A stretch of DNA of 64,000 bases from an uncultured Ruminococcus sp. (GTDB lineage: Bacteria > Bacillota > Clostridia > Oscillospirales > Ruminococcaceae), in contig CANQWR010000001.1 in assembly GCA_947627625.1 (NCBI GenBank), positions 244,448 through 308,447 on the forward strand, in the 5' to 3' direction. A program made the position numbers and the translations under genes. Of this stretch, positions 1 through 64,000 are shown in pieces. The notes below the pieces were generated by a model. That model was not told the DNA's origin. It worked only from the letters and a program-made list of their open reading frames with translations, and did no database searches. Positions within the stretch are counted from its first letter, which is position 1. Every line of letters begins with the position of its first letter.

Positions 1-258
1 ACAGTTTTCAATGCAGAGACACTTCTTGTCGGACTGACAGCAGGACTTATCGGAATAGGAGTTTCAATACTGCTGACGATCCCGATAAATGTAATAATCC
101 ACAACGTGACGAGTCTCGACACTCTCAAAGCACATCTCCCCGCAATAGGCGGAATAGTACTTGTGATAATAAGCATGGTACTCACACTAATAGCGGGAGT
201 TATACCGTCAAGAGTAGCGTCAAAGAAAGACCCCGTGGAGGCACTCCGCACAGAGTAA
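1..258 (+). CDS. C-terminal part of an ABC transporter permease (FtsX/MacB-like), truncated by window start
   Basis: Frame 1 open from base 1 to TAA at 256-258; ends ...IAGVIPSRVASKKDPVEALRTE, the typical FtsX-family permease C-terminus. Confidence 0.75.
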   Translation, partial: TVFNAETLLVGLTAGLIGIGVSILLTIPINVIIHNVTSLDTLKAHLPAIGGIVLVIISMVLTLIAGVIPSRVASKKDPVEALRTE

Positions 259-284
259 AATATTATAATATAAAATATAAAAAC

Positions 285-319
285 AAAAAAACTGCTGTTT
301 TCGGGACAGCAGTTTTTTT
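285..319. terminator. Bidirectional intrinsic terminator
   Basis: aaaactgctgt-tttcggg-acagcagtttttt hairpin with A run 5' and T run 3', between convergent genes. Confidence 0.85.
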
Positions 320-341
320 AATGTTCTTGAATTTTTTGGGA

Positions 342-1172
342 TTATTCGGAAATAATCTTCTCAACGGCACTGTCAAGCCAGTCGCCCTCAAAGAGTTCGA
401 TAGTACCGTTGTCGCACATTTTAGCAAGGTCGGGACAAATCGGTATTCTTGCAAGGACGGGTATACCGTACTTTTCGGCGATTTCCTCAAGGTGGCTCTC
501 ACCGAAAATATTTATCCTCTTTCCGCAGTCGGGACACTCGTAATAGCTCATATTTTCGATAATTCCCAGAATAGGAATATTCATAATCTGTGCCATTTTG
601 ACGGCTTTTTCCACTATCATTGAAACAAGCTCTTGCGGAGATGTGACTATCACAATTCCGTCAACGGGTATAGACTGAAAAACGGTCAGCGGAACGTCAC
701 CTGTTCCCGGGGGCATATCCACGAAAAGGCAGTCAATATCTTTCCAGATAACGTCCGTCCAGAACTGCTTTACAACTCCCGCAATAACAGGACCTCTCCA
801 GACAACGGGGTCTGATTCGTTCTCAACAAGCAGGTTTATTGACATTATGTCGGTACCCATTTTGCTCTTCTGTGGGAGTATGCCGAACTCACAGGCATCG
901 GCTTTTTGGTGTATGCCGAAAGCTTTCGGCACGGACGGTCCCGTTATATCAGCGTCAAGAATACCCGTCTGTTTGCCTGCCCTCTGTGCGGACACCGCAA
1001 GCATTGAGGAGACGAGAGTTTTTCCGACACCGCCCTTTCCGCTGACGATTCCGACAACTTTTTTTATACTGCTCATCTGATTAGGTTCTTCCAGAAAACT
1101 CTGTGGTTTGCTGTCACAGTTTCCCGCACTTGGGCATGATGAACAGTTCTGTGGATTACAAGATTCACTCAT
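342..1172 (-). CDS. Mrp/NBP35 family ATP-binding protein (Fe-S carrier ATPase)
   Basis: GKGGVGKTLVSSMLA deviant Walker A, N-terminal Cys cluster, DMPPGTGD and ENMSYYECPDCG motifs. Confidence 0.92.
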   Translation of the reverse strand: MSESCNPQNCSSCPSAGNCDSKPQSFLEEPNQMSSIKKVVGIVSGKGGVGKTLVSSMLAVSAQRAGKQTGILDADITGPSVPKAFGIHQKADACEFGILPQKSKMGTDIMSINLLVENESDPVVWRGPVIAGVVKQFWTDVIWKDIDCLFVDMPPGTGDVPLTVFQSIPVDGIVIVTSPQELVSMIVEKAVKMAQIMNIPILGIIENMSYYECPDCGKRINIFGESHLEEIAEKYGIPVLARIPICPDLAKMCDNGTIELFEGDWLDSAVEKIISE

Positions 1173-1246
1173 ATTTCAAAACTCCTTGAATTTATATTTT
1201 ACTACTCTATTATACCACTTTTTATAAAAAAGTCAACACATAAAAA

Positions 1247-2266
1247 TTATCTGTATTTGTAGACGGTTGCAGTCTCAAAGCCGTCAAGCAGAGTGTTCAT
1301 CTTGCTGAAAGCGAGCCCCGTCCCCTTTGCGACACAGTTTATGCAGTCCTTTGCGATACGGCACTCTATGCCGAGAGTACGCTTTATAAGCTGTGTGAGA
1401 CCGCCCAGCAACGCACCGCCACCCGTGAGGAGCAGCCCGTTGTCGTGAATATCGCCGACGAGTTCGGGAGGGGAGTCCTCAAGGACTTTTCTTATAGCCT
1501 CCATGATAATAAAAGTGTCGTCCTCAATAGCTTCAAACAGTTCGGTCTCACTCAAAAGGACTTGTGTCGGCAGACCTCTTAACAGACTTCTGCCCTTGAC
1601 CGCATATGTGACTTCACGGCTTGGGTCGTACAGATTGCACAGCTCTTTCTTGACTCTCTCGGCAGTCCTCTCGCCTATAAGCAGCTTGTACTTGTTCTGC
1701 ATATATTTTATTATAGAGCGGTCTATTGAGTTCCCCGCAGTTTTTATGGTGTGGGAAGTGACGACACCGTTCATTGAGACAATTGCAATATCCGTAGTAC
1801 CTCCGCCGATGTCCACAATCATGTGACCCCTTGCTTTTGTGATGTTCACTCCCGCACCAATCATAGCGGCGATTGGTTCCTGAATGAGATAGACCTGACG
1901 TGAACCCGCACTCTTTGCGGCTTCCACGACTGCTCTGCTCTCTATGTCCGTTATAAAGGACGGTATACAGATAATTATTCTTGGTTTTATAAGCTGGTGT
2001 CCCGTGACTTTCAGAATAAATTCACGTATCATACTCTGTGTCAGGTCGTCGTCGGAAATAACTCCCTCACTTATAGGTCTAACAACAGCTATGTGACTTG
2101 GGTTTCTGCCTATCATCTCATAAGCCTGACGACCTACCGCAATAACACGTTCCGTCCTGATATTGTAAGCAATTACGGACGGTTCACTCAGTACCACTCC
2201 CTTGTTACCCATAGTCATAACTATATTTGAAGTGCCAAGGTCTATACCTATATCAGTATTTGCCAT
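1247..2266 (-). CDS. MreB/Mbl-family rod shape-determining protein
   Basis: DIGIDLGTSNIVM, VDIGGGTTDIAI, LLTGGGALLGGL actin-like motifs. Confidence 0.92.
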   Translation of the reverse strand: MANTDIGIDLGTSNIVMTMGNKGVVLSEPSVIAYNIRTERVIAVGRQAYEMIGRNPSHIAVVRPISEGVISDDDLTQSMIREFILKVTGHQLIKPRIIICIPSFITDIESRAVVEAAKSAGSRQVYLIQEPIAAMIGAGVNITKARGHMIVDIGGGTTDIAIVSMNGVVTSHTIKTAGNSIDRSIIKYMQNKYKLLIGERTAERVKKELCNLYDPSREVTYAVKGRSLLRGLPTQVLLSETELFEAIEDDTFIIMEAIRKVLEDSPPELVGDIHDNGLLLTGGGALLGGLTQLIKRTLGIECRIAKDCINCVAKGTGLAFSKMNTLLDGFETATVYKYR

Positions 2267-4488
2267 TATGTATCATCCCCTTCAGGCTTGTCCCCGATTG
2301 ACAGCATATCGCTCAGACAGGTATAGCGGTTTGTGGGACTTTCGTTGTCCACCATAAATTTTACCCTGTCCGCAGAGCCGACTATAACGAGGAGTTTTTT
2401 TGCTCTTGTCACGGCAGTATAGAGAAGATTTCTGTAAGAGAGTCTGTCAAAGCCCCTCTCCAAAGGAATGACCACCGCATCAAACTCACAGCCCTGACTT
2501 TTGTGTACGGTAATTGCGTAGGCGAGTTCTATCTGAAAAAGCTGTTCAAAGGAGTATTTTATACGTTTTCCGTCGAAATTCAGTGTTATTTCTTTGGAGT
2601 CGCTGTTGACGTACTCAACAGTTCCTATGTCGCCGTTGAATATACCCGTACCGCTCTCACCGCCGTCACGCACCCATTCAACATTGTAGTCATTTTTATT
2701 TTGCATAATTTTGTCGCCCTTGCGGAACGTGTAAGTTGCGTTACTGCACTCCTGTTTTGAGATGTGCGGAGGATTCAGACGGGCTTGCAGTAGTTTATTC
2801 AGCTCCACCGTACCCGTAGAACCCATTTTTGACGGAGTTATCACCTGTATATCGTTGATAGGGGAATAATTATAGGCTTTAGGGAGTCTCTCCGCAACAA
2901 GGTCTGATACGAGAGAAGCTGTATTTTCGGGGTTATCACGTCTCATTATGAAAAAATCGCTGTCTTTTCCGAGGAGTACGGGGTATTCTCCCGAAACTAT
3001 CCTGTGGGCATTTGTGACTATACTGCTGCCTTGGGACTGTCGGAATATCTCCGTCAGGTGTACCGTTTTGACAACCTTGCTCTTTATCATGTCACTCAGA
3101 ACGTCGCCTGCTCCGACGGAGGGCAACTGGTCACTGTCCCCGACCATTATAAGCTTACACTTTTCGGGAACGGCTTCCAGAAGAGAGGCAAAGAGGAGAG
3201 TGTCCACCATTGACATTTCGTCAATTATGAGAGCGTCACATTTGAGCGGGTTGTTTTCGTTGTGTGAAAATTCAAGGAGTCTCGTATCGTCGAACTTGGC
3301 ACCGAGCAGACGGTGAATAGTATTTGCGTCGTGACCCGTTATGTCCGAAATTCTCTTTGCAGCACGTCCTGTCGGGGCGACCACAAATACAGTCTCCTTT
3401 TTTTCTTTCAGTACGGATATTATTGCGTTGAGAGTAGTGGTCTTTCCCGTACCCGGACCGCCCGTCAGAATCATTACTCCGCCAGAGACAGCCGTCTTTA
3501 TCGCCTCACGCTGCATTTCGTTGTACTCTATATTTTTTGCAACGCCGTCATCGTCAATCAGTTTATCGCAGTCACAGTCGTCCTCCGTGGAAACTCCCGC
3601 AAGATTTTTTATCTTCCATGAAATAAAAAACTCCGCATCGAAGTACTTGGGCAGATATACATAACCCCTGTTGTTTTTGATATAACCGCACAGCTCCTTT
3701 TTTTCAAGAGCCTCTTTACAGCGTTTGCGAAATTCCTCCTCACTGATTTTGAGAAATTCCGTGCACTTCTCTATCAGGACATCGTACGGCAGACAGGTAT
3801 GTCCGTCCAAAGATTTTGAGTTAAGAGTTACGTCCGCCCCTGCAACTACACGCACATATGAATTTTTCGATATATCGAGTTCATCGGCGATTTTTTCGGC
3901 AAGTTCAAAGTCAACACCGATTTCCTCTCTGCACATCAGATAGGGATTTTTCTTTATCTCGTCAATAGACTCCGCACCGTATGAGAGGTAGACTTTCATT
4001 GCAACACCCGGTTTTATGCCGTATTTTGCGAGAAAAGAGGTGAGATTTTTCAAAGAGAGAAGTTTTTTCATTTCTTTTTGTATTTCGGTACACTTTTCCT
4101 TTGACATACCGCTTATTTTTATGAGCATTTCGGGGTGGTTTTCCATTACGTCAAAAGTTTTTTCTCCGAAACGTGAGACTATTTTCTGTGCGAGAGAACC
4201 GCCTATTCCCTTTATAGCTCCCGAGGAGAGATATTTTTCTATATTCTCAGCCGTCTTTGGAAGCTGTTTGTCACAGTACTCCGCTTTGAATTGAACATCA
4301 TATTTCGGGTGATTGACATAGTGTCCGTGTACGGAGAGAAGCTCCCCGACATCAACTTTTCCGAGTTCCCCGACGACAACTATTGAATCGTCATCGGACT
4401 TTATCTCAATTATTCTGTAGGCGTTCTTATCATTTTTGTAAATTACCTTTTCAACAACGCCCTCAATATTAAGAATTTCATTTTCCAA
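2266..4488 (-). CDS. recD2: ATP-dependent RecD2-like DNA helicase
   Basis: 740 aa; N-terminal HhH region, LTGGPGTGKTTTLNA Walker A, C-terminal AITVHKSQGCEFDAVVIPL. Confidence 0.93.
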   Translation of the reverse strand: MENEILNIEGVVEKVIYKNDKNAYRIIEIKSDDDSIVVVGELGKVDVGELLSVHGHYVNHPKYDVQFKAEYCDKQLPKTAENIEKYLSSGAIKGIGGSLAQKIVSRFGEKTFDVMENHPEMLIKISGMSKEKCTEIQKEMKKLLSLKNLTSFLAKYGIKPGVAMKVYLSYGAESIDEIKKNPYLMCREEIGVDFELAEKIADELDISKNSYVRVVAGADVTLNSKSLDGHTCLPYDVLIEKCTEFLKISEEEFRKRCKEALEKKELCGYIKNNRGYVYLPKYFDAEFFISWKIKNLAGVSTEDDCDCDKLIDDDGVAKNIEYNEMQREAIKTAVSGGVMILTGGPGTGKTTTLNAIISVLKEKKETVFVVAPTGRAAKRISDITGHDANTIHRLLGAKFDDTRLLEFSHNENNPLKCDALIIDEMSMVDTLLFASLLEAVPEKCKLIMVGDSDQLPSVGAGDVLSDMIKSKVVKTVHLTEIFRQSQGSSIVTNAHRIVSGEYPVLLGKDSDFFIMRRDNPENTASLVSDLVAERLPKAYNYSPINDIQVITPSKMGSTGTVELNKLLQARLNPPHISKQECSNATYTFRKGDKIMQNKNDYNVEWVRDGGESGTGIFNGDIGTVEYVNSDSKEITLNFDGKRIKYSFEQLFQIELAYAITVHKSQGCEFDAVVIPLERGFDRLSYRNLLYTAVTRAKKLLVIVGSADRVKFMVDNESPTNRYTCLSDMLSIGDKPEGDDT

Positions 4489-4526
4489 TCATATTCCTCT
4501 TTTCATTCTTTTATATTATCATTATA

Positions 4527-4868
4527 CTACAAATTCTCCCCGATTGCAAATATTTTCAGCAGTATTTTTTCAAGTTCGGCGTGAGAAATTATAACAGTGT
4601 CGGGGTTGTCACGGCAGAACTGTCTGCAAAGACCGAGTTGGGAGTCACTTGCGGAGTAGTCCACTATTATCAGACGTGAGCGGCCGCCCGACTTCAAAGC
4701 GAGCTGTTCAAGACGCTGTTGAAAAAAACTGTCCCTTTCAAACACAGGCAGAACCGTAACATATGCGGGTGTACTCTTTTTGCAAGGCAGTCTGAAAAAG
4801 ACGTTTACTATCTCTATTATAGCTATAACAGCCATTATCACACCTGCGGTTATAAGAATGCTGTCCAT
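4527..4868 (-). CDS. Hypothetical protein with N-terminal TM segment
   Basis: Intact 113 aa ORF with a hydrophobic N-terminus. Confidence 0.55.
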   Translation of the reverse strand: MDSILITAGVIMAVIAIIEIVNVFFRLPCKKSTPAYVTVLPVFERDSFFQQRLEQLALKSGGRSRLIIVDYSASDSQLGLCRQFCRDNPDTVIISHAELEKILLKIFAIGENL

Positions 4869-4957
4869 AATCCCTGTTCACTCCTCTGAAATGTTGCTTT
4901 TATATTACTACATTATATTCGGAAATCATGAAAAGGGTTACAGGTTTAGAATTTCTT

Positions 4958-6325
4958 TCAGGTCTTTGTCTTTGCGTACTTCTTTTTGGACTTTTTCAGG
5001 ACTATCACGAATGTTATAAATTCTGCGATAAAAGTCATGCTCCAGGATATTATATATGATACATATATACTGCTGAGAGTGTGGTACTGCGGCATCTGAA
5101 AAATAGTCCTTATCCAGAAAATCCTGAATCCGCACACTCCCGCAACGCTTATTATCATAGGCACGAGTGACGAACCTATTCCACGGAGCATTCCCGTTGC
5201 AACGTCCATAAGACCGCACATGAAGTAGGGAATAAGTATGTAAGCCATTCTTATCATGCCGTACTCTATCGACTCGGGCGAATCGGTTATATATATTGAC
5301 AGAAGCGGTCTGCCGAAAATGTATCCAATTCCACCCATTGCAAAGCCTGTCACAAATACACACGCAAGGCATATTATCATAATTTTTTTAATTCTGTCGA
5401 ATTTTCCCGAACCGTGATTTTGTCCCGTGAAGTTCATAGCGGTCTGACTTACGGAGTTCATAGAGGTGTAGACAAATCCCTCGATATTCTGTGCAGCGGA
5501 GTTTCCTGCCACGACAACAGAGCCGAAAGAGTTCACGGAGGACTGTATAATTACATTTGAGATTGAAAAGAGTGAACTCTGAATGCCTGCCGGGAGACCT
5601 ATCTGTGTCATTCTTATCAGAGGTCTCTTATAAAACCGCATTTTTTTGAGTTCAAGTTTACAGGAGTTTTTGCGAATCATAAGAGAGCGTACTGTCAGAA
5701 TTGCGGATATAGTCTGTGATATGGACGTTGCAAGTGCCACTCCCGCCACGTTCATATTGACAACTCTGACAAAAAACAAATTCAGTATCACGTTTACAAC
5801 TCCCGAAATTGTCAGGTATATCAGAGGACTTTTAGTGTCTCCTGCCGCACGAAGTATAGCCGAACCGAAATTGTACAGCATACTTGAAGTTATTCCCGCA
5901 AAGTAGACTTTCATATAAGTTGCGGACAGGTCTATTACGTCTTCAGGGGTGTCCATTGCCTTGAGGACGGGTTCAGTCACTAATATGCCTATAACAGTAA
6001 GAATTACTCCGCACACAAAGGCTGTCGGGATTGCTGTGTGTACGGTTTTTTGGACTTCCTCGTCCTTTCCCGCACCGAGACCGTGTGCCACTGTAACGCC
6101 CACTCCCACAGACAGACCTATAAAAAAATTTACAAGAAGATTTATAACGGCAGTCGTGTCGCCGACAGCCGCAACGGATATACTTCCGCAGAATCTTCCC
6201 ACAACTATAAGGTCTGCCGCATTGAAAAGGAGCTGGAGTATACCCGTTAGTATGACGGGTATTGTGTAAAGTATGATTTTTTTCAGCAGAGGACCTTCTG
6301 TCAGGTCAGTAGATTTTTCAGCCAT
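4958..6325 (-). CDS. MATE family efflux transporter
   Basis: MAEKSTDLTEGPLLKKIILYTIPVILTGILQLLFNAADLIVVGRF..., repeated TM segments; start placed at MAEKST. Confidence 0.9.
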   Translation of the reverse strand: MAEKSTDLTEGPLLKKIILYTIPVILTGILQLLFNAADLIVVGRFCGSISVAAVGDTTAVINLLVNFFIGLSVGVGVTVAHGLGAGKDEEVQKTVHTAIPTAFVCGVILTVIGILVTEPVLKAMDTPEDVIDLSATYMKVYFAGITSSMLYNFGSAILRAAGDTKSPLIYLTISGVVNVILNLFFVRVVNMNVAGVALATSISQTISAILTVRSLMIRKNSCKLELKKMRFYKRPLIRMTQIGLPAGIQSSLFSISNVIIQSSVNSFGSVVVAGNSAAQNIEGFVYTSMNSVSQTAMNFTGQNHGSGKFDRIKKIMIICLACVFVTGFAMGGIGYIFGRPLLSIYITDSPESIEYGMIRMAYILIPYFMCGLMDVATGMLRGIGSSLVPMIISVAGVCGFRIFWIRTIFQMPQYHTLSSIYVSYIISWSMTFIAEFITFVIVLKKSKKKYAKTKT

Positions 6326-6443
6326 ATATACTATCTCTCCCCATATTAAAATATTCTGCAAGATATATTATATTACTGTTTGTGTGATTTGTCAACAAGG
6401 GAGAAAAATTATATTTCTATGTAAACTTTATTTCAGAAAAAGG

Positions 6444-6472
6444 TTGACATTTTGTTTTTGGTGTGATATAAT
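6444..6472 (+). promoter_or_regulatory. Sigma-A type promoter of bioY
   Basis: TTGACA-17 bp-TATAAT, exact consensus, about 35 bp upstream of the bioY start. Confidence 0.8.
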
Positions 6473-6506
6473 ATCTGATGTAATAAATTTACAGGAGGAA
6501 TTTAAT

Positions 6507-7076
6507 ATGAAAAACACAGTGACACAGAATAAAAAATCACGTTTCACGACAAGGGAACTCGCTTTGACAGCTATGATGTCCGTATTTATAGCGGTCTGTT
6601 CGTGGATAAGTGTACCCATAGGACCTGTGCCGTTCACAATGCAGACGTTCGCAGTATTCTGCACTCTTAGTCTCTTGGGAGGCTGTAAAGGCTTTTTCTC
6701 GGTAGTGGTGTACATACTCATGGGAGCAGTCGGACTGCCTGTCTTTTCGGGTTTCAAAGGCGGACTGAGTGTCCTTATGGGAGTGACAGGCGGTTACATA
6801 TCGGGATTTGTCCTGATGGCACTTGTATATTGGTTTGGGGAGAAAATTTCGGGAGGAAATTTTTTTGTCGGGATAATATCAATGATTTTCGGGATATTAG
6901 TCCTCTACACATTCGGAACGTTCTGGTTTATGAAAGTCTACCTCTCCGAAATCGGTTCTGTACGGCTGTCTTCGGCAATGGCAAAGTGCGTACTGCCCTT
7001 TATAATTCCCGACCTCATTAAAATGGCACTCGCCGTTGTCCTGACACAGAGAGTGAAAAAATACGTCAGAATATGA
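6507..7076 (+). CDS. bioY: BioY biotin ECF transporter S component
   Basis: VPIGPVPFTMQTFAVF, LGGCKGFFSVVVYILMGAVGLPVF, GVTGGYISGF motifs; RBS aggagg before ATG 6507. Confidence 0.9.
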   Translation: MKNTVTQNKKSRFTTRELALTAMMSVFIAVCSWISVPIGPVPFTMQTFAVFCTLSLLGGCKGFFSVVVYILMGAVGLPVFSGFKGGLSVLMGVTGGYISGFVLMALVYWFGEKISGGNFFVGIISMIFGILVLYTFGTFWFMKVYLSEIGSVRLSSAMAKCVLPFIIPDLIKMALAVVLTQRVKKYVRI

Positions 7077-7216
7077 CACTGATTTGCAGTTTTCTCCGAT
7101 ATATATTTTAATTTTGTCCGCTGTTCCGCTTGACGTGCGAAAAAAACAGTGATATAATAGAATATAGTATAATATATAATCAACTTGCGTATATCAAATG
7201 CAATGGAGAGATTGAC

Positions 7217-7963
7217 ATGAGTGAAAATTCAGAAAAAAATTTGTCGGAACATTTATTTTCAGAGCGTGAGGAGGATTTTGAACACAGTTCTTTTGACAGA
7301 GAACTTGCCTTTTGCAACAGCATTTGTTCGGGAAATATGGAACTTGTTGAGGTCTTTATGGAACCTCTTTGCAGTGAGGGCTGTGGAACTCTGAGTGAAA
7401 ATCCTATTCAGAATCTGAAATATCACCTTGTTGTGATAACGGCACTGATAGCAAGGTACTGCATAAACGGCGGAATGACCCCCGAAGAAGCTTACAGTAT
7501 CAGCGATTTCTACATTATGAAAGCGGACAGGTGTCTCGATGAGGACAGTCTGAGAGTTCTGCACAGGGAGATGATAGAGGACTACACAGGAAGAATGCGT
7601 AAGATAAGGCTGAACGGAGTGTATTCAAAGCAGGTCATTCGTGTGATAGACTACATGACGGCACATTTACACAGCAAAGTAACACTCGATGATGTAGCCG
7701 AACGTCTCAGGCTTAGTCCGTCTTATCTGTCAAGACTTTTCAAGTCCGAAACGGGTATGAATTTCAGCAGTTACCTGAACAAGCTGAAAATACAGGAAGC
7801 GTCCTCGCTCCTCATGCACACGCACTATACAGACCTTGAAATAGCAAATATTCTCGGTTTCAGCTCACAGAGTTATTTTATAAAAATTTTCAGGCAGTAC
7901 ATGGGAGTGACACCGAGGGAGTACAAGGAGAAGTACCACATACTTGAATTTACGGGGGAGTAA
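7217..7963 (+). CDS. AraC family transcriptional regulator
   Basis: C-terminal tandem HTH: VTLDDVAERLRLSPSYLSRLFKSETGMNFSSYLNKLKIQEA...FSSQSYFIKIFRQYMGVTPREYKEKY. Confidence 0.9.
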   Translation: MSENSEKNLSEHLFSEREEDFEHSSFDRELAFCNSICSGNMELVEVFMEPLCSEGCGTLSENPIQNLKYHLVVITALIARYCINGGMTPEEAYSISDFYIMKADRCLDEDSLRVLHREMIEDYTGRMRKIRLNGVYSKQVIRVIDYMTAHLHSKVTLDDVAERLRLSPSYLSRLFKSETGMNFSSYLNKLKIQEASSLLMHTHYTDLEIANILGFSSQSYFIKIFRQYMGVTPREYKEKYHILEFTGE

Positions 7964-8057
7964 TATCTTATATGTCATAATTTTACTGTTTTTGTCATAA
8001 AGTTTGTATACTTTCCTCAGATTTGGTGATATAATTGTGTACAATATATGAATTTAA

Positions 8058-8358
8058 GGTGCAGGGGGACTAATCCTTGAACTCCCGTTGGGGATGTTGC
8101 TACCCCATCAGGACGACAGGGGATAGGGGACTTTGCCCCTTGACCCCGTCGGGGGAGATTTGAAAATGGGGACACCCCAAGCCCCGCCCCCGAACCCCCA
8201 ATTTTGAAACAACAGACTGTGAATATAAGAGGTAGGGGACTTCGTCCCCGTCGGGGGTTGCACCCCCAAACCCCCGCTATGAGTATAAGGGGCAGGGGGC
8301 TTCGCCCCTTGACCCCGCCGGGGGTTGGAAACCCCCAGACCCCCAATTTTGAAACAAC
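8058..8358 (+). repeat. GC-rich multi-hairpin intergenic repeat, locus 1
   Basis: Successive G-run/C-run stem-loops; two ends share acccccaattttgaaacaaca; repeated units around 8214-8278 and 8279-8358. Confidence 0.85.
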
Positions 8359-8404
8359 AATAAAGTTTAATAAATTAAATCAAATCAAGAAAGAGGTTTT
8401 TCTT

Positions 8405-11400
8405 ATGCACAAAAATAAAAAACGTCTCGTGTCCGCTCTTACGGGACTTGCAATGATGGTTTCCTCAATGCCGTTTGTGACAGCTCCCGTCTTTGCGGAA
8501 ACAGGCAAGAACATCATCACAAATTCCACATTCGAAAACGGTTCAACCGACTGGGGTGTATACAAAGAGAGTGGCGGACTGTGTTCGCTCTCAACCGAGG
8601 ACGGAAAACTCGCTCTCACGGTCAGCAATGTCGGACAGGTAAACTATGCGGTTCAGATGTTCTATGACATAGTTCCGCTCTATCAGAACGGTGTCTACCG
8701 TCTGAAATTTGACATATCCGCAACAGTTCCCCGCTATGTTGAAGCTATGATTCAGCAGAACGGCGGTACATATCAGGCTTACACTTGGAAAGGCATTGAC
8801 GTTACAACAGAACCGCAGACAATTGACTACGAGTTCACGATGGAGGAGGAGTCCGACATCATGGCAAAGTTCTGTTTCAACTGTGGTTTGCAGGAAAAGG
8901 ACGGGGAGCTGTCCGAGCATAAAATCTATCTTGACAACGTGTCACTTGAACTTGTTGACGACAGTCAGGTTGACTACTCATCAACGAGACCCTATGTACC
9001 TCCCATAAATATAAATCAGGTGGGTTACAAGCCCGACGGCAAAAAGACCGCTGTTATCCGTCAGACACCCAATATTGACGGCACTGTTAACGCCCATGTT
9101 GTCAATGCGGACACAAAAGAAGTGGTCTACAGTGCCCCAATAGGCAGTGCTGTTGAAAATACGTCGGCAGGCGAGACGGATTTCCTTTTTGATTTTTCGG
9201 AAGTAAAGACTGTCGGAAAGTACTATATACAGTGCGACGGCATTGAGGACACCTCCTATACTTTTGAGATTTCGGACAATATCTATTCAAATCTCCTTGA
9301 CGACTCCGTCAGAATGCTCTATTTACAGAGATGTGGTGTAGAGGTAGAGGACGAGACTTTCGGACACAAGCCCTGCCACGACAGCATAGCTACAATTTAC
9401 GGCACAAGTCAGCAGATTGAAGTGAACGGTGGCTGGCACGATGCGGGAGACTACGGCAGATATGTAGTTCCCGCTGCAAAAGCTGTCGCAGACCTGATGT
9501 ACGCATACTTGGAAAATCCCGAACTTTACAGTGACAATATCGGTATCCCCGAGAGCAGTAACGGCGTTGCGGACGTTCTTGACGAGGCACGTTTTGAACT
9601 TGAGTGGATGCTCAAAATGCAGAACAAGGACAGCGGTGGTGTGTACCACAAGGTAAGCTGTGCGACTTTCCCCGGCTATGTAATGCCCGAGGAGGAGACA
9701 AAACCGCTTATCGTAATGCCTGAGACTACAACTTCTACTGCCGATTTCGCAGCGTCCATGGCACTTGCGTATGAAGTTTACAAGGATATAGATGCAGATT
9801 TTGCAAATAAATGTCTCTCCGCTGCCAAAAAGGCTTACGATTGGGCAAAACAGAACCCGAACGAGCTTTATCTTGAAAATCCTGCCGATATTTCAACAGG
9901 TGCATACGAGGACAAGAGTGCAACAGACGAGATTTACTGGGCAAGTATACAGCTTTATCGTGCAACGGGCGACACGTCTTATATTTCGGACGTATCGAGT
10001 GCTATAAAAGGTCTTGACTGGGCGACAGTGGGCGACTACGGCAATATAGCTATACTCACAATGAAAAACGCTGACAAGGAGTCTACACTTTACAAAAATG
10101 CTCTCTCTGCCGTTATCAAGCAGGCTGACGACTTTACAGCTATATCGCAGATAATGCCCTATGGAGTATCTCAGACAAAGTACAACTGGGGCAGTAACAT
10201 GACGATCGCAAATTCAGGTATTATACTCGGTCTTGCTTACAAGCTGACGGGCGATTCAAAATATCTGACTTCTGCAGATGCACAGCTTGACTACCTCCTC
10301 GGCGTGAACCCTGTCGGCACTTGCTTTGTGACAGGTTACGGCACGGTTTCACCGCAGACTCCCCACCACAGACCTTCTATGGCGAAAGACACCGCTATGA
10401 AGGGAATGCTTGTCGGCGGTGTGAACTCCGCACTTGAAGACAGTGCCGCAAAGGCTTACTGCCGTGACTTACCGCCCGCACTGTGCTATGTGGACAACAG
10501 CGAGAGTTATTCCACAAATGAAATAACTATTTACTGGAACTCTCCTCTTACATATCTCCTCTCACTGACGGATTCTCCCGACGGAGGAAGTTCAGACCCC
10601 GAACCCCCTGTAACGACAGAACCCTCACAGGGTGAGGGCAGTGAGACCACTACATCGACAAATACTACGGTTTCCTCCGATGTCACTAACCCGGACGGCT
10701 ATCTTTGGGGTGATGCGAACTGTGACGGTTCAGTGACGATTGCGGATTCAGTTGCAATTCTCCAGTACCTTGCAAACGAGGACGAGTACAAACTCTCCGA
10801 CAAGGGAATGCTTCAGGCGGACGTAAACCTGAACGGAAATGGCGTGAACACGGAAGACGCTCTTGCTATACAGAAACTTGATGCAAAAGTCATAGACAAA
10901 CTTCCCGAGTCATATCTTGACGGAGACACTCTCGCAACTACCACAACTGTCGGGGAGACTGAAAATACAACTCCCGAAACTACTTCAACTACGACTGCAC
11001 AGCAGGTGACTGAAAATAACGGTATCAAAGATTACGGCACTCCCATGAACGCAAATGCAACGGCTGTTGAGGATTTCAGAGACGGCAGTTCCTCTCTCTT
11101 CTTTGCCTCTGACGGCTGGACTAACGGCAACCCGTTCGACTGTGGTTGGTACAAACAGAACACTTCTCTCGACAACAATATGCTCAGTCTCACGATTGAC
11201 AAGGACTACACAGGACAGTATAATTACTCCGGTGCTGAATACAGGACAAACGACCACTACAGCTATGGTTACTATGAAACTTCCATGCAGGCTATAAAGA
11301 ACAACGGAGTTGTCTCCTCGTTCTTTACCTACACAGGACCGTCTGAGGACAATCCTTGGGACGAAATTGATATAGAAATTCTCGGCAAGGACACCACAAA

Positions 11401-11692
11401 GGTGCAGTTCAACTACTACACGAACGGTGTCGGCAACCACGAATTTATGTATGACCTCGGCTTTGACGCTTCCGAAGGTTTCCACACCTACGGCTTTGAC
11501 TGGCAGCCCGACCACATAGCTTGGTTCATTGACGGCAAAGAGGTCTACAGGGCTACAGAGAACATCCCCTCAACTCCGGGCAGAATCATGATGAACACAT
11601 GGAACGGTATAGGTGTTGACGAGTGGCTGAATCCGTTTGACGGAAATACTCCCCTCACCGCACACTACCAGTGGGTAACATATAATAAATAA
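8405..11692 (+). CDS. Secreted multidomain cellulosomal enzyme: CBM4_9-like, Ig-like, GH9 endoglucanase, type I dockerin, GH16 beta-glucanase
   Basis: Signal peptide MHKNKKRLVSALTGLAMMVSSMPFVTAPVFA; GH9 NGGWHDAGDYGRYVV and PHHRPS; dockerin GDANCDGSVTIADSVAILQ/ADVNLNGNGVNTEDALAIQK; GH16 EIDIEILG. Track start 8204 lies inside the repeat and is rejected. Confidence 0.93.
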   Translation: MHKNKKRLVSALTGLAMMVSSMPFVTAPVFAETGKNIITNSTFENGSTDWGVYKESGGLCSLSTEDGKLALTVSNVGQVNYAVQMFYDIVPLYQNGVYRLKFDISATVPRYVEAMIQQNGGTYQAYTWKGIDVTTEPQTIDYEFTMEEESDIMAKFCFNCGLQEKDGELSEHKIYLDNVSLELVDDSQVDYSSTRPYVPPININQVGYKPDGKKTAVIRQTPNIDGTVNAHVVNADTKEVVYSAPIGSAVENTSAGETDFLFDFSEVKTVGKYYIQCDGIEDTSYTFEISDNIYSNLLDDSVRMLYLQRCGVEVEDETFGHKPCHDSIATIYGTSQQIEVNGGWHDAGDYGRYVVPAAKAVADLMYAYLENPELYSDNIGIPESSNGVADVLDEARFELEWMLKMQNKDSGGVYHKVSCATFPGYVMPEEETKPLIVMPETTTSTADFAASMALAYEVYKDIDADFANKCLSAAKKAYDWAKQNPNELYLENPADISTGAYEDKSATDEIYWASIQLYRATGDTSYISDVSSAIKGLDWATVGDYGNIAILTMKNADKESTLYKNALSAVIKQADDFTAISQIMPYGVSQTKYNWGSNMTIANSGIILGLAYKLTGDSKYLTSADAQLDYLLGVNPVGTCFVTGYGTVSPQTPHHRPSMAKDTAMKGMLVGGVNSALEDSAAKAYCRDLPPALCYVDNSESYSTNEITIYWNSPLTYLLSLTDSPDGGSSDPEPPVTTEPSQGEGSETTTSTNTTVSSDVTNPDGYLWGDANCDGSVTIADSVAILQYLANEDEYKLSDKGMLQADVNLNGNGVNTEDALAIQKLDAKVIDKLPESYLDGDTLATTTTVGETENTTPETTSTTTAQQVTENNGIKDYGTPMNANATAVEDFRDGSSSLFFASDGWTNGNPFDCGWYKQNTSLDNNMLSLTIDKDYTGQYNYSGAEYRTNDHYSYGYYETSMQAIKNNGVVSSFFTYTGPSEDNPWDEIDIEILGKDTTKVQFNYYTNGVGNHEFMYDLGFDASEGFHTYGFDWQPDHIAWFIDGKEVYRATENIPSTPGRIMMNTWNGIGVDEWLNPFDGNTPLTAHYQWVTYNK

Positions 11693-11734
11693 AATTAGCC
11701 ATACAGTATTTTTTTACCAATCCCTTCAATAAAA

Positions 11735-11775
11735 GGCACACGTCTGATTAAAAGACGTGTGCCGATTTTTTATTT
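11735..11775. terminator. Intrinsic terminator
   Basis: ggcacacgtct-gattaaa-agacgtgtgcc followed by T-rich run. Confidence 0.85.
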
Positions 11776-11780
11776 TTTAA

Positions 11781-12116
11781 TTATAATAATTTTAATAACT
11801 CTATTTTTTCACAGTACAGGTCTGTACAAGCACCCTGTTCAAAGGTGGAGATGTGAAAACTGCAATCCTCCTCAAACCCACGCCCTCTGTAGTCTTCTAT
11901 CAGAAACCCCGAAAAAAAGCCGTTTATGCAGTCAAATTCGACGCAGCCTCTGACGTTGTGGAGATACAGCTTTACTTTTTTATTCCCACTCAAATTTTCA
12001 AGAATCATATCAATGTCGTAGATATATTTTGAATTTATATAGTCATATGATTTTTTGAAGTGGAGTTCCTCAATATTTCCGAACTCCCACAGTTCTATAT
12101 TTTCTGATTCAGACAT
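11781..12116 (-). CDS. Hypothetical protein
   Basis: 111 aa ORF overlapping the 3' end of the pfkB-family gene by 22 nt. Confidence 0.6.
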   Translation of the reverse strand: MSESENIELWEFGNIEELHFKKSYDYINSKYIYDIDMILENLSGNKKVKLYLHNVRGCVEFDCINGFFSGFLIEDYRGRGFEEDCSFHISTFEQGACTDLYCEKIELLKLL

Positions 12117-13030
12117 CTGACTAACTCCCCCGTGCTTTCAAAAAGTTTATCAATCAAATCTCTTTCGGCAAGCCCCTCCGAAAAGGCAGTCGCCGAACCG
12201 CAAGCCGTACCAAGTCTTAGAGCGTGTTCAAAACCCTGCGGAATACCTGCGATAAAGCCTGCGAGCATGGAGTCCCCTGCACCGACCGAATTTTTGACAG
12301 TGCCTTTCAATGCACCGCAAATGTAACGCCTGCCGTCCTCCGTGACAAGGACAGAACCGTCACCAGCCATTGAGACAAGCACATTTTTCGCACCCATTTT
12401 TTGCAGTTCAAGGGCGTGTTCAAAAATTTCGCTCCCATTTTCTGCGGACAGCTTCCTGCCGAAAATATCGCCCAATTCGTGAATATTGGGCTTTATGACG
12501 AGTGGTCTGTATTTCAGAGTTTTCAGGAGCAGATTTTTTTCGGCGTCCACGGCAAAATTTATCCCCCTGCCCGACAGCTTGCGGAGTATCTGTTCGTATA
12601 TGTCGGACGGCAGACTGTCGGGAATACTCCCCGCTATTGTGAGAGTGTCACCTGATTTCAGATTGTCGAGTTTCTCAAACAGCTTTGAGAGCGATTCGCT
12701 GTCAATCTGCGGACCTCTGCCGTTTATTTCGGTCTCCTCTGCGGACTTTATTTTGACGTTTATCCTTGAGTAGCCGTTTTTCAGGTGTATAAAATCTGTC
12801 TCCGCACCCATTTCCTGCACGCCTTTTTCTATTGCTTCACCCGTAAATCCTGCGACAAAGCCGAGAGCTTTTGACTTCACGCCAAGCCTTGCGAGTACGA
12901 CAGAAATATTTATGCCCTTGCCGCCAAAGTAAATATTTTCTTTTTCACAGCGGTTCACCACGCCGAGAGATATTTTGTCAATATTTATAACGTAGTCCAC
13001 AGCCGGGTTGAAAGTGAGAGTGTAAATCAT
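12095..13030 (-). CDS. 1-phosphofructokinase / PfkB family sugar kinase
   Basis: MIYTLTFNPAVDYVINI, YFGGKGINISVVLARLG, GTVKNSVGAGDSMLAGFIAG. Confidence 0.9.
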   Translation of the reverse strand: MIYTLTFNPAVDYVINIDKISLGVVNRCEKENIYFGGKGINISVVLARLGVKSKALGFVAGFTGEAIEKGVQEMGAETDFIHLKNGYSRINVKIKSAEETEINGRGPQIDSESLSKLFEKLDNLKSGDTLTIAGSIPDSLPSDIYEQILRKLSGRGINFAVDAEKNLLLKTLKYRPLVIKPNIHELGDIFGRKLSAENGSEIFEHALELQKMGAKNVLVSMAGDGSVLVTEDGRRYICGALKGTVKNSVGAGDSMLAGFIAGIPQGFEHALRLGTACGSATAFSEGLAERDLIDKLFESTGELVRCLNQKI

Positions 13031-13064
13031 GAAAAGTCCTCCTGTCTGAATATCGGGCTTCTTT

Positions 13065-13265
13065 AGATGAACGATAGGGGACAGGGGTTTTGTGTACAAC
13101 ACGCCCGTTTCCCATCTTTTCCCTGTTTACATCATGGGGGGTTCGGGGGGATACTTCCCCCCGACGGGGGTTTGGGGGCAGAGCCCCCAATGGGGGTTCA
13201 GGGGGCAAAGCCCCCTGCCTCCTATCGTTCTAACAGGGGTTCAGGGGGCGAAATTCTCCGTCACC
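13065..13265 (-). repeat. GC-rich multi-hairpin intergenic repeat, locus 2 (reverse orientation)
   Basis: catggggggttcggggggatacttccccccgacgggggtttgggggcagagcccccaatgggggttcagggggcaaagccccctgcctcctatcgtt, reverse complement of loci 3, 6 and 8. Confidence 0.9.
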
Positions 13266-13534
13266 CACAAGTCTAAATAAAATTTAATTGCACAAGAAGC
13301 CCGTTTCAATAGTTTTATATAAATTATTATACCATATAGAACCCGATTTTTCAATATGATTATGAATAATCTCGGCTTGTGATGTTAAAATATCTTTGTT
13401 GAATTTGTGCAAAGTGACGAAAATTTGCGGTCGGCAGTGAAATATACTTGACATATTGCCTTGTAACATGATATACTTGCTGTGTAGCGTGTATCTATAC
13501 TGCTATTTCACATCTGAAAAAAGGAGGAAGTCAT

Positions 13535-14683
13535 ATGGCAAATTTATCTAACGGAAAGAAAATAGCTATCGGGGGAATTTCAGTCGTGGCGGTCGCAGGG
13601 ATTGTTTGCGGAGTGCTGAAAAGTTCACTGATAAGCAAGGCGGAGGCGAGTGAGATTGCACTCGGTGACGCAGGTCTCAGTGAGGGGGAAGTCACCGCTC
13701 TCAGGACCAAGCTCGATTTTGACGACGGACATTTTCAGTATGACGTTGATTTTTACAGCAACGGCATAGAGTACGAGTACACCATACAGGCAAAGGACGG
13801 GGGAGTTATTTCAAGGGACGTTGACGGCGGCAATTTCGTTCAGCGTGAGACCCCGTCTCAGAATACACAGCAGGAGACTTCACCCGAATCTTCAGAAGTT
13901 CCGAGTGATTTTTCGTCACAGGACAGTCAGGCGGAGAGCGTTCCGAATGAGACACCCGTTTCGGAAGCACCTGTTCAGTCCGATATACAGTCGGGGGAGA
14001 TAACTCTTGAAAACGCAAAAGAAATAGCTCTCAAAGACGCAGGGCTTGCGGAGTCGGACGTTACTTTTACAAAGCAGAAGTCCGACATAGATAACGGCGT
14101 GTCAATCTATGATATAGAGTTTGTGACGGCGGACACAGAATATGACTACGAAATAAACGCTCTTGACGGCACTGTCTATGAAAAGAGTACCGAGGGCATA
14201 CAAGGAGCGGGTACAAATAATCAGCAGTCTGGGGAGATAACTCTTGAAAACGCAAAAGAAATAGCTCTCAAAGACGCAGGACTTGCAGAGACGGACGTTA
14301 CTTTTATAAAGCAGAAGTTCGATATAGATAACGGCGTGTCGGTCTATGACATAGAGTTTGTGACGGCGGACACAGAATATGACTACGAAATAAACGCTCT
14401 TGACGGTACGGTTTATGAGAAGAGTACCGAGAGCATACAGGGAGCGGGTGCAAATAATCAGCAGTCGGGGGAGATTACTCTTGACGATGCCAAGGCAATT
14501 GCACTCTCCGATGCGGGACTTGCCGAGACTGACGTTACTTTCACAAAGCAGGATATTGACAGAGATGACGGACGGACACAGTACGAGATAGAATTTTACT
14601 ACGATCAGACCGAATATGAGTACACCATTGACGCTGTGACAGGGGATATACTGGAGCGTGACACCGATTCCCACAACATATAA
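13535..14683 (+). CDS. Membrane-anchored protein with four PepSY-like domains
   Basis: N-terminal TM anchor; repeated GEITLxxAKxIALxDAGLAExDVTFxKQ...YDIEFVTADTEYDYEINALDGTVYE PepSY pattern. Confidence 0.88.
   Translation: MANLSNGKKIAIGGISVVAVAGIVCGVLKSSLISKAEASEIALGDAGLSEGEVTALRTKLDFDDGHFQYDVDFYSNGIEYEYTIQAKDGGVISRDVDGGNFVQRETPSQNTQQETSPESSEVPSDFSSQDSQAESVPNETPVSEAPVQSDIQSGEITLENAKEIALKDAGLAESDVTFTKQKSDIDNGVSIYDIEFVTADTEYDYEINALDGTVYEKSTEGIQGAGTNNQQSGEITLENAKEIALKDAGLAETDVTFIKQKFDIDNGVSVYDIEFVTADTEYDYEINALDGTVYEKSTESIQGAGANNQQSGEITLDDAKAIALSDAGLAETDVTFTKQDIDRDDGRTQYEIEFYYDQTEYEYTIDAVTGDILERDTDSHNI
13991..14683 (+). repeat. In-frame tandem repeat, 237 bp period (two full units plus a diverged third)
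   Basis: Units begin at 13991, 14228 and 14465; period 237 bp = 79 codons; first two units almost identical. Confidence 0.92.
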
Positions 14684-14689
14684 ATAAAA

Positions 14690-14724
14690 TAAAAAATGCA
14701 CGTCTTTAAGGCGTGCATTTTTTA
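14690..14724. terminator. Intrinsic terminator
   Basis: aaaaaatgcacg-tctttaagg-cgtgcatttttt. Confidence 0.85.
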
Positions 14725-14730
14725 TCGGAA

Positions 14731-14907
14731 TCAATATGCAGTTATTATATTCTCCACATATTTTTTCATATCCTCTTTCGAGTCAACAGCGTGAGTACCG
14801 CTGACTATCTGCCATTTCTCCGCTTCGGAGAGAGAATTAAATTTGTACATTGCCTCCGTATTCATTGCAAGAGCGGTACGGAAGTTTACGGGAATTTCAA
14901 AATTCAT
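14731..14907 (-). CDS. Small hypothetical protein (58 aa)
   Basis: MNFEIPVNFRTALAMNTEAMYKFNSLSEAEKWQIVSGTHAVDSKEDMKKYVENIITAY; ATG overlaps preceding stop (TAATG); absent from supplied ORF track. Confidence 0.65.
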   Translation of the reverse strand: MNFEIPVNFRTALAMNTEAMYKFNSLSEAEKWQIVSGTHAVDSKEDMKKYVENIITAY

Positions 14908-15026
14908 TACATATCCTCTCTGACAAAGCCGTCCTCAGAACTGTCATCGGGACTGCTTGCGGAGTTCTTTACAGAACTGTCGTCGTCACGTCTTGAAGGC
15001 TGATTTTGTTTTTTCTTTTTTGACAT
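14907..15026 (-). CDS. Small hypothetical protein (39 aa)
   Basis: MSKKKKQNQPSRRDDDSSVKNSASSPDDSSEDGFVREDM; purine-rich RBS (GGGGTGAGAGT) before ATG; translationally coupled to the next ORF. Confidence 0.55.
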   Translation of the reverse strand: MSKKKKQNQPSRRDDDSSVKNSASSPDDSSEDGFVREDM

Positions 15027-15119
15027 ACTCTCACCCCCTGTACTATTCTGTGAAAATAGACCGCAATTATACGGGGCGTGAGAGAAAAAGTCCGTGGAAA
15101 ATTTTGTAAAAAGAAAAAA

Positions 15120-16145
15120 TCAGTCTCTTCTTATTTTGTCAATACAAGCGTTGAATACGTTCAGAATTTTCGGGTTGAACACTCCGCACTCGTTATTTGT
15201 TATCATGTTCACAGCCTTTTCGTGGGTGAACGCCGCCTTGTATACTCTCGGAGAAGTGAGAGCGTCATAGACATCAGCCACCGCCACGACTTGCGACCAT
15301 ATTGTAATTTCGTCCCCCTTAAGACCGTCGGGATAACCTCTGCCGTCCCATCTCTCGTGGTGATGACGGCAAATGTCGTAACTGTAGTTATAAATATCGT
15401 TGTCGATAATATCGGGGATTTCGGAGAGAATTTCACAGCCCTTTGTCGTGTGGGACTTCATTATCTCAAACTCCTCTTTTGTGAGACGACCGGGTTTTTG
15501 GAGAATGTTGTCGGGAATAGAAATTTTTCCGACATCGTGGAGTACTGAAGCCATAACTATCTTGTCGATTTCAGACCTCAGTTTGTGGTATTCGGGGTAC
15601 ATATCACAGACGGCAGTCATAAGTATTTTGGTCAGACCCCTTATCCGCTTGACGTGTTCGCCCGACTCACAATCCCTGAACTCTATAAGCGTGGCGAGAG
15701 TCTCCACCATTGAGAGATTCATCGCACTAAGACGTTCCACCTGCTCATTGACTATCTCTTCAAGGTCATTACGGTGACGGTACAGCTCTATAATATTTCC
15801 AACTCTGCACTGGACAAAATTTATAAAATATGGCTTTGTGATTACGTCAACAGCACCAAGTTTATAGGGTTTCATAAGTTTGTCCTGCTGATTTTCGCCC
15901 GTGATGATAAAGACGGGAATGTGGACTATCTTTCCGCTCTCGTTCATCTTTTCGAGGACCTCTATTCCGTCCATGACAGGCATGGTCAGATCGAGGAGAA
16001 CAGCCGATATCTTCTGACTGTCGATAATTTTAAGGGCTTCGAGACCATTTTCGGCTTCCAGCACATTGTAGGAGTCCTCAAAGGCGAATCTCAGAGTGTC
16101 TCTGTTTATCTCGTTGTCATCTACGACCAAAATTGTTTCACGCAT
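15120..16145 (-). CDS. Response regulator with HD-GYP phosphodiesterase output domain
   Basis: REC: ILVVDDNEINRDTL, LLDLTMPVMDG; HD-GYP: HDVGKISIPDNIL, HHERWDGRGYPDGLKGDEI. Confidence 0.93.
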   Translation of the reverse strand: MRETILVVDDNEINRDTLRFAFEDSYNVLEAENGLEALKIIDSQKISAVLLDLTMPVMDGIEVLEKMNESGKIVHIPVFIITGENQQDKLMKPYKLGAVDVITKPYFINFVQCRVGNIIELYRHRNDLEEIVNEQVERLSAMNLSMVETLATLIEFRDCESGEHVKRIRGLTKILMTAVCDMYPEYHKLRSEIDKIVMASVLHDVGKISIPDNILQKPGRLTKEEFEIMKSHTTKGCEILSEIPDIIDNDIYNYSYDICRHHHERWDGRGYPDGLKGDEITIWSQVVAVADVYDALTSPRVYKAAFTHEKAVNMITNNECGVFNPKILNVFNACIDKIRRD

Positions 16146-16185
16146 TCATATACCTCCATATTTTATAAGTGCCGGATTTTGCGAG

Positions 16186-16536
16186 TCACTTGTATTTTTT
16201 TATGCAGTCGAGAATTTTTTCCTGAACGGGGAGAGTGTCCGACATAATCTGTTTTGCGGCAGAGAAGTCGCCCGAACGTATTGCGGACACAACTCCGTCA
16301 TAGCCCTTGAAAAGGGGAGTGAGGGAGAGATTTCCCGTAACGCCTTTGAGGGTGTGGGCATTTTTTTCAGCCTGTTCAAAGTCACCGCTGTCTATAAAAG
16401 ACATAACTTCGGTGCTTTCGGCGTTTGCGACAAATTTTCCGAGCATTCTCTCATAGAATGCGGAGTTGTTCATAAATCTTGCGAGTGCCTCATCTGTGTT
16501 GACACCCATTTCCTTGAGTTCGGTTAAAAGACTCAT
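16186..16536 (-). CDS. Hpt (histidine phosphotransfer) domain protein
   Basis: FEQAEKNAHTLKGVTGNLSLTPL, the Hpt AHTLKG signature. Confidence 0.9.
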   Translation of the reverse strand: MSLLTELKEMGVNTDEALARFMNNSAFYERMLGKFVANAESTEVMSFIDSGDFEQAEKNAHTLKGVTGNLSLTPLFKGYDGVVSAIRSGDFSAAKQIMSDTLPVQEKILDCIKKYK

Positions 16537-16561
16537 TTTGAATCCTCCTTGTGTAGTGTAA

Positions 16562-19189
16562 TTAGTTATTATTTTTCTCATCACTGAGATATTTCCTCAG
16601 AACATCGAAAAGGTCTTCAATGTTCAGTGGTTTTGCTATGTGGTCATTCATACCGCTTTCAATAGCGAGTTTTCTGTCCTCATTGAAAGCGTTTGCAGTC
16701 ATTGCGACTATCGGTATTTTGGAAGCGTCAGGGTTGGGAAGTTTCCTTATAGCCCTTGTGGCATCGTAACCGTTCATTATGGGCATTTGAACGTCCATAA
16801 GAATGAGGTCATAGTCACCTTTTCTGAAATTCTCCATTTTTTCAACGGCAATAGTACCGTCTTCGGCGGTGTCAACGACAAATCCGCTCTCTGTCAGTAT
16901 CTCCTGAGCAATTTCACGGTTCAGTTCGTTGTCCTCCACAAGGAGAATTTTCTTTCCGCTCATTGACTCGTCACTGACAGGCAGTATCGCATTTTCGACT
17001 TCGGGATCAGGCTTGCCTATTGCCGAGAGTAGAGTACTCCTGAGTGTGGAGAGGAAAATAGGCTTGTTACAGAACGCCGTCACACCCGCTTCACGGGCTT
17101 CCTCTTCAATATTTGTCCAGTCGTAAGCGGTGAGAATAATTATCGGTGCGTTGTCCCCAATGACCTTTCTTATCTGTCGGACCGTCTCCACGCCGTTGAG
17201 GTCGGGGAGTTGCCAGTCTACGATATAGGCGTCAAAAGCGTCAGCGAGTTCAAAGGACTGCTTTGCGTGCAGGACAGCCTCTTTTCCCGAGAGAGTCCAG
17301 TTTGCACGCATACCGAGCTGTACAAGCATTTTCGTGACACTGTCACAGATAGTGTAGTCATCGTCCACAACAAGGGCGTGGAGACCTTCAAGTTCCTTAA
17401 TTATCTCCACTTTTTTACGCTCTGTCTGTAGACGCATATCGAGTTTTATGACGTACTCCGTACCCTTGCCCTGTTCACTGAAAACTTCGATACTTCCGCC
17501 CATCATGTCGATTGTATTTTTAGCGATAGCCATTCCGAGACCCGTTCCCTGAATACCGCTCACCGTGGACGTATTTTCACGCTCAAACGGTTCAAAGACG
17601 TGCTTTACAAACTCCTTGCTCATACCTATACCCGTGTCTTTCACACGTATTTCGTACGTCGCATAGCCGTCGGGAGCACCGTTCAGCTGTTTGAATACGA
17701 GTGTCACGGAACCGCCCGAGGGAGTAAATTTTATGGCATTGCTTATAAGGTTAAGCAGAACCTGATTCAGATGGAGTTTGTCACAGAAAACATCTTCGTC
17801 TATTACGTCTATAGTGTCGATAAAGAAATTCAGCTGTTTTGCCTGAATCTGACTCTGCATTATATTTCGGAGGTCGTGGAGAATATCGGGCAGACTGCAC
17901 TCTATCTCCTCTATATCGACACGTCCGCTCTCTATACGGCTCATGTCGAGAATGTCGTTTATCAGACTTAAAAGATGATTGCTTGACGAGAGTATTTTGG
18001 ACAGGTAGTCCTTTACACGCTCTTTGTTGTCGATATTTGTTGCAGCGAGAGTGGTGTAACCTATAATTGCGTTCATGGGAGTGCGTATATCGTGGGACAT
18101 ATTCGACAGGAACATAGTCTTTGCACGCTCCGCATTTTCGGCTTTAATAAGACGCTCTTCAAGAACAGCTTTTTCGAGTGTGGACGATGCGTTGTGTATT
18201 GTCCACATCAGATATACTATCATCACAACGGCTTCCGTCAGGAGCAGAAAAATGCACACTTTCCTTATATTGTGGACATTTGCGAAAATTTCCCTTTCGG
18301 GCACGGACATACAGATAGTCCAGTTTTCGGGCTTTTTCATTCCGGACTCTTCGTCTTCAACGACTTTCATAGGTTCATAATACAAATAAAGATATTCGTC
18401 GATAGTAGTCGACTTGAAAACAGTTATACCCGATTGTCCCGCAAGAAGTTTACTGCGGAACTCATCCTCACTGTCGCCTTTTTTCACTTTCCTGTACATG
18501 AAGTCTTTCAGATTTCCGAGAGAATTGTGAAAAGTGTCCATGAGAAAATCGCCCGTATTTCTGTCCACAATGTAGAAACAAGCCTCATTGTTGTAGTACA
18601 TATCATCCAGATTCAGACTTTTTGGGAGTGAAGCGAGGTCGGTGGAGGAGAAGAGCATAGCGACAGTCTCACCGTTTTTTACGACGGGCATATAGTGTCT
18701 TATGACGAGCCTGCCGTCGTTGAAAATACTCTCTGTCCTGCCTGTTATTATCTCACCCTTTTCTATCTCTGTCTCAAAGGAAATTTTTCCCGAAACGTCG
18801 CTTATCGTCTCAGGGGAAATATTTTTGGGAGATATTAAAATATCGTCGGGCAGCAGGAGAAAAATATCGGTAGTCGGAGTGAGTTTGTTGTACTGTTCCA
18901 TAATCGGCTGGACATTTTCGGGTTCAAAATCGTTTTCAATTGCGAGAACGTCCGCAACAGATGACAGCAGCTGACTGTCACGGTTTATTTTTGAACTTAT
19001 GTCGTTTGTGACGGACTTCATTATCTCCTGTGTTCTTTCAAGGGAACGCCGTTCCGTGAGAGTGTTTATGCGGAAATAGGAGAGAACCATTACCACGGTT
19101 GTCACCAGTATCACAACAAGAGCTGCAATGACATTCTTTTCCCTCAGTTTACTCTTCTCTTTTATATTGACTGTTTTTTGTTCATTCAT
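16562..19189 (-). CDS. Hybrid sensor histidine kinase with extracytoplasmic Cache-like sensor and two receiver domains
   Basis: N-terminal TM; FLSNMSHDIRTPMNAIIGYT H-box; GTGLGMAIAKNTIDMMGG; REC1 VDWQLPDLNG; REC2 LMDVQMPIMNG. Confidence 0.93.
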   Translation of the reverse strand: MNEQKTVNIKEKSKLREKNVIAALVVILVTTVVMVLSYFRINTLTERRSLERTQEIMKSVTNDISSKINRDSQLLSSVADVLAIENDFEPENVQPIMEQYNKLTPTTDIFLLLPDDILISPKNISPETISDVSGKISFETEIEKGEIITGRTESIFNDGRLVIRHYMPVVKNGETVAMLFSSTDLASLPKSLNLDDMYYNNEACFYIVDRNTGDFLMDTFHNSLGNLKDFMYRKVKKGDSEDEFRSKLLAGQSGITVFKSTTIDEYLYLYYEPMKVVEDEESGMKKPENWTICMSVPEREIFANVHNIRKVCIFLLLTEAVVMIVYLMWTIHNASSTLEKAVLEERLIKAENAERAKTMFLSNMSHDIRTPMNAIIGYTTLAATNIDNKERVKDYLSKILSSSNHLLSLINDILDMSRIESGRVDIEEIECSLPDILHDLRNIMQSQIQAKQLNFFIDTIDVIDEDVFCDKLHLNQVLLNLISNAIKFTPSGGSVTLVFKQLNGAPDGYATYEIRVKDTGIGMSKEFVKHVFEPFERENTSTVSGIQGTGLGMAIAKNTIDMMGGSIEVFSEQGKGTEYVIKLDMRLQTERKKVEIIKELEGLHALVVDDDYTICDSVTKMLVQLGMRANWTLSGKEAVLHAKQSFELADAFDAYIVDWQLPDLNGVETVRQIRKVIGDNAPIIILTAYDWTNIEEEAREAGVTAFCNKPIFLSTLRSTLLSAIGKPDPEVENAILPVSDESMSGKKILLVEDNELNREIAQEILTESGFVVDTAEDGTIAVEKMENFRKGDYDLILMDVQMPIMNGYDATRAIRKLPNPDASKIPIVAMTANAFNEDRKLAIESGMNDHIAKPLNIEDLFDVLRKYLSDEKNNN

Positions 19190-19273
19190 GCAGACCCCTC
19201 CTTATACTGCCGAAACCTCCAATATAATTATAGCGGTATATTGGACAGATGTCAAGGGGAAATTGCAATATAT

Positions 19274-22200
19274 TTATTTTATATGTGACTCCTGCACAAA
19301 TCGTCTTATGGTATCCGACACCTCTTTCGGTATGGGAGTGGGTTCAAATACGGGACGGTTTATATAATAGCCCTGTAGGAGGTCTACACCGCATTTTATG
19401 ACGGTTTTCAGCTCACTCTCTGTCTCGACACCCTCAGCAAGAACGAGTATATTTTTGGGCTTTACAAGTTTTACAAGATTGCTGATTATAGTCCTCCTGC
19501 TGATGTCTTTGTCGCAACCGCTTATTATTGACCTGTCTATTTTTATAATATTGGGGTTCATAGTTATCAGGGCGTACTCACTGTTATAGCCCGTACCGAA
19601 GTCGTCAAGGGCAGTCAGAGCGTTCCACTTCTTGACACGTTCAAGTTTGAGTTTGCTGTAGTCCTCGTTGACGTTCTCACTCTCCAGTATTTCAAGTACA
19701 ACATTTTGGAGAAGTTCGGGGTATAGCGATTCCACTATGTCAATGTCACTCTGTTCAAGAATGCAGTTTGATATGGAGTTTATAAATATATGTGCATCGT
19801 GAGGGATTCTGCCCTCATCGATTTGCTTTTTGAAGTCGCTGAGAGCCTTTGTCCACGTCAGACGCTCTATTTCGTACAGTTTCGCACCCGTCTTTGCTAT
19901 TCGGAGAAGTTCAAGAGGGGATTGGAGTACGGTTGACTGCGGACGCATAAGAGCCTCATAGCCGAAAATGTCGCCCGTCTTTACGGACACAATTGAGTGA
20001 AAAGCGTACCTTATACTGCACTCGTCAATAATTCTGTTCATCTCCTCAACGCCGTTTATGAGAACGGAGTCCTTAGCATAGGCACTCATGTCAAATTCAG
20101 CCATTTCGCCCTTTGTGGAGTGCTTTATCGTGTACATTGCGAAATCTGCGTACTTCATGAGCATTTCATATGATTCGGAGTTGTCGGGATACCACGCTAT
20201 ACCACCGCTTGCCCTGATCTTGAAGTGTGTGCCGTCCGCAAGCAGACAGTAAGTGTGAGCCATCTTTTCACGGACTTCATTTATAACTTTTCTCACATCG
20301 TCCTTTGAGGCAAATCCCCACAGACAGATATTAAATTCGTCACCCGAAAGGCGTGAGACTATACCGCCGTAATTCTGAAAGGCTTTTAGGGTAGTGGCAG
20401 CAGTTTTTATATAGTCGTCACCGAAATCGTGACCGTAAGTGTCGTTTACATATTTGAGATTGTCAAGGTCGAGCATTATAAAAGCCGTGACACCGAGTTT
20501 TTCGGGGTCTCTGAAAAGCGATTCGAGTTCCCTGTAGTAAGCGTGCCTGTTCAGCAGACCTGTTATGCTGTCGTAGTCACGTTCGTACTCTATACGCTTT
20601 TTCTCCATGACCGTGCTTGTAACGTCCTGCAAAATGCCGATACTCTTGTTATTGTTGTGTACGAGACTTAGTTTCATCCAGACGGTAGTGCCGTCCTCCT
20701 GATTTATACTGTACTCCCTGACATAGTCCGTCTGTGAGTCAACGGGGATTTTTTCGATACTGTCAGCTATGACCTGCCTTGTCTCTTCGGCGATTATGTT
20801 GTCAAGGAAGGACTGCCTGCTCATGACAACGTCCTCGTTGGGCTGGATAGGGAAATTCAGGAGTTTCAGCAGACTCTGTCCGACAAAAACGCTGTCATCG
20901 AGACTGTCGTACATAAAAGTACCAATGCCTATATCGGACATTCTTATCATTTTTGATACCTGTGAGGAGAAGTTCTGCACATTTATCTGTAGTTGAGTTA
21001 TAGCATCGGTCATCTTGTCGAGTTCATAAATATTTGAGGGTTCAAATTTTATGACTTCACTGTACTCACGGCTTGAGTTCATAATTTTTATTGCCGACGA
21101 AATAGGAGCGACAATTTTTCTGCTGCTTAAAATAATTACTATAAAACTTCCTACTATTGATATGATTGCCGACATTATGAGTATATTTACAAGAAAGTCC
21201 ATAGGTTTCAGGACACTCGCCCTGTCGGCAACTGAAATCAGAGCCCATTTTTCGTCCGAATAGGGACTGTTGTCGTTGTATAGATTTATGTACTGTATAC
21301 TTCCCGCCGAACTTATATTTGATTTGAGGTCAAAGGAATAAACGCCCTCCTCAATTTTTTCGGCAGATTTGAGAGTTGTCTCGTTCTCGACAAGTCTGTT
21401 AAAAGATATACCCGAGTGCATTATTATGTCGAAATAGTCCGAACCCGCAGGGCTTTTTCCGAGGACGTAACAGGCGGTCTCACTCAAAAAATCGTTCACG
21501 GGCAGGTGTTCAAGAATATTGTTTTCCGTCAGACCAATTCCGAGTACGCCGTAGACCGTGCCGTCGTCGAAAATCAGCGGAACTGTGTACTTCATACTGT
21601 CGGAAGCACTTTTTGTCACCTGAGAAAAATCGCTCCAATAGCCGAGGTCATTGAGAGAGAGGTCGGGATTCTGCTCTGCATTTTGGATAGTCCTGTAGTA
21701 GTAGTCATAATTTTTGGTGTCGGAGGGGTCGGATTCAAAGTGCAAAGTCCAGCCCGAGTCGAGAATTATTCCGAGATTTTGCGATATGGACGAAAAGCCC
21801 GTCTCCATAAGCAAATCGCTGTACCCCGCATCGGTCTTTGTGTCGAGGTCACGCAGATAGAGAGCCGCTTTTGAGTTGGTCTTTCCGCCCTCATCGTCGT
21901 AGAGACTACCCGTCTCAAGCATTATGTAGACATCATTTGCCATACTTCTGCGGAGGAGGTTCACGAGACTGTCCACGGAGGATTCAACAATATCTTTATT
22001 TAATTGTTTATTCGTCTTTATGTCGGAAATGTCGAGACCATCTTTTTTGAGTACTTTGTCCACGATAGAATTTACCTTTTCGGCAGTCTCATTGACAGCA
22101 GGGATTTTCAGCTGAAATTCATTTTCGATATAATTTTTTCTGTTCTCAGTCTTTTCTATCAGGGTGTTATAGGCGTACTGCCTTATATAAGTAAATTCTC

Positions 22201-22351
22201 CGCCTGCAATCAGGACGGAGAAAAAAGTTGCAAGCTGAAACAGGACGAGAAACAGCATTGGCAGGAGCAGTCTGAAAATCAGCTTTGATTTTCTCTTGTT
22301 TTTTCTCTTTGATTTTTTATCTTCTGACGGCAAATTCAGGTTTTCAGCCAT
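19274..22351 (-). CDS. Membrane-bound GGDEF/EAL protein with extracytoplasmic sensor and PAS-like region
   Basis: RLSGDEFNICLWG (GGDEF variant SGDEF), FGYEALMRPQ (EAL), LDDFGTGYNSE, LAEGVETESEL. Confidence 0.92.
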   Translation of the reverse strand: MAENLNLPSEDKKSKRKNKRKSKLIFRLLLPMLFLVLFQLATFFSVLIAGGEFTYIRQYAYNTLIEKTENRKNYIENEFQLKIPAVNETAEKVNSIVDKVLKKDGLDISDIKTNKQLNKDIVESSVDSLVNLLRRSMANDVYIMLETGSLYDDEGGKTNSKAALYLRDLDTKTDAGYSDLLMETGFSSISQNLGIILDSGWTLHFESDPSDTKNYDYYYRTIQNAEQNPDLSLNDLGYWSDFSQVTKSASDSMKYTVPLIFDDGTVYGVLGIGLTENNILEHLPVNDFLSETACYVLGKSPAGSDYFDIIMHSGISFNRLVENETTLKSAEKIEEGVYSFDLKSNISSAGSIQYINLYNDNSPYSDEKWALISVADRASVLKPMDFLVNILIMSAIISIVGSFIVIILSSRKIVAPISSAIKIMNSSREYSEVIKFEPSNIYELDKMTDAITQLQINVQNFSSQVSKMIRMSDIGIGTFMYDSLDDSVFVGQSLLKLLNFPIQPNEDVVMSRQSFLDNIIAEETRQVIADSIEKIPVDSQTDYVREYSINQEDGTTVWMKLSLVHNNNKSIGILQDVTSTVMEKKRIEYERDYDSITGLLNRHAYYRELESLFRDPEKLGVTAFIMLDLDNLKYVNDTYGHDFGDDYIKTAATTLKAFQNYGGIVSRLSGDEFNICLWGFASKDDVRKVINEVREKMAHTYCLLADGTHFKIRASGGIAWYPDNSESYEMLMKYADFAMYTIKHSTKGEMAEFDMSAYAKDSVLINGVEEMNRIIDECSIRYAFHSIVSVKTGDIFGYEALMRPQSTVLQSPLELLRIAKTGAKLYEIERLTWTKALSDFKKQIDEGRIPHDAHIFINSISNCILEQSDIDIVESLYPELLQNVVLEILESENVNEDYSKLKLERVKKWNALTALDDFGTGYNSEYALITMNPNIIKIDRSIISGCDKDISRRTIISNLVKLVKPKNILVLAEGVETESELKTVIKCGVDLLQGYYINRPVFEPTPIPKEVSDTIRRFVQESHIK

Positions 22352-22369
22352 GTAAACACCCCATCTCCA

Positions 22370-23875
22370 TTATGACACCGACACGGCAGATTCAAGTCCC
22401 GAGACAAATCCATCATACCATGTGTCAAATGCACTGTCCGAAATGTAGTCGCTCACGGCAGTGTCACGGCTCTCACCCGAAGCTATTTTCTGTGAGACCT
22501 CCTCACGGGCACTCACGGCAGTATCCTGAATGTAGTTGCCGAGAAAATCTCTCGCCTCAGAGGACTTGTCAAAGGGTTTCTGAGTGTAGAGGTTGTAGGA
22601 ATTTATCTCCGAGACAGCGGTCTCCATAGCGGAGAGGACTATATTATTCTCCTCCGAGTTTTCACCCGACTGGAAAGTACCCGAAATTGCGGACAGGTCG
22701 TTTGCATCCTTCTTGACAGGCAGATAGCCGGAGTTCACGGAAAACTCTATATTTCTCTCCTTTTCTGTTACCCATTTCAAGAAAGTCGCACAGGCTCTCT
22801 CTTTTTTCTCATTCGATTTCACGACAGCCATTCCCGCACCCTGCTGGACTACATAGGGTTCGGTGTTCTCAAAATTCGGAACGGGGAGGACAAGAGCGTC
22901 AATAGGGTGGGTGGACTCGTCATTTATGGTCACGGAGTCGGGGAAGTAGGAGGCACCAGTAGTTGAGCAGACCATTGCAATTATAGCACCGATTTTTGTG
23001 TCATCACTCCTGAAACGGCTCTGTGCAAAGTAACAGCCCTTTACATAGGGGACATAGTAGCAGTCCCAAAGCCGTCTCATAACATCTTTGTCGGTGTTCA
23101 TAACAGTCTCGTCGCCCTCTTGTGTGAAAAATTCAAGTCCCAACTGCCTTGCACCCACTATGACATAATTTGCAACGGAGTCACGTCCGAAAAAGGCTTT
23201 ACCGTCATCGGGAATATCGGGAGTGAGAGCGTCCGTGTACTGATAGTACTTTTCGGCAGTTTCCGCAAGCCCCTCCCAAGTGGACATTGAGTTCACGGAG
23301 ACATTTTCGGAGTCGGCAAACTCCTGCCAGTCAGTGACGTTCAACATCATAATTTCTGTACTCTTTGCGGTCGGGAAAATTTTCAGTTCATCAGCACCGT
23401 TGAACCTGCCCTCTTCAAGATAGCCGTCAATATACTCACCCAGTTCGTCTTCCGTGAAGTATTCGGACAGGTCAACAATACAACCCATTTTGTCGGCAAT
23501 ATATGCAGTTTCGGCGTACGATGCGAACATATCGGGAGGAGTCTCCGCTCCAACATCTCCTTTGAGAGACGCAATTATACTGTCAGCGAGGTCGGCGATA
23601 GTACCCTTGCTTCTTGCCTCGGCTACTATGCCTTGCTGATGACCGACAGTCTCATTAAATTCAACTATCATGTTGTCGAAATTTTCCTGCTGTACGCCGT
23701 TGTAGTAATGCCATATAGTTATATTTGCGATGTCGTCCGCACTTTTGCTGTCGCTTTTTACTTCACTCTCACTCGAAGACTGCTGTGTATCGGAGGCACA
23801 GCCGCAGAGGGACATACCCATACACAGGGCAAGAGTTGCCGAGATAGTTTTAATTATATTTGATTTAATAGCCAT
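22370..23875 (-). CDS. Extracellular solute-binding lipoprotein (family 1, carbohydrate-binding type)
   Basis: Lipobox LCGCAS after signal peptide; ANITIWHYYNGVQQENFDNMIVEFNE; KERACATFLKWVTEKERNIEFSVNSGYLPVKK. Confidence 0.88.
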   Translation of the reverse strand: MAIKSNIIKTISATLALCMGMSLCGCASDTQQSSSESEVKSDSKSADDIANITIWHYYNGVQQENFDNMIVEFNETVGHQQGIVAEARSKGTIADLADSIIASLKGDVGAETPPDMFASYAETAYIADKMGCIVDLSEYFTEDELGEYIDGYLEEGRFNGADELKIFPTAKSTEIMMLNVTDWQEFADSENVSVNSMSTWEGLAETAEKYYQYTDALTPDIPDDGKAFFGRDSVANYVIVGARQLGLEFFTQEGDETVMNTDKDVMRRLWDCYYVPYVKGCYFAQSRFRSDDTKIGAIIAMVCSTTGASYFPDSVTINDESTHPIDALVLPVPNFENTEPYVVQQGAGMAVVKSNEKKERACATFLKWVTEKERNIEFSVNSGYLPVKKDANDLSAISGTFQSGENSEENNIVLSAMETAVSEINSYNLYTQKPFDKSSEARDFLGNYIQDTAVSAREEVSQKIASGESRDTAVSDYISDSAFDTWYDGFVSGLESAVSVS

Positions 23876-24214
23876 TTTATTAACACCCCACAACATTTTG
23901 TTGTTTATCCGTAAATTGATTTAGTTTAATTTAATTATTTCATTACTAATCGGAGACTTTGTCGCCTGTTACCCTATTATATTATACATTATGGGAGAAT
24001 TTTTTGCAAGCGGGAGCAGAGACTTCTATATATTCAATAAAAAAAGAGGAAAATTTTATACATTATACACAAAAATCCGCAGAACTATCTCCACGGATTT
24101 TGATATTGGGATTTATTAGATTTATTAAAAAATTCAGAAATTGGGGGACTTCTCTGTGTAAGTTTTTATTATGGAGATTTCGGAGGACATTCCCTCGGAC
24201 TTCAAAATCACAAC

Positions 24215-24392
24215 GTTAGACCATCGTGGAGGGCGGGGGAACACGTTCCCCCCTGAACTTTTGTTAAGGGCTTTGCCCCAACTCCCCGTTAGGACGATAG
24301 GAGGCAGGGGGCGTTGCCCCCTGAACCCCCATTGGGGGCTCTGCCCCCAAACCCCCGTCGTGGGGAAGAATCCCCCCGAACCCCCCATGATA
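24215..24392 (+). repeat. GC-rich multi-hairpin intergenic repeat, locus 3
   Basis: ggacgataggaggcagggggcgttgccccctgaacccccattgggggctctgcccccaaacccccgtcgtggggaagaatccccccgaaccccccatgat. Confidence 0.92.
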
Positions 24393-24403
24393 GTCTCACT
24401 ATA

Positions 24404-25717
24404 TCACTTCTCGGAGCAAAATTCCACCTTTTCACCGTTCAAAATCATATTTGTAGTCCTCACAGCACACATTTTTCCGCACATGGAGCAGGTGTGACGC
24501 TCCGATATGGGAGTGCTTTCGTAGTACGCACGGGCTTTTTCGGGGTCTATGCAAATTTTGAACATCTCCTCCCAGTCGAGAGCGTGACGGGCTTCAGCCA
24601 TGGCGTTATCGGCGTCTTTGGCGTGGGGTACGCCCTTTGCAATGTCGGCAGCGTGTGCGGCTATCTTGCTTGCCATTATACCCTCTTTCACGTCATCGAC
24701 ATCGGGCAGTCGGAGGTGTTCGGCGGGGGTGACATAGCAAAGGAAGTCCGCACCGCTTGCCGCTGCGATTGCTCCACCTATTGCGGAAGTTATGTGGTCA
24801 TAACCGGGAGCAATATCTGTCACGAGAGGTCCTAAAACGTAAAAAGGAGCGTTGTGACAGATACGTTTCTGGAGTTTCATATTTGCGGCGATTTCATTCA
24901 TAGCCATGTGTCCGGGACCTTCAACCATCACCTGTACATCTTTTGCCCACGCTCTTTCGGTCAGCGCACCGAGTTCAATGAGTTCGGAGACCTGACCCGC
25001 ATCTGTGGCATCGTCTATACAGCCGGGGCGGAGTGCGTCCCCAAGGCTTATTGTCACATCGTATTCACGGAGAATTTCAAGCACTTCATCATAGTGTTCA
25101 TAGAAAGGATTTTCGTTGCCCGTCATCATCATCCACGCAAAGAGCAGAGAACCTCCACGTGACACGATATTCATTTTTCGCTTGTCACGCATAAGGGCTT
25201 CAACGGCACGCCTGTTTATGCCAGCGTGAATGGTCATGAAGTCCACACCCTCTTCAGCGTGAGCCCTAACGACTTTCAGGAAGTCCTCAGCGGAAATTTC
25301 AAGCAAGTCCTTTTCGAGATAGCCTATAGCGTCGTACATGGGGACAGTGCCAATCATAACGGGAGATTTTTCAACAAGCTGTGTGCGGAAAGTGTTGGTT
25401 TTGCCGTAGTTGCTCAAATCCATGATAGCCTCTGCACCGAATTTTATAGCCATATCGACTTTCTGCATTTCAACATCGTAGTCTTTGACATCTCCCGAAA
25501 TACCGAGGTTGACGTTAATTTTAGTCCTCATGCGTGAACCAATGCCTTCGGGGGATATGGACTTGTGTCTGATATTGCACGGTATACAGACTTCTCCCTT
25601 TGCGACAAGTTCACGGAGTTCCTGTCCGCTTATGTACTCTTTTTGTGCGACAATTTTCATTTCGGGAGTGATAATGCCCTTTTTTGCCGCCTCCATTTGT
25701 GTAGCGTATTCTCTCAT
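24404..25717 (-). CDS. thiC: Phosphomethylpyrimidine synthase ThiC
   Basis: Full ThiC; C-terminal [11 protein letters not shown] Fe-S motif. Confidence 0.96.
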
Positions 25718-27192
25718 AAAACAGCTCTCTTTCCTATAATATTTTTTAACATATCAAACTGCGTTGACAAAAAATTCTCACCACAGAATTTATGGTCAAG
25801 CATACCTTTGCCCCTGCCCAGATTAAGACCCGATTCAAGACAGGTATTTATAAATTTTTTAGCTTTGTCAGCCGAAGTATACAAGTCGTACCCCAGAGCA
25901 AAATTTGACGCTATTGCACTCGACATTGTACAGCCTGTGCCGTGAGTGTTGGGGTTGTCAATTCTTTTACCCTCTAACCAAAAATATTTTCCGTCATTTT
26001 GGTAAATCAAATCGTCCGCACTGTCTTCAAGGTGACCGCCCTTGACAAGCACGTCACAGCCGTATTTTTCGGCGATAATCTTTGCGGACTCCTGCATATC
26101 TTTCAGACCGTTGATTTTTATACCCGTTATGAGTTCGGTTTCGGGGATATTGGGCGTTACGAGTCTTGCAACGGGGAAGAGCAGATTTTTTACTTTTTCG
26201 TAAGCCTGTTTGTTACTCAAATCCGCACCGCTTGTCGCAACGGCAACGGGGTCAACGACTATATTATCAGCTTTCCAATATTTCAGCCTGTCTGCAATTA
26301 TTTCGGCAGTTTCGGCACTTGAAATCATACCGATTTTCACGGCATCGGGTCTTACGTCACCGAAAACCATGTCGATTTGCTCAGCGACAAATTCGGGTGG
26401 GACGTCGTGTATTGCGGAGACACCTGTTGTGTTTTGAGCCGTGAGAGCCGTTATAGCACTCATAGCGTAGACACCGTGTACCTGCATAGTCTTTATGTCA
26501 GCCTGTATGCCTGCACCGCCTGAGCAGTCACTTCCCGCAATAGTCAGGGCAGTTCTTGTATTGTAGACCTTATCCCACGTTTCAGCGAGTTCCCTTGTAG
26601 CTGTGTACGGGTTGTCTGCACCGAAAACCGCTGACACCACAGCAATTCCCCTGTTACCACAGCCACGCAGTTCCCACATATTATTTTTAGTGATACCGCC
26701 TATTGCAACGGCAGGGATTCGCACACTCCTGCATATTTCCCGCAAATCATCGGGAGTAATTCTCACGGCGTTTTTTTTGGTAGGGGAGGGGAAAACTGCT
26801 CCCACGCCGATATAATCCGCACCTTGTTTTTCAGCTTTCAGTGCCTGCTCAACCGTTTTAGCGGTAGCACCTATAATAAAAGCCGTATCAGTATTAGCAC
26901 GTATTTCGGCGACAGAATCGTCCTCCAATCCGACGTGAACACCGTCCGCACCGATTAGTTTTGCGGCTTTCCAGTCGTCATTAACTATCAGTTTCACGCC
27001 GTGCCTGTGGCATATGGGAACGAGTTCGGAGGCGATTTTTGCGAGTTCCTCCGTACTGATATTTTTTTCACGGAGCTGTATCATAGTCGCACCGCCCTGT
27101 ATAGCGAGTTCAACGTGCAACTTCATGTCTTTCCCCTTCAGGCACTCCCTGTCGGTTATAGCGTAAATTTTCAGTTCATCGGGATTTCTCAC
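25714..27192 (-). CDS. Fused thiamine phosphate synthase / HMP(-P) kinase (ThiE-ThiD)
   Basis: ThiE part YAITDRECL...[10 protein letters not shown]...[12 protein letters not shown]; ThiD part [23 protein letters not shown]...[16 protein letters not shown]. Confidence 0.95.
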
Positions 27193-27793
27193 TTGTTTCA
27201 GCCCCCTTTCTCAGTCTTTCTATATATTCAACAGGATCTCCGCAAGTCATAAAGCCGCTCATAACACAGGCACCGTCCGCACCCGCTTTTACAATCTGAC
27301 TTATATTTTCGGGACTTATTCCCCCTATGGCATACACGGGAATTTTCACCGCATTGCAGACCCGTTTCAGGAAATCAAGCCCACGGGGGGCGAGACCTTT
27401 TTTGCAGTCCGTTTCAAAAATATGACCTGCTATGACGTAATTCACGCCCATTTTTTCGGCTTCCACGGCTTCATTGACGGAGTGGACCGAGACACCTGCA
27501 AATCTGGCGGAATCAATATCTTTCGGGTTGATACTCCGTAACGCAGGCATTGTCATATGAACATCGCTGAACCTGTCAAAACTCCTGTACATACTGCACG
27601 GTACGCCGTATCTGTTGCCTGTTTCAAGTATTTCGGACGCTGTTCTGATATAGTCCTCATAACTGCAATCTTTATCACGGAATATTATTCTGTCGGGCTT
27701 TGCGGACGCTATTTTTTCTATTCTTGTCAGAAAATCCTCTTTGCAGGACTTCCTGTCCGTGACACAAATTATCTTAAACATAGAGATAGTCAT
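27176..27793 (-). CDS. ThiE/TenI-like protein (probable thiazole tautomerase or second TMP synthase)
   Basis: FKIICVTDRKSCKEDF..., IFRDKDCSYEDY, GVSVHSVNEAVEAEKMGVNYVIAGHIFETDCKKG. Confidence 0.85.
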   Translation of the reverse strand: MTISMFKIICVTDRKSCKEDFLTRIEKIASAKPDRIIFRDKDCSYEDYIRTASEILETGNRYGVPCSMYRSFDRFSDVHMTMPALRSINPKDIDSARFAGVSVHSVNEAVEAEKMGVNYVIAGHIFETDCKKGLAPRGLDFLKRVCNAVKIPVYAIGGISPENISQIVKAGADGACVMSGFMTCGDPVEYIERLRKGAETSEKSR

Positions 27794-29027
27794 TCAGCAC
27801 GGGCTGTAAACCCTCACCGGACATATCGTCGTACATCTTCTGAAAACTCCGTGAGTCGTTTATCTCAAACTGCTCGTCACCCTCTGCCGAACTGTTCCCC
27901 TTTCCTGTGTATTTGCTCTCGTGGTCGCCTATGCCTGTTGAAACTCCTGCTGAAACTTTTGTCGCACAGATTTTTACAATGCCGTTTCTGAAATCCTCAC
28001 TCTCTCTTGAAGAGACTGTTATACCCGCAAACGGCAGAAAAATCCTGTACGCACAGAGAATCTGACAGAGCTGTTTTTCCCCGACATCAAGCGGATTTAT
28101 ATTGCCGTTGTTGATGATAGGGCGGAGACGTGGACAGGACAGGGAAATTTCGGCGTGCGGGTATTTTCTTTGCAGATAAAAAGCGTGGAGAGCTGTTGCG
28201 AGTGCATCTTTGCGGAAGTCCGATAGACCTAAAAGTGCAGAAAACGCAACACCTCTCATACCGCCCATAAGAGCACGCTCCTGAGCTTCAAACCTGTACG
28301 GAAAGACACGCTTGTGACCTGCAAGGTGGAGAGTTTCGTACTTGTCGGAGTTGTAAGTCTCCTGAAAGACCGTCACATAGTCCGCACCGCACTCGTGGAG
28401 ATACTTGTACTCTTCAGTGTTTACGGGGTAAATTTCAAGTCCGACCATTCTGAAATATTTTCGTGCGAGTTTGCAGGCTTCACCTATATATTCAACGTCA
28501 CTCTTTGCACGGCTTTCACCAGTCAGAATTAAAATTTCCTCCATACCGCTTTTAGCTATGACCTGCATTTCGTGTTCAATCTGTTCTGGGGAGAGTTTCA
28601 TACGGCGTATGTGGTTGTACCTGTTGAAACCGCAGTACACGCAGTAATTTTCGCAGTAGTTTGCGATATACAGGGGAGTGAAAATATATACAGTGTTCCC
28701 GAAATGTTTTCTTGTTTCAAGCCTTGCCTTTTCAGCCATTTTTTCAAGAAAAGGCTGACCGGCAGGGGAGAGGAGTGCCTTAAAATCTTCAACGGAGCAG
28801 GTGTCGTGCTGTAGAGCCCTCAAAACATCTTTAGACGTGTAAATACTGTAGTCATAATCTGAGACCTGCTCCAGAACTTTCTGCATAATATCGGACTTTA
28901 TCTGCTCCATGCCGTCCATGTACTCCATGTGATTTGTACGGCTTGCGGGGTTGTTTTCAAGCTCGTGCTTTTTTTTCAGGGCACTCTCAGAAAGCCCGTC
29001 CGGATCTATAAAATAATTATTCTCCAC
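27774..29027 (-). CDS. thiH: Radical SAM 2-iminoacetate synthase ThiH
   Basis: ANYCENYCVYCGFNRYN radical SAM cluster; GHKRVFPYRFEAQERALMGGMRGVAFSALLGL. Confidence 0.94.
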   Translation of the reverse strand: MENNYFIDPDGLSESALKKKHELENNPASRTNHMEYMDGMEQIKSDIMQKVLEQVSDYDYSIYTSKDVLRALQHDTCSVEDFKALLSPAGQPFLEKMAEKARLETRKHFGNTVYIFTPLYIANYCENYCVYCGFNRYNHIRRMKLSPEQIEHEMQVIAKSGMEEILILTGESRAKSDVEYIGEACKLARKYFRMVGLEIYPVNTEEYKYLHECGADYVTVFQETYNSDKYETLHLAGHKRVFPYRFEAQERALMGGMRGVAFSALLGLSDFRKDALATALHAFYLQRKYPHAEISLSCPRLRPIINNGNINPLDVGEKQLCQILCAYRIFLPFAGITVSSRESEDFRNGIVKICATKVSAGVSTGIGDHESKYTGKGNSSAEGDEQFEINDSRSFQKMYDDMSGEGLQPVLNDYLYV

Positions 29028-29403
29028 TTTTTTCGCCCTCTTTGTAAATTATATTCTCAAAAAATCTGTAGGCATCGGAGTTTTCAAACTCCTCGCAGAT
29101 TTTCAGGATTTTGTCCCTGCTGTATTCTCCGCCTATGAACCAGCTCCAGAGAAGTTCATAAATTTTGTCCTCACGCTCATCGACAAAAAATTTGCAAGCC
29201 TTTTCATCGGGTTCGTTGGTGCTACAGTCCATATCTTCACTGTATCTTGCACAGTCCTCACAGGTAAATTGCGGAGGTGTCAGGTATTGGCAATTTTCCT
29301 CTGCCTTGGTGACAAAGTGGAATGCGGGGAGACTGCACACGCCGTACCCCTCCGTACCTGTTTTCCAATATTTTTCGCAGTCCTTGCATTTGAGTTCTAT
29401 CAT
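29017..29403 (-). CDS. Cys-rich hypothetical protein embedded in the thiamine operon
   Basis: 128 aa; KCKDCEKYW, FTCEDCARY plus further Cys; overlaps thiH start by 11 nt. Confidence 0.75.
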   Translation of the reverse strand: MIELKCKDCEKYWKTGTEGYGVCSLPAFHFVTKAEENCQYLTPPQFTCEDCARYSEDMDCSTNEPDEKACKFFVDEREDKIYELLWSWFIGGEYSRDKILKICEEFENSDAYRFFENIIYKEGEKSGE

Positions 29404-29418
29404 AGTCTTCCCCCTTGC

Positions 29419-30192
29419 TTAGTCGTGCAGAAAACCAGTGAGCGTGTCGGACGGCGAACCTCCACGCATGAGTACTCTTCCCAGACCGGACAGATACGCC
29501 TTTCTGCCTGCCTCAACAGCCTGTCTGAACGCCTCAGCCATAACAGGCAAGTCTCCTGCTGTGGCAAGGGCGGTGTTGCACATGACGGCAGCCGCACCCA
29601 TTTCCATAGCCTCACAAGCCTGTGACGGTCTTCCTATGCCCGCATCGACTATTATGGGCAAGTCGATTTCGTCTATGAGAATTTGTATGAAATCCTTTGT
29701 GGCAAGTCCCTTGTTTGAGCCTATGGGGGACGCAAGCGGCATTACGGAGACTGCTCCCGCATTGACCAGATCCCTTGCGGTGTTCAGATCGGGGTACATA
29801 TACGGCATTACAAGAAAACCCTCTTTAGCGAGAATTTCCGTAGCCTTTACAGTTTCCGCATTGTCGGGGAGCAGGTATTTTGTGTCACGCATTATCTCTA
29901 TTTTCACGAAGTCCCCGCAACCGAGTTCCCTTGCAAGGCGTGCTATTCTGACCGCCTCCTGTGCATTTCTTGCACCCGAAGTGTTCGGGAGCAGGGTAAC
30001 GCCCTTTGGAATGAAGTCGAGAATATTTTCGTGTTCTTTTGTGTTTGCACGTCGCACGGAGAGAGTTATTATCTCCGCACCCGCATATTTTACGGCAGAT
30101 TCTATCAGGGTCAGGGAGTACTTTCCCGAACCAAGTATAAATCTTGAATTGAACTCGTGACCGCCTATCACGAGTTTGTCGCTGTTTTGCAT
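29419..30192 (-). CDS. thiG: Thiazole synthase ThiG
   Basis: [63 protein letters not shown]. Confidence 0.96.
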
Positions 30193-30244
30193 AAAGGTCT
30201 CCTCCCGAAAAAATTAAATTAGATTAAATTAAATTAAAATAATA

Positions 30245-30439
30245 TTAACCTCCACCCATGAACATGACTATCTCTATGCAGTCTCCGTCACGGACTACAG
30301 TGCTGTCGTAATCGCATTTTGAGACTATTTTTTCGTTCAGCTCAACTGCGACACGCTCCCTTTCGTAGCCGTTTTCAAGGACGATCTCAGCGACAGTTTT
30401 ACCGTCTGCCTGACAGTTCTCTCCGTTTACTCTGACCAT
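30245..30439 (-). CDS. thiS: Sulfur carrier protein ThiS
   Basis: MVRVNGENCQADGKTVAEIV...DGDCIEIVMFMGGG, ends in Gly-Gly; RBS AGGTG. Confidence 0.92.
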   Translation of the reverse strand: MVRVNGENCQADGKTVAEIVLENGYERERVAVELNEKIVSKCDYDSTVVRDGDCIEIVMFMGGG

Positions 30440-30483
30440 ATATTTCACCTCCGTGTTTTTTCTCGGACACAGGACACAAAAAT

Positions 30484-30628
30484 CGGAGCTGTTTGGAAAA
30501 AACAGCTCCACGAAAAAATTTTTTCTTGAAATGGTTCTGTTTTCCCTGCGTTGGCATTATCCAAATCAGGTAAAAAGGGTCGAGAGCTGAAGCTCTCCTC
30601 TCAGCCTGAAACACAAGCTCCCCGAACA
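30484..30628 (-). promoter_or_regulatory. TPP riboswitch (THI element) with terminator-type expression platform
   Basis: Minus strand: CAGGCTGAGA...ACCCTTTTACCTGATTTGGATAATGCCAACGCAGGGAA, then GGAGCTGTTTTTTCCAAACAGCTCCGATTTTTG. Confidence 0.96.
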
Positions 30629-30741
30629 ATCCGGATTTTGTAAATTACGGTAAATATTATAGCACATTTTTCACAGTCTGTCAAGGTGTGAAGAGTGCAT
30701 AAAAAACGCACATTATTTTTGTGTATCATGACAAAAAATAT

Positions 30742-31251
30742 TCACGGTTCGCACTCAACGGCTCTGCCAAGTCGCAAACTCTCCCGACAGTCAAGATACC
30801 TTTGGTTTGAACTTCCTCTGAATTTTGTGTTCCAACTCTTGAGTTTTATGACGAACTCCCCATCTATCAGAAAATCGGTCACGGCGAGGAGTTTCCCCCA
30901 ACCGTCTTTGTCCATATTTTCATAAAGCTCCTCAAATTTATAGCCGGTGTAGGTGACGACATTCAGCCCCATTGATTTTATTTTTTCCCCCAGAACGGCG
31001 AGAGATTCAGCCTGACAGAACGGTTCGCCGCCACTGAAAGTCACGCCATCGAGGAGAGGATTTGATTTGATTTTTTTAATAAGACGTTCTCCCGTGACGA
31101 CATATCCCCCGTCAAAATCGTGAGTTTGCGGGTTGTGACAGCCCTTGCAGTTGTGCGGACAGCCCTGAGTAAAGATAGTGAACCTTATCCCCGGACCGTC
31201 CACAATTGAGTCATTTATAGTCCCGGCTATTCTGATTGAAATTTCTCTCAT
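30742..31251 (-). CDS. nrdG: Anaerobic ribonucleotide reductase activating protein
   Basis: DGPGIRFTIFTQGCPHNCKGCHNPQTHDFDGG. Confidence 0.95.
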   Translation of the reverse strand: MREISIRIAGTINDSIVDGPGIRFTIFTQGCPHNCKGCHNPQTHDFDGGYVVTGERLIKKIKSNPLLDGVTFSGGEPFCQAESLAVLGEKIKSMGLNVVTYTGYKFEELYENMDKDGWGKLLAVTDFLIDGEFVIKLKSWNTKFRGSSNQRYLDCRESLRLGRAVECEP

Positions 31252-33530
31252 AGTGTGCGTTCAGCCCTGTCGCCATCTGCATCGGGACAGCAAGTTGCAC
31301 GGCGTATTCTGTCAAAAGCCACGTTTTCATAGTGTTCACGTCTTCCGCAGTAGGGACAGGTGTCCCCTATGATACCCGTGTAACCGCAGCATGGGTCACG
31401 GTCAACGGGGTGGTTTATAGCCCCGTAGCCTATGCCCGACTCTTTCATACAGCGTACAATCTTCTCAAAGGCGTCGAGATTTTGGAGAGGGTCTCCGTCG
31501 AGTTCAATATAGCTTATGTGACCCGCATTTGTGAGTTCATGATAGGGAGCTTCTATTTTGATTTTCTCAAACGCACTTATGGGGTAGTACACAGGCACAT
31601 GGAAAGAATTTGTATAATAGTCACGGTCTGTGACACCCTCTATTATGCCGTACCTCTTCTTGTCCATGCGGACAAATCTTCCCGATAGACCCTCCGCAGG
31701 TGTTGCAAGGAGTGAGAAGTTGAGACCTGTCCTTGCGGACTCCTCATCAAGTCTCTTACGCATAGCGGTTATTATTTCAAGACCGAGTTCACGGGCTTCT
31801 TCACTCTCACCGTGGTGTGAACCTATGAGAGCTTTGAGAGCTTCCGCAAGACCTATGAACCCGACGGAGAGCGTACCGTGTTTGAGAATTTCGCCTATAG
31901 TGTCATCATAGGAGAGTTTGTCCGAGTCAATCCAGATACCCTGTCCCATGAGGAACGGGAAGTTTTTGACTTTTTTCTGTGACTGTATACGGAACCTGTG
32001 CATAAGCTGATCTATACACAAGTCCATCATCTCATCAAGTCTGTCAAAGAACATACCGACATTGTGGTCGGACTCTATAGCTATTCGGGGGAGGTTTATT
32101 GAAGTGAAGCTTAAATTTCCCCTGCCCGTCACTATTTGTCTTGACTTGTCGTAATTGTTGCTGATAACTCTTGTCCTGCACCCCATATAGGCTATTTCGG
32201 TGTCGGGACAACCCTCTTTGTAGTACTGCAAATTGTAGGGAGCGTCTATAAAAGAAAAATTCGGGAAGAGTCTCTTTGCGGAGACTCTGCAAGCAAGTCT
32301 GAACAAATCATAATTGGGGTCTTCGGGATTGTAATTGACACCCTCTTTTATCTTGAAAATGTGAATCGGGAAGATAGGAGTTTCACCGTTGCCGAGACCC
32401 GCTTCCTGTGCGAGGAGTACATTTTTTATGACCATTCTGCCTTCGGGGGAGGTGTCCGTGCCGTAATTTATTGAGCTAAAAGGAGTCTGTGCCCCTGCAC
32501 GGCTGTTCATGGTGTTGAGATTGTGAATAAGAGCTTCCATAGCCTGATAAGCAGCCCTGTCGGTTTCCTTTTCGGCATTTTTGAGTGCGAATTTCTGAAT
32601 TTTCACAGCGGTCTCACTGTCCGTGTAGTTCAGCAGAAATTGGAGTTCCTTTTCCTGATAGCCGTTGTTGTTTGCTAAAACGGGTTTCAGACCGTATTTT
32701 TCATAAATTTCTTTTCTGATATTTTCGGCAGTACCGTCAGGAGCATTGCACATCAGGGACAACGCCCTTGCTATATTTTGGGTGTATCTGTGGTCGTAGG
32801 TCTTTTTTATGCCCTCCGACATTGCATAATCGAAAGTCGGGATACTCTGACCGCCGTGCTGGTCGTTCTGGTTGGACTGTATAGCGATACAGGCGAGAGC
32901 GGAGTAACTTGAAATATCGTTTGGTTCACGCAGATAGCCGTGACCCGTTGAGAAGCCGTTGTGGAATAGTTTTGTCAAATCTATCTGGGAGCAGGTAGTT
33001 GTCAGGGTGTAGAAATCGAGGTCGTGAATATGAATGTCGCCCTCACGGTGAGCCTTGGCGTGTTTTGGGTCGAGGACGTACATCTCGTAATACTCTTTTG
33101 CGGAGACAGAGCCGTATTTGAGCATAGTACCCATAGCTGTGTCACCGTCTATATTGGCGTTCTCACGCTTTATATCGCTGTCTTTTGCGGAACTGAAAGT
33201 CAGCTCATTGAGTACGCACATCAGATTTGTCTTCATCTCTCTTGAGCGTGTACGTTCGTATCTGTACAATATATAAGCCTTTGCGGTGCGGGCGTGACCA
33301 TTTTCAATCAGAGTTTTTTCAACAAGGTCCTGAATTTCCTCTACAGTGGGAATTTTGTCGGGGTGTATTTTTTCATAGGTTTTGCAGACTTCCACCGCCA
33401 CGTCCATAGCGGTGTTGAAATCGGAACCGCCGCAGGACTGTGCGGACTTGAAAACGGCGTTTGCGATTTTTTCTATATTGAACGGCACTTTTCTGCCGTC
33501 TCTCTTTATTATATGTATTATCATAGACAT
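31248..33530 (-). CDS. nrdD: Anaerobic ribonucleoside-triphosphate reductase
   Basis: N-terminal ATP cone IIKRDGRKVPFNIEKIANAVFKS; C-terminal TCPYCGRREH Zn site; RBS GGAGGT before ATG at 33530. Confidence 0.96.
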   Translation of the reverse strand: MSMIIHIIKRDGRKVPFNIEKIANAVFKSAQSCGGSDFNTAMDVAVEVCKTYEKIHPDKIPTVEEIQDLVEKTLIENGHARTAKAYILYRYERTRSREMKTNLMCVLNELTFSSAKDSDIKRENANIDGDTAMGTMLKYGSVSAKEYYEMYVLDPKHAKAHREGDIHIHDLDFYTLTTTCSQIDLTKLFHNGFSTGHGYLREPNDISSYSALACIAIQSNQNDQHGGQSIPTFDYAMSEGIKKTYDHRYTQNIARALSLMCNAPDGTAENIRKEIYEKYGLKPVLANNNGYQEKELQFLLNYTDSETAVKIQKFALKNAEKETDRAAYQAMEALIHNLNTMNSRAGAQTPFSSINYGTDTSPEGRMVIKNVLLAQEAGLGNGETPIFPIHIFKIKEGVNYNPEDPNYDLFRLACRVSAKRLFPNFSFIDAPYNLQYYKEGCPDTEIAYMGCRTRVISNNYDKSRQIVTGRGNLSFTSINLPRIAIESDHNVGMFFDRLDEMMDLCIDQLMHRFRIQSQKKVKNFPFLMGQGIWIDSDKLSYDDTIGEILKHGTLSVGFIGLAEALKALIGSHHGESEEARELGLEIITAMRKRLDEESARTGLNFSLLATPAEGLSGRFVRMDKKRYGIIEGVTDRDYYTNSFHVPVYYPISAFEKIKIEAPYHELTNAGHISYIELDGDPLQNLDAFEKIVRCMKESGIGYGAINHPVDRDPCCGYTGIIGDTCPYCGRREHYENVAFDRIRRATCCPDADGDRAERTL

Positions 33531-33537
33531 ACCTCCG

Positions 33538-33554
33538 TAACACAATATATAGTG
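33538..33554. promoter_or_regulatory. NrdR-box-like element upstream of nrdDG
   Basis: acacaatatatagtga resembles the NrdR box (ACACWATATATWGTGT-like) directly upstream of the nrdD RBS. Confidence 0.6.
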
Positions 33555-33713
33555 ATGAAAATGACCCGTGCATATATTAGTATAGACCATATTTTCTCTG
33601 TTGTCAATTGTATATATGCACAATTGAAACAAAAATAAAAGGGGTACAATTGTGCATATAGACCGATAATTGTTTTAAGAATTGAGTTTTTGGCTATATT
33701 TCGTAAAACGAGT

Positions 33714-33754
33714 TAAAAAATTAGACACACCACTATATATAGTGATGTGTCTAA
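33714..33754 (-). terminator. Intrinsic terminator of the SGNH-like gene
   Basis: 34-nt near-perfect palindrome ttagacacaccactatatatagtgatgtgtctaa; on minus strand followed by TTTTTT. Confidence 0.8.
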
Positions 33755-33758
33755 TAAA

Positions 33759-34649
33759 CTACACGGTGTGAGTCTGTATATATCCGACAATCTGCTTGTA
33801 ACCGTCAGCCGAAAGGGAGAGGGTTTCATAGGACCAGAATTTTTCGTCGAGAATACCGCTGTCGTTTTTGAGTGTGGAATTTGTGTCAATGCAGAACACT
33901 CCGAGACTGTCCGCAAGGGAGAGAAGTTTTTGGTTGTATTCGTCTATGAGAGCATTTGTGGCGGTTTCGGTGTCGTATATCAGTGGGGGCAGGAGCATGA
34001 CATATATTTTCATTGACGGCAGAGCCGAGTGGAGTTCGGTGACGAGAGTTCTGACGGAATTTATCATGTCGTCTGTTGCGGACGAACCTACGTCCGAGCC
34101 GAGCATTAGGTAGAGAATTTCGGGCTTTTTTATTTTGACAGTGTCATAGACGGTGACAGTGCCGTAACTGCTCTCAACCTTTGCGGACGTGCAGTTTACG
34201 GCGTTCAGGTCTGAACTTGTGAAAACGTCCTTGAAAGAGCCGTAAGACATCATCTTGTTCAGTGTGGAGTCCGTGACGAGACAGCAGTTTTCAAAGTATT
34301 CGGCATCAACGGCAGGGGATTCGGGAATAGGGTTTGAGACCGTGACGGGAACTTGACCGTCTCCGCTGTCCTCCGTCTGTGTGGACTGTGAATTTTCGGT
34401 GGCCGTCGCAACGGGGGAGGTGTTCACGGTCGATTCGGTGACAATGGTGTCCTGAAACTCATTTTTGAAGAAGTCCTCATTTATGTTCACGGTAATCATG
34501 TAGAGGAAAAAACAGGCTGTGAACGAGAGTAGGAAAATTGTGAACATCACTCCAAATCTGAAACGCATTTTCGGTCTGAAGCGTTTTTTCCCCGAGGACT
34601 TTTTGAGATTTCTCCTCTTTTTTTGGATATTTTTTTGCATAACGATCAT
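33759..34649 (-). CDS. Membrane-anchored SGNH/GDSL-like hydrolase-fold protein
   Basis: N-terminal basic region and TM; YLMLGSDVGSSATDDMINSVRTLVTELHSALPSMKIYVMLLPP; C-terminal LSADGYKQIVGYIQ. Confidence 0.65.
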   Translation of the reverse strand: MIVMQKNIQKKRRNLKKSSGKKRFRPKMRFRFGVMFTIFLLSFTACFFLYMITVNINEDFFKNEFQDTIVTESTVNTSPVATATENSQSTQTEDSGDGQVPVTVSNPIPESPAVDAEYFENCCLVTDSTLNKMMSYGSFKDVFTSSDLNAVNCTSAKVESSYGTVTVYDTVKIKKPEILYLMLGSDVGSSATDDMINSVRTLVTELHSALPSMKIYVMLLPPLIYDTETATNALIDEYNQKLLSLADSLGVFCIDTNSTLKNDSGILDEKFWSYETLSLSADGYKQIVGYIQTHTV

Positions 34650-34955
34650 CTCCGCAGACTATATTACAGTAAGAAAAATAAAAACAAGGCAATTATATTA
34701 TACCTTTTTTTCTGAAAATTTGCAAGTGTTTTTGGGACAATAAAATTTTGCGATTTGGACTTATTGTTGATTATGCACAATAAAACGTCTCGTATTTTCC
34801 GGAAAAGCGGAGAAAAAACGGCGTTTCGGGGTAGGGGAGAGGTGAATTTTTGTGCATTGTGTACAAAAGCCGTATTTCACGGAACAGTCTTTTCGGGAAC
34901 GGTCATTATATCGGGGAGTGCAGTAAATTTTGTGCAATTAAGTACAAAATAGATA

Positions 34956-34984
34956 TTGACACCCGTTCGGATATGTGATATTAT
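34956..34984 (+). promoter_or_regulatory. Promoter of kptA-nadE
   Basis: TTGACA-17 bp-TATTAT about 70 bp upstream of kptA. Confidence 0.7.
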
Positions 34985-35053
34985 ATAAAAAAGCCGTTTT
35001 CTGCACACGGGCAGAAGCGTGTGTGCCTGAATGGGGAGTGGGAGGCGATAGGC

Positions 35054-35632
35054 GTGAGCAAAAATAGTGTGAGTGAGAACGAGAGACTCGGCAGATTTAT
35101 CTCCCTTGTCTTACGTCATAAACCCGAGACAATCGGTCTGAAACTGGACAAAAACGGCTGGGCGGACTGCGGGGAACTTATCAACGGCATAAACAGGACT
35201 GGAAAATATTATATAAATTCCGATATTCTGGACGAGATAGTCCGCACAAACAACAAAAAACGCTACAGTTTCAGTGAGGACGGAAAGCGTATAAGGGCAA
35301 ATCAGGGACACTCCGTGAGAGTGGACGTAGAGCTGAAAGAGTGCAGACCGCCCGAATTTCTCTACCACGGCACAGCGGAGAGGTCTCTTGAAGCGATACT
35401 CAGAGAGGGTCTGAAACCCATGAGCAGGCTTTATGTCCACCTGTCGCCCGATATTGAGACGGCTTTGAACGTCGGGAAACGCCACGGAAAGCCTGTTGTG
35501 CTGAGGATAGATGCGGGGGAGATGTACCTGTCGGGGGACTATAAATTTTTTCTGTCCGAGAACGGCGTGTGGCTTGCGGAGATTGTCCCGCCCGAGTACA
35601 TAAATTTGGCGGACACCGACAAGAAACAGTAA
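35054..35632 (+). CDS. kptA: RNA 2'-phosphotransferase (Tpt1/KptA family)
   Basis: LGRFISLVLRHKPETIGLKLDKNGWADCGELI; RYSFSEDGKRIRANQGHSV; FLYHGTAERSLEAILREGLKPMSRLYVHLS; GTG start. Confidence 0.95.
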   Translation: MSKNSVSENERLGRFISLVLRHKPETIGLKLDKNGWADCGELINGINRTGKYYINSDILDEIVRTNNKKRYSFSEDGKRIRANQGHSVRVDVELKECRPPEFLYHGTAERSLEAILREGLKPMSRLYVHLSPDIETALNVGKRHGKPVVLRIDAGEMYLSGDYKFFLSENGVWLAEIVPPEYINLADTDKKQ

Positions 35633-35668
35633 ATTAAATTAAAAAATAAAAAAACAAAAATAAGACGA

Positions 35669-37624
35669 ATGGAGAATGAAAAAATCACTATGAAAGACGG
35701 TTTTGTAAAAATAGCCTGTGTCTCACCGGAGCTAAGAGTTGCGGACTGCGACCACAACAGCGGAGTGATAATAAAGGCGATAGAGAGTGCATACAAAAGG
35801 GGAGTAAAGATAGTCTGTTTTCCCGAATTGTCAATAACGGGCTACACTTGCGGAGACCTGTTCATGCAGGACTCTCTTGTGAGGTCTGCCTGTGAGAGCC
35901 TGATAAGGATAGCGGAGGAGACCGCCGACATGGATATAGTGTCGATAGTGGGATTGCCGTTCTGCTTTATGAATAAATTATATAACTGTGGTGCGGTAGT
36001 GTGTCACGGTGAAGTGTTGGGGATAGTCCCGAAAAGGCATATACCCTCTTACGGGGAATTTTACGAGACAAGGCACTTTGCGGAGGGCATATATGACGTT
36101 TCGGATATAATACTTCTCAACGGGAATGTGTGTACTTTCGGCATGAATCAGTTGTTCAGCTGTATAGGCTATGATATGCTGACTTTCGGCATAGAGATCT
36201 GTGAAGATTTATGGGTAGGTGACACGCCGTCCGTGAAACTTGCACAGAGGGGAGCAAATATAATATTCAATCTGTCGGCGAGTGATGAAGTCATAGGCAA
36301 AGCGGAGTACAGGAGGACTATAGTAAACGCAAAGTCGGGAAGTCTCTGCTGTGCTTACGCCTATTGCAGTGCGGGAATAGGGGAGTCCACACAGGATATG
36401 GTCTTTTCTGGACACAATATTATTTCCGAGGACGGTTCAATTATGGCACAGTCCGAACTGTTCACAAATTCGATGACAGTCGCCGATATAGATGTCGGGA
36501 AAATATGTTCGGAGAGACGAAAGAGAAACACTTTCAGATGTGATGATTCGGATTGTGCGGTCAGTAACTTTGAACTCTGTATATCTTACACAAGGCTTGA
36601 CAGGAAGTTTCCGCAGACACCTTTTGTGCCGTCTGATTCGGGAGACCTGAAAAACAGGTGCGGAGAGATACTGAAAATGCAGTCTGTGGGGCTTATGACA
36701 AGGCTGAGACACATAAACTGCACAAATGCCGTCATAGGGCTGTCGGGAGGGCTTGACTCCACTCTCGCCCTGATAGTGACAGTACACGCCTTTGATATGC
36801 TCGGTCTTGACAGAAACGGCATACACGCTGTCACAATGCCGTGTTTCGGTACAACGGACAGGACTTACAAAAACGCCTGCCGTCTTGCGGAGGTATACGG
36901 TGCGACACTGGAAGAGGTCAATATCCGTGAGAGTGTGAATATTCACTTCCGTGACATAGGACAAAACCCCGATGTACACGATGTCACCTATGAAAACTCA
37001 CAGGCAAGGGAGCGTACACAGGTGCTTATGGATACGGCAAACAAATTAGGCGGTATAGTCATTGGCACGGGCGATTTGTCTGAACTCGCTCTCGGCTGGG
37101 CTACTTACAACGGAGACCATATGTCCATGTACGCCGTAAATGCGTCAGTGCCAAAGACACTGGTCAAATGGCTTGTCAGTCACGAGGCTGAAAATTCGGG
37201 CGGTGAGCTTGAAACCGTACTGCAAAGTGTCCTTGAAACGCCTGTCAGCCCCGAACTCCTCCCGCCGGACGAAAACGGTCTGATTTCACAGAAAACAGAG
37301 GACATAGTGGGACCTTATGAATTGCACGATTTTTTCCTGTACTATATGGTGAGATTTGGTTTTTCACCGTCAAAAATATTCAGAATGGCGTGCCTGTCGT
37401 TTGATGGGAAGTACACAGCGGAGACGGTAATGAAGTGGCTGAAAAATTTCTACAGGAGATTTTTCACACAGCAGTTCAAACGCTCCTGCCTGCCCGACTG
37501 CCCGAAAGTGGGAAGTGTGACGCTGTCACCGAGGGGAGACTGGAGAATGCCGAGTGACGCTTGCTATGGAGTGTGGCTCAAGGAACTGGAGCAGGCAGAG
37601 AAATATCTTGTGGGGAATTTCTGA
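35669..37624 (+). CDS. nadE: Glutamine-dependent NAD(+) synthetase
   Basis: N-terminal nitrilase-type glutaminase domain; IGLSGGLDSTLALIV PP-loop; GTGDLSELALGWATYNGDHMSMYAVNASVPKTLVK. Confidence 0.96.
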   Translation: MENEKITMKDGFVKIACVSPELRVADCDHNSGVIIKAIESAYKRGVKIVCFPELSITGYTCGDLFMQDSLVRSACESLIRIAEETADMDIVSIVGLPFCFMNKLYNCGAVVCHGEVLGIVPKRHIPSYGEFYETRHFAEGIYDVSDIILLNGNVCTFGMNQLFSCIGYDMLTFGIEICEDLWVGDTPSVKLAQRGANIIFNLSASDEVIGKAEYRRTIVNAKSGSLCCAYAYCSAGIGESTQDMVFSGHNIISEDGSIMAQSELFTNSMTVADIDVGKICSERRKRNTFRCDDSDCAVSNFELCISYTRLDRKFPQTPFVPSDSGDLKNRCGEILKMQSVGLMTRLRHINCTNAVIGLSGGLDSTLALIVTVHAFDMLGLDRNGIHAVTMPCFGTTDRTYKNACRLAEVYGATLEEVNIRESVNIHFRDIGQNPDVHDVTYENSQARERTQVLMDTANKLGGIVIGTGDLSELALGWATYNGDHMSMYAVNASVPKTLVKWLVSHEAENSGGELETVLQSVLETPVSPELLPPDENGLISQKTEDIVGPYELHDFFLYYMVRFGFSPSKIFRMACLSFDGKYTAETVMKWLKNFYRRFFTQQFKRSCLPDCPKVGSVTLSPRGDWRMPSDACYGVWLKELEQAEKYLVGNF

Positions 37625-37647
37625 AATTTTGGAGTGAGTGAGTAACT

Positions 37648-37968
37648 ATGATATGCGGAATGTGCGGAAGGCGTATGAAAATAGGCAAATTCAGTATCAT
37701 GGGAACTGGTTCTGTGAGAGTTTTGTGGAGTGAGGGCGACAGGACTGTCGGGGAGACCTACAAGACGGACACAACGGGTTTTTTCTGTGAGAACTGCGGT
37801 ATAATAGTGGGAGTTTTTCTGGGAGTAAAGCAGGTCGGTTTTACTTCGGACTACAATTCCGATATAGATGACGGGATAGATATACTCCCGAAAAAACGCT
37901 GTCCCGACTGCGACACGGAGCTTGACATAGACTATCCGAGATGTCCCGAGTGCGGATATGTCTTTTAG
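37648..37968 (+). CDS. Zinc-ribbon hypothetical protein
   Basis: CGMCG, CENCG, CPDC, CPECG motifs; 106 aa. Confidence 0.7.
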   Translation: MICGMCGRRMKIGKFSIMGTGSVRVLWSEGDRTVGETYKTDTTGFFCENCGIIVGVFLGVKQVGFTSDYNSDIDDGIDILPKKRCPDCDTELDIDYPRCPECGYVF

Positions 37969-38017
37969 CCGGGGTTGGGGGAAGTAATAATTAAATTAAA
38001 AACGGAGGTGAAAAAGT

Positions 38018-38635
38018 ATGCCTGATAAGAACAGCAACAACAAGAAAAAGAGGAGATATTTTCTGATAGACTACGAAAACGTAAAGACTGCGGGTTTTGA
38101 GGGTATAGAACTCCTTGAAAAGACAGACAGTGTGATAATATTCTACAGTCAGAATGCGGACAAGCTGACGTTCGATATGCACGAGAAGATTCTCCGCACA
38201 AAGGCGAAAATAGACTATTTCATGCTTGAGACAATCGGACAGAATGCACTTGATTTTCAGCTGTCATCGTACATAGGTTACATAATAGGAAAAAAGCACA
38301 AGTGCGAGTGCTGTATAGTCAGCAACGACAGAGGGTTTGAGAACGTCCGAAATTTCTGGAGAAAGAGGGGCGTGAGGGTAAAACTGATACCGAACATAAT
38401 GAGGTGCATAAATGCTGTGGACGTAAAGAAGTCCGCAATAAAAAACGCTCTCACGGAGGCTTCTTTTGAGGAGGAGGACGCAAAATTTGTGTCGGAACTC
38501 GTGTGGGACGCTCTGAAAGACGAGGATATAACAGTCATACAGATGAAACGCAATATAAACAGAGACCTTTGCAAGAAGTTCGGAAACGAAAAGACAAAGG
38601 GCATATATGCCGTAATAAAACAATTTTTGAAGTAA
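38018..38635 (+). CDS. PIN-like domain putative nuclease
   Basis: YFLIDYENVKTAGFEGIELL, TIGQNALDFQLSSYIGYIIG, CIVSNDRGFENVRNFWRKRGVRVKLI acidic residue pattern. Confidence 0.75.
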   Translation: MPDKNSNNKKKRRYFLIDYENVKTAGFEGIELLEKTDSVIIFYSQNADKLTFDMHEKILRTKAKIDYFMLETIGQNALDFQLSSYIGYIIGKKHKCECCIVSNDRGFENVRNFWRKRGVRVKLIPNIMRCINAVDVKKSAIKNALTEASFEEEDAKFVSELVWDALKDEDITVIQMKRNINRDLCKKFGNEKTKGIYAVIKQFLK

Positions 38636-38675
38636 TGAAGTAATATTAAGTAATAAACAGGGAGGCAACAGTATT

Positions 38676-39332
38676 ATGACTTACAAGGAGAGTTTCATAA
38701 AATTTATGGAGGAGTGCGGTGTACTCACTTTCGGAGACTTCACTCTCAAAAGCGGAAGAAAAGCACCGTATTTTATAAACTGCGGAAATTACAAGACGGG
38801 TTCTCAGCTTGCGAGACTTGGCGAGTATTATGCGGAGTGCATTCACGAGAACAATATCCCGACAGACGTTCTTTTCGGTCCTGCCTACAAGGGAATACCG
38901 CTTGCTGTGTCGGCGGTCATAGCACTGAGCAACAAGTACGGTCTTGACAATATTTCTTACTGTTTTGACAGAAAAGAGGTCAAAGACCACGGCGAGGGCG
39001 GAGCATTTGTCGGAAAGAGCCTCAAAGACGGCGACAGAGTTATAATAATTGACGATGTTATGACGTCGGGAAAGGCTCTGAGGGAGTCTCTTCCTAAAAT
39101 AAAATCTGTCGCAGACGTAAATATAACGGGAATGGTCATAACAGTTGACAGAATGGAAAAGGGTACGTCGGAGCTGTCGGCAGTACAGGAGGTAAAGCGT
39201 GACTTTGGCGTGACGGTCTATTCGATAGTGACTATGGAGGACATAATAAATGCTATAAAAGACGGTCTTGTCGGGGGAAAACAGTACCTTGACAGTATGC
39301 TTGCTTACAGAGAGAAATACGGAGTGAAATAA
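38676..39332 (+). CDS. pyrE: Orotate phosphoribosyltransferase
   Basis: TLKSGRKAPYFINCG; FGPAYKGIPLAV; VIIIDDVMTSGKALRES PRPP loop. Confidence 0.96.
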   Translation: MTYKESFIKFMEECGVLTFGDFTLKSGRKAPYFINCGNYKTGSQLARLGEYYAECIHENNIPTDVLFGPAYKGIPLAVSAVIALSNKYGLDNISYCFDRKEVKDHGEGGAFVGKSLKDGDRVIIIDDVMTSGKALRESLPKIKSVADVNITGMVITVDRMEKGTSELSAVQEVKRDFGVTVYSIVTMEDIINAIKDGLVGGKQYLDSMLAYREKYGVK

Positions 39333-39344
39333 AAATTTTTAATC

Positions 39345-40028
39345 ATGGACAGGGAGCAGGAATTTCTTGAGATACAGAATAATTTGAGAGAGAAAATAGT
39401 CCTCCGTGACAGCTTTGAAAAGTCGGAGATAAGGACTGTCGCAGGCGTGGACCTTGCATATTGGACGGACGAAAATGGTTCGGAGAGAGCAGTCTGCTGT
39501 ATAGTGGTGCTGGACTACAAAACGCATGAAGTCATAGAAAAAAAGCAGTACAGCGATGTTATAACAGTGCCGTATGTGGCGGGATTTCTTGCGTTCAGGG
39601 AGTTACCGCTTGTGCTGAAGACTGCACAAATGCTTGAAAATTCCCCCGATTTGTATATGTTTGACGGCAACGGCTATCTTCACCCGAGACACATGGGCAT
39701 AGCCACACACGCTTCAATAGTTCTCAAAAAGCCTTCAATAGGAGTTGCAAAGACGTATTACAAAGTCAGGAATACGGACTACAGACAGCCCGAAAATTTT
39801 TCGGGTGCTTTTACGGATATAATCATAGACGGGGAAGTCTATGGGAGGGCTTTGAGGACTATTGAAAACGTAAAGCCTGTTTTTGTGTCGGTGGGGAGCG
39901 GAATCAGTATAGAGACAGCTACGGAGACAGTGCTTGATTTTGTTGATAGTGGAAGTCACATACCAATCCCGACAAGGCTTGCGGATTTGGAAACGCACGT
40001 TGCAAGGGGATTTCTTTGCAAGAAATAG
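39345..40028 (+). CDS. nfi: Endonuclease V
   Basis: VAGVDLAYW; YVAGFLAFRELPLVLK; DLYMFDGNGYLHPRHMGIATHASIVLKKPSIGVAKT. Confidence 0.95.
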   Translation: MDREQEFLEIQNNLREKIVLRDSFEKSEIRTVAGVDLAYWTDENGSERAVCCIVVLDYKTHEVIEKKQYSDVITVPYVAGFLAFRELPLVLKTAQMLENSPDLYMFDGNGYLHPRHMGIATHASIVLKKPSIGVAKTYYKVRNTDYRQPENFSGAFTDIIIDGEVYGRALRTIENVKPVFVSVGSGISIETATETVLDFVDSGSHIPIPTRLADLETHVARGFLCKK

Positions 40029-40036
40029 CTTTTGTT

Positions 40037-40112
40037 CAAAACGATAGGTGGCAGGGGGCTTTGCCCCCAGACCCCCGCCGGAGGGAAGAATCCCCCGATC
40101 TCCCATGATTGT
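40037..40112 (+). repeat. GC-rich multi-hairpin intergenic repeat, locus 4
   Basis: aacgataggtggcagggggctttgcccccagacccccgccggagggaagaatcccccgatctcccatgat. Confidence 0.88.
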
Positions 40113-40309
40113 TCACACAGAGAGAACGATTGAGTGGGAATAATAAAAATGCTTGCTGAAACGGCGTAGATACGTCAATTTTGCTGTTATCATGATAACA
40201 GTGGCAACGATTTGGCAACATTTCCCGATTATCGGCAACAGTATGAAAATATTTGTCTGAAAAGATAAGAGCTATCTGATTTGCATTTGAATCGGGTAGC
40301 TCTTTTTGT

Positions 40310-40942
40310 TTATTCTATTATCCATTCCACGTCAACGTGTTCATATTCGGTAATCAGAGGGGCTTGAAGTCTGTTTGATTTTGAACAAGAATGTATTTCA
40401 CCCAATTTATGTGGAAACTCATCATAATAATCTTTTTCTTCGGAGTCATAATTGTTATATCGTTCACCTGCATTCAATGTTTTTATACCAACAACTTTCT
40501 GTCCCATTACAGATGCAAGCATTTCTGCCTTTTTCTTTGAGTCAAGAACGGCTTCTTTAAGAAGTTGTTCGTGAACCTCTAACATATTCGTTAGCTTAAA
40601 AGAAATATCCATATCAACCTTTAATTGGTTTTCTTTTATTATTTCTGATAACCTGTTAATCACATTCATATCAAAGGGCATTCTTAATTCAATTTCTCTT
40701 TCGGCACTGATTTCCAACTTGTCATCATACATATCCTGTGATATATCGGCATTCGACATATGAATCAAATTGATGTCTATTCCTTGCTTTTCAAGTAAAT
40801 CAAGGAATAAATCACACTGTGACATAGATGTTTCGATTGCCTGAGCCGTATCATCTTCCCAAGCCTTAAAACTCAGCTTAATGTACATAATATCACAAGT
40901 AAATTCTTTTCTTGCCTTGCCAACTACTTTAAGTGTTCCCAT
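40310..40942 (-). CDS. SIMPL (DUF541)-like domain protein
   Basis: KVVGKARKEFTCDIMYIKLSFKAWEDD..., LKEAVLDSKKKAEMLASVMGQKVVGIKTLNAGE. Confidence 0.75.
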   Translation of the reverse strand: MGTLKVVGKARKEFTCDIMYIKLSFKAWEDDTAQAIETSMSQCDLFLDLLEKQGIDINLIHMSNADISQDMYDDKLEISAEREIELRMPFDMNVINRLSEIIKENQLKVDMDISFKLTNMLEVHEQLLKEAVLDSKKKAEMLASVMGQKVVGIKTLNAGERYNNYDSEEKDYYDEFPHKLGEIHSCSKSNRLQAPLITEYEHVDVEWIIE

Positions 40943-41448
40943 TATGATTCCTCCTTTACTATCTTCAAAGCTTTTTCATTCTGTTCTGCCTCTGACTTTG
41001 GGTAGTTGTACCTCCACTGGTCATACTCCTCACGGCTGATTTCCCCGTTGCGATATTTCTGCACTATTTCTTCCCACGGTTCAAGCAGACCTGTCATCTT
41101 CGCAAAATTTGAGCCGTTTTGTCTGTTAATGCGAATGCAGATTTCGCCGTCCAGACGGTCAATTTTGAATCCATACAAGTCCTCTAATGCAAATAATGTG
41201 TGCATCAGTCCTGTATAGCTGTCAATATTTGGCACATTCAAAGCTTCAGTCGATACATCAAGTGCATTGGCAAGCAGTGCCACGAGATCCGCTTTGGGTA
41301 CTCTTGAACCGGATTCATACTGTGCCATACGAATATCAGCCGTCCGTTCCGAAAACCCGACTTGCAAGCCTAAAAATTTCTGTGTCATACCTCTCAGGTT
41401 TCGGATAAACCTGATTCTTTCACCAATTGCCATAATTCTATCCTCCAT
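40942..41448 (-). CDS. XRE-family helix-turn-helix regulator
   Basis: IGERIRFIRNLRGMTQKFLGLQVGFSERTADIRMAQYESGSRVPKADLVALLANALDV; promoter TTGACA-18-TATAAT on minus strand (41450-41479). Confidence 0.88.
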   Translation of the reverse strand: MEDRIMAIGERIRFIRNLRGMTQKFLGLQVGFSERTADIRMAQYESGSRVPKADLVALLANALDVSTEALNVPNIDSYTGLMHTLFALEDLYGFKIDRLDGEICIRINRQNGSNFAKMTGLLEPWEEIVQKYRNGEISREEYDQWRYNYPKSEAEQNEKALKIVKEES

Positions 41449-41495
41449 TATTATAGCATATCCGCTTAGTATTTGTCAAGAAGGAGATACTCATA

Positions 41496-41642
41496 ATGAC
41501 AGATAAAAATTTTATGAGAGTAGAAGATGTTGCCGGAGAACTTGATGTTTCCAAATCGTATGCCTATAAGGTTGTGCAAAGACTGAATAAGGAACCGGAA
41601 GATATGGGATACATCACAATTTCAGGCAGAATCAACAGGTAG
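41496..41642 (+). pseudogene. Truncated excisionase-like HTH protein (48 aa)
   Basis: MTDKNFMRVEDVAGELDVSKSYAYKVVQRLNKEPEDMGYITISGRINR*; stops where family members normally continue; RBS AAGGAG. Confidence 0.65.
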
Positions 41643-41792
41643 TACTCTCTCAAAAGAACCTACCTTCACACACATCCCATCCGGAAAGTACTCATTGTAT
41701 ACACCAGCTCCATATGAGCGTTCACAAGATCTTCTTGCTGTTGATACATCAAACTCTTTCCCACATTGACTACATACTTTCACTGAAATCAC
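41622..41792 (-). pseudogene. Fragment of Zn-ribbon protein common on ICEs
   Basis: VISVKVCSQCGKEFDVSTARRSCERSYGAGVYNEYFPDGMCVKVGSFERVLPVDSA*; C-terminal half missing; absent from ORF track. Confidence 0.5.
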
Positions 41793-41865
41793 GTCCTATC
41801 AAATATTTTGAACTGCTTTCGTTTTATCACAAAGAGAAAAAAGTGTCAATAAAAAACATTGAAAT

Positions 41866-42540
41866 TTGTTTGATATGTATAAAAATTGTGAAAATGTTAC
41901 AAAAAGTTCTAATAAAATTACCTTGTTGAGATTAGATAAAGAAATTTTTCTTGCACAACAAGAGTATGAAAACTCTCCCGGATTTATGCAAACGGTTTCA
42001 ATGCCTGAACTGTATGAAATGGTTTATTCCGGTAAACCGCCAATTATTGAGCATTTTCTCTATCCGGGAACATATCTGTTCGTTGGCACACCGAAGAAAG
42101 TCGGGAAAAATCTCATGATGGCTCAGATTGCCTATCATGTCAGTTCCGGAATACCAATGTGGAACTATTCCGTCCGCAAGGGTACGGTGCTGTACCTCGC
42201 TTTAGAGGACGATTACCGCCGATTGCAGGAGCGTCTTTACAGAATGTTTGGCACGGAAACAGCGTCAAATCTTTTCTTTTCAGTTGCTTCAAAATCTCTG
42301 AATGACGGCTTGCTTGAACAGCTTGGTGCATTCCTCGAAAATCGCCCTGATACCGGTCCGGTGATTATTGATACATTACAAAAAGTGATACTTATAGTTA
42401 TGCAAGAGATTATGACATTATCGCCGGACTGAAAGCGTTTGCGGACAGAACGGGTATCTGCCTGATACTTGTTCACCACACCCGAAAACAGAAGTCTGAC
42501 GACAATTTCGACAGGATTTCGGGGACAAATGCTAATATAT
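41866..42540 (+). pseudogene. Frameshifted, truncated RepA/RecA-fold AAA ATPase of a mobile element
   Basis: GTYLFVGTPKKVGKNLMMAQIAYHV...VLYLALEDDYRRLQERLYRMFG...VIIDTLQKV; after ~42385 the homology continues in another frame: DTYSYARDYDIIAGLKAFADRTGICLILVHHTRKQKSDDNFDRISGTNAN. Confidence 0.85.
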
Positions 42541-42555
42541 CAGAATTTGTTTTAT

Positions 42556-43392
42556 TTACCGTATATTCTCTATCCATGAAAAGAATTTATCCAATGTTTG
42601 GTATTCACGCCTGTCCTCAAGGAACATTCCTGCCGTGTACCATGAGTGTGTATTTTTCTTGTCGGCTACAGAATAGAGCTCACACTTTATTCCCAAATTC
42701 TTTGCTTTTTTATAGAATTTTTCGGCACATGAATACTCAATCAACCCATCATGCTTGCTCTGAATCAGTAACATTGGAATATGACTCTTTTTCATTAAAA
42801 AACACGGTTCTCCGTGCATTCTGTTATAACCTCTTGCAAACAATTGGTTCAAAAGAATTTTTACAGCAAGCGATTGCTTTCCGGAAAAGCTGTACGGTCC
42901 GCCTACTCCAATAAATCCAATTATATTTGAAACGTCAATGTTTGCTTGTTTTTGAATCTCCCTGCAGTAACAAAGAATAGATGATAAATGAGCTCCGGCA
43001 GATGGACCGGACACAATCACTTTTGAAGTATTAATTCCCATTTCATTCAGAAAAGTAATCGCTCTCTTATATCCATTACATATATCTTCAATTTGACTTG
43101 GATACTTATTCTTAGGTGAAAGTCTATATCCGAGTGAGACGAACCGATAACCTGCCTTTGCAACGCACTGTCCTACAAAGTCAAAATAATCCGGTGAACC
43201 TGCGTTCCATCCTCCACCATGTACCCAGATTATGATTTTATCATTTGAAATTTTTTTAGGTTCATAAAACAAAAAATATTGTTCTTTACTATCTCCAAAA
43301 GATATCTTTAATGGCTTGAATATTTTTTTCACCTTGGCCATTTTTTTGTATAATCCCCAATAACTGAAGCTCTCTCGTATAAAATCTATCAT
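42556..43392 (-). CDS. Alpha/beta hydrolase (esterase/lipase-like)
   Basis: IIWVHGGGWNAGSPDYFDFV oxyanion-hole HGGG; VIVSGPSAGAHLSSILC nucleophile GPSAG. Confidence 0.88.
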   Translation of the reverse strand: MIDFIRESFSYWGLYKKMAKVKKIFKPLKISFGDSKEQYFLFYEPKKISNDKIIIWVHGGGWNAGSPDYFDFVGQCVAKAGYRFVSLGYRLSPKNKYPSQIEDICNGYKRAITFLNEMGINTSKVIVSGPSAGAHLSSILCYCREIQKQANIDVSNIIGFIGVGGPYSFSGKQSLAVKILLNQLFARGYNRMHGEPCFLMKKSHIPMLLIQSKHDGLIEYSCAEKFYKKAKNLGIKCELYSVADKKNTHSWYTAGMFLEDRREYQTLDKFFSWIENIR

Positions 43393-43511
43393 CGTTTTTT
43401 CCTCTGTAAATTTTGATTTGTAGTGTATCTCTCTACATAACTATACCATACAAGGTGATAAACGTCAACCCTTTGAAAAGGGAAAAAAACATTTTTACTT
43501 TGTTCATATGA

Positions 43512-43805
43512 CACACCGCTGTTTATGCTCTGCGTGAGCAGTACGACAAATGTGAAAAAGAGCGGAGTGAACTGTGTCAAAGAAGTATGGAGAGGTCTGG
43601 AAGAATCAACGAATTCACTCGCAGAAATTCAGATTTGCAGAGGACGGTTGACATTCTGACGGAGTTTATTGACTTGCTGAAACGCTTTGAAATTCAGAAG
43701 TACGCTGAAATCAAACGGGTTCAAGAGTACGTTCACAGTCAGAAAGAACAGAAAGTACAACAGCGGTACGCCACCAAAAATAAAAAATCGTGGAGACTGG
43801 AATAA
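43512..43805 (+). pseudogene. C-terminal remnant of a MobA/MobL-like relaxase
   Basis: In-frame HTAVYALREQYDKCEKERSELCQRSMERSGRINEF...KSWRLE*, no proper start; coiled-coil tail as in conjugative relaxases. Confidence 0.5.
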
Positions 43806-43830
43806 CAGGAGGAAAATATGTTTACTTTGA

Positions 43831-43859
43831 TTGACATATTAGCAAAAATATAGTATAAT
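43831..43859 (+). promoter_or_regulatory. Consensus promoter upstream of 547-aa ORF
   Basis: TTGACA-17 bp-TATAAT. Confidence 0.75.
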
Positions 43860-43901
43860 ATAAATATAGTGTGTTATTGCTTAGACTAAAGGAGTGAAAC
43901 C

Positions 43902-45545
43902 ATGGATAATAATACAATAGAAGTCAAAGTCACTTCGATAGAAACGGTTGCCCGTACTGATTTTGATGCTGTTATATATGACCTTTATAAGCAGATTGAG
44001 TTGCTTTCAAGTCAGGCTGATGAGTGGGATTATCTGATTGCTGTCGCATCGGGTATTTTGTGTGGTATGCTGGATATACTGTGGGTCGGAGATTTCAGCC
44101 TTGATAATGGCAGAACTTTTGCAAGCGATAAAGTTGACGGTTTTGTAGAAAAAACTGCGAATATACTCGGCTTTAAGGGCGATAACTTGCAAGGTGCGGT
44201 TAAGTTTTTAGAGGAAAAATTCCCCATACCAAGCGACGGCAATACACCTGATTTTGGCGGAGGATTACAGCATCATCTACGTGATTTCGGACACCACCCG
44301 ACAATTGCAGGACTTGCTTTTTCCATACTGACACAGTTTACAGGAATGTCATATGGTACGGACGTGAACGGACTATTCAGGATTGTACCCGTCCATGACA
44401 GGAGCAGGGCTTTTATAGGTACAGATATTCCCGACAAAATTTTCAACGGAACTGTTGTATGGTTTTTCCACCTTGTCAGCGATATGGCAGGTTCGAGCAG
44501 TACGGCAGGTATCACAGGCGGTACAGGTATTCCGGGACCGATTTTGTCACTTGCAAAAGAATTATCTGCATTGCCTTTTTTCAAAAACATGAAAATAGGT
44601 GATAATCAGTTGTCTGTTTTTCTGTCAAAGATATTTAATGGAACATTGTTTGCTCGGTACGATGAGAACGGGAAAATTCTCAAAGATACTGTCATCAAAT
44701 TTGACTTGCGTGGGGAGTTGGGTGCTGTTGCCGAACTTGGAAAACAGGCACTGCCTGTCATTGCAAATGACTGCATTGTAAGAAGTTTTTATTTTATCAG
44801 ACGATTTGCCGTTTATCTGAAAAATCTGAAATGCTTGTCTATGGAAGATACCCGCCTGAAAAATATTGACCGGGATAGTGTGAAACCTTTTGGAAACCCG
44901 ACTATCACGAGAATGATTACTATCTCAAGTGCGGTCTTCTCTGCTGTTGATATTGCAGAAGCAGTTATGTCACAGAAATATTTTGTTGCTGTGAATTATG
45001 TTGGTGTCGGAAAATTTGCTGTTGCGATTGGCAGTGAAATCACGGGTTATCTGAAAGTGCGTGATGTAAAGCGTATAAAAGAGATGTATGAAAACATAAA
45101 GCGGAATACTTTCACAGAAACAGATAATAACATTTATAAAAGAATCGGTGATGGTGTGGATATAGGGAAATTCGGACTTACATTAGAGCAGACAGAGGTA
45201 TTGTATAGCCTTGAAATGTATAAAACTATAAGCGATATAAACAAAGGAGGTCTGAAATCCCAGCTTAAAGCAAAATGGTTTAACGAATGGAAAAATTATA
45301 TGGAAACAGGTTTTTCTTCTTTTGTCGGAGATAAAAATGCTGTCCTTCATTGGTATACGGTAAAAGAACTTCACAGAATTGTTGCGGAAAATTCCCCTGA
45401 AAAACCGTGGTTCAGGCTTGTATTACTGGAAGCAATGCTTTTTGAGCCTTACTACCCTCTGAGTTTTGAAGTTGATAAAAAAGGCAATCAAGTACCAAAT
45501 ACAAAGTATAAAGAACTGCAAAAACTCCTTTTTCAATATTGGTGA
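43902..45545 (+). CDS. Uncharacterised 547-aa protein, possibly membrane-associated
   Basis: Intact ORF with ATG and upstream consensus promoter; LQHHLRDFGHHPTIAGLAFSILTQFTG and SDMAGSSSTAGITGGTGIPGPI motifs; no family recognised. Confidence 0.8.
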   Translation: MDNNTIEVKVTSIETVARTDFDAVIYDLYKQIELLSSQADEWDYLIAVASGILCGMLDILWVGDFSLDNGRTFASDKVDGFVEKTANILGFKGDNLQGAVKFLEEKFPIPSDGNTPDFGGGLQHHLRDFGHHPTIAGLAFSILTQFTGMSYGTDVNGLFRIVPVHDRSRAFIGTDIPDKIFNGTVVWFFHLVSDMAGSSSTAGITGGTGIPGPILSLAKELSALPFFKNMKIGDNQLSVFLSKIFNGTLFARYDENGKILKDTVIKFDLRGELGAVAELGKQALPVIANDCIVRSFYFIRRFAVYLKNLKCLSMEDTRLKNIDRDSVKPFGNPTITRMITISSAVFSAVDIAEAVMSQKYFVAVNYVGVGKFAVAIGSEITGYLKVRDVKRIKEMYENIKRNTFTETDNNIYKRIGDGVDIGKFGLTLEQTEVLYSLEMYKTISDINKGGLKSQLKAKWFNEWKNYMETGFSSFVGDKNAVLHWYTVKELHRIVAENSPEKPWFRLVLLEAMLFEPYYPLSFEVDKKGNQVPNTKYKELQKLLFQYW

Positions 45546-46050
45546 TATTCTGAACATACTGCTCATATACCGTGTTGGAGTATTCAATATCGTGTTCATC
45601 GTTCAGGAATATCTCCCGAACGGAAACCATTAGCTTAGCTGATTGCAGTATTGTGTCCTTTTTACCTAAAATTCCAGCTGCACCAACTGCACCGCCAACT
45701 CCGACACCGACACCAAGTCCGAGTACTGCACCACCGCCTACGATTGCCATAGTACCGCCCGCCATACCCAATCCGCCTGCTGCAATAGCTCCGCCACCGA
45801 GGTATGCAAGACAGGCACTTGTCAACGCTGCTCCGCTAAGACCTGCAAAATTCGAGCCGACAAGAGCCGTTGCGATTGCAGGGGCAAAAGCTCCCGCCGT
45901 AGCGACTGTCAGAATTGTAATTCCTGCCGTTATTATAGTACCCGTCAGAATATTTTTCATGACTTCATTCAGCTCAAATATAACTTTGTTGTAGCATTTC
46001 CTAAGCCTTGCGATATAGCCTTTTTTATAGAAACTCTCCGTAAAGAACAA
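45412..46050 (-). CDS. Glycine-zipper-rich membrane protein, convergent and overlapping with the 547-aa ORF
   Basis: YLGGGAIAAGGLGMAGGTMAIVGGGAVLGLGVGVGVGGAVGAAGILGKKDTILQSAKLM; 134-nt 3' overlap; reading frame stays open upstream of the annotated TTG start. Confidence 0.65.
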   Translation of the reverse strand: MFFTESFYKKGYIARLRKCYNKVIFELNEVMKNILTGTIITAGITILTVATAGAFAPAIATALVGSNFAGLSGAALTSACLAYLGGGAIAAGGLGMAGGTMAIVGGGAVLGLGVGVGVGGAVGAAGILGKKDTILQSAKLMVSVREIFLNDEHDIEYSNTVYEQYVQNITNIEKGVFAVLYTLYLVLDCLFYQLQNSEGSKAQKALLPVIQA

Positions 46051-46091
46051 TTCAAGAAATTTATCGCCTTCCGATTCACTGTAGCCGAAAA

Positions 46092-46271
46092 GGACTTGTA
46101 GACCTCAGACTTAAAGCCGATGTTGCTGATAAAGAGGAGAAAAAACAGCTAAAAGAGCAAATCAAGAATACCGAAGAAGCAGTTGAGGTTATGAAAATTG
46201 CTATGAAAAGTATGAATAAGTTCAACAGCTCATTTGCTTTGGGTGAATTTTCCGGCAATCATCATCAGTAA
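46092..46271 (+). pseudogene. C-terminal fragment of an unidentified protein
   Basis: In-frame GLVDLRLKADVADKEEKKQLKEQIKNTEEAVEVMKIAMKSMNKFNSSFALGEFSGNHHQ*, no start codon context. Confidence 0.5.
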
Positions 46272-46380
46272 TTTTTGGCAACACACCGGCAACAAAAATC
46301 AGATACTCCAAATCTGACAGACAACCGAGATAATTGAGATACCATAAGCGATAAAACTTAACTTGAACCGATTAAGATTG

Positions 46381-46480
46381 CAGTTCAAGGAGCGAGGGCA
46401 GTTGTCCTTTGAACTCCCACTGATGACTTTGCCCCAAAACCACGGTGCGGACTATCTTGAACTCGCCGACATATCGTAAT
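46381..46480 (+). repeat. Degenerate GC-rich repeat, locus 5
   Basis: gggcagttgtcctttgaactcccactgatgactttgccccaaaaccacggtgcgg aligns with the decayed unit of locus 7 (cagttgtcctatgaactccaattggggagacgttgcc). Confidence 0.6.
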
Positions 46481-46523
46481 TAAAAAAAATAAAATTAAAA
46501 AAATAAAAAATATATCACATTGC

Positions 46524-46552
46524 TTGACTTTTCCGAAAAACTGTGGTATAAT
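46524..46552 (+). promoter_or_regulatory. Promoter of tRNA-Leu
   Basis: TTGACT-17 bp-TATAAT about 115 bp upstream of mature tRNA. Confidence 0.75.
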
Positions 46553-46667
46553 TGCAGAGGTGGGTTTGTGGGGAATCCGTCCCACAATTGCCGTCTGTGG
46601 CGTATGTGCAGTTTTTTTGGGAAAGTCGGCAGAGTGATATGTCGCTTTTGGAGGAGTAGTAACATTT

Positions 46668-46751
46668 GCCGCCGTGGTGGAATAGGCAGACACAAGAGAC
46701 TTAAAATCTCTCGGTAGAAATATCGTACCGGTTCAAGTCCGGTCGGCGGCA
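46668..46751 (+). tRNA. tRNA-Leu (anticodon TAA)
   Basis: Acceptor GCCGCCG/CGGCGGC, anticodon loop cttaaaa, long variable arm, GGTTCAAGTCC T-arm. Confidence 0.96.
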
Positions 46752-46756
46752 CTGAA

Positions 46757-46801
46757 AACAGCGTGTCGGGGTTTAAGACCCGACACGCTGTAATTTTTTT
46801 T
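46757..46801 (+). terminator. Intrinsic terminator of tRNA-Leu transcript
   Basis: cagcgtgtcggg-tttaaga-cccgacacgctg + poly-T. Confidence 0.92.
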
Positions 46802-46883
46802 GATATAATACTCAATCTGCCGAAAGGATACGCAAAACTATACAGGCTTGTATCATATCGGGATTTTTATTGCAGATAACTTG

Positions 46884-47150
46884 TCAGGACTTCTGTTCGG
46901 CATCATACGCCTCACGGACTGCCCTTGCAAGCTGGTCCGCACAAGAAGTCTGTCTGCGACCGCAAATCACTCCCGAGAGTTTCTGTGCAATCTGTTCGAC
47001 AGTCCAGCCCTCAATGAGAAGCGGGATAGCTTTCAGGTTTCCGTTACAGCCCCCCGTGAACTTCACATTGTGTACAACGTCCCCGTCCAAATCCATGCTT
47101 ATCACCTGCGAACAGGTGTCCTTAGTTTTGTAATCGTAGTGGAACATCAA
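46884..47150 (-). CDS. TSCPD domain-containing protein (TIGR03905-like)
   Basis: DTCSQVISMDLDGDVVHNVKFTGGCNGNLKAIPLLIEG...GVICGRRQTSCADQLARAV. Confidence 0.85.
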   Translation of the reverse strand: MMFHYDYKTKDTCSQVISMDLDGDVVHNVKFTGGCNGNLKAIPLLIEGWTVEQIAQKLSGVICGRRQTSCADQLARAVREAYDAEQKS

Positions 47151-47685
47151 AGCACCTCCTCAATTTTTTCTTTTACTTTTTCAAGAGACTCGGTAGGCTC
47201 AAAGCGTGCGACAATTTCGCCGTTGCGGTCAATCAGGAACTTTGTGAAGTTCCACTTTATATTGCCGTTGTTTTTGTAGTCTCTGTCCATTTTTTTCACA
47301 ATCGGTTTGAGAATGAGTCCCATCGGACCCGAAAAACCGTCAAAAGTGGTGTTGGCGGTCAGATATTTGTAGAGCGGAACGGCATTTTCACCGTTCACAT
47401 CGATTTTTGCGAACTGCGGAAAAGTTATGCCGTAGCGACCCGTGCAAAAGCTGTGTATCTCCTCATCACTGCCGGGAGCCTGCTCCCCGAACTGGTTGCA
47501 CGGGAAGTCGAGAATTTCCAGACCGTCTTTTGGTGAAGCTCATATATGTCCTGAAGCTCATCATACTGCGGAGTAAAGCCACAGCCCGTTGCGGTGTTTA
47601 CAATCAGGAGAACTTTTCCCTTGTAATTTTCAAGGGAGACCTCCTCCCCGTCCTGTGTTTTGACTTTGAAATCATAAATACTCAT
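47147..47685 (-). pseudogene. Glutathione peroxidase with single-nucleotide frameshift
   Basis: Frame A MSIYDFKVKTQDGEEVSLENYKGKVLLIVNTATGCGFTPQYDELQDIYELHQK; frame B DGLEILDFPCNQFGEQAPGSDEEIHSFCTGRYGITFPQFAKIDVNGENAVPLYKYL...WNFTKFLID. Confidence 0.92.
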
Positions 47686-47828
47686 GACAGATACCCTCCT
47701 GTTTTTCGGAATTTTACCGTACAGTGTCCATATTTCAAGTGTATCAGCACTTTTGTTACCTGTCAAGAATTTCGGAAAAAATTTACAAATTATTCATAAT
47801 TATTTATTTATAATTAAATTATAAACAA

Positions 47829-48449
47829 TTAAATAAAACTTGTGGAGATACGCTCCTCCTTTTCGGGAAGACCAAATTTCTCCCTGCCGAGTTCGATACT
47901 CCGCATAAGGAAAGTCATATTTCTCGCAAGCACACGCATAGTCTGTTTGCCCTCGCCGTCCATTTCCGCTTCACCCTGAATACGTCCGTGAATGCTGTTC
48001 CAGTACTGACTTGAAACAACAGGCATATTTGCAATTGTGAAATACTTGTTCAGCTCGTCAAAAGTTGCGGAACAGCCGCCCCTCCTTGCACAGACGACAC
48101 TTGCCCCGACTTTCATAGTCTTGTCGAATTTTGTGCTGTAGAAAAGCCTGTCAAGGAGTGCAATAAGCGTGGCGTTTGCGGAGGCGTAGTAGACGGGACT
48201 CGCAACAACAAGACCGTCCGCACGCTCAAATTTCGGTGCGATTTCGTTCACAGCGTCCTCAAAGACGCACTTTCCGCTCTCGGCACACTTTCCGCACGCA
48301 ATACAGCCTCTTATTGCCTGATTGCCGACCGTCACGGTCTCGTACTCAACGCCCTCCTGTGCAAAGACCTGCTCCATCTCTTTAAGTGCAATACTCGTGT
48401 TGCCCTCAGGATGCGGACTGCCGTTGATGATTAAAACTCTCATACCATC
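47829..48449 (-). CDS. NADPH-dependent FMN reductase/flavodoxin-fold protein
   Basis: MRVLIINGSPHPEGNTSIALKEMEQVF; CIACGKCAESGKCVFEDAVNEI; ASPVYYASANATLIALLDRLFY. Confidence 0.88.
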   Translation of the reverse strand, partial: DGMRVLIINGSPHPEGNTSIALKEMEQVFAQEGVEYETVTVGNQAIRGCIACGKCAESGKCVFEDAVNEIAPKFERADGLVVASPVYYASANATLIALLDRLFYSTKFDKTMKVGASVVCARRGGCSATFDELNKYFTIANMPVVSSQYWNSIHGRIQGEAEMDGEGKQTMRVLARNMTFLMRSIELGREKFGLPEKEERISTSFI

Positions 48450-48554
48450 ATATCCTCTCTGAAAATTTTTGAGATTTGCTCCTCTGCGGAGCAATTTATA
48501 ATACACTTCTAATTCTACCACAATATGCAGAAAATGTCAACACAAATCCAACTC

Positions 48555-49718
48555 TCAGAACACACGGTCAAAAGTGACCGAAATACCGCAATTTATGCCG
48601 TTTTCCGCAATGGCGTTTTCAATAATAGAGTGCAGTTCTTTTTCCGAAAACTTCACGTCATCGGGGACAGATAAGTCAAATATTAAAACATTCTCCGCAC
48701 CGTGGGAGACAAGTCTCAGGTCGTGAAAAGACAGACGGCTGTCCGTCTCCGTCAGCACATCTTCAAGTATTTTACGGCAGTATTCCGTCATTTCGTCATC
48801 GGTTGCAACGGGGTCCATGTGGATTGAAATATCAATATTCAGGTCTTTTTTTATCTGACGTTCAATGCGGTCCGTGTGTTCGTGGACGCTCACAAAACTT
48901 TCCGAACTGTCAAATTCAGCGTGACAGCTCCCGATTATCTTTGCAGGACCGTAAGTGTGTATCATAATGTCGTGTACACCTAAAACTTTTTCGTCACTAC
49001 AGACAATTTCCCTGATTTGACTGATAATTTCGGGACTGACCGCCTTTCCGAGTATATCGTCAACAGTCGTCCTAATAATGTCAAAACCCGATTTGACAAT
49101 CATAATTGACACAAACGCCCCTGCAATGCCGTCAAAGGGGAGCGGAAAGAAGTGGGAGAGGATAACCGAGACGAGCGTTGCAGAAGTGGAAAAAGCGTCA
49201 TTACGGCTGTCCTCTGCGGTCGCAAGAAGCACCTGCGAATTTATTTTTTCGCCGAGAATGGTGTTAAAGCTGTACATTCTGAACTTTATAAAAATCGACA
49301 CAAGGAGTATCGCCACAACTGCAATGTTCATTTCGACACTTACGGGGGAGAATATTTTTTCTGCCGAATTTTTCAGCAACTCCAGTCCCATTGAAAAAAT
49401 TGCGACCGAAATCACGAGTGACGTGAGATATTCAGCCCTTCCGTGACCATAGGGGTGCGTTTTGTCGGCGGGTTTTGATGCCATTCTGCACCCCAACAGC
49501 GTAACTATGCAGTTGGCACAGTCGGAGAGATTGTTGAAAGCGTCCGAACATACGGACACCGAACCTGAAAATATGCCCGTGAAAATTTTTACAAAAAACA
49601 GGAACAGATTGCAGAATATTCCCGAAACACCGCTGAGAAAACCGTATTCAGAGCGAACCTGCGGATCATTCACATTGTCGGGATTTTTTATAAAACGTCT
49701 TATCAGGTATTTTTCCAT
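48555..49718 (-). CDS. Cation diffusion facilitator family transporter
   Basis: GSVSVCSDAFNNLSDCANCIVTLLG; KTHPYGHGRAEYLTSLVIS. Confidence 0.93.
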   Translation of the reverse strand: MEKYLIRRFIKNPDNVNDPQVRSEYGFLSGVSGIFCNLFLFFVKIFTGIFSGSVSVCSDAFNNLSDCANCIVTLLGCRMASKPADKTHPYGHGRAEYLTSLVISVAIFSMGLELLKNSAEKIFSPVSVEMNIAVVAILLVSIFIKFRMYSFNTILGEKINSQVLLATAEDSRNDAFSTSATLVSVILSHFFPLPFDGIAGAFVSIMIVKSGFDIIRTTVDDILGKAVSPEIISQIREIVCSDEKVLGVHDIMIHTYGPAKIIGSCHAEFDSSESFVSVHEHTDRIERQIKKDLNIDISIHMDPVATDDEMTEYCRKILEDVLTETDSRLSFHDLRLVSHGAENVLIFDLSVPDDVKFSEKELHSIIENAIAENGINCGISVTFDRVF

Positions 49719-49767
49719 GTTGTTCTCCTAATGTTAAATAAATTAGATAAATTAGAAATTTAGTTTG

Positions 49768-49868
49768 GAACGATTAGGGGCAGGGGGCTTTGCCCCTGAA
49801 CCCCCATTGGGGGCTCTGCCCCCAAACCCCCGTCGGGGGGAAGAATCCCCCCGAACCCCCCATGATGG
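49768..49868 (+). repeat. GC-rich multi-hairpin intergenic repeat, locus 6
   Basis: aacgattaggggcagggggctttgcccctgaacccccattgggggctctgcccccaaacccccgtcggggggaagaatccccccgaaccccccatgat. Confidence 0.93.
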
Positions 49869-49929
49869 TAACAAGACTAAGTACCATAACAAGAGTATTC
49901 CCCACCGACAGAGTTTGATATTTCTGAAA

Positions 49930-49960
49930 TTATAAACCGCACAAGCAACTTGTGCGGTAT
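49930..49960 (-). terminator. Intrinsic terminator
   Basis: ccgcacaag-caa-cttgtgcgg, downstream of the DUF1893 gene on the minus strand. Confidence 0.65.
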
Positions 49961-49964
49961 TTCT

Positions 49965-50390
49965 TCATTTTATGTTCATTTCAGCCATTTTATTCTTTAT
50001 CGCCGTAAGCCCCTCGGCAGGCTCTGTAAGACCTCCGACCGCTTTGTCCATCGGGCAGATGTCGTTTTTCATGCGGTTTTGTATCTCCCCGACAAGCGTG
50101 CCATAGTAAGCGGTTATGCCGTGCTTTTGGAGCATTTGCAGTCCGTCCTCACTCATGACTTCCGCATAGACTTCCGAGACATTGAGTATCACATAAAGCA
50201 TTGCGGTGGCTTTCCCGACTATTTTGTCGGACGCACAAAATCCCGTGAAATCAATATCGCTCTCAATAAAGCCGACAAGCGGTTTTACGCCCGTCTCACG
50301 GCTTGTGTACATCGAATTTCCGTCACATAGCACACAGGAATAGCCGTTTTTGTGCATTTCGTCAACCGCCCTGATAGTGTCACTTTTCAT
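49965..50390 (-). CDS. DUF1893 domain protein
   Basis: YSCVLCDGNSMYTSRETGVKPLVGFIES...DKIVGKATAMLYVILNVSEVYAEVMSEDGLQMLQKHGI. Confidence 0.85.
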   Translation of the reverse strand: MKSDTIRAVDEMHKNGYSCVLCDGNSMYTSRETGVKPLVGFIESDIDFTGFCASDKIVGKATAMLYVILNVSEVYAEVMSEDGLQMLQKHGITAYYGTLVGEIQNRMKNDICPMDKAVGGLTEPAEGLTAIKNKMAEMNIK

Positions 50391-50940
50391 AGTTTTTTGC
50401 ACTCTCAACATGGTAAATTACAAGCGGAATAAGAGTCCACTGGAGAACAAGTCCGAAAAGACCTGCGGAAATACTCGTCCAGATGACCGCAATATTCATG
50501 GGGTTTCCGAACGCATAAACTGCGACAAGAATAGCCATTGCACGCACTGCACGTCCTGCAATCTGTGCAATCAGGACTTTTGCGACAGTCGGAATTTTAC
50601 TGTCTCTGAGAAGTCCCGAAACAAGACCGTAACCGCAAAGCTCAACCATCATAAACGGCAACATTGCAACATTCGGCATACCTGTCAGGGCGAAACTCGC
50701 AAGAGGTCCTAAAAGACCCGAGACTGCTCCCGCATAGGGACCCGCAAGAAGTCCGACAAGAATAATCGGCAGGTGCATGGGCAGAAAAGTCTCCCCGAGA
50801 GACGTACCCATTCCCGACACTGCACCGATAACGTGGAAAATCTGCGGTACTGCGACTGCCCCGATAATTGCAAGGACAGCCGAAACTGTCTGCACTTTGA
50901 AAGACAGACGTGGTTTTGAAATTGCTGTTGAATTGGTCAT
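50380..50940 (-). CDS. ECF transporter S component
   Basis: LGETFLPMHLPIILVGLLAGPYAGAVSGLLGPLASFALTGMP; hydrophobic S-component pattern. Confidence 0.8.
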   Translation of the reverse strand: MTNSTAISKPRLSFKVQTVSAVLAIIGAVAVPQIFHVIGAVSGMGTSLGETFLPMHLPIILVGLLAGPYAGAVSGLLGPLASFALTGMPNVAMLPFMMVELCGYGLVSGLLRDSKIPTVAKVLIAQIAGRAVRAMAILVAVYAFGNPMNIAVIWTSISAGLFGLVLQWTLIPLVIYHVESAKNYEK

Positions 50941-51001
50941 AAATATTCCTCCCGATTTTTAATTTTTTTAATTCTTAATTTTTGATATATTTAATTGATA
51001 T

Positions 51002-51457
51002 TTACAGCAGTATGTATTCCCGACTATCACCCTCTTTGCAGTAGTAAAATTCACTCAGACTGTCATTTTCAAAGATGTCAAGCATAGTCTCCATGTCCTT
51101 TGCAAGGTCGTATTCTGAGAGCCTGTCCCTCTCAATCCAGAAAACCTCTCCCTCGTCCGAAGAACGCAGATTTCCGTGGAATTTGTCCGCACGGTAAAGA
51201 AACACCACATACCTTGCACCGCTGTCTGTCGGGAACTGCTTTACTCCGCACAGCACTGGATTTTCGACGGTATAGCCCGTTTCCTCCCGAACCTCCCGTA
51301 TAACCGAACCCGTGAAGGACTCCCCCTCCTCAACGTGACCTCCCGGAAAAGCTATTCCCGACCACGCCACATTTTTACGCTCCTGCACCAGAACACGCCC
51401 ATTGCCGTCACTCACCATGCACATATTAGTAAAAATAGCCTGCTCCAAACGAATCAC
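51002..51457 (-). CDS. NUDIX hydrolase
   Basis: GGHVEEGESFTGSVIREVREETGYTV Nudix box. Confidence 0.93.
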   Translation of the reverse strand: MIRLEQAIFTNMCMVSDGNGRVLVQERKNVAWSGIAFPGGHVEEGESFTGSVIREVREETGYTVENPVLCGVKQFPTDSGARYVVFLYRADKFHGNLRSSDEGEVFWIERDRLSEYDLAKDMETMLDIFENDSLSEFYYCKEGDSREYILL

Positions 51458-51532
51458 CTCTTCTGAAAAAATATCCCTGCTCTGTATATTTTAACACATT
51501 ATCAAAGATTTGTCAAGACGTACCTTATTAAA

Positions 51533-51572
51533 ATCAAAAAAGGCAGACACTAAGGAATAAAGCGTCTGCCTT
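51533..51572 (-). terminator. Intrinsic terminator downstream of LRR-dockerin gene
   Basis: aaggcagac...gtctgcctt stem, T-rich on the minus strand. Confidence 0.75.
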
Positions 51573-51670
51573 GCGGGACATCCGACTGTCCCCCTGCTCA
51601 AATATTTACAGCATAGTCTCCGTCGGAAAATGTGCAGAATCCGACTAAAAGTCTGCTTGGGTTTAGCGTT

Positions 51671-54600
51671 TTACTTGCCGAGAAGTTTCTGTCTCATAGC
51701 TATCATGTCGAACGAGTCAACTGCTCCGTCGTCGTTCAAATCCATGTTTGCGGGGATTATACCCGTGGCGGACTTTTTGAGAAGCCACGACTGAAGTTTA
51801 ACGGCGTCCGCAACGGAGACGATAGTATTTCCGTCTATGTCGCCGGGGACATTTCTTGCAAGTTGACGGGCTTCAAGGTCAAAGTCATTTATGTCGCAGA
51901 ACTCAATCTTGTTAGCCGTAGCGTACTCCTCAACAGTCGAACCCGTCTCACCGACGAGAATAAAGTCGCCGTTCACCTTGTTGTTGACAAATCCGACACA
52001 CTTGCCTCCCATCTTGGGATTTCCCTGAATAATCAGCTCATAGAGCACCGTGCAGTTGTTGAAAGCACCGTTTCCAAGCTCGGTGAGACTGTGTGAATCG
52101 CCCGACTGGAAAGTCACATTTCTCAGAGAGCTACAGCCGTCAAATGCGTTCGTCTGAACTTTGTCGACGTTCAGAACAGCGTCTTCAAGAAACTCGCTGT
52201 TTGCAAACGCCTTTGAACCTATAGTTGTTGCGACAATGTCGATAGATTTGAGTGAATTGCAGTTTGCAAATGAACCCGAATCAATGAGTTGTGCGTTGTT
52301 TATCTTGACGTTCACAAGTCCCGAACCGCTGAAGGCATTTGCACCTATATTCACCATTTCGGATATATCAATGTCCTCCAGTGACGAACAGTTTGTGAAA
52401 GCATTTTTCGGTATTTCGGCAACGTCTGTCATAGTCACGTCTTTGAGACTTGCACAGCCCGAAAACATACCGTCCGTGAGTGCACCCACATCGGCTTTGT
52501 CTATGCTTGCACAGTTCATGAATATATTTGAACCGCTCAGAACCGTGTGGACATCGGCGGGAATGACTTCAAGAGAAATGCAGTCCTTGAAAGCAGCGGC
52601 GTTTATCTCCTCGGCGATTACGGAGGAATTTTCGTCATTCATATCTTTCAGCATCTTCAGGAGTGCGTCACCCTCAAATGCGTTAGCCTTTATGTTCTTT
52701 GCATTTGTCGTCAGGTACTCAAGGCTCGGGCAGTTCTGGAACATCTTGCTTGTGATTATAGTACCCTCATAAACGGCATCGCTCAGCACGGGGCAGTTTG
52801 CAAAGACTCCCGAACCTATTGAGAATTTTGCAACGTTGTCGGAGAGTATTCTTGCAAAGGACAGATTTGCACAGTCCGAAAAAGCATTATTTCCGATAAC
52901 CACGGTTCCGCCCGCCATACCCGTCAGGTCGACGGCAGTCACACCGCTGTTTTTGAACGCATTGTCACCTATAGTTGAAATATCGCCCGTTATTGAGAAC
53001 TTAAGCTCGGAGCAGTTCAGGAACGAATTTTTGCCGTAGTCCTCCGCTTTCAGGTTGTTCTCGGCACTTGAAATTTTCTTAAGGGACGTGCAGTTTGAAA
53101 AAGCGTCGTCCTCAACTATGAGAATTTCCTCAAGGTCAAGCTCCTCAAGGGACGAACAGCCCGAAAAAGTCTTGTTGCTGACAACGGTAACGTTCTTGAA
53201 ATCGCCGTTTTCGGTCTTGATAGTTTTGAGAGACGAACAGCCGTTAAAGAAACCGTTCGGGGTCTTGTTCGGGAACTCAACGAGGAATTTCGCATCTATA
53301 GTTATGGTCTCCGCACCCGAACAGTTCTGGAATACGAAACCGTCCGACTTGTTGGACTTTGTAGGTGCGGTATTGCCGTACTGATTGGAGAGAAGAGTTA
53401 TCTCTTTCATAGCCGAACAGCCGTCAAGAGCGTAGTTTCCGACAATTTCGCACTTTCCGACGTTCAGTGTCGTCATTGCGGAACAGTTTTTGAAAGAGCT
53501 CGGGAAGATGTAGAGTGCAGACGGAATGTCGACTGTCTTAAGCTCGGTGCAGTCCGCAAAGGTACTTCCACCGCCGCTCATTTTATTTTCCTCTTCAAGG
53601 TCAAGCTCTTTCTGTACTATAATTCCACGCTCATTCGCCTCATCGTCCTCCGTACCGCCTATGTAGACAGCATTCGGGAACTTTGCCTGCTGAAGTTTCT
53701 TACAGCCCGCATAAGCACTCGGTTCAATAATAACCACATTGGCGAACTCCGTCTCAAGCATACTCTCGCACTTTGAAAAAGCCTTGCTTCCTATTGTTAA
53801 AATATTTTCACCGTCGGCACTGCCGCTGAAACTCAGTTTAGTGAGAGAGGTACAGTTTTCAAACGTGCTGTCGGGTATAATCGTTATGGACTGCGGCAAA
53901 TCGCACTGTATAAGGCTTGTACAGTTTGAGAAGACACCGTCGCCGAAACCGTAACCCTCTTTGGTCTTGGGGTCAACGGCAACCCAGTCGCCGACAGTCT
54001 CGGGGATTTCATCAACCTTTTTCAGAGACGTACAGCCTTGGAACGCACCTCCGCCCAGACATATCAGAATGTCGTTGAATTTTATGTCGTTGAGTGCCGT
54101 ACAGCCTTTGAAACCCTCTTTGTCGATTGCAAGCAGGGAACTTCCACAGGTCAGGGAAGTCACGCTCGTACAGCCGCTGAAAGCACCAATTCCGATTGTG
54201 GTAACGTTGTCGGCAACGTCAACACTCTCTATTGAAGTGCAGTCCGCATAAGCCTTTTCCTCCACAACAAGCGGTTCATAACCGCTTATGTCGTCGCCGT
54301 AGCTCGTCATGAAAAGCGGAGCGGACACGGCTGAACCCTGAAAGGCACTCTTGCCAATTGTGTGTATAAGCTCGGGGTGGGCGAACTCTATATTCGTCAG
54401 CTTTGTCTTGGAGCAGAGGTTCTCGGGAATGACGGGCATTTCGTTCTGTACGGAGAGAGTTTTAAGACCGCTGTCGGAGAAAACGCCCTTGCCGACATAC
54501 AAAACGGACTCGGGAATTGTTATGTCCGTTATGTACTCGCACTTTGCAAATACACTGTCACCGATATATTTTACACCGTCGAGATTTATCGTTTTGAGAT

Positions 54601-55111
54601 AGGAGTCCTTAAAAGAATCTTTGTGAAGATATTCTACTCTCCAGTTAATGTCTATGCCCTCATTGTTTATGAAAGCCTCGACTTGCGGATCTTTGTCAAG
54701 TTCAACAGAGAGGTCAACGTCAATGACGTTCTCGTTGGCTTTTGTGATACCTACGACATATTCCGTCAGTACAGGCTCTTTTTCGCCTAAGAGATTGACT
54801 TCCACCTTGTAAATACCGTAATCGTACTTGCCGTCCTCCGACTTCCAGACATACACGTTTTTCTTGTCGTCGGGGTCGGGCAGTATCGGAACAGCCGTAA
54901 ATTTGGTCGTATATCTTGAAGTGTCCGCAAATTCGTAGCTGTAGAGACCCGCATTAAAGCCTGGTTCGGGAACTACAGTCTCATCGGCGGCAAAAGCTGT
55001 CACATAGGAACTGCTTTTTACGTCGGTTTTCTTGGCAGAATTCCCCCCGCTTACTACAGATGTTCCCATTACACAGAGAACAGCGAGTATTCCCGCAATC
55101 ACTTTTTTCAT
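51671..55111 (-). CDS. Secreted BspA-type leucine-rich repeat protein with C-terminal type I dockerin
   Basis: Signal peptide MKKVIAGILAVLCVMGTSVVSGG; many repeats like IGSKAFSKCESM/IGDNAFKNSGVTAVDL; C-terminal PGDIDGNTIVSVADAVKLQSWLLKK...ANMDLNDDGAVDSFDMIAMRQKLLGK. Confidence 0.93.
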   Translation of the reverse strand: MKKVIAGILAVLCVMGTSVVSGGNSAKKTDVKSSSYVTAFAADETVVPEPGFNAGLYSYEFADTSRYTTKFTAVPILPDPDDKKNVYVWKSEDGKYDYGIYKVEVNLLGEKEPVLTEYVVGITKANENVIDVDLSVELDKDPQVEAFINNEGIDINWRVEYLHKDSFKDSYLKTINLDGVKYIGDSVFAKCEYITDITIPESVLYVGKGVFSDSGLKTLSVQNEMPVIPENLCSKTKLTNIEFAHPELIHTIGKSAFQGSAVSAPLFMTSYGDDISGYEPLVVEEKAYADCTSIESVDVADNVTTIGIGAFSGCTSVTSLTCGSSLLAIDKEGFKGCTALNDIKFNDILICLGGGAFQGCTSLKKVDEIPETVGDWVAVDPKTKEGYGFGDGVFSNCTSLIQCDLPQSITIIPDSTFENCTSLTKLSFSGSADGENILTIGSKAFSKCESMLETEFANVVIIEPSAYAGCKKLQQAKFPNAVYIGGTEDDEANERGIIVQKELDLEEENKMSGGGSTFADCTELKTVDIPSALYIFPSSFKNCSAMTTLNVGKCEIVGNYALDGCSAMKEITLLSNQYGNTAPTKSNKSDGFVFQNCSGAETITIDAKFLVEFPNKTPNGFFNGCSSLKTIKTENGDFKNVTVVSNKTFSGCSSLEELDLEEILIVEDDAFSNCTSLKKISSAENNLKAEDYGKNSFLNCSELKFSITGDISTIGDNAFKNSGVTAVDLTGMAGGTVVIGNNAFSDCANLSFARILSDNVAKFSIGSGVFANCPVLSDAVYEGTIITSKMFQNCPSLEYLTTNAKNIKANAFEGDALLKMLKDMNDENSSVIAEEINAAAFKDCISLEVIPADVHTVLSGSNIFMNCASIDKADVGALTDGMFSGCASLKDVTMTDVAEIPKNAFTNCSSLEDIDISEMVNIGANAFSGSGLVNVKINNAQLIDSGSFANCNSLKSIDIVATTIGSKAFANSEFLEDAVLNVDKVQTNAFDGCSSLRNVTFQSGDSHSLTELGNGAFNNCTVLYELIIQGNPKMGGKCVGFVNNKVNGDFILVGETGSTVEEYATANKIEFCDINDFDLEARQLARNVPGDIDGNTIVSVADAVKLQSWLLKKSATGIIPANMDLNDDGAVDSFDMIAMRQKLLGK

Positions 55112-55312
55112 AATACAAACATTCCCCTCATATAAGTTATATAAAATTTGTACTTTCCCTATTACATAAGACATATAACAGGACATGTAAATATTATATC
55201 ATGTTCATGGCAAAAAGTCAATAGTGTGCGGAAACGAACATATTTTTTCGTATATATGCACAATATCTTCTGCATATTTTTGTTATAATCTGACACTTTT
55301 GCGTTAATATCA

Positions 55313-55532
55313 TGAGGTCGGGAGGACTTCGCCCATAAACCCCCGATTAGAGACAGTTGTCCTATGAACTCCAATTGGGGAGACGTTGCCGCCAAACCCG
55401 TCAGAACGATTAGGGGGACAAGTCTCCTGTCCTTAGACGTTCTCTCTGTGGGAATAATCATGGGGGGTTCGGGGGGATTCTTCCCCCCGACGGGGGTTTG
55501 GGGGGCAAAGCCCCCCACAAAGCAACTCCCCC
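55313..55532 (-). repeat. GC-rich multi-hairpin intergenic repeat, locus 7 (reverse orientation core plus decayed unit)
   Basis: aatcatggggggttcggggggattcttccccccgacgggggtttggggggcaaagcccccc; upstream decayed unit with gaacgattagg. Confidence 0.9.
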
Positions 55533-55689
55533 ACTCGAAATTCCGTATAAACTGCTATTGACAAAAAGAAAAAAATGTGATAGACTTATACTACACAGGC
55601 TGGTTGCGAGAATATCACACTCTGTCAGCCGTAATTTAATTTATTTAATCCAATATTTACAAATTATTACATTTTCGGGGAGCGTTTCA

Positions 55690-57738
55690 ATGAAAAACTG
55701 GGAAATAAAAAAATCAGACAGGGAGACTGCATCTGCAATTATGTCTGCCTGCGGAGTGTCCTCTCTGACCGCCTCCGTACTCTCTGCAAGGGGGTACAAG
55801 TCTCCTGAGGAAGCTGTCGGAAGTCTCGAATGCAATGCCCTTTCAGACCCGTTTCTTATAAAGGACATGGACAGGGCGGTGAAGGCTATAGAGGAAGCCG
55901 TACAGGAACAGAAAAAAATATGTATCTACGGCGACTACGACTGTGACGGCATTATGTCGTCATTTATACTATATTCATATCTGAGTGAAGCAGTCGGGGC
56001 GGACGTTGAATACTATATTCCCGAGCGTTCGGAGGGGTACGGTCTCAACACGGGTGCAGTCGACAAATTAAAAGAGAGGGGGATTGAATTTATAATAACA
56101 GTCGACAACGGCATAACTGCCGTCAAGGAAGCGGAATATATATACTCTCTCGGCATGAAACTCGTCATAACCGACCACCACCAACAGCTTGATGTCCTGC
56201 CGAAAGCGGAAGCGGTTGTTGACCCGCACCGCCACGACTGTGAATCGCCGTACAAATTTTCCTGTGGAGCAGTTGTCGCTCTCAAACTGGTCTGTGCAAT
56301 GGAGGGGGGAGACTATACCCTCGTTCTTGAGCAGTTCGGAGACCTCGCCTGTATTGCCACTGTTGCGGACGTGGTGAGCATAACGGGTGAGAACAAGTTC
56401 ATAGTCTCAAACGGTCTGAAACTGATAGAGAACAGCGACCGTCCCGCAATTGTCGCACTGAAAGAGGTGAGCAGTCTGACGGGAAAGAAAATCGACTCCT
56501 CGTCAGTCGGTTTCAGGATAGGACCGAGAATAAATGCGTCGGGGAGACTTGGTTCTGCTATGACTGCAATGAAACTTCTGACGTGTCAGACGGTTGAGGA
56601 GGCTATGAAGTATGCGGACGAAATGGAACTTCTGAACACCGAGCGAAAGAACATGGAAAACACAATCGTAAAAGAAATATACAAAATGGCTGACGAAAAT
56701 CCCGAAATCGTCAGGGGGCGTGTCATATTTGTGTGCGGGAAGGGCTGGCATCACGGAATAATAGGAATAGTCGCATCGAGAATTGTTGAAAAGTTCGGCA
56801 AGCCCTGTTTCATAGCCTCGGAGGAAAACGGAGAGGTCAGAGGTTCTGCACGCTCTTTCGGGAGTTTCTCCGTTGCACATTGCCTGAAATACTGTGCGGA
56901 CACCCTTGAAAAATTCGGCGGTCACGCAGGAGCAGGCGGTTTCACAATAAAGCAGGGTATGACGGAGGATTTCCACAAAATGCTCGAAAAGTACGCCCTT
57001 GAAAACCACCGCATTATGCCGTTTATGTCGCTGTGTGCGGACACGTCCGTATCGCCCGCAGAGCTGAACGTCAAGACTATTTCCGATTTGGACGTTCTAA
57101 AACCCTTTGGTGTCGACAATGAAGAACCCCTCTTTGCGGTACAGGGTGCGGAAGTCCTTGAAATTGTACCCTTGCAAGCGGGAAACCACACAAAGCTGAA
57201 AGTTAAATTCGGAGACGTGTACGCCACTGCACTTGCCTTTGGAGTGTCTCCCGAAGAGATACCCGTGAAGCGTGGGGACAGGTGCGACATGATTGTGAGA
57301 CTGGAGCTGAATGAGTTCAGGGGGAATGTCTCCGTGTCGGTCTACATATCGGACATACGTCCGCAGGGTTTCAGACAGGACAAATATTTTGCGGGTCTCA
57401 TATCGTTTGAGGCTTTCATGAGGGGTGAGGAACTGCCCGAGAGTTACTACCCCGCAATGCTGCCGTCAAGGGAGGACGCAATGACGGTCTACAGGAACAT
57501 TCCGAAACAGGGTATATGTGTTGACAGTCTCTATATAATGCTCGCAAGTGAGAGAATGAATTACTGCCGTTTCAGCGTGATAATCGAGACTTTCAGACAG
57601 CTCGGTCTCGTTGAGATGTCGGGCGGACTCAGTTTCATAAAGAAAATTGAGACAAGCGGGAAGTCGGACTTATTTTCCGCACCAATTCTCCGCTCTCTGA
57701 TTGAAAAGACCGAAAAGACCGAAAAGACAGAAAAATAA
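55690..57738 (+). CDS. recJ: Single-stranded-DNA-specific exonuclease RecJ
   Basis: ICIYGDYDCDGIMSSFILYSYL; VITDHHQQLD; GGHAGAGGFTI. Confidence 0.94.
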   Translation: MKNWEIKKSDRETASAIMSACGVSSLTASVLSARGYKSPEEAVGSLECNALSDPFLIKDMDRAVKAIEEAVQEQKKICIYGDYDCDGIMSSFILYSYLSEAVGADVEYYIPERSEGYGLNTGAVDKLKERGIEFIITVDNGITAVKEAEYIYSLGMKLVITDHHQQLDVLPKAEAVVDPHRHDCESPYKFSCGAVVALKLVCAMEGGDYTLVLEQFGDLACIATVADVVSITGENKFIVSNGLKLIENSDRPAIVALKEVSSLTGKKIDSSSVGFRIGPRINASGRLGSAMTAMKLLTCQTVEEAMKYADEMELLNTERKNMENTIVKEIYKMADENPEIVRGRVIFVCGKGWHHGIIGIVASRIVEKFGKPCFIASEENGEVRGSARSFGSFSVAHCLKYCADTLEKFGGHAGAGGFTIKQGMTEDFHKMLEKYALENHRIMPFMSLCADTSVSPAELNVKTISDLDVLKPFGVDNEEPLFAVQGAEVLEIVPLQAGNHTKLKVKFGDVYATALAFGVSPEEIPVKRGDRCDMIVRLELNEFRGNVSVSVYISDIRPQGFRQDKYFAGLISFEAFMRGEELPESYYPAMLPSREDAMTVYRNIPKQGICVDSLYIMLASERMNYCRFSVIIETFRQLGLVEMSGGLSFIKKIETSGKSDLFSAPILRSLIEKTEKTEKTEK

Positions 57739-57919
57739 AAAAACAATATCGGAAAACATATGGGAGAAAAAACAGGAGTGGTTTAATATTTTTTAGTTTA
57801 ATAAATGATCTGAAATAATCTAAATAATTTAATATAAAATAAAAATAAGGACATTGAATTATTCGGTTTCTGATATTTCTCCACTCCCGCAACAAGACTG
57901 CTTCAAGGAGGTATTAAGT

Positions 57920-60193
57920 ATGAATAATGAGATGAATACGGTTGGAAACAAGTCCGATAATTTTGACCCCGCTTTGGCTGAAAAACTGCTGGAGACGCTC
58001 CCCGACTACGATTCTGACTGTACTATTGACAGGATAATCCATAAAATTATTACCTGTGACAAGCAATACGACCTGAGCAAGATTATTTCCGCATACGAAT
58101 TTGCGGAAAAGGCTCACAGAGGACAAAAACGCTCTTCGGGACAAGACTATATAATTCATCCGCTTGCAGTTGCGGGGATTCTCCTTGATTTCTGTATGGA
58201 TACCGACACTATCTGTGCGGCTTTACTGCACGATGTCGTTGAGGACACTCCCGCCACTTTTGACGACCTGAAAAAGCGTTTCGGACAGGACGTTGCAATG
58301 CTCGTTGACGGTGTCACAAAACTGAGTAAAATTCCCGCCATAACGAAAGAGCAGATGCAGGCGGAGAACGTCAGGAAGATGGTCCTTGCGATGTTCAATG
58401 ACGTGAGAGTAATAATAATAAAACTCGCTGACCGTCTCCACAATATGCGTACACTGAAATACCGTCCCCCCGAAAAGCGAATTTACACGGCAACGGAGAC
58501 TATGGAAATATACGTCCCGATATGCAGGAGATTCGGCATAAAAGCCGTAAAAGAGGAGCTTGAAGACCTGTCGCTGAGGATTCTCGACCCCTACGCCTAT
58601 ATCGAACTCGAAAAAATCATGGAGAGCCGCAAGGAAGAGAGAGAGGCTTTTATTGAGACCATAAAGAAACGTATAGAGAAGGGGTGCAGTACCTTTGAGT
58701 TCAAAGAACCGCCCGTCATAGACGGAAGAGTCAAGAGCATATACAGTATGTACAGCAAGATATACAATCTCGGAAAGAGTATTGACCAGATTTATGACAA
58801 GTACGCCGTGAGGGTGATAGTCTCCACAAAACAGGAGTGTTACAACGTTCTGGGAATTGTACACGATATGTTCCAGCCGCTCCCGAACCGTTTCAAGGAC
58901 TACATCTCAACACCTAAGCCGAACGGCTACCAGTCTCTCCACACGACCGTTCTCGGGGAGGAGGGCATACCGTTTGAGGTACAGATAAGGACTATGGATA
59001 TGCACTTTACCGCCGAATACGGTGTCGCAGCACACTGGAAGTACAAAGAGGGCGGAAAAGGCGGTGACGGCATGGAAAAACGCATGATGTGGGTGAGACA
59101 GGTCATAGAGGCACAGCAGAGTGCGGACGACGTTGAGGAGATAGTAAACGCCATAAAGACAGAGGCTATAGAGGAAATTTTTGTTATGACTCCGAAGGGA
59201 ATGACTATTTCCCTGCCTGTCGGGGCAAACGTCATAGATTTTGCGTACAAGATACACACGGAAGTCGGACACAGGACTATAGGTGCGAAAGTGGACGGAA
59301 AGATAGTCCCGCTTGACTACAAGTTGCAAATGGGACAGATTTGCGAAATCCTGACCGCAAGGGAGAGAGACAGAGGTCCGAGCCGTGACTGGCTGAATAT
59401 AGTCAAGACAAACGAAGCACGTTCAAAAATACGTTCGTGGTACAAGAGGGAAAAGCGTGAGGAGAATATAGCGGAGGGCAAAAAGTCCCTACAGAGGGCG
59501 TTCAAGAGATACAGAATAAATCTCGATGAATCGCAGTACACGGAGTTCCTCCACGATGATTTTCACAGACACAACTGTGCAACTCTTGACGATTTCTATG
59601 CGTCAATAGGCTATGGCGGAGTGTCGCTGAACAAGATTATTCCACGTCTCAAAGACAAGTACGACAAGGAGTACGGTGTCAGTGAGGGACAGGAGACTCT
59701 TCACCTTATAAAGCCGAAATCTCCCCATGTGGACGGAATAGTCCTCGACAGGGAGAACAACATAGCTATAAAATACGCAGCCTGTTGCAATCCGCTCCCG
59801 GGGGACGAAATAGTCGGATTTATAACAAGGGGACACGGGCTGTCCGTCCACACCACGAAGTGCAGAAATTATCTGTCGGCACTCCAGAGAAATGATCCGG
59901 CAGAATTGCAGAGGTGGACACACGATATACAGTGGACCGATGAGCAGAATATACCTCTACAGACGGAGTTCACGGTGACAGCGACAGACCGTGTGGGACT
60001 GGTATACGACATAACTTCCGTACTCACAGCTTCACACATACCGATAGTACACTCTTCCTCCAGAAACTTAAAGAGCGGGAACGCATCATTTGACGCTGCA
60101 ATAATAATTTCGGGTACGGAACAGCTTGAAAAACTGTTTGAGAAGATAAGAAAAGTGGACGGAGTAATATCGGTCGAGAGGTCAAAAAAATAA
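57920..60193 (+). CDS. RelA/SpoT bifunctional (p)ppGpp synthetase/hydrolase
   Basis: HD domain HRGQKRSSGQDYIIHPLAVAGIL; synthetase DKYAVRVIV, YISTPKPNGYQSLHTTV; TGS and ACT domains. Confidence 0.96.
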   Translation: MNNEMNTVGNKSDNFDPALAEKLLETLPDYDSDCTIDRIIHKIITCDKQYDLSKIISAYEFAEKAHRGQKRSSGQDYIIHPLAVAGILLDFCMDTDTICAALLHDVVEDTPATFDDLKKRFGQDVAMLVDGVTKLSKIPAITKEQMQAENVRKMVLAMFNDVRVIIIKLADRLHNMRTLKYRPPEKRIYTATETMEIYVPICRRFGIKAVKEELEDLSLRILDPYAYIELEKIMESRKEEREAFIETIKKRIEKGCSTFEFKEPPVIDGRVKSIYSMYSKIYNLGKSIDQIYDKYAVRVIVSTKQECYNVLGIVHDMFQPLPNRFKDYISTPKPNGYQSLHTTVLGEEGIPFEVQIRTMDMHFTAEYGVAAHWKYKEGGKGGDGMEKRMMWVRQVIEAQQSADDVEEIVNAIKTEAIEEIFVMTPKGMTISLPVGANVIDFAYKIHTEVGHRTIGAKVDGKIVPLDYKLQMGQICEILTARERDRGPSRDWLNIVKTNEARSKIRSWYKREKREENIAEGKKSLQRAFKRYRINLDESQYTEFLHDDFHRHNCATLDDFYASIGYGGVSLNKIIPRLKDKYDKEYGVSEGQETLHLIKPKSPHVDGIVLDRENNIAIKYAACCNPLPGDEIVGFITRGHGLSVHTTKCRNYLSALQRNDPAELQRWTHDIQWTDEQNIPLQTEFTVTATDRVGLVYDITSVLTASHIPIVHSSSRNLKSGNASFDAAIIISGTEQLEKLFEKIRKVDGVISVERSKK

Positions 60194-60214
60194 TGGACTA
60201 TTTATAGCGGACTA

Positions 60215-60347
60215 TTTGGGGGGCTATGCCCCCCAAGCCCCCCGTGAACGATAGGAGGCAGGGGGCTTTGCCCCCTGAACCCCCATTGGGGGCTCTGCCC
60301 CCAAACCCCCGTCGGGGGGAAGAATCCCCCCGAACCCCCCATGATAG
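60215..60347 (+). repeat. GC-rich multi-hairpin intergenic repeat, locus 8
   Basis: ggggggctatgccccccaagccccccgtgaacgataggaggcagggggctttgccccctgaacccccattgggggctctgcccccaaacccccgtcggggggaagaatccccccgaaccccccatgat. Confidence 0.94.
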
Positions 60348-60404
60348 AAACAAGAATTTATACGAACCCTAATCGTTCCTAATTAAACACAAAGGGAGAA
60401 TTTT

Positions 60405-61034
60405 ATGGATATATTTACAATACAACTCGGCGGACTTATGGCAAACTGCCACATAGTCCGCACATCGCCTGACACCTGTGTTGCTCTCGATATCGGCGGT
60501 GACAGCGATTTTTTTCTGAAATTTTTAGAACGTGAAAATCTGAAACTCAGCAAGATACTCCTGACACACGGTCATTTTGACCATATGTGCGGTGCGGAGG
60601 CTGTGAGACTTGCAACGGGTGCGGAGGTATTTGTGCATGAAAATGATGCAGATATGTTAAGCAGCCCCGAAAAGTCCCTCTATTCGGATATAAGGGCGGG
60701 GAAATTCTGCCCTGTCACGGAGTTCTCAACTCTCAAAGACGATGACACCATAAAAGACGGTGAACTGTCTTTTCAGGTTCTGCACACCCCCGGACACTCG
60801 GAGGGCAGCGTGTGTTATCTGTGCGATGACAGAATTTTTTCGGGCGATACTTTTTTCAGAGGGTCAATAGGACGAACGGATTTTATGGGGAGCAGTGTTC
60901 CCGATATGAAAAAATCTCTCCGCAAAATCAACTCTCTTGACGGCGATTTCAGAATTTACACAGGTCACGGCGAGAGTACAACTCTTGAATACGAGAGAAA
61001 AAACAACCCCTATATATTGGAATACGGTGCTTAA
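60405..61034 (+). CDS. MBL-fold metallo-hydrolase (glyoxalase II-like)
   Basis: LTHGHFDHMCG; HTPGHSEGSVCYL; FSGDTFFRGSIGRTDF; YTGHGESTTLEYE. Confidence 0.93.
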   Translation: MDIFTIQLGGLMANCHIVRTSPDTCVALDIGGDSDFFLKFLERENLKLSKILLTHGHFDHMCGAEAVRLATGAEVFVHENDADMLSSPEKSLYSDIRAGKFCPVTEFSTLKDDDTIKDGELSFQVLHTPGHSEGSVCYLCDDRIFSGDTFFRGSIGRTDFMGSSVPDMKKSLRKINSLDGDFRIYTGHGESTTLEYERKNNPYILEYGA

Positions 61035-61035
61035 A

Positions 61036-62532
61036 ATGGTTGACAAAAACAAAATGCCGATTGTTTTGGTCGGCAATTATTCTTCAAAATACGAAATCGA
61101 GTCTATTTGTAAATTATTTTTCAATACGGCGAGATTCAGGTTTTCAAGTGACGTAAACGACGCACAGGGCGAGAGTTATATTTTGGCAAGTACTGCTGTT
61201 GAAAGTGAAATTCTCCTGACAGCTGAAATACGTCTTGACGGCGATACTCCCGAAAGACAGATAAAAACAATGTCTGTCAAGACGAAAAAAGACGATATTG
61301 AACTTGAATTATGCCGTCTTGTTTATCACATACTTTGCAGAAAAACAGGTATCAGACCGCCGTGGGGGCTTATGACGGGAATACGTCCTGTCAAAAAAGT
61401 AAAAGACCTTGTTTGCAGAGGACTTGACAGAGAGAGTGTCGGGAATTATTTCAGAGATAAATATGAAGTTTCGGAGGAAAAATTTTCCATAGCGTACAGG
61501 ACAGCTTTGAACCAGATACCTATTTTAGAGAACTTGGACGGAAATTCCGTGAGTTTATACATATCAATACCGTTTTGTCCGTCAAGGTGCAGTTACTGTT
61601 CGTTCGTGTCGCACTCCGTCACAATGAAGTCCGCCGTGAAACTTATTCCCGAATACGTCTCCGCACTTTGCAGGGAACTCGAAATAACAGGCGAACTTGT
61701 CAGCGAAAACGGTCTTAAAGTGGAGACTGTCTACTTTGGCGGGGGTACACCTGTTGCAATATCCGCAGAACAGATAAAAATTTTAATGGAGTGCGTTGAA
61801 AAAATTTTTGACCTGACTAATCTCAAAGAGTACGACTTTGAAGCGGGCAGACCTGACGCTTTTACGGAGGAGAAGCTCAGAGTTGTAAAAAATTTTGGCG
61901 TGACGAGAATTTCCGTCAATCCGCAGACTCTCAACAATGAGGTGCTTAAAACTATAGGCAGACACCACACCGCTGAAGACACTCTTAAAGCCTTTGAACT
62001 TGCGAGAAAAGTCGGTTTCAAAAATATAAATATGGACCTGATAGCAGGACTTCCAAATGACACAGCGGAGAGTTTCGGGAGTACCCTTGAAAAAATACTC
62101 ACGCTGTCACCAGAGAGTATAACAGTCCACACCCTCACACTCAAACGCTCTTCTGAACTGTTTCAGACAGGCAGTACGGGAAATCCTGCTTCTGAAATGG
62201 TAGGCTACAGTATCGGCAGGCTTATAGATTCGGGCTATGAACCCTATTATATGTACTGTCAGAAAAACACTGTCGAAAATCTTGAAAATATAGGTTACGC
62301 AAAAAAGGGCTGTGAAAGTCTTTACAACATTTTTATAATGGACGAAATTCAGACCATAATAGGAGCAGGTTGCGGTGCCTCCACAAAAATGGTTTTCCCG
62401 GACGGCATGATTCGGAGATTCCACAATCACAAGTACCCATATGAATATATCACACGTTTCGACGAGCTTATGCAGAGAAAAGAGGAGATTTCCGAATGCC
62501 TGAAAAAAATAAATTCTATGAGACTGAAATAA
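61036..62532 (+). CDS. hemZ: Coproporphyrinogen dehydrogenase HemZ-like radical SAM protein
   Basis: YISIPFCPSRCSYCSFVSHS; VETVYFGGGTP; NMDLIAGLPNDT. Confidence 0.9.
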   Translation: MVDKNKMPIVLVGNYSSKYEIESICKLFFNTARFRFSSDVNDAQGESYILASTAVESEILLTAEIRLDGDTPERQIKTMSVKTKKDDIELELCRLVYHILCRKTGIRPPWGLMTGIRPVKKVKDLVCRGLDRESVGNYFRDKYEVSEEKFSIAYRTALNQIPILENLDGNSVSLYISIPFCPSRCSYCSFVSHSVTMKSAVKLIPEYVSALCRELEITGELVSENGLKVETVYFGGGTPVAISAEQIKILMECVEKIFDLTNLKEYDFEAGRPDAFTEEKLRVVKNFGVTRISVNPQTLNNEVLKTIGRHHTAEDTLKAFELARKVGFKNINMDLIAGLPNDTAESFGSTLEKILTLSPESITVHTLTLKRSSELFQTGSTGNPASEMVGYSIGRLIDSGYEPYYMYCQKNTVENLENIGYAKKGCESLYNIFIMDEIQTIIGAGCGASTKMVFPDGMIRRFHNHKYPYEYITRFDELMQRKEEISECLKKINSMRLK

Positions 62533-63839
62533 CAGGGCTCAGTTCAGACGGAGCAGGCGTGTGCCGAGTGGAGAATATGGCTGTCTTTGTACCCGATACG
62601 GCTGTGGGGGACAAAATCAGAGTGAAGATAGTGAAAGTCCTGAAAAACTACGCCTACGGGATAGTTGACGAAATTTTAGTGCCGTCTGTGGATAGGGAGG
62701 AACGTCCCTGCAAAGTCTGCAAAAAGTGCGGAGGTTGCGTTTACAGGCATATTTCCTATAAAGCGGAGTGCCGTGCAAAAGATGACATTATCAAAAATGC
62801 GTTCAGGAGAATAGGCGGTCTGAACCCCGTCTTTGAGGAGTTTATCCCCGCCGAAAATCCCGAACACTACAGGAATAAAGTTATACTTCCTTTCGGCAGG
62901 AGGGAAAACGGTCTTGCGGAATGCGGTTTTTTCGCACCGAGAAGTCACAGGATAATCCCAATGGACAGCTGCAGTCTGCAACCCTGTATATTTGACGATA
63001 TTGTAAATTATATTAAAAACAGTCCGCAGATGTACGGAATAAAAATTTACAATGAAGAAACTCACACAGGCTGGCTTAGAAATCTTTATATCAGACAGGG
63101 CTTTCACAGCGGTGAGATAATGGTCTGCTTTGTGGTGACAGGCGAAAAGACAAATCCCCACTTCAGAAATATGGTCAGGGGACTTGTTGACAAGTTCACT
63201 GATATAAAGAGCGTGGTACTCAATATAAATCCCGACAATACAAATGTAGTACTCGGCAAAAAGTGCGTGACACTGTTCGGCAGCGACACTATAGAAGACA
63301 CCATGTGCGGAAATAGGATTCAAATTTCACCTCTGTCTTTTTATCAGGTGAACACTGTGCAGGCTGAAAAGCTGTACGGAAAAGCCCTTGAGTACGCCTC
63401 CCCTGACATAAATGACACTGTTGCAGACCTCTATTGCGGAACGGGTACAATAGGGCTCTCAATGGCAAATCATGTGAAAAAAGTCGTTGGGGTGGAGATA
63501 GTCCCCGAAGCTGTCGAAAACGCTCGCACAAACGCACAGTTAAATAATATATCAAATGCCGCATTTTACACGGGCGACGCAAAAGATTTCCCCGATAACG
63601 CCGATATTGTAGTTCTCGACCCTCCCAGAAAGGGCTGTTCGGAGGAGACTCTCATTTCAGTCAAAAATATCAACCCGAAAAAAATAGTCATGATTTCCTG
63701 CAATCCCGCTACTGCCTCTCGTGACGCAAAATGGCTTTCACAAAACGGCTACAACGTCGAAAAAGTCTGTGGTGTCGACCTTTTCCCGTCAACTAAACAC
63801 GTTGAGTGCGTGGTGCTGATGTCACGGAACGAGAGTTGA
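62496..63839 (+). CDS. rlmD: 23S rRNA (uracil-5-)-methyltransferase RumA/RlmD family
   Basis: N-terminal TRAM region; CKVCKKCGGCVYRHISY Fe-S; VADLYCGTGTIGLSMA; VLDPPRKGC; MISCNPATASRDAKWL. Confidence 0.94.
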   Translation: MPEKNKFYETEITGLSSDGAGVCRVENMAVFVPDTAVGDKIRVKIVKVLKNYAYGIVDEILVPSVDREERPCKVCKKCGGCVYRHISYKAECRAKDDIIKNAFRRIGGLNPVFEEFIPAENPEHYRNKVILPFGRRENGLAECGFFAPRSHRIIPMDSCSLQPCIFDDIVNYIKNSPQMYGIKIYNEETHTGWLRNLYIRQGFHSGEIMVCFVVTGEKTNPHFRNMVRGLVDKFTDIKSVVLNINPDNTNVVLGKKCVTLFGSDTIEDTMCGNRIQISPLSFYQVNTVQAEKLYGKALEYASPDINDTVADLYCGTGTIGLSMANHVKKVVGVEIVPEAVENARTNAQLNNISNAAFYTGDAKDFPDNADIVVLDPPRKGCSEETLISVKNINPKKIVMISCNPATASRDAKWLSQNGYNVEKVCGVDLFPSTKHVECVVLMSRNES

Positions 63840-63931
63840 AAAGCCCAGTTTTTAGGAAGCAATGGAATTAGTCTTTACGGCTGGTGTATGTATCATAACG
63901 GGGAAAAACCAATACTGTCGCTGTATTGAGT

Positions 63932-64000
63932 TTTTTATATTTTTGTTTTTTATTTTTCTTGTTTTTGTTTTTTTTTTTTTTTTTTTATTTTTTTTTTTTT
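63932..64000. other. Low-complexity T-rich run at window end
   Basis: Long poly-T interrupted by few bases to the last base. Confidence 0.8.

Follow-up and report, generated by a model that had tools for sequence, protein, structure and literature searches.

A clostridial lipoprotein solute-binding protein encoded beside a dCache-GGDEF-EAL protein: a candidate two-protein receptor for c-di-GMP signalling

Introduction

For most c-di-GMP receptors the input is not known, and in the literature covered, the examples fed by a solute-binding protein (SBP) are proteobacterial. The published precedent for an SBP acting on a c-di-GMP enzyme is NspS-MbaA of Vibrio cholerae (PMC8079147, PMC8967002), in which the SBP gene lies immediately upstream of the gene for a membrane GGDEF/EAL protein whose two enzymatic domains are both needed (PMC8079147, PMC9993111). 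Homologues of this pair occur in Sinorhizobium and other proteobacteria. In Salmonella, the c-di-GMP enzyme STM1987 carries a dCache_1 domain, and its response to L-arginine needs a putative periplasmic binding protein, ArtI (PMC8846402).

The clostridial case studied best is the CuaD-CuaS-CuaR system of Ruminiclostridium cellulolyticum, where CuaD, a lipoprotein SBP of sugar type distinct from the one used for transport, binds the membrane sensor CuaS at its extracytoplasmic domain, and where XylFII-LytS served as the structural template (PMC10384115). In XylFII-LytS of Clostridium beijerinckii, the SBP signals through the extracellular domain of the kinase, much as considered here. XylFII belongs to a different SBP family, its partner is a LytS-type kinase, and the system has no c-di-GMP output. 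The NELoc loci of Clostridium perfringens were considered and set aside, with the SBP located in NELoc-3 and the GGDEF/EAL genes in NELoc-1, on different plasmids. Our literature search, whose coverage excluded most subscription papers, returned no description of a clostridial SBP-dCache family. Here we analyze a locus of an uncultured Ruminococcus sp. within a stretch of 64,000 nucleotides, hereafter the window.

Results

Gene organization and transcription units

Five genes lie head-to-tail on the minus strand and encode, 5' to 3' on that strand, an SBP, a GGDEF/EAL protein, a hybrid histidine kinase, a standalone Hpt and a REC-HD-GYP response regulator, separated by gaps of 18, 84, 25 and 40 nt (Table 1). 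By ORF coordinates, this order and spacing agree with the preliminary description of the locus. Its domain assignments and intact motifs were likewise borne out by Pfam and a motif check, with the Hpt below the Pfam cut-off, and we confirmed that no ABC permease or ATPase gene adjoins the SBP gene in the window. The SBP more likely starts at 23878 than at 23896.

Table 1 Features of the locus, in window coordinates.
Feature	Position	Strand	Evidence
Candidate promoter of SBP-GGDEF/EAL unit	23981..24009	-	TTGCAA-17-TATAAT, 10/12, consensus match only
Lipoprotein SBP, SBP_bac_8 family	22370..23896	-	Pfam SBP_bac_8 1e-25; lipobox LCGC
Membrane dCache-SGDEF-EAL protein	19274..22351	-	Pfam GGDEF 1e-30, EAL 2e-40
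Putative sigma-A-type promoter before hybrid kinase	19227..19255	-	Perfect TTGACA-17-TATAAT, 12/12, in 84-nt gap
Hybrid histidine kinase	16562..19189	-	HisKA, HATPase_c, two Response_reg (Pfam); putative Cache-type sensor
Standalone Hpt	16186..16536	-	HTLKG box intact; Pfam sub-threshold
REC-HD-GYP response regulator	15120..16145	-	Pfam Response_reg + HD_5; HDVGK, HHHERWDGRGYP
Small ORF, 39 aa	14907..15026	-	Ribosome-binding site present; no family match
Small ORF, 58 aa	14731..14907	-	Start overlaps 39-aa ORF stop; weak OmdA/YdeI-like match
Hairpin terminator	14688..14726	.	-17.3 kcal/mol, z -6.7

The five genes had also been taken as one operon. Their same-strand order stands, but a single transcription unit is doubtful because of the perfect sigma-A-type promoter in the gap before the kinase. 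Such a 12/12 match is expected only 0.02 times per 64 kb of shuffled sequence. The kinase was found in a single further genome, L085, and there too the promoter is conserved in this position. The locus thus probably comprises two transcription units rather than a single operon, the first with the lipoprotein SBP and the dCache-SGDEF-EAL protein, and the second with the hybrid kinase, the Hpt, the REC-HD-GYP protein and two small ORFs. The left edge previously drawn at 14731 proved to be the end of these two extra ORFs (14731-15026), which precede a strong hairpin terminator that the kinase unit shares with the convergent PepSY gene. The 58-aa ORF scored 20.0 bits against OmdA/YdeI (cut-off 25.6).

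The SBP is linked to a membrane sensor

The earlier suggestion that the SBP may feed a sensor instead of a transporter is strongly supported by synteny. Among 132 close homologues of the SBP (distinct sequences above 300 bits), 124 adjoin a membrane protein with a homologous sensor domain, and none lies next to a permease. In 123 of the 124 cases the sensor gene follows the SBP gene, with a median gap of 21.5 nt. Permease-linked SBPs (n = 13) are all distant relatives in a separate clade, and on the SBP tree a single change, with support of 100, divides the two kinds of linkage. Along the same tree, the attached output changes at least five times, among GGDEF-EAL, hybrid kinase and membrane LuxR. 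Co-inheritance of SBP and sensor is strong (r = 0.92 over 118 pairs); we rejected this co-evolution as proof of contact since linked genes co-inherit, and the value reflects linkage. From the gene arrangement, we nonetheless infer that the SBP contacts the dCache domain.

An orphan transport SBP could in principle serve a permease encoded elsewhere, with its adjacency to the sensor being incidental or for co-regulation. Genes for transport SBPs may lie apart from those of their permeases, and the genome carries three permease pairs of the matching superfamily, on contigs 4, 8 and 14. However, an SBP_bac_8 is already linked to two of these, and directly upstream of the third lies a different lipoprotein; in addition, the clade is sensor-linked and never permease-linked across Clostridia, and this linkage persists through the changes of output domain. 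We therefore regard a transport role as very improbable, and find strong support for the SBP as a dedicated signalling protein for the neighbouring membrane sensor. The genome assembly is 87% complete, so a permease or the true partner could be absent from it.

To what ligand the SBP responds can be narrowed by its predicted structure. The AF2 model (pLDDT 86) retrieved UgpB/UspB and maltose-, cello-oligosaccharide- and dinucleotide-binding SBPs in Foldseek. Because UgpB and the maltodextrin-, cello-oligosaccharide- and dinucleotide-binding types match the model about equally, at 12-19% identity, only a broad ligand class can be named, and the model points most likely to an oligosaccharide or a sugar/glycerol phosphate-type solute. 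The best structural and profile matches are of sugar and UgpB type, and PotD is absent among the matches listed. The flanking genes of 80 loci contain no shared metabolic family close to the SBP-sensor pair.

The predicted partner protein retains the motifs of a c-di-GMP enzyme

In the GGDEF/EAL protein, the sensor lies within aa 1-430, followed by SGDEF at aa 669 and EALMR at aa 799; these motifs and DDFGTG are intact. The sensor adopts a dCache fold in the AF2 model (pLDDT 88.5), with a long N-terminal helix followed by a tandem pair of PAS-like folds, and its best Foldseek matches are dCache-type sensor domains, including a Roseburia dCache at E 7e-10. Across the lineage, SGDEF is present in all 58 proteins, and ExLxR and DDxGxG of the EAL domain are largely intact. 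In Hypr GGDEF domains, which act as cGAMP synthases, the motif N-D-x-x-G-H-x-x-G-D has its conserved Asp replaced. This Asp is kept in the window protein (NDTYGHDFGD) and in at least 55 of the 58, and since the residue that Hypr GGDEFs replace is retained, cGAMP is an unlikely product.

The dCache domains might sense small molecules directly, leaving the SBP merely to concentrate ligand or dispensable. Chemoreceptor dCache domains among the Foldseek matches bind amino acids, uracil and amines in this way, and four intact SBP homologues (L058, L059, L129 and L210) have no adjacent sensor. Against direct sensing, one SBP lineage is linked near-exclusively and one-to-one to one sensor lineage, and, in the Cua system, the domain of the sensor itself bound the SBP and not the sugars tested (PMC10384115). 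We consider direct sensing improbable and favor an SBP-fed sensor.

The kinase unit is rarely linked to the SBP-sensor pair

The second unit retains all phospho-acceptor His and Asp residues, in SHDIRTP (HisKA), VDWQLPD, MDVQMP, HTLKG (Hpt) and LLDLTMP (REC-HD-GYP), consistent with a predicted phosphotransfer route from the kinase through the Hpt to REC-HD-GYP. The window Hpt scores 20.2 bits against a Pfam cut-off of 24.6; a relative's protein, 66% identical to it, also matches Hpt weakly, the Hpt of L085 reaches 23.6 bits, and those at L156, L062 and L108 lie above the cut-off. The kinase sensor alone has no Pfam match, and its relatives match Cache models only weakly. Profile comparison relates it to the GGDEF/EAL sensor (E 1.5e-6), and its best PDB matches are kinase sensor domains.

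Are all five genes one obligatory circuit, in which the same loaded SBP gates both the GGDEF/EAL protein and the kinase? If so, a single ligand would control synthesis and both kinds of degradation. The head-to-tail order fits such a circuit, as does the 84-nt gap, within which no terminator-like site was found. Kinase and Hpt recur with the SBP-sensor pair in one relative (L045/L085; G140/L085), and in Blautia hansenii (L156) a single run of genes on one strand encodes all five components in a different order. All five GGDEF proteins of the genus that carry relatives of the kinase sensor domain adjoin an SBP-like lipoprotein gene, four being confirmed SBPs by Pfam or homology and the fifth a similarly arranged lipoprotein of 631 aa, so this sensor family is paired with SBPs elsewhere. 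Contig 1 carries a second, parallel set of SBP, Cache-GGDEF and dCache-kinase-REC-REC genes.

Several observations argue against the single circuit. Besides its own conserved promoter, the kinase unit has a restricted distribution: a search of 124 other genomes from the genus found no orthologue of the kinase's sensor domain, though 21 of them have an SBP orthologue. The L085 cluster is the only relative with the kinase and Hpt beside the pair, and it has no HD-GYP gene; Blautia hansenii alone has all five components. An Hpt or HD-GYP gene appears in the retrieved flanks of only 9 of the 80 loci with long flanks. The five-gene order, proposed for search among relatives, was not found in 149 genomes of the family, 391 of the class and 125 of the genus, as far as these were examined. 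The kinase-Hpt-HD-GYP block is thus rarely linked to the pair, and one obligatory circuit appears doubtful, albeit with a real chance of being right. The self-contained ligand-to-phosphorelay-to-c-di-GMP operon envisaged earlier is hence weakly supported as a full set, its kinase block having a promoter of its own, while its SBP and GGDEF/EAL portion held up: judged by gene neighbourhoods, SBP plus GGDEF/EAL is the conserved unit.

Discussion

Taken as a whole, we think it probable that the core of the locus is a two-protein extracytoplasmic receptor, with the adjacent relay as a second c-di-GMP arm and pili as output. The non-transport lipoprotein SBP would capture a small solute and dock on the partner's dCache domain. 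Much as NspS acts on MbaA, docking would switch this protein from one of its activities, c-di-GMP synthesis (SGDEF) or degradation (EAL), to the other. The Cache-type hybrid kinase, from its own promoter, would probably pass phosphate along a His-Asp-(Asp)-His(Hpt)-Asp route to REC-HD-GYP, which would act as a second c-di-GMP-degrading arm. Among recognizable c-di-GMP targets, the nearest one that the genome encodes is a PilB carrying an MshEN domain, which makes type IV pili and adhesion the likely output. No PilZ receptor was found in the genome with positive search controls, and no c-di-GMP riboswitch was found in the 64-kb window; a genome-wide riboswitch scan gave no match, with its controls equally silent.

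By analogy, the system may work like NspS-MbaA, in Clostridia and with a sugar/UgpB-type SBP. In both, the gene for a membrane GGDEF/EAL protein directly follows the SBP gene (PMC8079147, PMC9993111), the SBP serves signalling rather than transport (here predicted) and the cyclase motif is SGDEF; the likeness to MbaA lies in arrangement and motifs. The 18-nt gap in the window lies within the limit of about 20 nt, or an overlap, that defines such pairs. They differ in lineage, Clostridia here versus Proteobacteria, and in the SBP, which appears closer to the UgpB/maltodextrin type than to PotD-type NspS. Swaps of output to kinase or LuxR also set the present family apart, none being described for NspS-MbaA in the literature covered. 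The Cua system resembles ours in its clostridial sugar-type lipoprotein SBP acting on a membrane sensor (PMC10384115), yet it works through a class I histidine kinase and an AraC-type regulator instead of c-di-GMP enzymes. STM1987/ArtI shares the dCache_1-bearing c-di-GMP enzyme and the binding protein (PMC8846402), but senses L-arginine through an arginine-binding protein, unlike the sugar/UgpB-type SBP here.

Across gut Clostridia, the SBP-dCache unit could further be a transferable input module that keeps its partner and swaps its outputs. In the window, one SBP would then serve two different Cache receptors, placing under the control of one solute c-di-GMP synthesis, EAL degradation and, via the phosphorelay, HD-GYP degradation. 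We consider this version fairly unlikely.

The family itself is widespread, occurring in Ruminococcus, Lachnospiraceae, Christensenella, Hungatella, Eisenbergiella, Blautia and divergent Clostridioides difficile lineages, and it is a real and apparently undescribed variant of a kind already known. SBPs that resemble transporter parts in this Clostridia family are probably signalling proteins. Such an SBP lends itself to soluble expression and ligand screening, and thereby gives direct access to what the sensors detect. The genome studied here has nine SBP_bac_8 genes, five of which adjoin GGDEF or kinase genes, and scoring such SBPs as uptake components would therefore overestimate transport capacity.

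Linkage of the SBP to the sensor across Clostridia

The collection of SBP homologues rested on similarity alone, blind to gene neighbours, and drew on 149 genomes of the family, 391 of the class and a scan of the whole collection; flanking genes were examined afterwards. Among the 132 close homologues (>300 bits against the SBP profile, duplicates removed), 124 have a homologous sensor domain encoded in the adjacent same-strand gene, and none lies beside a permease. Two others sit at contig ends and six have neither sensor nor permease. In two of these six the SBP gene itself is broken, split in L053/L149 and fused in L063, and a sensor or what remains of one lies beside it, so that the genuine exceptions number four: L058, L059, L129 and L210. 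Below 300 bits, 13 SBPs are permease-linked and none is sensor-linked. A FastTree phylogeny built from 153 SBPs needs a single change, with support 100, to separate sensor-linked from permease-linked members. The preliminary description had proposed that the SBP may feed a sensor rather than a transporter, and this distribution strongly supports it. In all but one of the 124 pairs (123) the sensor gene follows the SBP gene, and the median distance between the two is 21.5 nt.

One sensor with exchangeable outputs

The sensor of the GGDEF-EAL protein was modelled with AlphaFold2 (pLDDT 88.5, 40 homologues), and the closest solved structures are dCache domains, with the Roseburia uracil chemoreceptor domain at the top. 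Where the fetched DNA was long enough, the outputs are GGDEF-EAL (57), hybrid kinase (19), membrane LuxR/GerE (13) and GGDEF alone (3); for 32 of the 124 pairs the output lies beyond its end. Output type changes at least five times on the same tree. Some of the 19 hybrid kinases also carry PAS-GGDEF, at about 1300 aa. Four such proteins (L055, L150, L157, L163) fuse sensor, PAS, GGDEF, histidine kinase and REC, with the GGDEF motif present in some and absent in others. The homology of the LuxR-type sensors to the window's first emerged when the window sequence was the only query. LuxR/GerE transcription factors anchored in the membrane, each with a homologous sensor and an SBP partner, occur at L064, L066, L067, L069, L076, L194-L198 and other loci, as one-component receptors probably fed by an SBP.

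SGDEF is kept in all 58 full-length GGDEF-EAL proteins and the EAL residues are mostly conserved; an RxxD inhibitory site was not seen among the common variants. In four loci of divergent lineages that bear the name Clostridioides difficile (L151, L154, L158, L159), motA-motB and one small gene immediately precede the SBP-GGDEF/EAL pair.

In two reports (PMC8079147, PMC9993111), the MbaA motif is SGDEF in V. cholerae and S. meliloti, and genetics shows that both domains of V. cholerae MbaA matter. SGDEF is common to MbaA and all 58 clostridial proteins, and the window pair would work like NspS-MbaA; the likeness is one of working, and membership of the NspS-MbaA family is at most putative, as the clostridial SBP looks sugar-type. 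In CuaD-CuaS of Ruminiclostridium cellulolyticum, the outer domain of the sensor is a binding partner of the SBP and, on its own, binds none of the tested sugars (PMC10384115); by analogy, the kinase branch of the clostridial family would work alike. We found no description of this family in the literature searched.

Two probable transcription units in the window cluster

The five minus-strand genes and their gaps (18, 84, 25 and 40 nt) are present as first described, with the catalytic and phospho-acceptor motifs preserved, in contig 1 of a 2.04-Mb assembly that is 87% complete. The originally reported left edge, 14731, is the end of two additional small ORFs (39 and 58 aa, start/stop overlapping) downstream of REC-HD-GYP, closed by a strong hairpin terminator.

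Features of the window and related sets in its own genome (G000)
Feature	Location	Strand	Remarks
SBP	22370-23896	minus	SBP_bac_8, lipobox
Membrane GGDEF-EAL protein	19274-22351	minus	domain matches
Hybrid kinase	16562-19189	minus	two REC domains
Hpt	16186-16536	minus	standalone gene; domain match below the Pfam cut-off
REC-HD-GYP regulator	15120-16145	minus	domain matches
Membrane protein, four PepSY repeats	13535-14683		convergent; terminator common to kinase unit
GGGGGCAGAGCCCCC repeat sites	13174-13215, 24307-24348, 40054, 49783-49823, 55501, 60219-60302
TPP riboswitch	30525-30634	minus	upstream of thiamine genes
Second SBP, Cache-GGDEF, dCache-kinase-REC-REC set	contig 1, ~157.8-163.7 kb; L230:4783-10723
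Sensor-GGDEF gene directly adjoining SBP_bac_8/SBP_bac_1	contig 2, L213:7250-10025		GGDEF gene first
Sensor-GGDEF gene directly adjoining SBP_bac_8/SBP_bac_1	contig 5, L231:5031-7817		GGDEF gene first
SBP/5'-nucleotidase lipoprotein	contig 3, L233:5170-7095		641 aa; adjoins dCache hybrid kinase

In the 84-nt gap 5' of the kinase, TTGACA-17-TATAAT matches the sigma-A consensus at 12 of 12 positions in the correct orientation and ends ~37 nt 5' of the start codon; the 64-kb window holds seven such perfect sites, this one included, against 0.02 per 64 kb expected from shuffles. The motif is present again, its spacer diverged, in the matching gap of L085. Among the relatives found, L085 alone shares this kinase and Hpt; it lies on one contig with L045, in genome G140 of another genus in the family, and its SBP is 69% identical to the window's. 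Because of this perfect promoter site and its conservation in L085, the cluster probably splits into two transcription units, one with SBP and GGDEF/EAL, the other with kinase, Hpt, REC-HD-GYP and the small ORFs. Transcription may read through from the first into the second, since the 84-nt gap showed nothing resembling a terminator. Of the single five-gene operon proposed earlier, gene order and gaps stand and the single transcription unit is doubtful.

Distribution of the putative phosphorelay arm

An Hpt or HD-GYP gene lies within reach at 9 of 80 SBP-sensor loci with long flanks. Outside this count, L062 holds a truncated SBP, a sensor-kinase, two REC-HD-GYP genes and one Hpt. All five components share one same-strand run again only in Blautia hansenii (L156), reordered as kinase (PAS type), Hpt, SBP, sensor-GGDEF (sensor split) and REC-HD-GYP; what is conserved is the SBP-sensor pair, not the whole five-gene set. 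Across the 125 genus genomes, an SBP orthologue (≥56% identity) recurs in 22, window included, while no orthologue of the kinase's sensor domain was found besides the window's. For this reason the kinase-Hpt-HD-GYP arm is, judged by gene content, something that this lineage has added to the conserved pair.

Related sets in the genome and genus

Of the nine SBP_bac_8 genes found in G000, four lie beside GGDEF genes, one beside a dCache hybrid kinase and two with permeases, and the last two have neither kind of partner. One of the four belongs to the second set (L230), in which the SBP comes from outside the window SBP lineage and the sensor families are swapped relative to the window. Five GGDEF proteins of the genus, that of L230 and four more, have sensors with 24-27% identity to that of the window kinase, and each is encoded beside a gene for an SBP-like lipoprotein. 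This neighbour is SBP_bac_1 in L230 and a homologue of it in L236, SBP_bac_5 in both L235 and L237, and in L238 a lipoprotein of 631 aa, arranged alike. It is plausible, given these partners, that the window kinase is likewise fed by an SBP. At L235, L237 and L238 (G558, G605, G639) the SBPs are of dipeptide type, shown by SBP_bac_5 matches for L235 and L237 and putative for L238. At L233, an SBP domain is fused to a 5'-nucleotidase C-terminal domain, and the protein may sense nucleotides.

Ligand, output and other elements

Structures matched by the AlphaFold2 model of the SBP (pLDDT 86), at 12-19% identity, are UgpB/UspB, SBPs for maltose, cyclic glucan and cello-oligosaccharides, and one dinucleotide-binding SBP; the best profile matches are likewise sugar- and UgpB-type. 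The ligand would be a sugar or sugar/glycerol-phosphate-type solute, as a broad class only; neighbouring genes gave no ligand hint.

No PilZ protein was found in G000, where controls were detected. Contig 16 encodes, next to a prepilin-peptidase-like gene, a PilB-like ATPase whose N-terminus carries MshEN, a domain known to bind c-di-GMP; we infer that the c-di-GMP output is most likely pilus-based adhesion.

An intergenic repeat rich in G+C and containing GGGGGCAGAGCCCCC palindromes occurs at 11 window sites, where 0.03 would be expected, with one copy upstream of the SBP gene.
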